From a virus: a DNA stretch of 29,793 nucleotides. How positions within the stretch are numbered: position 1 is the first letter of the stretch; each line of letters opens with the position of its first letter. Both the position numbers and the translations under genes were made by a program. The notes under the pieces were generated by a model. That model was not told the DNA's origin, did not search any database, and saw nothing but the letters and a program-made list of their open reading frames with translations. Shown in pieces: positions 1-29,793 of this stretch. Location of the stretch: IMG/VR virus record IMGVR_UViG_3300031785_000035, positions 1 through 29,793 of that record. The stretch is one strand, 5' to 3'.

Positions 1-173
1 CTGCACGCGCAAACAACGTTTCGTGTAAGATCTTGCCCACCTTTGCAACGAGGTTTGACATGATCGAGAGTAAGTTCGTTAAAATCATAAGTTTTTCCGC
101 AATAAACGCATGTACAATTAAAGTGCTCTTTAACAGCTCTTCTCCAGAGCCTTTTAGAATCTGAACTTGTCAT
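1..173 (-). CDS. HNH endonuclease, N-terminal part (runs off left edge)
   Basis: The ATG at 173 opens a frame that stays open to base 1, giving 57 residues. It shows the start of an HNH nuclease fold: a CVYC zinc-type pair (residues 22-25), then L-D-H at 36-38 (His38 the likely general base), a K-G-G turn, N52 and a second Cys cluster (C55, C57). HNH proteins cut DNA using a single metal ion. It lies just after the small terminase and one small basic gene, where T7-like phages carry the large terminase next. It could be a packaging-associated nuclease or a free-standing homing endonuclease; only the N-terminus is visible, so the choice is open. No good ribosome binding site is visible before the ATG. 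Confidence 0.8.
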   Translation of the reverse strand, partial: MTSSDSKRLWRRAVKEHFNCTCVYCGKTYDFNELTLDHVKPRCKGGQDLTRNVVCAC

Positions 174-220
174 GGTTATTAAATTGTGTAAGTAGTGTTT
201 TGGACTAGGTAGTAGAGGGG

Positions 221-472
221 TCATTTACGTATTTTGAGTCTGCTTTTCCTGTTTTCGGATGGACTTTGGAGTCTGCCCTTGGTAGTACTCCCCTTATAGT
301 GAGCAGCGTCTTGCCCATCACCATTTCCGTAGGTACCAAGTTTTCGATTAAGTTTATTTGCATTAACACGTAGGGCTAAACCCTTTTTAGTTTTGTTGTA
401 TCGTTTTTGTTGCTTTAGCCTTTTAGCTTTAGCATCTGGGTTGGATTTATAGTATTCAGAGGTTTTTGCCAT
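221..472 (-). CDS. Small very basic conserved phage protein
   Basis: An 83-residue protein, very rich in Lys and Arg (N-terminal MAKTSEYYKSNPDAKAKR), with no membrane segment or signal peptide. It overlaps the end of the small terminase gene by 17 bases and so is probably translationally coupled to it. Similar short proteins starting MAKTS-x-YYKSNP occur near the terminase in marine cyanophages, as I recall the family; no function is known. The charge suggests nucleic-acid contact, which is inference. In T7 this slot (between genes 18 and 19) holds the spanins, but this protein has no membrane anchor and is not a spanin. Confidence 0.75.
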   Translation of the reverse strand: MAKTSEYYKSNPDAKAKRLKQQKRYNKTKKGLALRVNANKLNRKLGTYGNGDGQDAAHYKGSTTKGRLQSPSENRKSRLKIRK

Positions 473-701
473 AGAGCTTAGCCTGTACTAATTCTGGGTC
501 AACGGTTGGCATAACCTTTGCTAGTTTTGCTAGAGGGTTTCCGTCGTAAGCAACTCCGCTAATATCATTAGCTTTCAACCAATCACAAGCTGCTTTTAAA
601 TCTTGTGTAGTGGCTTCTCCTGCTTTTATACGCTTTAGAAACTCTTTAGTAACTAGATTATGCAACTCGTTAAACTGGTCTTCAGTTGCTTTCTTTTTCA
701 T
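456..701 (-). CDS. Terminase small subunit (T7 gp18-like)
   Basis: An 81-residue helical protein, close to the 89 residues of T7 gp18, which recognises concatemeric DNA and stimulates the large terminase. The pattern is typical of podoviral small terminases: an N-terminal helix (FNELHNLVTKEFLKRI), then a G-E-A-T-T-x-D-L-K-A-A-C-D-W-L-K helix, and a C-terminal proline-rich segment ending PELVQAKLYG. Its ATG overlaps the stop of the upstream 48-residue gene (ATGA at 701-698). Position after the fibre and holin region matches T7. The large subunit is not in the window. Confidence 0.8.
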   Translation of the reverse strand: MKKKATEDQFNELHNLVTKEFLKRIKAGEATTQDLKAACDWLKANDISGVAYDGNPLAKLAKVMPTVDPELVQAKLYGKNL

Positions 702-844
702 CGTTTTGCTGTTTTAGCTGCACGTCTAAAGTTGGCAGCAGTAGGAGCTCCTTTTGCTCCGGGTTTTCTCATTTTCTCGCCAGAACCTTTTTTGATTCTT
801 AGACGTTTGGCGTGGATGTTTGCATAGAGTCCGCGTTTAGCCAT
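698..844 (-). CDS. 48-residue basic conserved phage protein
   Basis: Small ORF starting MAKRGLYANIHAKRLR and continuing with a G-S-G-E-K-M-R-K-P-G-A-K-G-A-P-T turn to K-T-A-K-R. It is strongly basic with no membrane segment. The MAKRGLYANIHAKR opening is a recurring motif in short phage proteins near terminase or virion genes; function unknown. The stop is coupled to the small-terminase ATG (ATGA overlap), so it probably belongs to the packaging operon and may set terminase translation. A purine-rich AAAGGTAAG stretch upstream could serve as ribosome binding site. Confidence 0.75.
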   Translation of the reverse strand: MAKRGLYANIHAKRLRIKKGSGEKMRKPGAKGAPTAANFRRAAKTAKR

Positions 845-845
845 A

Positions 846-911
846 TCAACACTTACCTTTTTTAGGTGGTCTTCCTTTTTTTGTACCGTAGGTACCTTTT
901 CCTTTTGGCAT
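846..911 (-). CDS. 21-residue micro-protein (MPKGKGTYG type)
   Basis: A 22-codon ORF including stop, beginning MPKGKGTYGTKKGRPPKK and ending G-K-C. It fits exactly between its neighbours, 2 bases after the stop of the 78-residue gene and 1 base before the ATG of the 48-residue gene. The MPKGKGTYG opening followed by a G-R-P-P turn is one I associate with other marine cyanophages, which supports a real gene. The GRPP segment resembles an AT-hook-like minor-groove binder, but that is speculative. Confidence 0.6.
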   Translation of the reverse strand: MPKGKGTYGTKKGRPPKKGKC

Positions 912-913
912 GA

Positions 914-1150
914 TTAACATTTCCATTTGCGAAGGGCAAGAGCCTTACGAGTAGGCTTGCCGTTTGGTTTTTTCATTGGTCCTTTAACACCTGACATACG
1001 GGCGCAAAATGATCTTTTGCGAGGACCTCCACCGGGTTGTGGTGCTTTTAGGTTTGAGCCTGTAGCTCTGTTGTATTTTTCTCTACCAGCTTTGGTGAGT
1101 CCGCCAGTACGGGATTTGTGTTTCCCTATTTTTAAACTGACGTTAGCCAT
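914..1150 (-). CDS. Small conserved protein, DUF6321-like
   Basis: A 78-residue basic protein. Its core reads GGLTKAGREKYNRATGSNLK, then P-G-G-G-P-R-K-R-S-F-C-A-R-M, and it ends A-L-R-K-W-K-C. This pattern of glycine-lysine turns, the SFCARM motif and a C-terminal (K/R)W-x-C is that of a family I recall as DUF6321, found in many phages and some plasmids; no function is known. It overlaps the stop of the upstream 2OG oxygenase by 8 bases. The conserved Cys residues and basic charge would fit nucleic-acid or metal binding, which is inference. Confidence 0.75.
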   Translation of the reverse strand: MANVSLKIGKHKSRTGGLTKAGREKYNRATGSNLKAPQPGGGPRKRSFCARMSGVKGPMKKPNGKPTRKALALRKWKC

Positions 1151-1628
1151 ATGATTCCTCCTGTAGAAAATTGGTATTTACCACGTATCTATACGAAGTA
1201 TCGGTTTGCCAAACTCCAGCATGATCTGCTGCATTAAAAATTACAGCTCTATTTGCTTTCGATTGAACAAACCCTCCATTTTTAAATGCGGTTCCACCAT
1301 TACAGTCATTTATGTACAACACAGAAGTTGTAATATCTGGTCTGTTTTCAAAGTCCTGATGGAATCCTCCTACAACGTTTTCATTCCTACGCATAATTAC
1401 ATTCGCTCGGCAAATAAGTACCTCACGAGCTTTTAATGCTGTAAGTAAAGGTTCAATAATAGAAGGAAACCATAACAAGTTTGCTTGTAAAGAAAAATCG
1501 TCTAAGTCTTTCTGCCCATAACGACAAGTAAAGGGCATTGCTCTAAAAATGGCTGAATTTACAAGAAAATCTCTAAGAACGTGAAAATCCGCTTCGGGTA
1601 GAAAATCATCAATAATCTGATGATTCAT
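1143..1628 (-). CDS. 2OG-Fe(II) oxygenase (prolyl-hydroxylase-like)
   Basis: A 161-residue protein with a complete double-stranded beta-helix active-site signature: H90-x-D92 (GFHQDF), a following SVLYIND strand, H136 (NAADHAGV) as distal iron ligand, and R147 (SYRYVV) for 2-oxoglutarate. Such enzymes use Fe(II), O2 and 2-oxoglutarate to hydroxylate proteins, nucleic acids or small molecules; the substrate cannot be read from sequence. It starts at a TAATG overlap with the 51-residue gene. Related single-domain oxygenases are common in cyanophages. It is the fourth oxygenase-type gene in the window and the one with the most canonical motif. Confidence 0.85.
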   Translation of the reverse strand: MNHQIIDDFLPEADFHVLRDFLVNSAIFRAMPFTCRYGQKDLDDFSLQANLLWFPSIIEPLLTALKAREVLICRANVIMRRNENVVGGFHQDFENRPDITTSVLYINDCNGGTAFKNGGFVQSKANRAVIFNAADHAGVWQTDTSYRYVVNTNFLQEESYG

Positions 1629-1783
1629 TAAACTCCTAAACCTTTCTTGACAATAGCTAGTGCTTTGTCGTCCAGTTCGTTATCAGTTTGCTCTACTAGC
1701 TTTTCTAGTAGCTCTACAACGAAAGTCTTAAATTTTGGTGACTTAAGTGCAGATAGCACAAATGGTTTAAGGATTGCTAACAT
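1628..1783 (-). CDS. 51-residue small helical protein
   Basis: ORF opening MLAILKPFVLSALKSPKFKT, followed by an acidic segment VELLEKLVEQTDNELDDKAL and ending V-K-K-G-L-G-V. It is predicted amphipathic-helical throughout, with no clear transmembrane stretch. It overlaps the end of the upstream secreted-protein gene by 17 bases, and its stop overlaps the oxygenase start (TAATG at 1630-1626), which explains an otherwise empty gap and supports a real gene. I recall similar small proteins in cyanomyoviruses near fibre and lysis genes; function unknown. Confidence 0.65.
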   Translation of the reverse strand: MLAILKPFVLSALKSPKFKTFVVELLEKLVEQTDNELDDKALAIVKKGLGV

Positions 1784-2345
1784 TGTTCTTTAATAATGAT
1801 TGAATAGGTACTACGTCGGAGCATATGTGATATACACGTGACCCGGGTAGCAGGGTAAAGCCCTTTTGTTGGAGCTCGGCACATTTGAGTGCACGAACCA
1901 GCTCAAAGTCGAGCTTGTTTTTTTGTATCTGACTTTCTGCCATACGTTCGCATTGCTTAGTCAGATTCTTATTTAATGGAACTGAAAAGTTTATCTGAAA
2001 CCCCCAGTTCTCTGTAATTACGTAACCATCTTCTGTCTGTGGTTCCGTATCGTTGCCCATATAAAAAGGAGATAAAGTCATCGTGCTTCCATTACACGAA
2101 ATGTTATTACCGAAAGATTGACGACTTGGTGCTCCGTTATTTTGAAATTGGACAGCTTGATTCGTAACATTTCCAGTCGCTGCTGCTACTGGATTGCTAC
2201 TATTATTGGTGTCTCCTTCTGCAAGTACAGGACTTACTGAGAGAATACAGAGAGCGATGTAGTAGTAGAGTTTATTGTGAAGTTGCGAGTATAATCGCGC
2301 TGCTCTACTAAGCCTGCTGCTCTTGTTGTTGTTTCTAAACTCCAT
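1767..2345 (-). CDS. Secreted or virion-associated hypothetical protein
   Basis: A 192-residue protein with a long basic N-terminal region, a hydrophobic core around residues 26-41 (LYYYIALCILSVSPVLA) and a signal-peptidase-like A-E junction. The exported part is Asn-, Ser- and Thr-rich with paired Cys residues (ISCNG, QCERM, LKCAEL, HICSD) that could form disulfides. The pattern matches a cyanophage family of unknown function usually found beside the 118-residue gene upstream. The only in-frame ATG gives a 112-base overlap with that gene; I see no later ATG, GTG or TTG before the hydrophobic core. Role unknown: a virion decoration or periplasmic protein is possible. Confidence 0.65.
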   Translation of the reverse strand: MEFRNNNKSSRLSRAARLYSQLHNKLYYYIALCILSVSPVLAEGDTNNSSNPVAAATGNVTNQAVQFQNNGAPSRQSFGNNISCNGSTMTLSPFYMGNDTEPQTEDGYVITENWGFQINFSVPLNKNLTKQCERMAESQIQKNKLDFELVRALKCAELQQKGFTLLPGSRVYHICSDVVPIQSLLKNNVSNP

Positions 2346-2590
2346 GGGTTAGCTGTGTTAGTCACAGAAAATGTTGTACCACTACCAGCAATATCTGCTG
2401 ACGGAGTTATGTTTGTACCAGACCACGTGTTTACAGCAGCACCCCACACTTGGACTTGCTCTGTCTCCACGATAGTTTGAGTTGTAGTGGTCGTACTATT
2501 CATCGACCCTGTTGTGAACTGAGGTGTCACAGTTTGCGCTCTAGCTATGCCGGGTGATAATAAAGCTAAAAGCAAGATTAGTTTTTTCAT
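2234..2590 (-). CDS. Exported Thr/Ser-rich hypothetical protein
   Basis: A 118-residue protein with a textbook signal peptide: MKK, a Leu-rich core, then ARAQ with probable cleavage after A-R-A at residue 18. The mature part is rich in Thr, Ser and Asn (TTTTTQTIVET, NSTTTSLSVFSQ) and is probably beta-structured. There is no lipobox Cys. Proteins of this design recur in cyanophages just downstream of fibre genes; function unknown. Its start overlaps the stop of the holin candidate (2590/2587). Confidence 0.7.
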   Translation of the reverse strand: MKKLILLLALLSPGIARAQTVTPQFTTGSMNSTTTTTQTIVETEQVQVWGAAVNTWSGTNITPSADIAGSGTTFSVTNTANPWSLETTTRAAGLVEQRDYTRNFTINSTTTSLSVFSQ

Positions 2591-2889
2591 GCTTTTGGTT
2601 TGTCTTTGTCTTTATTTTTACCATTACCATTTCCCGTAGACAGCCCGAAAGTTGCGAGTGCGCCCGTAAAAATCGAGGCTACGAACGTGATATCGCCTGC
2701 TGTGCTTGACTTTTTAATCATAGGCAGTTCGACATAACTTAAGGTAATAATAAATCCACTCCAGATAACAACTCCAAGGCGCACTGCTGCACCAAGTATT
2801 GCCATCTGTTCCTCATGGTCATCTACATTTTCTTTTAATCTTTTTAGGAAACTTTTTGGTTGTCCTTTGATTGGCTTATCTTCTTCCAT
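2587..2889 (-). CDS. Two-helix membrane protein, holin candidate (T7 gp17.5 position)
   Basis: From the ATG at 2889 the protein has 100 residues (MEEDKPIKGQ...). It has a charged N-terminus with an amphipathic segment (FLKRLKENVDDHEEQM), a first hydrophobic helix near residues 33-56 (ILGAAVRLGVVIWSGFIITL), a short loop, a second near 67-87 (ITFVASIFTGALATFGL), and a Lys-rich tail. Two membrane helices and a charged tail fit a class II holin, which permeabilises the inner membrane at lysis. T7 carries its holin between fibre and small terminase, as here. A longer frame to 2928 exists but would extend the overlap with the upstream gene. No endolysin is visible in the window, so holin is inference. 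Confidence 0.6.
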   Translation of the reverse strand: MEEDKPIKGQPKSFLKRLKENVDDHEEQMAILGAAVRLGVVIWSGFIITLSYVELPMIKKSSTAGDITFVASIFTGALATFGLSTGNGNGKNKDKDKPKA

Positions 2890-3242
2890 GCTGTTTTTAG
2901 TATAGGTTTCATTGCAGTAACCGCCCATTTAAAAGCTGCTGTAGCTGTAAGAGTGGCTGCTACAGAGACAACCGCAGTTGTCCCAGCCGTTACTAAAATT
3001 TCATTTTCCGGGACAGGCATTTTAAAATCTGTAAACGGTATGTCTACTTTTCTTATACCTGTTTGTTCTGGTTCATCTTTTGCCTCTGACTCTACTCCTT
3101 CAGGAGACTCTAGATCACTAGGAGGTACAACTAAAGGAATATAAAAAGGTATATCTGCTGTAGGTAGAGGTATCGAGATAGTCTCGTATTTTTCTATAGG
3201 TGGGATTATTAATGTGGGTATCACCACTTTTTCATAGGACAT
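2844..3242 (-). CDS. Proline-rich N-terminus plus one membrane helix, hypothetical
   Basis: A 132-residue protein: an N-terminal half of hydrophobic strands and prolines (MSYEKVVIPTLIIPPIEKYE..., residues 1-42), an acidic linker (42-62), a conserved-looking IPFTDFKMPVPENEILV stretch (68-84), one probable membrane helix (about 85-109, TTAVVSVAATLTATAAFKW) and a basic C-terminus. I recognise this architecture from cyanophages, where it is a conserved hypothetical near the fibre genes. Function unknown; a membrane- or tail-associated role is inference. It overlaps the Cys-rich micro-gene upstream by 22 bases and the holin candidate downstream. Confidence 0.7.
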   Translation of the reverse strand: MSYEKVVIPTLIIPPIEKYETISIPLPTADIPFYIPLVVPPSDLESPEGVESEAKDEPEQTGIRKVDIPFTDFKMPVPENEILVTAGTTAVVSVAATLTATAAFKWAVTAMKPILKTAWKKISQSKDNQKVS

Positions 3243-3340
3243 TTCATAAAAGGTATTTTTGTTTTAATAGGCATAAAACATCCGCATACTTTGCAGAATT
3301 TTTGCTTTGTAAAAAACACACACTCTTTACAAATGTCCAT
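3221..3340 (-). CDS. 39-residue Cys-rich zinc-ribbon-like micro-protein
   Basis: A 40-codon ORF including stop, starting MDICKECVFF. It has C-x-x-C (residues 4-7), then C-x-x-C-x-C (16, 19, 21) followed by FMPIKTKIP, a last Cys at 34 and ending K-K-W. Two closely spaced Cys pairs in 39 residues indicate a small zinc-binding ribbon. The C-G-C-F-M-x-I-K-T-K core followed by C-P and terminal K-W is one I recall from many cyanophages. It fills the gap between the 155-residue gene and the membrane protein, overlapping the latter by 22 bases. Function unknown. Confidence 0.7.
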   Translation of the reverse strand: MDICKECVFFTKQKFCKVCGCFMPIKTKIPFMKCPMKKW

Positions 3341-3345
3341 TCTTT

Positions 3346-3813
3346 CTAGCTTTCTATCCATCTAGAGTCTTTTGCTAGTTCTGTCATAGCAGTTTCCATC
3401 TCTTCAATAGAGAGTGGTTTCATGTCTTTAGGGAACTTTTCTTTGACCATTTCTATATGTGCAATAAGTGCTTTATGCAATGTGTCGTCACCTTTTCCTA
3501 ACCAATAATAACCATCCCATTGTTTAGCAGAACTAGGGTAAGCTATAGCTCTAGCATTAGCATAATCCCATTCCTGAACTGCGTCATAGCCTGTTGGTCC
3601 TTCTTCGATTCCTTCACCTACAACACCTTCGTCACCTATTTTCATAGGATGATCTTTTATTGCAACTTGTGTATCTTTTGGTTGATACCCTTGTATTTGT
3701 CTAAGATAATAGTTTTTATCTTGTTCTGGAACTGACGGAATCATTGCCCATGTTCCGTCTTCATACTCAACTTTCATAGAGTATGTGTCCATTTCTGTGA
3801 TTTTAAATTTCAT
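3346..3813 (-). CDS. Fibre-adjacent conserved protein (possible tail fibre assembly)
   Basis: A 155-residue soluble protein with a beta-rich N-terminus (MKFKITEMDTYSMKVEYEDG), an acidic Gly-rich middle, and a C-terminal helical part with the segment RAIAYPSSAKQWDGYYW (about residues 88-104) followed by a long helix ending ELAKDSRWIES. The YPS-x-x-x-Q-x-D-x-x-Y-W motif recurs in small phage proteins encoded right after tail fibre genes. It starts 2 bases after the stop of the glycine-rich adhesin, so the two are probably made together. A fibre-assembly or fibre-capping role is inferred only from position and motif. Confidence 0.6.
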   Translation of the reverse strand: MKFKITEMDTYSMKVEYEDGTWAMIPSVPEQDKNYYLRQIQGYQPKDTQVAIKDHPMKIGDEGVVGEGIEEGPTGYDAVQEWDYANARAIAYPSSAKQWDGYYWLGKGDDTLHKALIAHIEMVKEKFPKDMKPLSIEEMETAMTELAKDSRWIES

Positions 3814-3815
3814 AG

Positions 3816-5102
3816 TTATTGTCCGGCTACTGAGCCTGAGTTTTGGAATGTCATGTAATGACGGTTTAGTATGTAATATCCTGCTGCGCCTCCACTAGAA
3901 CCGCCGGAACCTGATGAACCGCCAGAACCTGATGAACCGCCTGAACCGCTACCACCACTACCGTTAGCACCTGAGTTTCCTGTTGCTCCAGTGTTACCAG
4001 TTGCACCGGTGTTACCGCTAGAACCGGATGTACCGTAGCCACCGCCGTTTCCGCCAGTACCACCTGTACCGCCTTGTCCGCCAGTACCTCCAGTACCACC
4101 TTGACCAGAACCATTACCGTTATTTCCACCACCTGAACCTGAGTTACCAGCAGCACCAGCAGAACCTGATGAACCATTTTGTTGAGATTGGTTGTAACCT
4201 CTTCCGTTACCACCAGCTCCACCAGCTCCACCAGCTCCTCCACTACCACCAGAACCTCCTCCGGCTCCACTTTGAGTAGCGTTAAAAGCACAGTTTTGGC
4301 TAAATTGGAATCTAGATTTACCTTTTACTGATCTTGATTGTTGGTTATACTTACCACCTTGTGCAAAATAGTGAGTACCTTTACAATACCTACAACCGTA
4401 GGCTTCACCTAAATGACTTAAACCACTAGGTTGAGAAATTGAATTACTACCGCAGTGGTTTGCAACCCAAGGTAAGAAAGAATCTCCTCTAAAGTGAGTC
4501 CTGAAAACTACACTACCTGTAGCATAAGTACCATTACCACCAGTACCACCTTGTCCTCCAGTACCACCTGTACCACCGTTTCCGCCGCGACCACCGCCAC
4601 CGCCTCCACCATAAATAGCACCATTGCTATTATTTTGGAAGGTTATGTTTCCGTTTTGATCGCATTTAACAGCAGTATATCCGGGTCCTCCAGAACCAGT
4701 TGAACTACCAGCTCCGCCTTTACCTATGATGCTTCCACTGTTCTGTACAACTAATGTACCACCCATAGAACCTTCAATAGTCATAGCAGCAGTTGTAGTT
4801 GAACTACCAACAGTTACACCATTATTAATGGTAAGTCTTTTAGGTACGGCAGTTGACCAGTTAGAACCAAATGCACTTGATAACTGATAGTTTGTTGTAG
4901 TAGAAGAAATAGTTAACTGTATCTCGTTAACAGCATTGTAAAAATTACTCATAGAGATTTGTCCCGAAGTTGGCACGTTAGTGTTGTTTCCGGGAACTGC
5001 TCCACCATTTCTATAATATTCTGACAAGGAGTGAGGGACTGTGCCACCAAATTCATCGACAATATCAGTCATACTGATTGTGCCTGAACCTTGTATAGCC
5101 AT
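3816..5102 (-). CDS. Glycine-rich adhesin / receptor-binding tip candidate
   Basis: A 428-residue protein. Residues 1-60 form a small N-terminal module with a repeated G-x-I-S-M motif (SGTISMTDI, SGQISMSNF); 61-160 are beta-rich; 165-191 are a first polyglycine block; 192-278 are a non-repetitive insert with four Cys (217, 237, 240, 271; CRYC pair); 279-408 are a second glycine block with G-x-x triplets and GSGGSS repeats; 409-428 are a hydrophobic tail. Long G-G-x or G-x-x blocks separated by structured loops resemble phage adhesins such as T2/S16 gp38, where polyglycine-II helices display receptor-contact loops. It starts at a TAATG overlap with the S74 fibre. Host-range determinant is inference. 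Confidence 0.7.
   Translation of the reverse strand: MAIQGSGTISMTDIVDEFGGTVPHSLSEYYRNGGAVPGNNTNVPTSGQISMSNFYNAVNEIQLTISSTTTNYQLSSAFGSNWSTAVPKRLTINNGVTVGSSTTTAAMTIEGSMGGTLVVQNSGSIIGKGGAGSSTGSGGPGYTAVKCDQNGNITFQNNSNGAIYGGGGGGGRGGNGGTGGTGGQGGTGGNGTYATGSVVFRTHFRGDSFLPWVANHCGSNSISQPSGLSHLGEAYGCRYCKGTHYFAQGGKYNQQSRSVKGKSRFQFSQNCAFNATQSGAGGGSGGSGGAGGAGGAGGNGRGYNQSQQNGSSGSAGAAGNSGSGGGNNGNGSGQGGTGGTGGQGGTGGTGGNGGGYGTSGSSGNTGATGNTGATGNSGANGSGGSGSGGSSGSGGSSGSGGSSGGAAGYYILNRHYMTFQNSGSVAGQ
3891..3956 (-). repeat. Tandem 18-base GSGGSS-coding repeats
   Basis: Within the glycine-rich gene the DNA repeats an approximately 18-base unit that encodes Gly-Ser-Gly-Gly-Ser-Ser about three times (residues 383-404). 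Nearby stretches encode G-x-T/G-x-x triplets with similar wording. Such short in-frame tandem repeats can gain or lose units by slippage and so change fibre length without a frameshift. Confidence 0.7.
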
Positions 5103-6121
5103 TACTTACCTCCTTTTAATTCGTCTACTTCTGCTTTTAGTTCGTTTATTGCGTTTATAAGTACGCCTACTATTTTTCCGTAGTCAACTGATTTGACTTC
5201 TTTTTCTCCTGTAGGGTCTAAGACTTGTTGTGTTAATACAAGTTCTGGTAATACTTTTTCTACTTCTTGTGCAATAACACCAATAGAAGGTTTACCACTT
5301 TCTTTCCAATCAAAACTAACACCACGTAATTTACCAACAATACTAAGAGCATCATTAATAGTATTTACGTTTGTCTTAAGTCTTGCGTCAGAATATGCAG
5401 TTACGTTTCCTGTAGCAGTTGCGTTTCCAGAGTTATCTACTTTAAATGACCAGCTTGCTCCAGAGTTTAAAAAACCAATTTGGTTAGAGTTGTTTGCATA
5501 AACATATCCTCTAACTGTTGTATTGTATTCATCTCTAAATCTAAGAGCGTTTGCACTTCCACCACCAGCTATGTTCCAGTAGTCATCATGGTCTGAATAG
5601 AAGTGTTGACCTGTGCCTGTGTTATATAAACCATCGCCACTATCATCATTTCTAAACCAACCTTCGTTTTCTATACCATGTGTGCCAGTAACATCTATAC
5701 GATCAACAGAGAGCGTAGCAGACATTGTATCAGCAGTATCTGACCTTAAGAAACTTGAACCGTGCACACCATCTAGTGTGTCAGCGTCTAGTCCACTGCC
5801 AGAACCATCTACAGTTTTGATAGCTGTGAGAATTTCTGAGGCTGACTGATCGGCAGTGGCTCCGCTCTCAATGCCATTGAGTTTACTGTGATCTGCATCA
5901 GTAAATGTATTACTGTCAGTAGCAGCATTAACCTTGTCTCTTACAGTATTATTTGCAACGTTATTTAAGTCTTCCCTTGCTAGTGGTCTACCACCAGCTT
6001 GTGAGCCGTCATGTACGACAGCAGTATCTTTTGACGTATCTATAGTTACTTCACCTTCAGCACCAGTAAATGACGAATGCTGCGAAGTAGTACCACGCCT
6101 TAATTTTAATAATTTAGCCAT
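5102..6121 (-). CDS. Tail fibre with C-terminal Peptidase S74 chaperone domain
   Basis: A 339-residue protein. The N-terminal 50 residues (MAKLLKLRRGTTSQHSSF..., then GEVTIDTSKDTAVVHDG) match the short adaptor domain shared with the two upstream fibre genes. The middle is beta-rich fibre. The C-terminus from residue 244 is an intramolecular chaperone: S244-D-A-R-L-K249, GVIAQEVEKVLPEL (281-294) and VDYGKIVGVLINAINELKAEVDEL. In this family (endosialidase tailspike, phi29 gp12) the domain trimerises the fibre and then cuts itself off just before the Ser. The Ser-Lys dyad spacing of five is intact, so autocleavage before S244 is expected, leaving a mature fibre of about 243 residues. Confidence 0.85.
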   Translation of the reverse strand: MAKLLKLRRGTTSQHSSFTGAEGEVTIDTSKDTAVVHDGSQAGGRPLAREDLNNVANNTVRDKVNAATDSNTFTDADHSKLNGIESGATADQSASEILTAIKTVDGSGSGLDADTLDGVHGSSFLRSDTADTMSATLSVDRIDVTGTHGIENEGWFRNDDSGDGLYNTGTGQHFYSDHDDYWNIAGGGSANALRFRDEYNTTVRGYVYANNSNQIGFLNSGASWSFKVDNSGNATATGNVTAYSDARLKTNVNTINDALSIVGKLRGVSFDWKESGKPSIGVIAQEVEKVLPELVLTQQVLDPTGEKEVKSVDYGKIVGVLINAINELKAEVDELKGGK

Positions 6122-6916
6122 TTAAAGTGTACCGAAATCTATTTGTAAGTTGTTTCCGCTAATAGTCGCTACCTCTGTAAGGTTCTTGTTATTGCAATCT
6201 AATGCAGCAGCCAGTTCTGGACTAGGGTCAGCAGCAAGACTAGCAATACCTGAACCAGTTATTCCTACCCATGAACCGCCTGTGTAATAGTTAAGTACAT
6301 TAGCTGTTGTACTATACCAAAGATCACCAGCACTAGGACTTGATGGTTGAGAACTTGAGATTTTGTATTCGTTTGCATATCTATTAACGTCAGATATAGA
6401 ACCAGCAACAGTATTAATGTTTGTAGCATTAGAAACTGCGCTATTTATATTGCTTGCGTTAGATACCGCAGCATTAATATTAGAAGCGTTAGAAACTGCA
6501 CTATTAATGTTGGAAGCGTTAGAAGCTACACTATTAACATTAGATATACTTCCAGCAGTTGTGTTAACATTAGATATGCTTCCAGCAACTGTGTTGACAT
6601 TCGTAATGCTTCCAGCGACTGTGTTAACGTTACTAATATCGTCGGCTACTGTTGAAATATCAGTAGCACCAGATGCTGAGCTCAGTGAACTTGTTATAGA
6701 ACCTAAATCGGTTCCATGAGCAACTTGCCCAGCAACGACATTTATATCATTAAGCTGTGATGCAGATAATGTAGAGTTGGCACCAATCTCTTTGATTGTA
6801 CCACTGTCATTAACGTATAGCTTTTGTGCAGATGTATCTAGGGCAACTTCTCCATTAACAATATTACTGGTAGTTGGTGTAGACGTACCACGTTTGAGTT
6901 TAATTACCGCAGACAT
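6122..6916 (-). CDS. Tail fibre / fibre adaptor with decapeptide repeats
   Basis: A 264-residue protein. Residues 1-45 are the same adaptor-type domain as its neighbours (IKLKRGTSTPTT, GEVALDTSAQKLYVNDSG). Residues about 93-182 are nine near-perfect 10-residue repeats of the type S-I-S-N-V-N-T-V-A-G, with Asn and hydrophobic residues at fixed positions, expected to form a trimeric beta-helix or coiled stalk. The C-terminus (SSSQPSSPSAGDLWYSTTANVLNYYTGGSWVGI) resembles the phage fibre tip segment in which a printed G-D-L-W-Y motif precedes a small beta domain. The stop directly abuts the next gene start. A role as fibre stalk is inferred from composition and position. Confidence 0.75.
   Translation of the reverse strand: MSAVIKLKRGTSTPTTSNIVNGEVALDTSAQKLYVNDSGTIKEIGANSTLSASQLNDINVVAGQVAHGTDLGSITSSLSSASGATDISTVADDISNVNTVAGSITNVNTVAGSISNVNTTAGSISNVNSVASNASNINSAVSNASNINAAVSNASNINSAVSNATNINTVAGSISDVNRYANEYKISSSQPSSPSAGDLWYSTTANVLNYYTGGSWVGITGSGIASLAADPSPELAAALDCNNKNLTEVATISGNNLQIDFGTL
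6371..6642 (-). repeat. Nine tandem 30-base units coding decapeptide fibre repeats
   Basis: Nine consecutive 30-base units encode variants of S-I-S-N-V-N-T-V-A-G and N-A-S-N-I-N-S-A-V-S. The DNA units are also similar (for example TTAGAAACTGCGC/ACTATTAAT wording on the plus strand). Four to five related units occur in the gene at 8099-9475, pointing to exchange or common origin of stalk repeats between fibre genes. Confidence 0.8.
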
Positions 6917-6919
6917 AAT

Positions 6920-8095
6920 CTAAAATGTGCCTCCATCCACAGTTCCGATACGAGCTGCTGGTACTGTTCCAGAACTTAAATTACTTGCATTAAGTGAGTT
7001 AATAATGGAGCTAGTTACATAGCCAGCACCGTTTGTAAGTTGGTTATTGTTAGTAACGTTAGTTGCACCAGTAGCTATACCATTTAACTTATTAAATAAA
7101 GCTGTTGAGAAATTCTTTTGAGTTAAACCACCATCACCTACTGCAATAGCTGATGTGTAAAATGGTGCAGCCGTATTAGTTGCGCCTGCTGCTATACCAT
7201 TTAACTTATTAAATAAAGCTGTTGTGAAGTTCTTTTGTGTAAGCCCACCATCACCAACTGAGTATTCAGTGTTTGTATCTGTAGCAACGAAATTTAATTT
7301 TCCACTAGCATCATTATAAGTAACAGAAATATTAGTTTCAGTACCACCATTGACCATAGCTCCTACTATGTCTTGAACTTGCTCGTTAGTTAACTGTGTG
7401 TTTTGAGTTACATATCCAGCACCGTTAGTGATGTTGGCATTATTTAAAGAAATATTTGAAGTACCATCAAATGAAACACCAGCGATGGTTCTTGCTGTAG
7501 CAAGTTTTGTTGAGGTAGCAGAGTTTCCTGTACAAGACCCTGATGAACCAGTTACGTTTCCGGTTACATTACCAGTTACGTCTCCATCTATATTAGCTTG
7601 TAATGTACCTTTAGTTACTGTCAAGTTTCCTGTACTTGCACCAGTAAAACTACCAGTACCCATAAGGAATTTATCTGCTGATTCATCCCAACCCATAAAG
7701 GCATTTGATGAACTACCTCTTTCAATAACTACTCCAGCATCACCACTTGGTGAACCAGATGTACCGTTACCAAGTTCAAATATTTTGTCTGTAGCAACTG
7801 TGTTAGCTGTGCTAAGAGTTGTAGTTGTACCTTGAACTGTTAAGTTACCGCCAACAGTAATGTTTCCTGAGAAAGTTTTATTTCCTGCTGCTGTTTGGTT
7901 TACGTTACCAAGGTGCATAACAGCACCTTCACCGGCTATAGAAATAACTGAGGAGGCTTCTCCACTTCCATTATCTCCAAATCCGTAATATAGTTTTTTA
8001 TCTGCTTCGTTGAATGCTACTTCTGAAGGTGCTAGTGAACTAGGAGCTCCGGCAGCACCACTTGCAGATCTTTTTTTTAATCTTATTGTTGCCAT
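6920..8095 (-). CDS. Tail fibre-like structural protein
   Basis: A 391-residue protein. It begins MATIRLKKRSASGAAG, then LAPSEVAFNEADKKLYYGFGD, a divergent copy of the adaptor domain in the two following genes. The middle has Gly-Asn-Thr-rich beta repeats (FSGNITVGGNLTVQGTTTTL; GDVTGNVTGNVTGSSGS) and ATARTIAGVSFDGTSNISL, a segment widespread in phage fibres. The C-terminal third holds a duplicated VGDGGLTQKNF...LFNKLNGIA block. An A8 run lies in codons 6-9, a possible slippage spot. It sits 3 bases after the gp17-like gene, so it is probably a distal fibre or second receptor-binding component. Confidence 0.75.
   Translation of the reverse strand: MATIRLKKRSASGAAGAPSSLAPSEVAFNEADKKLYYGFGDNGSGEASSVISIAGEGAVMHLGNVNQTAAGNKTFSGNITVGGNLTVQGTTTTLSTANTVATDKIFELGNGTSGSPSGDAGVVIERGSSSNAFMGWDESADKFLMGTGSFTGASTGNLTVTKGTLQANIDGDVTGNVTGNVTGSSGSCTGNSATSTKLATARTIAGVSFDGTSNISLNNANITNGAGYVTQNTQLTNEQVQDIVGAMVNGGTETNISVTYNDASGKLNFVATDTNTEYSVGDGGLTQKNFTTALFNKLNGIAAGATNTAAPFYTSAIAVGDGGLTQKNFSTALFNKLNGIATGATNVTNNNQLTNGAGYVTSSIINSLNASNLSSGTVPAARIGTVDGGTF
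7058..7261 (-). repeat. Direct repeat of an approximately 84-base fibre segment
   Basis: Two copies, 7178-7261 and 7058-7141, lie 120 bases apart and encode V-G-D-G-G-L-T-Q-K-N-F-(T/S)-T-A-L-F-N-K-L-N-G-I-A-(A/T)-G-A-T-N. DNA identity is high, with scattered silent changes, so the duplication is old enough to have diverged but is still a substrate for recombination that would shorten or lengthen the fibre. Confidence 0.8.
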
Positions 8096-8098
8096 TTT

Positions 8099-9475
8099 TT
8101 AAAAGTTACCTCCAGTAACTAAAGTGTTTTTAGTGGTGGTGGTGTCCGCTTTGAACTGTGTACCGTCGTAGTAAACAACAGAACCAGTAGTTTTGTTTGA
8201 CGAATCTACTTGAAACAATGTCCCAGATTCTATTGAATTTGCTACATCTTTTACGTCTTGGATATTATCTGCGACTGTATTGATGTCGTTTCCGGGATTG
8301 CCAGTAGTAAGTGGGTTAGTAATAAAACCAAGATCAGTTGTTAATGAAGTTAATTCTCCAGAAACAAGGTTAATGTTACTTTCGTTATTAACTACCTTAT
8401 CAATGTTTGTTTGGTTTGATACAGCAGCATTGATGTTTGATAGATTAGAATTAACATTATTTATGTTTGTAATGTTTGAAGCAACTGTATGTACTTCTGT
8501 TGCTTTTGCTACTAATCTATGGAATGCGTATGTATGGTCTGTAGATGTTGTTTCTACTAAGAAACCAAACCCTTGAGGTATAGTCTCGGTTACGCCTGTA
8601 ATAACGACAGGCTTACCAGTTCCTCTACCATTTGCAATAGTGACTGTTCCGGAGCTGGGTGTAAGAGCTGTTGATGCAGCTTGTACAGACACAATAGTGC
8701 CGTTCCCATCATTGATATCCGGGTTAGCGTCGGGAAAAGATGTTTCATTTGTTAGTGGTACAAAGCCTCCAACTTCTTCTATAAGGTCAATTATGCGTGC
8801 ATTTATAGCAGCAGTAGTAGCTACAAAATTATCTGAGCTAGACCATGCAGTTCCGCTAGATATTGTTTCACTAGAGTCTTGTCTAAAATACCTTGCGTCA
8901 GATTCTGTTTCTGTAAAGTATCTACCATCAAGAGTTCCAGTCGCTAGGTCGTCTGCTGTGATCGACCCATTAACAATATTATTTGAGTTTACCGTTATAG
9001 CACTAGGTAATAAACCTGTAGCTAATTTAGCAAACGGTATAGCTGCACTATCACTTATGTCATCACCAACAATAGTTCCGTCTTTAATTTTAACAGAGGT
9101 AATAACTCCATCTCTAATCTCGTGAGCTGCAACTTGGTTCCTACTTTCTTGGATACCATGTCTAATCAGTTGATCTAGTTTATTTAAGTCTCTAGCTTTA
9201 ATGGAGTTTCCGGGCACAAATGTTACAGCCGGGTTAGTTACGGCTGTTCTACTATATATATGTAAACTTTTACCGTTCTGATTATCGCCAAATGTTATTG
9301 AGGTTGCATTGTTTGCAATATTATATTGTCCTGTAGATGGTGTGCTTGAATTAGTAAATGTTAACTCATCACCTCCATCCACTCTGACTTTAACGTCAGT
9401 TTCATTGATGTATTGTACGCTGAAACCAATAGTAGTACCAGTTCCAGTCTTGTATTCTTCAGTTGTAGTTGCCAT
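8099..9475 (-). CDS. Tail fibre, T7 gp17-like N-terminal domain
   Basis: A 458-residue protein whose first about 120 residues follow the T7 gp17 tail-attachment domain: MATTTEEYKTGTGTTIGFSV, DVKVRVDG, a turn-rich strand set, VTNPAVTFVPGNSIKARDLN and then a helix (LDQLIRHGIQESRNQVAAHE). In T7 this domain docks the fibre to the gatekeeper/nozzle interface. The rest is beta-rich, with four to five decapeptide stalk repeats (VASNITNINN, VNSNLSNINA, AVSNQTNIDK) near residues 330-375. At 458 residues it is shorter than T7 gp17 (553) and lacks an obvious tip domain, so the following fibre genes probably supply the distal parts. Confidence 0.85.
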   Translation of the reverse strand: MATTTEEYKTGTGTTIGFSVQYINETDVKVRVDGGDELTFTNSSTPSTGQYNIANNATSITFGDNQNGKSLHIYSRTAVTNPAVTFVPGNSIKARDLNKLDQLIRHGIQESRNQVAAHEIRDGVITSVKIKDGTIVGDDISDSAAIPFAKLATGLLPSAITVNSNNIVNGSITADDLATGTLDGRYFTETESDARYFRQDSSETISSGTAWSSSDNFVATTAAINARIIDLIEEVGGFVPLTNETSFPDANPDINDGNGTIVSVQAASTALTPSSGTVTIANGRGTGKPVVITGVTETIPQGFGFLVETTSTDHTYAFHRLVAKATEVHTVASNITNINNVNSNLSNINAAVSNQTNIDKVVNNESNINLVSGELTSLTTDLGFITNPLTTGNPGNDINTVADNIQDVKDVANSIESGTLFQVDSSNKTTGSVVYYDGTQFKADTTTTKNTLVTGGNF

Positions 9476-9500
9476 TTATCTTTGGGATAAACGGGTGGAT

Positions 9501-12500
9501 TTACTTAGGTATCTCAAGCATTTTATCTATAGTGTCTTGGTTAGCACTTCTATTTTTTAGCTTTTGATTCCTTTCTTCGAGTAACAACTTTTGGACGTCG
9601 TTATCGTTTTTAAGGCTTGCCCAAGCTCGTTTCTTAGCTCGGTCAAACGTTCTTGCAATTTTTTTGTAGTGGGGGAATGATTTAGGTTCAACATCAGCCA
9701 ATCCATTTTTACGGTGCCATTGCATTTCTGCAAGTGATATCTGCATATTTTCTGACTTAGCCATTTCATCAAACTTAGCTAGTAAGTTTTGTTCACCTAT
9801 AGCTTTCTGGAACATTGATCTGACCTTTGGACTGTCAGATAGATCTGTTCCATCTGGAGCTGTATATGTAGAGGTTCTCATGTCATAGCCACTGTTAAAT
9901 AGAAACTCTCTACCTTCTGAGTAATCTAAGTTAAAGTTAACAGGTGAGAACGCATTAAACATACGAGTAATAAAATCGTGATCTTTAATAGGTTTACCAG
10001 TTAATATATCGTACTTGATAGGTAGTGGGTCTGTTGCTATGTTCTCAGTTATTAAGTTTCTGTTTCTTATAGAACTTTGTAAATCAGAACCTAGCTCTCT
10101 TGTATATGGTGTTAGTACTTTACCTATCTCATTTCTAAGACCAGATAAAGGTACTGTGTTATTCATTAGACCAGCAATGATTCTATTAGACTGTCCGGGT
10201 TGACCAGAAAATAGATCGACGAATGACTGCATACCAGCTAGATAGGACTTACTTGTAACTGTACTTCCCATTGCCATAGCTAGTTTTAATAATCTATCTT
10301 CAGCCCATTCCTCACCCATTAACTGTTGGTGATCTCCTATATCTCCTACTAATGCAAGTATTTGGTTGTATGGTTCAAAGGCATCATAATTAACCCAGAC
10401 GTCACCAAGTTTTATAGTCCTTGGTTTCCATCCCATGTCTAACCATGCTTGTCTTTGCTTTCTATCTGTTGGTCCATTACCATGTAAGTTACCACTAAGA
10501 TATGCCATAGATGCCATACTTATAGCAGCAGAACCAATAGCTAATCTACCATTTTGTATAGCTTTAGCATTCATCAAATCCTGTGGTGTTTTTATACCAT
10601 ACTGTAGTAGATCAGAAAGATCATCTCCGGGTTTTGCTTTAGCTATCATGTTAAACTCTTTAACAAAGAAGTTAAAACCGGGAGTATGTTTAGCAGTTAA
10701 TGCTAATCCGTTAACACCTGTTCTAGCAAATAGGAAGAAAGGTCTAGCCCATGGTGCTTCGTCAAATGCTTTAGCCAAACTTTTACTGAAACCTGTTAAG
10801 TCTTGAGTCAATGTAGCTTCTCTTCTACTGAAGTCAGCCATCTCGTCAGCTAAAGTACCATCAGGTTTGAAGATCTGTTGTTGAAATAAATCTTCTTGAT
10901 TCTTAAAAAATGTCTGATCTAGGTTACTAAAGTTACCATCAGGTAATCTATCAGCAGCAGCTAGAAATGCTTTTTCTCTAGCTCTAGCTCTACCTATCAT
11001 TAGTGCAAAGGTATCGTCAGTAGCTGCCATAATCTTAGTAGAGTATGTAAGAAGACTACTATCATTCAACCCTCTAACCATGTTAGCTGTACGATATAAC
11101 GCCTTATCTACTGTATTTCCTCTTGTTTCTGCCCAATGTCCATACATTTGCCATTGGTCATCTAGTTTATTTCTCTCTACAAATCTAGTTTTCATTGTAG
11201 ATAATTCACCAGCCCAGTAACTATTTAATCTTTTTTTAAAATATGTAAATGCTTCTGGTACCATTTCACGCATTGAGTTAAGAGAAGCTAATGCAGCTCT
11301 AGTTATAGTTGCATCACCTTTCATTAAACCACCCATAGCCATAGCCATAGGTCTGGTAAATGCTGCGGTAGATGTACCCATGATTGCACGTACTGATGTT
11401 TTAGGTCCTGATAGAACACTATGAGTAAACATAGTACCCATCTCTCTCAAGAATGCACCAGTCTTTTTCTTATCACCAGCAAATGTACCACCTCTCATTT
11501 TCTTACGCATAAATACGTCAAGATCATCTAGTGTGTGCACACCGTCAGCCATAGATATACCTTCAAATATAGTCTTAAATACTTCGTCACCGTCTTGTTC
11601 AGTAGTCATTTGTAGAGCTGTACGGAACGCATCTACACTTTCTTTTACATCTTTTTTTATTGCTTCTTTAAACTCTTGAGGTGTTTTTCTTATACGTGCA
11701 TCACCAAATTCTGAAAACATTTGTGATACTTCAGAACTAGATATTTTTCTTAGTTCTAATCCAGCTAAAAGTTTTTCAACCATTTGTTGAGCTGGACCAT
11801 CAATATCATTTACGTCAACTATGTTAGCTAGTTCTCTAGCAGTAATACCAGCATCTCTTATGTCATTAAACAAAGAAGTATTAACCATGTCTAATGCTTT
11901 TGCATATCTAGGTTGTATAAATTTACCAACTGTTTTTCCTGCTTCATCCTTAACTGGTATTGATGATTTAGTAAGTTTCTTAAAGAACTGTGCTGTAGTT
12001 ACATCACTTGTATTTCTACCTTCATAGATTGATCTAAACATATCAAGATCTTCACCTATACTTTCTTGTAAAGTTTTACCTTGACGTTTAGCAGTCTCTT
12101 CTAGTTGTTTAATAAATCCTTGACTTCTAAAATTACCAAGAACTTCTTTTATAACTTTTTCTGTTTCACCTGTTCCTTGAGCCATTCTACTAATCTGAGT
12201 GTTAGAAAGCATAGAATCTGTACTACCTTCTTCTGCACCCCATTCAGTTTTCATACGCTTCATAGACTTGTCAACATCTGAAGCGGTGCTGTTAGAAGTT
12301 GTAGCTCCTTGCCAAGGGTCAGCAATAGGTTCGTTCTTTGGTGCTCTAAAACCAGAGTCTTTCATCTGTGATTTAGCTTGTTCTCTTTTCTGTACTTCTA
12401 TACTATCTAGTCTAGACTTTCTAAACTCGTCAAACTTAGATCTAATTGCAGCAATGTCTTCTCCTGCTGCTGCCTTTAGTTCACCTTTAGCATCATACAC

Positions 12501-13364
12501 TCTTTTAGCTGCATCACCTATTTCTTTACCAGCTTTTATTCCAGTATCAGCTACAACCTTTGCACCTGTTTTACCTTGTCTAAGTAACAACTCAGCTAGT
12601 GGTGTGATTTTAAATATAGTTGCATCAAACACAGCACCTATACCCATACCTTCTACAATATGTCTAAGTTTATTTAATGCAGGATGGTCTGTATCTTTGG
12701 TAGTAAGAGGTGTATCTATCCAACCATAGTGTTTTGTAAGAGTACCAAGTAAATTATCTTGTGATTCATTTTTAGAAGCAAGGTCATAACGTAAACCAAG
12801 TAAAGCACCTTTCTTAAGTTCTTTAGCTAGTGTAGTTGTTTTTTTTATTTTATCAAGTTTTGACGCAGCAGTAACAGCTTTAGTTCCAACTGATAAACCT
12901 TGTACAGCTTTACCAATACCACCTGTTACAGCGATAGTACCAACAACATCTGTAGCACCTCTGACTAGACCACCCCACCATGTTTTAGTTTCAATAGGGT
13001 CGCCGTCGCCATACATAAATTGGTCCCATTCTGTCTGATATCCTTCATCAGTTTTTGACTCCTCTGCCATCTCTCCATTGAAAAAGTCAATAACTCTTTC
13101 TGGAGCAGTGATGATATTAGAAGCTATGTCTCTAGCACCAGCTCCTAAACCTATTAAAGTGTCAGCAGCATAGTCTTTTGCTGTAGGACCTTCAGGTTTA
13201 GCTTCTTCAGGTACAACCTCTTCAGGCTCTTCCTGTACTGGGTCAACTATACCATTTTCTATATCAGCAGCTTCAATATTTTGTACTGCCTTTTGTGTGT
13301 CCTCTTCGGACATCCCTGTACCAGAGATTCCTATCTCTAGTGTAGGGTCAAATTCTTCATTCAT
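9501..13364 (-). CDS. Internal virion protein D (T7 gp16-like)
   Basis: From the ATG at 13364 this gives 1287 residues, close to 1318 in T7 gp16, which is ejected and lines the DNA channel across the cell envelope. The N-terminus is acidic ([17 protein letters not shown]) rather than a lytic transglycosylase; I find no catalytic Glu with SLT-type surroundings in the first 250 residues. Further in are Gly/Ala-rich hydrophobic segments ([39 protein letters not shown]) and a segment [17 protein letters not shown] (about residue 635) typical of marine T7-like gp16. The C-terminus is Lys/Arg-rich. A GTG nine bases upstream (13373) is an alternative start; neither has a clear ribosome binding site. 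Confidence 0.85.
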
Positions 13365-13410
13365 AGTTACCACGGTAATTGTAGCCTAAGAAAAGGCTAG
13401 TAATCCGCAG

Positions 13411-15468
13411 TTACTGGTCCTTTCTCATTAAGCCTTTTTTATTATAAATAGAAGTTTTTACGTTCTGTTCACCCTGTCCTTCGTCTTCAAGTCTTGCTCT
13501 TGTTATACGAGAACGTGTAGGGAATTTGTAAATAAGATTTAATATTTTATCGTTTTTCGTATTTTCTTTAGGTTTGTCTTTTACCTCTTCTCCATAAAAC
13601 TGTAACTGTGAGTTAGCTAAGTCAATAGGATTAATTCCCATCCTCATAGCTAGGTCACGATAATAGTCTGGTATATCTCTAGACTGTTTTAATGGTGTTT
13701 TACTCCACATCAACAACTCTTGCTGTGATTCTCTATCAGCATTAATTTTTTGTTTTCTCCATTGACCATTAGCAGATTGTTTCATACCTTTCTGAATACT
13801 TCTACTATATGTATTATCTGATGGGTCAAGACTAGGATTCATCAGAGCATCTACAGTTCTTTCATCATTTAACACTTCTACTACAGCAGCTTGACCAGCT
13901 TTCATACCATCTTCAGGTCTACCTACAATCTGACCATCTCTTACAGTAGCTTGTTTGTAAGCACTATTAAATACTTCTTCTAGACCAGCATATAAATTTA
14001 GCCACTCTACTGAAGCAGTTTCTGTACTTCCAAATGTATCTCCTGTTCCTCTGTCAGTGTATGCCTTTAAAAATTTAGCTGCTTTGTCATGTAAATCTGT
14101 TCCCGGTACGAGTGCACCTGAAGTAAGTATTTTATCTTTGTATTTATTAAACACTTCAGTACTTACATTTTCCATCTCAAAATCATACACACCACCTTGG
14201 TAGCGTATAGATTGTGCAATCATATCTTCTGCAACATCGTCAGGTAAATGACCTTTCAAGGCATCTGATAATTCTATAGGTACATATCCATCATACTTAT
14301 CTTTGTACATAGCGTACATCTGTGCCTTCTGCTCGTTAGTAGGAGCTTCCATACTTTTTATAACATCTAAATCCGCAGCTATACTTGCTTCTTTTTTCTC
14401 TTCTCTAGCAGCAGCACCTTGTTTAGCAGCGTCAGCTAGTTCTCCTTCTAAACCACTCCATTCCTTCCAAGAACCCATAGTCTTAGTAGAACCATCACGA
14501 GCTGTTATTTCGTGATTAACTATAGACATAGCTTCTGTATATGAAATAGCATCTTGACTAACTAGATTAATTAGGTTCTCTTTAAATGCTGTTCTACCAG
14601 CACCTATAGTAGTCCTGTTTCTAGCTGCATATCTAGCAGCCCAGTCATGTGCTAATTGATGTCCATCTTCAGGATTAGCAGTAACAAAACCAGTCTGTAT
14701 CATTCTACTGTCAGAAGCTGCTACTTCTGCTTGGTAGTTAGCTTCTCTTTCTACAGCTTGTTTCTTACGTCTAGCATCATCAAACTTATCTATTTCTGGT
14801 TTGACAACAGTAGCTACCATTGCTGGATTTAATCCTGCAAACTGTTTAGCATACTCAAACTTAATCTTTGTATCTAAAGCTGCCTGTTCTTGTGGTGATA
14901 GGTTGTCCTTATGTCCAAGTTCTGTACGTTCACCATTTCTAAATACTTCTATCTTTGTAGTTTCGTAAGCCTGATATACGTATTGATCGTAGTCTTTAGC
15001 TTTGTTCAAAGCATATTGTTCTGCGACCATATACCTTTCCCAACCAGACATCTTACGAAATTCTTGAGCGGTGATACTGTCACCGGTTTCGGCTTCTAGT
15101 TTAGCTGAAAACTCTTGTAAAGCTATATCATCTTCAAATAGCATTTCTTTCTCACCTCTAAACTGTGCTTCCAGTTCTGGGCTGACACCTTTAGTAAGAA
15201 TGTCAAGAGCTATTTCTGCTTCTCTATCTTGTCTATATTTTTCTTGTTTTTTCTGTAAGTAATCACCAAACGTAGAGGATAGATCAGCTAATCCTTGATA
15301 CATTTTAGCATCATTTCTTAGCTTATCTTCACCTACTTGTTGTAATTGTCTAAAATACTTCTCTTCGTTTGCTTGTATTTCTCTGTCAGATTTTTCCTGT
15401 TCGGGAATGATGTCCACGATTTCTTCAGGGGTAACTGACTGACCCGATATATTATATTGTGGAATCAT
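13411..15468 (-). CDS. Internal virion protein C (T7 gp15-like)
   Basis: A 685-residue, mostly helical, charged protein (T7 gp15 is 747). The order gp13-gp14-gp15-gp16 is preserved and is the main evidence. The N-terminus has long charged helices (EEKYFRQLQQVGEDKLRNDA, YLQKKQEKYRQDREAEI). In T7, gp15 forms a core ring and part of the periplasmic ejection tunnel with gp16. No enzymatic motif is visible. It starts 2 bases after the gp14 stop. Confidence 0.85.
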   Translation of the reverse strand: MIPQYNISGQSVTPEEIVDIIPEQEKSDREIQANEEKYFRQLQQVGEDKLRNDAKMYQGLADLSSTFGDYLQKKQEKYRQDREAEIALDILTKGVSPELEAQFRGEKEMLFEDDIALQEFSAKLEAETGDSITAQEFRKMSGWERYMVAEQYALNKAKDYDQYVYQAYETTKIEVFRNGERTELGHKDNLSPQEQAALDTKIKFEYAKQFAGLNPAMVATVVKPEIDKFDDARRKKQAVEREANYQAEVAASDSRMIQTGFVTANPEDGHQLAHDWAARYAARNRTTIGAGRTAFKENLINLVSQDAISYTEAMSIVNHEITARDGSTKTMGSWKEWSGLEGELADAAKQGAAAREEKKEASIAADLDVIKSMEAPTNEQKAQMYAMYKDKYDGYVPIELSDALKGHLPDDVAEDMIAQSIRYQGGVYDFEMENVSTEVFNKYKDKILTSGALVPGTDLHDKAAKFLKAYTDRGTGDTFGSTETASVEWLNLYAGLEEVFNSAYKQATVRDGQIVGRPEDGMKAGQAAVVEVLNDERTVDALMNPSLDPSDNTYSRSIQKGMKQSANGQWRKQKINADRESQQELLMWSKTPLKQSRDIPDYYRDLAMRMGINPIDLANSQLQFYGEEVKDKPKENTKNDKILNLIYKFPTRSRITRARLEDEGQGEQNVKTSIYNKKGLMRKDQ

Positions 15469-15470
15469 AT

Positions 15471-16220
15471 TTAATAACTCTGGAATGTTCTAATAGTATG
15501 ACCAAAGGTAGGGTCAACAGTAGCAGTATAAGGCATACCTCCTGCAAATCCGCTACTAGCAATTTGAGCTGGTGGCGTACTTCCGGGACCCATAGTGTTT
15601 TTAGGCATACCATCTAGACCAGCACCTAGTGCTTGTCCCATACCCATCATTAATGTTAAACCTACGTTCTCCATTTGTGGTGGTGGGGGAGCAAAGTCTT
15701 GTACAGGTGCTATAGCTACTTTACCAAATGATCTATTGAGCTGTGTCTTGAGCTGTCTATTAACATCTCCCATAGCTTCTTTAGCATCAAACCTAGCTGT
15801 AGCTAACGCTCTAGATCTCATAGCCTGTCCTATACCAAAGTTAGCTTGGTTTTGTAGCAACTGTCTAGCTACAGACTTACCTCTAATTCCACGCTCGGCA
15901 GCAGATACTTCAATGTTACCTTCGTTCTGTAACATCTTCTTAAAGTCTTCTTGGTTCTGGAGGATAGCCATGGACCTAGCATTATTTAATTGTATTTGTG
16001 TTCTAGTATATGCACGTTGAGCTGCTATATTTGCTAGATCAACTTCTTGCTCGAACTGTACTTTCTTAGATTGATAAGTACTTCTTGTCTGCATCCACTT
16101 ACGTTCACGAACCTTAAGTTGATGCTGATACATTTTGCGCTTATGCGCGTTATTTGCGGACGCTTGAGCTGCTCCGCCTATTGCGGATACTGCTGGTCCT
16201 ATCGCTGCTGGACTGCACAC
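15471..16220 (-). CDS. Internal virion protein B (T7 gp14-like)
   Basis: I choose the GTG at 16220, giving 249 residues beginning M-C-S-P-A-A-I-G-P-A-V; T7 gp14 also begins M-C followed by Ala/Ile-rich residues. An AGAG lies 7 bases before this GTG, whereas the TTG at 16226 would be too close. After a hydrophobic N-terminal segment (about 1-20) comes a long coiled region (KRKMYQHQLKVRERKW through LQNQEDFKKML), then a Gly/Pro/Met-rich C-terminus. In T7, gp14 inserts in the outer membrane on ejection. The start overlaps the gp13 end by 71 bases. Confidence 0.85.
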   Translation of the reverse strand: MCSPAAIGPAVSAIGGAAQASANNAHKRKMYQHQLKVRERKWMQTRSTYQSKKVQFEQEVDLANIAAQRAYTRTQIQLNNARSMAILQNQEDFKKMLQNEGNIEVSAAERGIRGKSVARQLLQNQANFGIGQAMRSRALATARFDAKEAMGDVNRQLKTQLNRSFGKVAIAPVQDFAPPPPQMENVGLTLMMGMGQALGAGLDGMPKNTMGPGSTPPAQIASSGFAGGMPYTATVDPTFGHTIRTFQSY

Positions 16221-16644
16221 GGGCAAACTCTATAAAGGATAAATTGTTTGGTCCGTAGGGAAATCTTCTTAAAAATTTAAACCCTAGAAACCTAAGTAAC
16301 TTTAAATGAACACTGTTTCTTTCGTCGACAATGTTCCACAGTAACTTTTCTGTTCTTGCGTTCACATACCGTTTAGCTTCACGAGCAAAGGTATGAGGAT
16401 AATCGTAGATAGCATCTGTACATAACATCCAGATCTGTCCATTGTTATGGACGCCTGCCATGCCTGCTATCTTTCCGTTGGGTACCTTAAAGTACACTGA
16501 ATCGCAGTTGTTGATACCAACTACCAGTGCATTTTCAGGGTCATGTCCATGACCTTCAGTAACCTCTCTACGGTCATCGGGTAGTAAATTAGAAGCCACC
16601 TGTATGGCAGCTTCCAATGTTGCTGGGTGAATGTATTTAGACAC
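16150..16644 (-). CDS. Internal virion protein A (T7 gp13-like, GNAT-like fold)
   Basis: A 164-residue protein similar in plan to T7 gp13 (138 residues): a central NGKIAGMAGVHNNGQIWMLCTD strand set, a helix (FAREAKRYVNARTEKLLWNIVD) and the end N-S-V-H-L-K-L-L-R-F-L-G-F-K-F, which corresponds to the T7 segment N-T-S-H-I-R-F-L-K-T-I-G-A. The fold resembles GNAT acetyltransferases, but T7 gp13 has no shown enzyme activity and is a virion morphogenesis factor. The last about 25 residues are Ser/Arg-rich and lie wholly in the overlap with gp14, so they are probably unconstrained. It overlaps tail tube B by 8 bases. Confidence 0.8.
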   Translation of the reverse strand: MSKYIHPATLEAAIQVASNLLPDDRREVTEGHGHDPENALVVGINNCDSVYFKVPNGKIAGMAGVHNNGQIWMLCTDAIYDYPHTFAREAKRYVNARTEKLLWNIVDERNSVHLKLLRFLGFKFLRRFPYGPNNLSFIEFARVQSSSDRTSSIRNRRSSSSVRK

Positions 16645-19630
16645 GCTGATAAAAATTATTATTGTAAACTCCTTCCCACGTTAGCGTATGTAATGTGGCA
16701 GGAGATGGGTGAGATGATTTAATTATTAAAGTAGTATTTATATTTCTGTCATATATAGGTACTGTTCTCAATATATCATCATTAAACACTCCCGGACTGT
16801 TAGCTAAAACAGTATCAGCCGGTGTAACTTCGTAGTCTTCGTTCCAATCTGGCTTACCTGTTCTTTGTAGTTGAATCTGGTAAAATCCTACTGGACCAAA
16901 TCCAAGTTTAACTCTATGTATAATAGTATTAGCTCTAGTGTCAGCCCTAAAACTCTGTCCTTCCTGACGTACATAGTATATAGTTGGCATGGTTACTGAC
17001 ATTGTATATAGATAACCTATATAAAAAGCCTGACCTGTCCAATCTCCAGTTATTTCTAAGTTATTACCATTGACAGTAATCTCTGCAAAGTTACCTACAG
17101 CTACCTTTGGGTCGGCTGTATCATCTATATCATATGCAGCTATGTTAGTATTACCACCATTTAAACCAGCCGGTCTAGCAAATGTAGTCTTACCTCCACT
17201 GTATGCACTAGAAGGTAGAGCTGCTACTGGCATTAGATAATCCATATGTACCCTATTATCATATAGAGCTACAGTGTCTGAATCCATCTTAATGCTATAT
17301 CTTAGTAAGTCACGCTGTGTACCAGTCTCCATAACAACATACAAAGAATCATCTTGAATACAATGGTATTTTATAGTTCCCGGTAAAGTCCATCTAAACC
17401 ACGACGCTAGTTTTCTATCTTCAATTTGATCGAAATATCTATAACCATATAAGGTAGAAGAACTATCCTCACTGAAAAATATAATTGAGTTTTCTCTTGA
17501 GTTACTTATTGTTTTTAAATCTTTCTCAAATAATCTAGAAACTACAGCACTCTGTTCTATAACTTGTGGTTCACCTTCTCTTAATATTCTTGCCATCTCG
17601 TAGAAACGAGAGAACTTACCAGCATTATCTAAGAAGCCTATTGTAGTACCAAGAGAGATAGGGTTAGTTGTAAAGTTAAAGTTGTAAGTAGAAAGAGCAT
17701 TAATTTTAGCTGTAAGTGGACTGAATGTATCACTGTCTGTAGTCAACATAAACTGTTGAGATTTAGCAAATAATACTAAGCCAGTGTTTACCTCTATTGC
17801 GTCAAACAAAGTAGCAGGATATTCTGAACTAGCTGATATATTTATAGGGTCACTAGCTATAAGTTGTATAGCTGACTTAGCAAAGAAATTAGTGAAGTCT
17901 CCCGGACGTGACATAATTATAAATTCGTCAGCCAGCATAGTAAACCTATTTCTAAAGAAACACATCTTATTTATAGGTCGACCAATAAACTCTGGTTCAG
18001 GGTTTGTGTCTTCATCACCTACTAGAGCATCATCCCATTTTGGAACTGCTGGTTGTACTGTACCGTCAATACTATATGTAGAACCATCTAATTCTGTTAA
18101 CCTAAATTTTGCATCGGCTGTTCTTATTAAAACAACAGGCATAGTAGCTCTGTTAAACCTAATAGGTCTACCGGGTTTAGCACACTCTGTCCATGAACCT
18201 TCACCATCTTTACCATTATTGCCTTCAAACTTTACAAAATAGTTATCTTCTTCAGCAGTACTGTTAACTACCTCTACTATCATTCCATGTTTACATTGTG
18301 TAGGAAGATCGCCAGCGTCATTAACTTTACCAGCTACTACATTTAACAGCTCTCCTACAGGAGTAGAGCCATTGAAGTTTGTAGATCTACTTACATGTAA
18401 TCCTGTACCAATCTGTGTAACAGTAAATCCGTTACCAGTGGTAGCTGTGGTACTACCAGTTATACCTTCTCTGATGTCTCCTAAGATACTTTCAGCAGTA
18501 ATTGTTGTTTCTGTATCGAAGGGTGTAGGGTTTGGTCTGACTAATGCTAGGTTACCTTGTACTTTAGCGATACTAACTTGTTCTACAGTAACCGTATAGA
18601 TAGCATTTTTCATAAAGACATCAAATGTGTCACCTTCATGCCATCCCTCTCCACCATGTAGTAGGTCGTATGTTGTTGTATATCTAGCCTGATATGTAGT
18701 TGTTTGGTTTTCTCCAGAACCAGTTGTAAATGGTACTGACTGTCCAGTTGTAGCTATACGGAAATAAAGGTTTGATCTACCAGAGGAGTTGTTATTATTA
18801 ATGTTGACAGTGTGTGTACCGTCGGCATATGTAGAGCCATCATCTGTGTATGTCGTATTAGAACCTATGTTAAATATTTTAGTGCCTACGTTAGGAGCAT
18901 AAGCATCTCTGTTATCTCCTGAAGAAGCTGCACATCTAGTTGATTGACTTTTCCTACTACCTTTAGCAACCATGTTACCACTGCTATTACAGTAGTTATT
19001 ACTGGACTTAACCATGTCCACTCTAATACGTGTAACGGTTCTTACTGTTGAAAGATCAGCAGGGTCTGTACTATCAAATAAATTTACAGAATATTGTTTT
19101 GCATAAGATATACTTTTTAGTTCAATAAATACTTCTTTTAAATAATTTCCTACTGGTTCTACATCGTTTGTACCAGTAAGCATAGCAGGAGTCTTAGTCC
19201 TATTATTTAAGTAAGTAAAGTCATTAAGAGTTAGTGTCTGTATATCTTCATCACCTGTGTGATATAAATATTTACCAGCACCAGTTCCTGTAGTAGCATC
19301 TACTACATCTACTTCATCTCCGGCATTGTGTAGTGTGTTACCAAGTGGGTCTAGTACTTTTACACACGCCCACATTTTTATTAAACCATCTCTTCTTATC
19401 TGTCCTATATATTGCTCGTTCTCATCTCTGTAGTAATGAAACCATTTACCGTTATTAGTAGAATTAGTTAACGTTGACACAAACTCACCAGCCGGTCTCT
19501 TTAACAATCCTTGTGTAATGTCAGGCACTGCATTTAGCATGTCTCTTGTCTGACCGGGAATCTTCTGTTCGTCAGGCTGTTGTGAAATACCAGCGTTCAG
19601 ACTATGTATAGTTTGTGTAATGTTTGCCAT
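16637..19630 (-). CDS. Tail tubular protein B / nozzle (T7 gp12-like)
   Basis: A 997-residue beta-rich protein, longer than T7 gp12 (794). The N-terminus (MANITQTIHSLNAGISQQPDEQKIPGQTRDMLNAVPDITQGL) carries the conserved G-I-S-Q-Q-P and N-x-x-P-D-x-x-x-G-L-x-K-R-P patterns of podoviral nozzle proteins. It forms the tail nozzle through which DNA leaves and which the fibres surround. It starts in a TAATG overlap with tail tube A. The extra length is mostly between residues 190 and 520 (Ser/Asn/Thr-rich), which may be surface loops. Confidence 0.9.
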   Translation of the reverse strand: MANITQTIHSLNAGISQQPDEQKIPGQTRDMLNAVPDITQGLLKRPAGEFVSTLTNSTNNGKWFHYYRDENEQYIGQIRRDGLIKMWACVKVLDPLGNTLHNAGDEVDVVDATTGTGAGKYLYHTGDEDIQTLTLNDFTYLNNRTKTPAMLTGTNDVEPVGNYLKEVFIELKSISYAKQYSVNLFDSTDPADLSTVRTVTRIRVDMVKSSNNYCNSSGNMVAKGSRKSQSTRCAASSGDNRDAYAPNVGTKIFNIGSNTTYTDDGSTYADGTHTVNINNNNSSGRSNLYFRIATTGQSVPFTTGSGENQTTTYQARYTTTYDLLHGGEGWHEGDTFDVFMKNAIYTVTVEQVSIAKVQGNLALVRPNPTPFDTETTITAESILGDIREGITGSTTATTGNGFTVTQIGTGLHVSRSTNFNGSTPVGELLNVVAGKVNDAGDLPTQCKHGMIVEVVNSTAEEDNYFVKFEGNNGKDGEGSWTECAKPGRPIRFNRATMPVVLIRTADAKFRLTELDGSTYSIDGTVQPAVPKWDDALVGDEDTNPEPEFIGRPINKMCFFRNRFTMLADEFIIMSRPGDFTNFFAKSAIQLIASDPINISASSEYPATLFDAIEVNTGLVLFAKSQQFMLTTDSDTFSPLTAKINALSTYNFNFTTNPISLGTTIGFLDNAGKFSRFYEMARILREGEPQVIEQSAVVSRLFEKDLKTISNSRENSIIFFSEDSSSTLYGYRYFDQIEDRKLASWFRWTLPGTIKYHCIQDDSLYVVMETGTQRDLLRYSIKMDSDTVALYDNRVHMDYLMPVAALPSSAYSGGKTTFARPAGLNGGNTNIAAYDIDDTADPKVAVGNFAEITVNGNNLEITGDWTGQAFYIGYLYTMSVTMPTIYYVRQEGQSFRADTRANTIIHRVKLGFGPVGFYQIQLQRTGKPDWNEDYEVTPADTVLANSPGVFNDDILRTVPIYDRNINTTLIIKSSHPSPATLHTLTWEGVYNNNFYQRV

Positions 19631-20247
19631 TATCTAAATAGTGATTTATAAGGTTGGTAAGCTCTGTACTTGCTTTCTTGAGGAAAGCCCATAAAGTTAT
19701 GGTCACCTTGTTCTGTTTCATATTCCAAAGCGTTAGCTCTAGCTTGTTGTTCTTCTACCTGAAGTAACTTAACTAGATCACCATTGGAAACAAGTTGTGT
19801 AGCAGCACGCATAGATGCTCTGGCTATTATGTATCTCTGTATAGCTGGAGGTACATCTGTAAATGCGTATAGTGTAATTATGTCAAAGTAAAAGTCTTGA
19901 GTAAATACGTTGGTCTGGTGTATGGTGTCATATAATTTACCATCTCTTCTGACAACGTTTGTCTCTCTGTCAATCTGACCATCACTGATGTCATAAAGTA
20001 TGGCGTTAGCTGGTACTACATAGTTACCATTTCCATCAGGAGATTTTTTTACTCTGTACTCTGAATTAAATGTCCAGCCTGTAGATTGTACATCTTTGTT
20101 AACTTCATTAAGTAAATTAACAATGAATTGTATCTCTGGATTTAGTAGTGCATCACCTGTAGTATTAGTCACAGGGGATTGACCAATGCTACCCAAGATA
20201 GAGTTCACTGCGGATAGTTCGGTATCGGTGCTTATTTGAATAGCCAT
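19630..20247 (-). CDS. Tail tubular protein A / gatekeeper (T7 gp11-like)
   Basis: From the ATG at 20247 the protein has 205 residues (MAIQISTDTELSAVNSILGS), near the 196 of T7 gp11, which forms the adaptor ring between portal and nozzle. The opening T-E-L-S-A-V-N-x-x-L-x-x-I-G-Q-S-P-V and later W-x-F-N-x-E-Y-x-V are typical. A longer TTG frame (20286) would translate through the terminator hairpin and is rejected. The ATG directly follows the T-run of the terminator after capsid, so the ribosome binding region overlaps a hairpin. A C-terminal Arg (KSLFR) ends the protein. Confidence 0.9.
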   Translation of the reverse strand: MAIQISTDTELSAVNSILGSIGQSPVTNTTGDALLNPEIQFIVNLLNEVNKDVQSTGWTFNSEYRVKKSPDGNGNYVVPANAILYDISDGQIDRETNVVRRDGKLYDTIHQTNVFTQDFYFDIITLYAFTDVPPAIQRYIIARASMRAATQLVSNGDLVKLLQVEEQQARANALEYETEQGDHNFMGFPQESKYRAYQPYKSLFR

Positions 20248-20271
20248 AAAAAAAAGGGAGCCGAAGCTCCC
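20248..20271 (-). terminator. Intrinsic terminator after the capsid gene (T7 T-phi analogue)
   Basis: On the minus strand GGGAGC-TTCG-GCTCCC (20271-20256) forms a 6-bp GC-rich hairpin with a stable UUCG tetraloop, followed by eight T (20255-20248). This is a complete rho-independent terminator 15 bases after the capsid stop. T7 has its main late terminator at the same place, just after gene 10, which lets capsid be made in excess over the tail genes. Confidence 0.93.
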
Positions 20272-20286
20272 GTATAAAGTTTGCAA

Positions 20287-21411
20287 TTAGAATGCAGATG
20301 GTGCTGTTGCGCCAACATACAATTCTACAGCAGCAGCAGGGTTTAAGTAGTCTGCTCCCATAGCCATGCGACCTAAGATCACATCACCTTGGTATACAAC
20401 AGACACATCTCCTGATGTTACCTGTACTTGAGGACCTATAGCCTCAACAACTCCAGCAGCTTCTTTCTGGAAGATAAGTCCACAAGACTTAGCTCCTACT
20501 TCAGCAGCTTGACCGTAGTCGTTCTTGATACCAGTCTGAGAACCATTAGCATTCTCTAGTGCTGGACCAATGTGAGAACCAAGATTAGTTGGTGCTGTCT
20601 TACCTGTAGTTCCGCCGTAAGCTGTACCATACTTGCCAAGGAAAGGAATATTCATTGACTTGTAGATCTGGATTCCAGCGATTTCTACAACGCCATTACC
20701 TGACTGTAATGCTGTACCTTGAACGTCTCTGTTGATTAGTCCATTGTTACCAGCTTCAGTGATAAGTGCGTAGTACTGTCTTGGGTTTAGAACAGCCATT
20801 CTTCCAGCAGAGCTAACGCCTTTCTCGTCTAATGCAGCAGCAGCTTCATAGAAAGCATTTACTAATGCAGAAGAACTGAATGCGTCAGAATCGTTTGTTG
20901 ATGTACCAACTCTGATCTGTGTTCCACCGGGCTCTACAAAGTTTGACTTTGTAATTGGAGAAGCAGCCCTAGCTCCTCTTGTGATTGCTCTGAAGATGAG
21001 TCTATCATACTTCTCAGCTAATGCGTATCCAATCTTCTTGGAAATTTCTCCTCTCAACTCGAAGTGTGCGAGTGTTTCGTCTAGCTCATATACGAATGCA
21101 CTAGAAATTAGGAGCTCGTCGCATGTAATTGTTTTTTCTGCGACTGGAGGTGCGCCGTCACTGTTACCTAAGATGCTGTTACCGGGAGTATGGAACTCAG
21201 CAGTTGTACGTCCAGTATAAATGAACTGTAAACTCTTTCCGTTCTTAAGTGTTCTCTTCATCACCATGTCACGAGCGATTGTCTCGTGCTGGAATCCTTT
21301 GAACATTTCTCCTGAGAACAATTTAAGGTAGAGTGCACGGGAGTCACCTGTAGAGTTTGACTGACCTTGGCGTGTTAGCGAGGTTGTCAAATCTGAACTC
21401 TGGTGAGCCAT
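20287..21411 (-). CDS. Major capsid protein (T7 gp10-like)
   Basis: A 374-residue protein with HK97-fold podoviral capsid hallmarks: N-terminal MAHQSSDLTTSLTRQGQSNS, LYLKLFSGEMFKGFQHETIARDMVMKRTLKNGKSLQF, G-R-T-T-A-E-F-H-T-P-G, and a long spine helix DRLIFRAITRGARAASP. T7 gp10A is 345 residues. It follows scaffold in order, although the host-gene cassette is inserted between them. It is preceded by a structured 307-base leader and followed by a strong terminator, so it can be expressed as its own unit. I see no sign of the T7 gp10B frameshift. Only a weak ribosome binding site (AAGATA) precedes the ATG. Confidence 0.93.
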   Translation of the reverse strand: MAHQSSDLTTSLTRQGQSNSTGDSRALYLKLFSGEMFKGFQHETIARDMVMKRTLKNGKSLQFIYTGRTTAEFHTPGNSILGNSDGAPPVAEKTITCDELLISSAFVYELDETLAHFELRGEISKKIGYALAEKYDRLIFRAITRGARAASPITKSNFVEPGGTQIRVGTSTNDSDAFSSSALVNAFYEAAAALDEKGVSSAGRMAVLNPRQYYALITEAGNNGLINRDVQGTALQSGNGVVEIAGIQIYKSMNIPFLGKYGTAYGGTTGKTAPTNLGSHIGPALENANGSQTGIKNDYGQAAEVGAKSCGLIFQKEAAGVVEAIGPQVQVTSGDVSVVYQGDVILGRMAMGADYLNPAAAVELYVGATAPSAF

Positions 21412-21465
21412 GATTTATCTTAAATGTAAGGGTATTATGTATCGTCTTCTAGCCTAGAATGTTGT

Positions 21466-21500
21466 CAGTCTTAATTGGTCTAACGTGAGACTGGCACGTT
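21466..21500 (-). promoter_or_regulatory. Possible H-type RNA pseudoknot in capsid leader
   Basis: AACGTG (21500-21495) can pair with CACGTT (21487-21482). The loop between them contains CAGTCT (21493-21488), which is exactly complementary to AGACTG at 21471-21466. Both stems are six perfect pairs in the interleaved order of an H-type pseudoknot. A competing GTCT/AGAC hairpin is also possible. It lies 55 bases before the capsid start and could control translation or protect the RNA 5' end; function is inference. Confidence 0.45.
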
Positions 21501-21524
21501 TTGTGGTCTTTTCCCACCGTCGAC

Positions 21525-21558
21525 GGCTTAAAGGTGTCCTCCGCAGAGGGCTTTAGCC
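21525..21558 (-). promoter_or_regulatory. Two-level stem-loop in capsid leader
   Basis: An outer stem GGCT/AGCC plus CTTT/AAAG with one bulged base encloses an inner CCTC/GAGG hairpin with a 4-base loop. Immediately downstream (21526-21517) lies the perfect palindrome CCGTCGACGG. No T-run follows, so it is not a terminator. The role is unknown; candidates are RNA stability, a processing site or a phage polymerase promoter element. Confidence 0.4.
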
Positions 21559-21566
21559 AAATTGAG

Positions 21567-21590
21567 TAGGGAGGATTTGCACCTCCCCTA
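21567..21590 (-). promoter_or_regulatory. GC-rich hairpin after the 17-codon ORF
   Basis: GGGAGG (21587-21582) and CCTCCC (21574-21569) pair around the loop TGCAAAT, with two outer A-T pairs across a bulged base. It begins 4 bases after the stop of the short ORF. It superficially resembles a tRNA T-arm but has no acceptor or anticodon arm. It could act with the riboswitch as an expression platform or as an RNA-stabilising element. Confidence 0.45.
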
Positions 21591-21594
21591 TGAT

Positions 21595-21648
21595 CTACTT
21601 GATTACTCTTGTGTAAGACACGCCACGATATACGAAAGTAACTTTCAT
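21595..21648 (-). CDS. 17-residue peptide downstream of the riboswitch
   Basis: ATG at 21648, stop TAG at 21597-21595; the peptide is MKVTFVYRGVSYTRVIK. A clear ribosome binding site, GGAG at 21658-21655, lies 6 bases before the start and is better than those of most genes here. Short ORFs of about this size, with a Y-R-G motif, follow Downstream-peptide RNAs in marine picocyanobacteria. Peptide function is unknown. The YRG-x-x-Y core recurs, as I remember it, which suggests the peptide itself matters. The ORF is far too short for routine gene callers. Confidence 0.7.
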   Translation of the reverse strand: MKVTFVYRGVSYTRVIK

Positions 21649-21671
21649 CGCTATCTCCATATACCTAGACC

Positions 21672-21715
21672 CCGTTCCATGCCTAGGATTCATGCGTCCC
21701 GGTTGGGATGAACGG
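21672..21715 (-). promoter_or_regulatory. Glutamine-II (Downstream-peptide) riboswitch candidate
   Basis: On the minus strand, P1 is CCGTTC (21715-21710) pairing with GAACGG (21677-21672). Inside, TCCC-AACC-GGGA forms P2, followed by the core CGCATG and a short linker to GGAACGG. The order CGTTCATCC ... GGGACGCATG ... GGAACGG matches what I know of the glnA/Downstream-peptide RNA group, proven glutamine aptamers. It starts 4 bases after the stop of the upstream oxygenase gene and is followed by the short ORF the family is named for. Glutamine binding would report nitrogen sufficiency; likely control is of translation of the peptide and perhaps of capsid. Recognised by eye, not by covariance search. 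Confidence 0.8.
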
Positions 21716-21718
21716 ACG

Positions 21719-22294
21719 TTAAGTGTCTATTTTTATATTGAAAGAAATAGAAATCCTATCTTCGTTAGATTGGTTAGGTAGGACTCCATGTTTTAAGTGT
21801 GCTGGAAATATTAATAGTAATCCTTTTATAGGTTTAATAAAATTTTGAACATATTGATTATGTTGTTCCCTAGCTGCGTTAGTATATGTAACTAACTCAG
21901 TATGCGAAACAAAACTCTGGGGGTTCCCAAACGAAATATGTCCTGAATTTTCTGGAACATCTATATAAAAAACTCCTGACAAATGACTATTTGGATGGTC
22001 GTGGACCATGTTATAGCTTTGAGGACCGTTAATATTTATCCAATAATTTACAATATCTAACCTTGAATTAAAAGAATTACTGATAGTTTCATTAAATATT
22101 TTATACAAACTATCTGAAATTAAAGTCTTTTTTCGTTGATAACCTAATGACTGCCATCCTCCTACATTGCTTAAGACATTACCTACAGGGTCTGCTTGTC
22201 TCGCCTTTAAACAATAAGGTTTGATTCGTTCATCAACATCTGTTTCTATTATGTGTATTAAAGTTGGAAACAAATATTCAGCATTATACTTCAT
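21719..22294 (-). CDS. 2OG-Fe(II) oxygenase-like protein (third of cassette)
   Basis: From the ATG at 22294 it has 191 residues (MKYNAEYLFPTLIHIIETDV); a GTG frame to 22336 is less likely. It follows the pattern of a putative 2OG-Fe(II) oxygenase family (TIGR02466 type): N-Y-W-I-N-I-N-G (83-90), H98-D-H100-P-N-S-H-L-S-G-V-F-Y-I, a G-H-I-S-F strand, GLLLIFPAHLKHGVLPN with H169, and R180 (DRISISFN). These would be the iron and 2-oxoglutarate ligands. Substrate unknown. It is immediately followed by the glutamine-II riboswitch candidate, a suggestive pairing because 2-oxoglutarate and glutamine are opposite nitrogen signals in cyanobacteria; that link is inference. Confidence 0.8.
   Translation of the reverse strand: MKYNAEYLFPTLIHIIETDVDERIKPYCLKARQADPVGNVLSNVGGWQSLGYQRKKTLISDSLYKIFNETISNSFNSRLDIVNYWININGPQSYNMVHDHPNSHLSGVFYIDVPENSGHISFGNPQSFVSHTELVTYTNAAREQHNQYVQNFIKPIKGLLLIFPAHLKHGVLPNQSNEDRISISFNIKIDT
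21732..21737 (-). promoter_or_regulatory. Candidate -10 box upstream of the riboswitch
   Basis: TATAAA on the minus strand (21737-21732), inside the 3' end of the oxygenase gene, in an A/T-rich run. A start about 7 bases downstream would put the RNA 5' end about 10 bases before riboswitch stem P1. There is no convincing -35 (GATAGG at 17-base spacing), which is common for cyanobacterial and phage promoters. Weak evidence on its own. Confidence 0.3.
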
Positions 22295-22353
22295 GGTGGT
22301 GTACAGGTGGACGTGGCTGCCAGTGTCGGGTGACACCGGAGATGATAAAGATA

Positions 22354-22473
22354 TTAGTTATCAGAGTTATCAGAGTCAGAAAGTTCTTTATCAGTTTCTT
22401 TCTTTTCTTCTTCTTTATTACAAGGTTCAAAGCTAGTAATACTCGCTCTCATTTTATCTGATTGATGCTTCAT
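22354..22473 (-). CDS. 39-residue acidic-tailed peptide coupled to psbA
   Basis: ORF starting [20 protein letters not shown] and ending in a charged, Asp/Ser-rich tail ([19 protein letters not shown]). Its ATG overlaps the psbA stop in an ATGA arrangement, so ribosomes finishing D1 could re-initiate on it. The stop is followed by a 59-base gap to the third oxygenase start. There is no signal peptide or membrane helix and one Cys. I do not recognise it. The tight coupling is the main reason to call it; it could also be chance in an A-rich spacer. Confidence 0.5.
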
Positions 22474-23549
22474 CCTATTGATGGAGCTGATAGTGCAACC
22501 TGAGTAGCCTCGGCTGAAGCTAGATCAAGTGGGAAGTTGTGAGCGTTACGCTCGTGCATTACTTCCATACCTAAACTTTGTCTGTTTAATACGTCAGCCC
22601 AAGTAGGAATTACTTTACCATTAGCATCAACTACTGATTGGTTAAAGTTGAAACCATTAAGATTGAAAGCCATAGTACTGATTCCCATGGAGGTAAGCCA
22701 TATGCCAACCACGGGGAAAGCACCAAGAAAGAAATGTAAAGCACGAGAATTATTGAAAGAAGCATATTGAAATATAAGTCTACCAAAGTATCCGTGTGCA
22801 GCTACGATGTTATAAGTCTCGCCTTCCTGACCAAACTTATACCCGTAGTTCTGTGATTCAGTTTCCGTGGTCTCCCGAATGATTGAGGAAGTAACAAGGC
22901 TTCCGTGCATAGCAGCAAACAAAGCACCACCAAATACCCCTGCAACGCCGAGCATATGGAATGGGTGCATAAGAATGTTGTGTTCTGCTTGGAAGACAAA
23001 CATGAAGTTGAATGTTCCACTGATTCCTAAAGGCATACCGTCAGAGAATGAACCCTGACCAAATGGATAAACTAAGAATACAGCTAGAGCTGCTGACAAT
23101 GGAGCTGTGTATGCCACAAATATCCATGGTCTCATACCTAGTCTGTATGATAGTTCCCACTGTCTACCAGCGTATGCTGCTACTCCTATTAAGAAGTGAA
23201 AGACAATGAGTTGATATGGTCCGCCGTTGTATAACCACTCGTCTAAAGTGCCAGCTTCCCAGATCGGGTAAAAGTGCAATCCTATTGCGTTGGAGCTAGG
23301 GACTACTGCTCCAGATATAATATTGTTCCCGTACATTAACGAGCCGGAAACTGGCTCACGTATGCCATCTATGTCTACAGGCGGTGCTGCAACAAAGGCG
23401 ATTATGAAACATGTGGTAGCAGTTAGTAACGCTGGAATCATTAGCACACCAAACCAGCCTACATATAGACGGTTGTTTGTGCTAGTAACCCAGTTACAAA
23501 ACTTTTCCCAGTTGGTAGTAGTGTCTCTTTGTAGTGAGATTGCTGCCAT
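22470..23549 (-). CDS. psbA: Photosystem II D1 protein
   Basis: A 359-residue D1 that keeps standard numbering throughout. It carries Y161 (YZ), D170, H190, H198, H215, S264, H272, H332, E333, D342 and A344, so manganese cluster, quinone, iron and chlorophyll ligands are all present, and the C-terminal extension is cleavable after A344. Residue 130 is Gln, the low-light D1:1 type. There is no intron, frameshift or truncation. Phage-made D1 replaces photodamaged host D1 in the thylakoid membrane, keeping energy supply during infection. It starts 4 bases after the upstream oxygenase stop, so there is no separate 5' leader (no room for a photoRC RNA). Confidence 0.98.
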
Positions 23550-23553
23550 TTGA

Positions 23554-24189
23554 TTAATTCTTGTATGATGTTTTGTTTTCTATGTTAAACGCATAGGATA
23601 TCCTGAGATTATCATGGACACTTCTAGAACGTCTAACTAAATGTGATAAGTATGATGGAAATAATACTACATCTCCCTCTTTTATATTGAGGTAGTTAGG
23701 AAAGGTATGACTTCTTAGTGCATCGCACTGAGCTGCAAACTCAATTCCTTTAGCATTACATCTATCTAAATCTTTAGTAAAAGGATTTACAAAGGTTGCT
23801 GGATAGTCGTTAGTATCATCAAGTTGTAAATAATAGATACCTGAAATTATAGATGGGAAATGTTCATGCTGTTCTATATACATAGTCGAGTCATGTACAT
23901 TAAACCATCCATCAATTTCTATCTCAAATTCTATAGGATAACCCTGTAGATAGTCAAGATACTCGTGAACAAGTTTTTTAAACTGTTCATCCCATACAGT
24001 TAATCCAGTATCATTTGAAAATGATGTCCATGTATGTTCCAGTTTAGCCCAAGGAGCTGCTTGATTAGGTGCCTCTAATTTCATTTGAGTTAACAGAGGC
24101 ACAAACTTTTCCTTATATTCTTTATGCCTTTCTACTTGTGCAATGACAATAGGAGTAGGAAACAATAATTCTAATCGGGGGGTGGTCAT
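23554..24189 (-). CDS. 2OG-Fe(II) oxygenase-like protein (second of cassette)
   Basis: A 211-residue protein ([20 protein letters not shown]) with the same plan as the gene at 21719: D-G-W-F-N-V-H (93-99), H108-E-H110[11 protein letters not shown], a [14 protein letters not shown] segment with H183, and R196 ([10 protein letters not shown]). It is therefore likely to fold as a double-stranded beta-helix oxygenase. The two cassette proteins are clearly related in architecture but not close copies. It begins in a TAATG overlap with the 45-residue gene and ends 4 bases before psbA. The reaction substrate cannot be inferred. Confidence 0.75.
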
Positions 24190-24326
24190 TAGCTTGAATG
24201 TATGTTATCGCATTCCTCCTCTACTTTAGAAAGGAAGAATTGGATAAGTTGCATCTTTTCCTTTGTAGGTAAGTCCTTATCCAATAGTACTTTATATCTT
24301 GCGTGTTGAAAATCAAAGCAAGTCAT
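24189..24326 (-). CDS. 45-residue protein between hli and oxygenase
   Basis: From the ATG at 24326: MTCFDFQHARYKVLLDKDLP, T-K-E-K-M-Q-L-I-Q-F-F-L-S-K-V-E-E-E-C-D. It is charged and helical with no membrane segment. The frame is open further upstream (KPRQIPPYKWK precedes the Met and looks conserved), but the next upstream start lies inside hli, out of frame. Either the start is non-canonical or only the 45-residue form is made. The stop overlaps the next gene (TAATG). I do not know a function; small ORFs of this kind occur beside hli and psbA in cyanophages. Confidence 0.55.
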   Translation of the reverse strand: MTCFDFQHARYKVLLDKDLPTKEKMQLIQFFLSKVEEECDNIHSS

Positions 24327-24357
24327 CTTCCACTTGTATGGTGGGATTTGTCTCGGC

Positions 24358-24564
24358 TTAGAATACGCCGGGGATAATCTGACCAGTGGTGACATAGGCA
24401 CCAAGAGCAGCAACAAAGCCAAGCATCGCTGCCCAGCCGTTAAAACGTTCTGCTTCATGTGTAAAGATTGGGTTTGTGTTGTGGTGTGACATTTTAATTA
24501 ATTGAATAGGTGGTTCGTAAGCATACTCGTTCTCGAGTAGCGTGTCTAAGTCTTTTGTTTTCAT
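24358..24564 (-). CDS. hli: High-light-inducible protein (Hli, one-helix Cab-like)
   Basis: Carries the full Hli signature E39-R-F-N42-G43-W-A-A-M47-L-G49-F (chlorophyll-binding ExxNGxxAMxGF), a single helix GFVAALGAYVTT and the terminal T-G-Q-I-I-P-G. Such proteins bind chlorophyll and carotenoid in the thylakoid, protecting photosystem II and newly made D1 during stress. Length is 68 residues from the ATG at 24564, whose ATGA overlaps the upstream oxygenase stop; an internal ATG at 24492 would give 44 residues, also a known size. Coupling favours the longer form. It works logically with psbA a kilobase downstream. Confidence 0.95.
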   Translation of the reverse strand: MKTKDLDTLLENEYAYEPPIQLIKMSHHNTNPIFTHEAERFNGWAAMLGFVAALGAYVTTGQIIPGVF

Positions 24565-25097
24565 AGTGTATCGAGATCAGTAATCCACAGGTTTCCAGCT
24601 ACTACAAATCTCTTAGCATTGGTTTCATTAGGTAACACTTCATGCCATACATAAGATGGAAAGATAATTAAATCTCCTTTATCTTGTTTAGGTGTATAAG
24701 TGTTACCGGTTCTATCTAGAAAAACGAAAGGGTTATCTTCTGTAGGTCTTAGAAAGTGAACCCAAGAGAGTTGACCAAAAGCATTTATATCACCTCTGGC
24801 ATGATGGTGGCAATGGTGTCCAATATTTTTTTTATAATACTGTGACCAATAATCATAGCTGTATCTACAAGTTGTATATACACCTAGTTGTTTCACCACG
24901 CCTTCCATAATTTCTGAATATTGTTGATTCCAAATTTTATCAGGTCGTTGATACATACTGAAGAAGTAAGAGGTCAACAAAGGGTTGGTTTCTATTACCT
25001 CTTCAAGTAATTTTTGTTTCAACTTACTGATAACTTGGTCAATTTCTTCTTCTGGAAATTTAGTATTTTTATAAAACCAATGTGGTGGTTTAAACAT
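24561..25097 (-). CDS. Putative 2OG-Fe(II) oxygenase (first of cassette)
   Basis: A 178-residue protein. A His-rich stretch H94-H95-C-H97-H98-H99-A-R-G-D103 precedes LSWVHFLRP; then comes GDLIIFPSYVWHEVLPNETNAKRFVVAGNLW with H152 and R163 in the positions of the distal iron ligand and 2-oxoglutarate-binding Arg. The proximal ligand pair is less canonical than in the other members; the HHCHHH cluster makes assignment uncertain. It starts in a TAATG overlap with scaffold, so it is cotranscribed with virion genes. The call rests on the C-terminal half motif. Confidence 0.6.
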   Translation of the reverse strand: MFKPPHWFYKNTKFPEEEIDQVISKLKQKLLEEVIETNPLLTSYFFSMYQRPDKIWNQQYSEIMEGVVKQLGVYTTCRYSYDYWSQYYKKNIGHHCHHHARGDINAFGQLSWVHFLRPTEDNPFVFLDRTGNTYTPKQDKGDLIIFPSYVWHEVLPNETNAKRFVVAGNLWITDLDTL

Positions 25098-25894
25098 CAG
25101 AAATTAAGATCTGAATTGTTTAGTTTTTCTACGACGTCAGCTCTGTAAGCTGGGTCTGTGTCGTAGCGTGGGTCTCCCATCGCTGCAACAAGTTCAGCCT
25201 GTGATCTATAGACATTACCTCTAGAAGAGGCAGGCTTGCCTTGTAGCATACGACCTTCGTAGCCATTAGATTCGTCGTACTGACGTTGCAATCCTTGGAA
25301 TGCTATACCAATAGCTGCTGGGTTACCAGAGTCTACCACAGAATCGAACGCGTCGATCTGGTTGTTAGGTAGATTATTAGCAGCCCACTCAATTACTCTG
25401 TTGTAATTAGCTTCTCCACCGGCTGCGTTTTGTACGCTGTTGACTTGTCCTTCAGACATCTCAACGCCTTGTGGAGCTTGAGGATTTTTTGCTTGTATTT
25501 CTAGATAAGCATTTACTAAGTCAGTGCTACTCATTTCAGAAAACGATTCTATTGTCTCCTCACTAAGTTGCCCATCATTAGCATAGTACTCCTCTGATGC
25601 GTCGTTAATTAAACTTGTCGCAGCAGCATAAGGAGATACCTCTTCATCGCTTTCTTCCTCTTCTTCATATCCTTCGTCGCTGCTTTCGTAGTCGACTTCT
25701 TCGTCTTCTTGTTGTCCAAGTTTCTTTTGTAATGATAAGTATGCGCTCTCTAATTCTTCTGCGCTTTTATATTTACCAGCCAGTAGTCCTTCTTGTTCTG
25801 CTACTAACTCTTCTCCTACTTTCAGAGAGTCCTGTTCCTCTTCGGTCAGTACGTCTGCATCAGGAGAGTTATCATATGATAAAGTTTCTGCCAT
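25097..25894 (-). CDS. Scaffolding protein (T7 gp9-like)
   Basis: A 265-residue, highly acidic protein placed between portal and capsid. An acidic block (EEEESDEEVSPYAAATS) occupies about residues 65-90, with a long charged helical region before it (LKVGEELVAEQEGLLAGKYKSAEELESAYLSLQKKLGQQ). The C-terminus (YDTDPAYRADVVEKLNNSDL) is the probable capsid-binding helix region. T7 gp9 (307 residues) guides procapsid assembly and is lost on maturation. Start overlaps portal stop (TAATG). Confidence 0.88.
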   Translation of the reverse strand: MAETLSYDNSPDADVLTEEEQDSLKVGEELVAEQEGLLAGKYKSAEELESAYLSLQKKLGQQEDEEVDYESSDEGYEEEEESDEEVSPYAAATSLINDASEEYYANDGQLSEETIESFSEMSSTDLVNAYLEIQAKNPQAPQGVEMSEGQVNSVQNAAGGEANYNRVIEWAANNLPNNQIDAFDSVVDSGNPAAIGIAFQGLQRQYDESNGYEGRMLQGKPASSRGNVYRSQAELVAAMGDPRYDTDPAYRADVVEKLNNSDLNF

Positions 25895-27447
25895 TATTCA
25901 GGTTGTTCGATTGGTGGTTGTGGTTGTTTGCTTGGGTCAGCAGCAGGCGAGTTAGCGAATTGACCAGCCTGATTAACAAGAGACATATTTGTCTGCTCTT
26001 GCATCATCTGTTCCTTATCTGATTCTATCTCGTCTGGAGTCTTAACAAGGTTAAGAACATCTATACCTTGAGCAGCAGCTAGGCGTTTAATAGCTTCAAT
26101 AGGATTGATTAGCTTTTGTAATGCCTCTGGTCCTACTGTGCCTGCAATAGTCTGCATGAACATAGTAAGAGCTTCTCTGTCTTGCCCACGTCCTAAAGCA
26201 TTTACACCAGCCACAATCTGTGGTCTAATAATTTCTTTAGGTAACTTAGGTATCTCATTAGTTCTTTGTAAAACTAATAGAGTTCTATCTAAGTAAGGTA
26301 TTAAGAAAGATGTAGTTAACAAACTGAAGATGCCACCGAGCTGTTGCTCTAGTTCTAACTGTGTTAGTCTGACTTCTTCTGCTGTTACTCTCTCTGCATT
26401 TCTCACATTCATTACTAAGAATGCTTCAAGTAACCTTCGTTCTATTGTTTGTGCCATGTTAGCAGCAGTAGAGAAGTCGGCTGTCTTACCAACCTGTACA
26501 ACTTGTACGTCTTCTGCTCTACCTTGTACGATGGCTCCATTTCCAGCCTTTGCAATAGTGGCTGGCTTCGTGGTTGAAGATGGACTGACCAGAAAGATCA
26601 CCTTACTGGCAGCAGCAGCTCCTTCGACAAGAGCCTGTGATAAACCTTCGAGAGATTTGAGATCACCAAGGAACTCTTCTACTCTACCACGTCCGTACTG
26701 TTCTCCGTCAACTGAATTGAAAGTAAGAACGAGCCAAGGGCTTGCATTCTTAGGAGCTGTACTACGTGAGCCGGGTATTATCATGTCTTCTACTTCTTGG
26801 TACCATACCCATCTGCCGTTCTCTAGTTTCACGCACGTGTAAACTTCGACATCATCACTATGGCTACCAGCAGTTTCGTCGATGCCCGTGTTGGGTTGAG
26901 GTTTAGGTACCTCGTAACCGAGTACGTCTCGACTTACCAATTCCTTTGTAACTATTTCTAGGACGTTACCATTTCCGTCTCTGTTGACGACATACCTAGT
27001 AAGGGGGTAGTTTTTAATACCATCCTTACCCATAAATAGCAAAGCATTACCACCAACAATTAAATGTTTTAGTGCTTGATGTATAACAACTCTGTCATTT
27101 GATGCAGCGATATAGTCCATGACCATGCGCTCCATCTTAGACAAAGATAGTTCCATCTCTGACATTGCTTCAGGAGGTAGATCTTCACCTAACTTATCTG
27201 GTCTTACCTGTAGCTTAAAGAAGGAACCTTGTGGGGGTAAGATAGCAAGCATAAGTTTTGCTGCTAATCCTACCACACACTTGGAACCAACTGACTGCCA
27301 CGGAATGTTAAGAGTTTCGTGTGTAGGTCTTGAAGATGTATCGTCTTGAATTAGGTAAGGCAACGTGAGTTTGCTACAGTCAACGGCTTTGTCTAGGAAT
27401 TGACGTCGATCTGTTACCAGTTGATTGTATCTCTCACGAGCTAACAT
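25894..27447 (-). CDS. Portal / head-tail connector (T7 gp8-like)
   Basis: A 517-residue protein (T7 gp8 is 536) with the standard podoviral portal start: helix RERYNQLVTDRRQFLDKAVDCSKLTLPYLI and then VGSKCVVGLAAKLMLAILPPQGSFFKL. It continues with LIVGGNALLF, VDGEQYGRGRVEEFLGDLKSLEGLSQALVEGAAAASK, and a C-terminal Pro/Gln tail. Twelve copies form the DNA entry vertex. The best ribosome binding site in this part, GGAGG 8 bases before the ATG, precedes it. The start is in a TAATG overlap with the upstream proline-rich gene. Confidence 0.93.
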   Translation of the reverse strand: MLARERYNQLVTDRRQFLDKAVDCSKLTLPYLIQDDTSSRPTHETLNIPWQSVGSKCVVGLAAKLMLAILPPQGSFFKLQVRPDKLGEDLPPEAMSEMELSLSKMERMVMDYIAASNDRVVIHQALKHLIVGGNALLFMGKDGIKNYPLTRYVVNRDGNGNVLEIVTKELVSRDVLGYEVPKPQPNTGIDETAGSHSDDVEVYTCVKLENGRWVWYQEVEDMIIPGSRSTAPKNASPWLVLTFNSVDGEQYGRGRVEEFLGDLKSLEGLSQALVEGAAAASKVIFLVSPSSTTKPATIAKAGNGAIVQGRAEDVQVVQVGKTADFSTAANMAQTIERRLLEAFLVMNVRNAERVTAEEVRLTQLELEQQLGGIFSLLTTSFLIPYLDRTLLVLQRTNEIPKLPKEIIRPQIVAGVNALGRGQDREALTMFMQTIAGTVGPEALQKLINPIEAIKRLAAAQGIDVLNLVKTPDEIESDKEQMMQEQTNMSLVNQAGQFANSPAADPSKQPQPPIEQPE

Positions 27448-27710
27448 TAGTTAAGTCCTCCAGTTTTACCTGTGGTGCCTGTACCTGTATTAATCTTTGG
27501 ATTTAATTTAATTTTTAATGCGCCAGTACCTTGTGCGTATTGACTCTGGCTCTTACTACCTTTATCTTTCTTAGCCTTTTTCACTGCTGGATTTACATCC
27601 TTCATCACTGGGTCAGGAGGTGGTGCAGCAGGAGTTGGAGGTAGTGGTGGTGGTGGAGCTGGAGGTAATGGAGGTGGTGGTGCAACACTACGGCTTCCAA
27701 ATATACACAT
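27447..27710 (-). CDS. Proline-rich small virion protein candidate (T7 gene 7.3 position)
   Basis: An 87-residue protein: MCIFGSRSVA, then about 30 residues that are nearly all Pro/Ala/Leu (residues 11-33), a Lys-rich stretch (VKKAKKDKGSK) and a Gly/Thr tail with A-Q-G-T-G-A-L-K-I-K-L-N ending G-G-L-N. Immediately upstream of portal T7 encodes gp7.3, a small basic virion-associated tail protein with a Gly-rich end. Position, basic middle and Gly-rich end agree; sequence similarity is too weak to call homology. The plus strand shows dense GGTGG/GGAGG repeats here. The start overlaps the previous gene (TAATG). Confidence 0.6.
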   Translation of the reverse strand: MCIFGSRSVAPPPPLPPAPPPPLPPTPAAPPPDPVMKDVNPAVKKAKKDKGSKSQSQYAQGTGALKIKLNPKINTGTGTTGKTGGLN

Positions 27711-27895
27711 TAGATTTCGTCCTCTTCTATGGATTTTATGTAATCAATTACGCTGGCTTGTCCAGCTCTATACATAATTGATTCGATTGATTCTGTTGGG
27801 TGAACTGGTTTCCACCCGAAGTTATCATCTAACTTCTTTATTAACTCTTCAAGTCTATCGTTGTGTAACTTAAGAGTATTTAGGGAGATTGACAT
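27710..27895 (-). CDS. 61-residue hypothetical protein between RNR beta and proline-rich gene
   Basis: From the ATG at 27895 the protein is MSISLNTLKLHNDRLEELIK and on, 61 residues, with a helical, charged first half and an acidic C-terminus (VIDYIKSIEEDEI). The open frame extends to 27985, but that would overlap the beta subunit by 116 bases; the ATG chosen leaves a 26-base overlap. No membrane segment, Cys motif or nuclease motif. I do not recognise it. Its stop overlaps the next start (TAATG). Confidence 0.6.
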   Translation of the reverse strand: MSISLNTLKLHNDRLEELIKKLDDNFGWKPVHPTESIESIMYRAGQASVIDYIKSIEEDEI

Positions 27896-28583
27896 TCGAG
27901 TGCTCAAAGAATGCAGGCATTCTAGCTGCCTTGGTTTGAGAAAATTCTGGTGCTTTGCCTTCGTACATAAGTCTGTCGCTGGCATCTAACCAAAATTTTT
28001 TGTCCAAATATCTATCGGCATTCTGTTTTAAGGGTTGCATCACCCAGTTAATAGTTGCCTTTCTTAGTTTGTCTAGTGACTGACTAGGCTTGAGACCTAG
28101 CTCTGTACATACCAGAGAGTTAGCTGCCACATGGACTTGCTCGTCTCTAGATATATCTGCACTGACAGTTCTTAGACCGGCATCACCACAGAATCTAAAG
28201 AAGGGTAATAGTACAAAAAAGATTGCTCTCTCTGCTACTAATGCCTTCAGTATAGTGTGGTCTGGATGCTGTTCCCATGCTGCACGTAAGCGCAATGCTT
28301 CGGCTTCGGCTTTGTCATCTACGCCTAGAGCGTTGGTGATGTAGCCAAGTGCAAGATCATGTTTGATCTCGTCTTTGACGTTGCTTTCTAGAAGTGCTCT
28401 AGCAGCGTCGGGAACTTCTTTATCAAGTGCGTCTGTAATGAACTCGCCAACTGGTAACTCCATATGGCGTATTGCAAGAGCACGGTAGATGGTTTCTTCT
28501 GCACCTTCTTTTAGTTTTCCTTTAGATGTTTGTACGGGTGTCCAAGATCTTTTCCGGGACAGTAGTTTTATATAGGGATTCAT
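27870..28583 (-). CDS. nrdB: Class I ribonucleotide reductase beta subunit, short type
   Basis: I start at the ATG at 28583, which overlaps the alpha stop as ATGA, giving 237 residues. Ferritin-like dimetal ligands are visible: E42 (RHME), E72-x-x-H75 (DEIKHD), E118 (VAER) and E148-x-x-H151 (DEQVH). Spacings (30, 46, 30) agree with a class I beta subunit, which generates the radical for alpha. It is shorter than E. coli NrdB (376) and lacks a recognisable C-terminal radical-transfer Tyr. At the position of E. coli Tyr122 (four after the helix-C His) stands Leu79; Y81 is two residues further. This is the neglected beta type described for cyanophage P-SSP7. Confidence 0.88.
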   Translation of the reverse strand: MNPYIKLLSRKRSWTPVQTSKGKLKEGAEETIYRALAIRHMELPVGEFITDALDKEVPDAARALLESNVKDEIKHDLALGYITNALGVDDKAEAEALRLRAAWEQHPDHTILKALVAERAIFFVLLPFFRFCGDAGLRTVSADISRDEQVHVAANSLVCTELGLKPSQSLDKLRKATINWVMQPLKQNADRYLDKKFWLDASDRLMYEGKAPEFSQTKAARMPAFFEHSNVNLPKYS

Positions 28584-29793
28584 TGTTGACAATCACAAGC
28601 TATTTCGTCTGGTTTATTACTCATAATTTCTGCCAAGTAATCTTCGACCTCAGTATCTTCCAGTGCTGCGTAAGCATCTGTCTTATCCTGTGTATCTCCC
28701 ATCACTTGCAAAGCATAATATAGAGAAGTCTGTGGTGAGTTAAGCCACTCTTCTATAAATGCTTCATCGTAAGTCACCATGTCGCTCCAAGAGTTGAAGC
28801 TATAGCCATGAAGCAATCCTGTTCTATCGAGCATAATCATTATCTGATCTGCTACTAATTTGTAACTCTCCCATCCTACCTCGGATGCGATCTCGACGTC
28901 GCCATATTTTACCTGTTCAACACCAAACTCACCTGAATCCCTGTCGACAACTCGACTAATTGGTGGTGCTATTTCTGGTGTAGCAGTAAAGCCTTTTAAA
29001 TCTCTACTCCTGTAAGAACAACTGGCGGTAGGAGCTATCGCGAATGCTCGGTCCATGTTGTTCTCACGTGCTATGTTAGCTGCCTCTTGTATGCCGAGGA
29101 AGAGCTCACGTGCAGCTAATCCCGCGTAACCTTCGTAAGGCTCAGCGTTATTCGTCGCTGTAAGAGCCTTACCAAACTCGGCATATGTAATATTGTTGTT
29201 GGCTAGGAAGTTAGCTAAGCCAAGCATTCCTAATCCTACTTGTCTGTCGACCTCTGGTGCTAGATACTCTCCAGTTGCGCCAACACCTGTCTTGCCATGG
29301 AGATCGCACAACTGCGACATGCCCTCACGGAAAGCTGGGCGTAGGTCGCCGATACGACAGGCTGACAAATTAATATGTTGGAGGAGGCACGTTCCACGTG
29401 AGGGCAAATAAACCTCAAGACAGACGTTGCTTCGGATGCGTTTTCCATTTTTATCATGTTTAATTTTGTTTAACCAGACATCTCCTTCTGCAATTCCTCT
29501 AAGTATTGCTTCCTTTGTTTTAGTTTCTGAATTAAACCAGAGTTCTGGGGTGAGGTCAATACATCGCTTGACCCATGGGAGCTCGGCTCTTGAGACTTGC
29601 ACGAACTCAAGAATATCGGGGTGATTAATATCAAGATGGAGGACAACAGCACCGTTCCTGTACGTGCCTCCGCGCCTAAGTATTTCATTTAATGTTGAGT
29701 AGATTTTTCCGAATGAGACAGGTCCTGATGCAACGAGGCTATCAGGTCCTTTATTTGTTGTAGTTCCTTTTGGTCTAAGGTCCGACAAGTGGA
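28580..29793 (-). CDS. nrdA: Class I ribonucleotide reductase alpha subunit, 3' part
   Basis: An open frame enters from the right edge, so start and N-terminal part are missing; the first in-frame TTG at 29788 is not the real start. About 404 residues are present. Numbering from that TTG: N121-V-C123-L-E125 is the catalytic finger loop (thiyl Cys), C134 the partner of the active-site disulfide, A-P-T-A-S (252-256) a substrate loop, and Y357-Y358 the Tyr-Tyr dyad that carries the radical from beta, which indicates class I. The C-terminal C-D-C is the likely redox shuttle. Makes deoxynucleotides for phage DNA. Often misannotated as class II. Confidence 0.9.
   Translation of the reverse strand, partial: HLSDLRPKGTTTNKGPDSLVASGPVSFGKIYSTLNEILRRGGTYRNGAVVLHLDINHPDILEFVQVSRAELPWVKRCIDLTPELWFNSETKTKEAILRGIAEGDVWLNKIKHDKNGKRIRSNVCLEVYLPSRGTCLLQHINLSACRIGDLRPAFREGMSQLCDLHGKTGVGATGEYLAPEVDRQVGLGMLGLANFLANNNITYAEFGKALTATNNAEPYEGYAGLAARELFLGIQEAANIARENNMDRAFAIAPTASCSYRSRDLKGFTATPEIAPPISRVVDRDSGEFGVEQVKYGDVEIASEVGWESYKLVADQIMIMLDRTGLLHGYSFNSWSDMVTYDEAFIEEWLNSPQTSLYYALQVMGDTQDKTDAYAALEDTEVEDYLAEIMSNKPDEIACDCQQ

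Follow-up and report, generated by a model that had tools for sequence, protein, structure and literature searches.

The window analyzed here, a 29,793-base virus record taken as a whole, has its genes arranged as in T7-like cyanophages and carries a glutamine riboswitch upstream of its major capsid gene, which raises the question of which gene this riboswitch controls. A preliminary description of the locus had proposed that the riboswitch directly controls the capsid gene, so that virion output tracks cellular glutamine. Genes on the minus strand run in the order portal, scaffold, several small genes, psbA, 2OG-Fe(II) oxygenase, capsid (20287 to 21411, downstream of a leader), and tail genes. 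The capsid protein is most similar to that of S-TIP37 among isolated marine cyanopodoviruses (84% identity, with 81% for P-SSP7 and 75% for P-GSP1), and by blastn the riboswitch region matches P-GSP1 (90%), P-SSP2/P-SSP3 and P-SSP7 (77%), and others in part. The gene directly upstream of the aptamer (21719 to 22336, minus strand) does encode a 2OG-Fe(II) oxygenase (PF13759, E of 3.4e-25; phrog_81), as had been described, but the further suggestion that this enzyme links the locus to nitrogen signaling is unsupported, since dependence on 2-oxoglutarate as a co-substrate does not in itself indicate nitrogen sensing; P-SSP7, P-GSP1, and S-TIP37 have another gene or none at this position. Two more PF13759 oxygenase genes lie on the minus strand at 23554 to 24189 and 24561 to 25097, making three in all between scaffold and capsid.

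A cmscan search of the window against all of Rfam gives a single match, to the glutamine-II riboswitch (RF01704), on the minus strand at 21717 to 21663. It covers the full model (positions 1 to 60 of 60) and scores 50.4 bits (E of 1.3e-9 over the whole window), where the gathering cut-off is 33 bits, which bears out the glutamine-II riboswitch previously placed, with correct coordinates, at 21595 to 21715. In the numbering of the glutamine-II crystal structure, from which the pseudoknot and ligand-site residues are also taken (PMC6698751), the window retains C1 G2 U3 U4 C5 (21714 to 21710), C17 G18 C19 (21696 to 21694), and A33 and G35 G36 A37 A38 C39 G40 G41 G42 (21680 to 21671). The pseudoknot CGUUC/GGAACG (21714 to 21710 with 21677 to 21673), the C19:G41 pair (21694 and 21672), and the conserved linking strand CGCA are all present. 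The helix names of the preliminary description depart from the crystal nomenclature: what it calls "P1" (CCGTTC/GAACGG) corresponds to the crystallographic pseudoknot helix, and what it calls "P2" (TCCC-AACC-GGGA) to the P1 hairpin, UCCC-AACC-GGGA at 21697 to 21708 (minus strand) in the RF01704 alignment, whose loop can hold a whole open reading frame (ORF) in relatives. Ligand-site residues are kept across diverged phages, most of which have one copy of the aptamer. Judged by its sequence, the phage aptamer would bind L-glutamine.

Directly downstream of the aptamer, where Downstream-peptide RNAs have a short ORF, the window has a 17-amino-acid ORF, MKVTFVYRGVSYTRVIK (21595 to 21648, minus strand), encoding a YRGxxY peptide of the Downstream-peptide/Yfr6 kind. 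Its Shine-Dalgarno sequence, GGAG (21658 to 21655, minus strand), sits 6 nucleotides (nt) ahead of the ATG at 21648, exactly as had been noted, and an alternative in-frame ATG at 21660 would give a 21-amino-acid peptide. YRG ORFs likewise follow the riboswitches of relatives and of those hosts in which the ORF could be resolved; in phage loci in which the aptamer core was found they are 13 to 42 amino acids long, except for an 84-amino-acid call in one locus (L092). The window peptide has no Pfam match to DUF4278 (PF14105), and a longer phage homologue scores 21.6 bits against this family, whose curated cut-off is 25.3. Among 11 close 17-amino-acid ORFs, variability at the third codon position does not exceed that at the first and second, so this close set provides no independent evidence of coding. 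Based on the aptamer and the ORF together, riboswitch and peptide in the window are confirmed as belonging to a known class, here in a variant carried by a phage.

The same cassette is widespread in related phages and in their hosts. Of 17 records searched in full (the window and 16 phage records), 14 have a single RF01704 match above cut-off and none of 14 control genomes has one, which indicates that the match is not due to chance; among 19 capsid loci taken from phage records, 15 exceed the cut-off. The whole-record search finds no match in S-B28 or Syn5, and the match in S-SBP1 is weak and partial. In most relatives, P-SSP7 included, the cassette lies between psbA and capsid. Of the 12 cyanobacterial genomes searched, 10 contain RF01704 in 1 to 5 copies each. 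The host ORFs that a script could resolve after these matches usually have YRG motifs, and in several host copies an intrinsic terminator directly follows the peptide stop. The occurrence in cyanobacterial genomes is in line with the earlier proposal that the phage captured the riboswitch from a host, which is the most likely origin; the cassette probably derives from a host gene of the Yfr6/Downstream-peptide kind.

The aptamer 5' strand, together with the immediately preceding bases, is able to base pair with the region ahead of the peptide start codon, including the Shine-Dalgarno sequence, and is predicted to do so when ligand free. Over 142 distinct phage-locus pairs this duplex, which would sequester the ribosome-binding site (anti-RBS pairing), has a mean of -7.00 kcal/mol, compared with -5.62 (standard deviation, 0.13) for partners exchanged between loci, a test in which shared ancestry remains, and -4.08 when letters are shuffled. 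The paired sequences differ by lineage while their place is kept (e.g., UUCGUAC/GUACGAA, and pairs of the CUAGUA/UACUAG type in L385 and L392 to L394). Folded as a single sequence, the aptamer-RBS region shows no unusual stability (z of -0.28). Glutamine-II riboswitches have been reported to act as ON switches near a start codon (PMC6698751). Anti-RBS pairing would be needed if the peptide were under a translational ON switch, and we infer that it agrees with this reported behavior.

Between the peptide and the capsid gene lies a second structured RNA, which we designate R1 (21501 to 21560, minus strand; 64.4 bits in the window). It consists of a long stem with a UNCG-type hairpin, the palindrome GUCGAC, and a hairpin GUGG/CCAC. 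A covariance model finds R1 once in each of the 73 capsid loci scanned, with or without the riboswitch, although many of these loci helped to build the model and match it by construction; in a mostly independent set of loci, obtained by the CACCUCAGAGUCGGA scan described below, it is found at E of 0.01 or better in 76 of the 79 searched. In 14 of the 17 records searched whole it occurs once, ahead of capsid, and the genomes searched whole contain no second copy elsewhere. Syn5, S-TIP28, and SS120-1 give no significant score despite a layout that is similar by eye and were not counted. R1 was not found in 12 cyanobacterial genomes, a search for which the hosts provide no positive control. In the alignment of 68 sequences, 98.9% of cells are paired, and 14 of the 18 pairs have changed on both sides. 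The structure, palindrome included, has a covariation score of 0.364 compared with 0.103 for shuffled alignments, and slid controls collapse. Since single-sequence folds of leader and aptamer are no more stable than shuffles, the structural claims for both rest on comparison.

The palindrome inside R1 (GUCGAC, GUCUAGAC, or GUCAUGAC) covaries without leaving room for a loop. A second near-palindrome, TTCTAGGCTAGAA, lies ahead of the capsid start (21447 to 21459, minus strand), where relatives have perfect palindromes of varied sequence. In the interval between R1 and the capsid start, examined in L001 to L096, a perfect palindrome of at least 10 nt is present in 78% of 72 distinct leaders compared with 13% after shuffling, and there are 41 different palindromes. 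One possible explanation for these is an intermolecular RNA duplex. Apart from RF01704, the region from 20900 to 22500 has no Rfam match up to an E of 1 (4,227 models, Rfam 15).

Immediately ahead of R1, the window has a tRNA-like structure (21565 to 21599, minus strand) made up of an acceptor-like stem, AGUAG (21599 to 21595)/CUACU (21569 to 21565), and a T-arm, GGAGG-UGCAAAU-CCUCC (21586 to 21570). A T-arm with T-loop and an acceptor-like stem are features of tRNA-like structures generally; unlike a tRNA, the window structure has no anticodon arm, there is no complete cloverleaf, and neither ARAGORN nor Rfam finds a tRNA gene in the window. The R1 element that follows it matches no Rfam family. 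Among 92 loci, 48 have a T-arm with a tRNA-type T-loop in this slot, mostly with an acceptor-like stem, 42 have instead a hairpin with the loop CACCUCAGAGUCGGA, and 2 have neither. Acceptor-like stems form 5.5 bp with their own upstream strand compared with 4.27 bp with swapped strands (maximum of 5.0 in 500 swaps). In three loci a real tRNA ends immediately ahead of R1 (tRNA-Gly in L007 and tRNA-Leu in L056 and L057). In L056, a match to abiF RNA (RF03085; 2761 to 2797, 47.8 bits) lies just ahead of the tRNA-Leu in the capsid leader.

The CACCUCAGAGUCGGA hairpin, whose 15-base loop is invariant, replaces the tRNA-like structure in about half of capsid leaders (L016, L033, L041, and L101 to L218) and is absent from the window. 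When viral contigs were scanned for the 15-base loop without regard to capsid, nearly all copies lay approximately 120 to 220 nt upstream of a capsid gene. The simplest reading of these comparisons is that the slot before R1 holds a boundary or cleavage signal that would separate the capsid mRNA from upstream genes.

With these elements in place, the proposal that the riboswitch controls the capsid can be examined against its evidence. In the window, 252 nt separate the end of the riboswitch from the capsid start, which lies downstream on the same strand, and since a search for intrinsic terminators between the peptide and the capsid gene was negative, a single transcript could carry both. In the 81 capsid loci that have enough upstream sequence to be tested, with counts backed by Rfam scans, the cassette adjoins capsid (within 500 nt) in 49; it is more than 500 nt upstream in 8, including those of P-SSP6 and the NATL phages, in which genes intervene, and it is absent in 24. 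The cassette is thus optional and mobile relative to capsid, linkage of riboswitch to capsid is not constant across relatives, and on this presence and absence we rejected the inference of capsid control from linkage. The constant partner of the riboswitch across loci is the peptide, and it is the ribosome-binding region of the peptide that the predicted expression platform fits; the host copies that terminate right after the peptide also speak against capsid control. The peptide stop is separated from the capsid ATG by 183 nt containing the tRNA-like structure and the capsid-specific RNA, a distance over which a translational switch is not expected to reach, and the capsid has a conserved leader of its own. 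Direct control of the capsid is therefore very unlikely.

The riboswitch might instead act on the capsid indirectly, if ribosomes translating the peptide unfolded the tRNA-like element and so set the amount of a separate capsid mRNA. The window peptide does end inside this structure, with its stop codon in the acceptor-like strand, and the covariation of acceptor stems across relatives and the real tRNAs that end directly ahead of the capsid leader fit such coupling. Yet the slot is filled even where the cassette is absent, and the many loci with the CACCUCAGAGUCGGA hairpin have no tRNA-like element to unfold, and we consider this mechanism unlikely. It could also be supposed that the aptamer is a decayed passenger, retained from the host without function: the phage peptide has 17 amino acids compared with 33 to 65 in most resolved hosts, and some phages lack the cassette. 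The joint retention of ligand-site residues, anti-RBS pairing, and the YRG motif across diverged phages makes this highly improbable. We conclude, with a probability of roughly 78%, that the cassette is a translational ON switch captured from a host and controlling the peptide, that capsid is not the regulated gene, and that capsid is expressed from its own leader RNA. In the absence of glutamine, the aptamer 5' strand would pair with the ribosome-binding region of the peptide and keep the peptide off; when glutamine is present, this strand would be drawn into the pseudoknot, freeing the ribosome-binding site and turning the peptide, presumably a functional product, on. The structured capsid leader would be set apart from the cassette by the tRNA-like element, which is probably a cleavage or boundary signal.

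In some relatives the aptamer appears to hold a gene of its own. Six loci whose aptamers looked broken (L019, L068, L079, L080, L084, and L093, which is S-SBP1) have a P1 loop containing an ORF of 54 to 60 amino acids; in S-SBP1 this ORF is at L093:2521-2683, and the nested arrangement is also seen in L329 to L421. A search with the nested-ORF protein family gives 80 loci, 78 of which have aptamer halves on both sides of the ORF; in the remaining 2, no 3' half was detected in the short stretch available past the ORF. Overall, the arrangement is present in 110 loci (ORFs of 53 to 60 amino acids) with 29 distinct P1 flanks. The start codon is in or just beside P1 and the stop is by the linking strand, directly after CGCA in 101 of the 110 instances. 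Variability is highest at the third codon position (0.375, versus 0.146 and 0.105 at the other two). Pairing over the first four P1 positions is 3.66 compared with 3.27 for swapped partners (maximum of 3.55), which is above all 2,000 swaps, and P1 helices reach 13 pairs in the 60-amino-acid subfamily. Distant relatives of the nested ORF (phrog_628) occur in T4-like cyanophages at 26 to 35% identity. The window aptamer has no nested ORF.

From the positions of the nested start and stop codons, it is predicted that glutamine would shut off the nested ORF and turn on the downstream peptide, and that ribosomes translating the nested ORF would disrupt the aptamer. An extended scheme for related cyanopodoviruses, in which one aptamer controls two ORFs in opposite directions and a tRNA mimic cuts the whole unit away, leaving a capsid mRNA that starts with a new RNA family, is tentative, and as a whole we think it somewhat doubtful.

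The phage copy resembles the known Downstream-peptide RNA (RF01704; PMC2864571, PMC6698751) in its consensus, pseudoknot, conserved residues, short ORF, and marine cyanobacterial setting. It differs in being carried by a podovirus between photosynthesis and capsid genes, in having a shorter peptide and no terminator after it, and in that the P1 loop of phage relatives can contain an ORF. In Prochlorococcus MED4 and SS120, Yfr6 is a host RNA that encodes a 33-amino-acid peptide; the level of the RNA drops under nitrogen depletion (PMC1242208, PMC2518516), and its 5' region contains the same glutamine-II aptamer (PMC2864571). Whereas Yfr6 is a stand-alone RNA of approximately 244 nt, the 17-amino-acid phage ORF runs into a tRNA-like element. 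Phage-borne glutamine riboswitches, such as that of the window phage, have also been reported in the marine myophages Melnitz and Mosig and in T4-like cyanophages (PMC9004378, PMC9602691). The Melnitz element is of the glnA type and is located at a tmRNA gene, unlike the podovirus cassette, and the T4-like cyanophages are mentioned without gene context; neither report describes a podovirus psbA-capsid cassette. The literature searched yielded no account of the capsid leader, of the tRNA-like element, or of the nested ORF, and relative to this literature and Rfam 15 the capsid-leader RNA and the nested ORF appear to be new.

Glutamine control of the capsid is an attractive claim that is unsupported and is now corrected. 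The alternative, which can be tested, is that these phages carry a host nitrogen-sensing peptide switch. R1, conserved at the capsid leader in almost every marine T7-like cyanophage examined, seems to be an RNA family not yet described, and a gene nested inside a riboswitch aptamer would be an unusual regulatory design.
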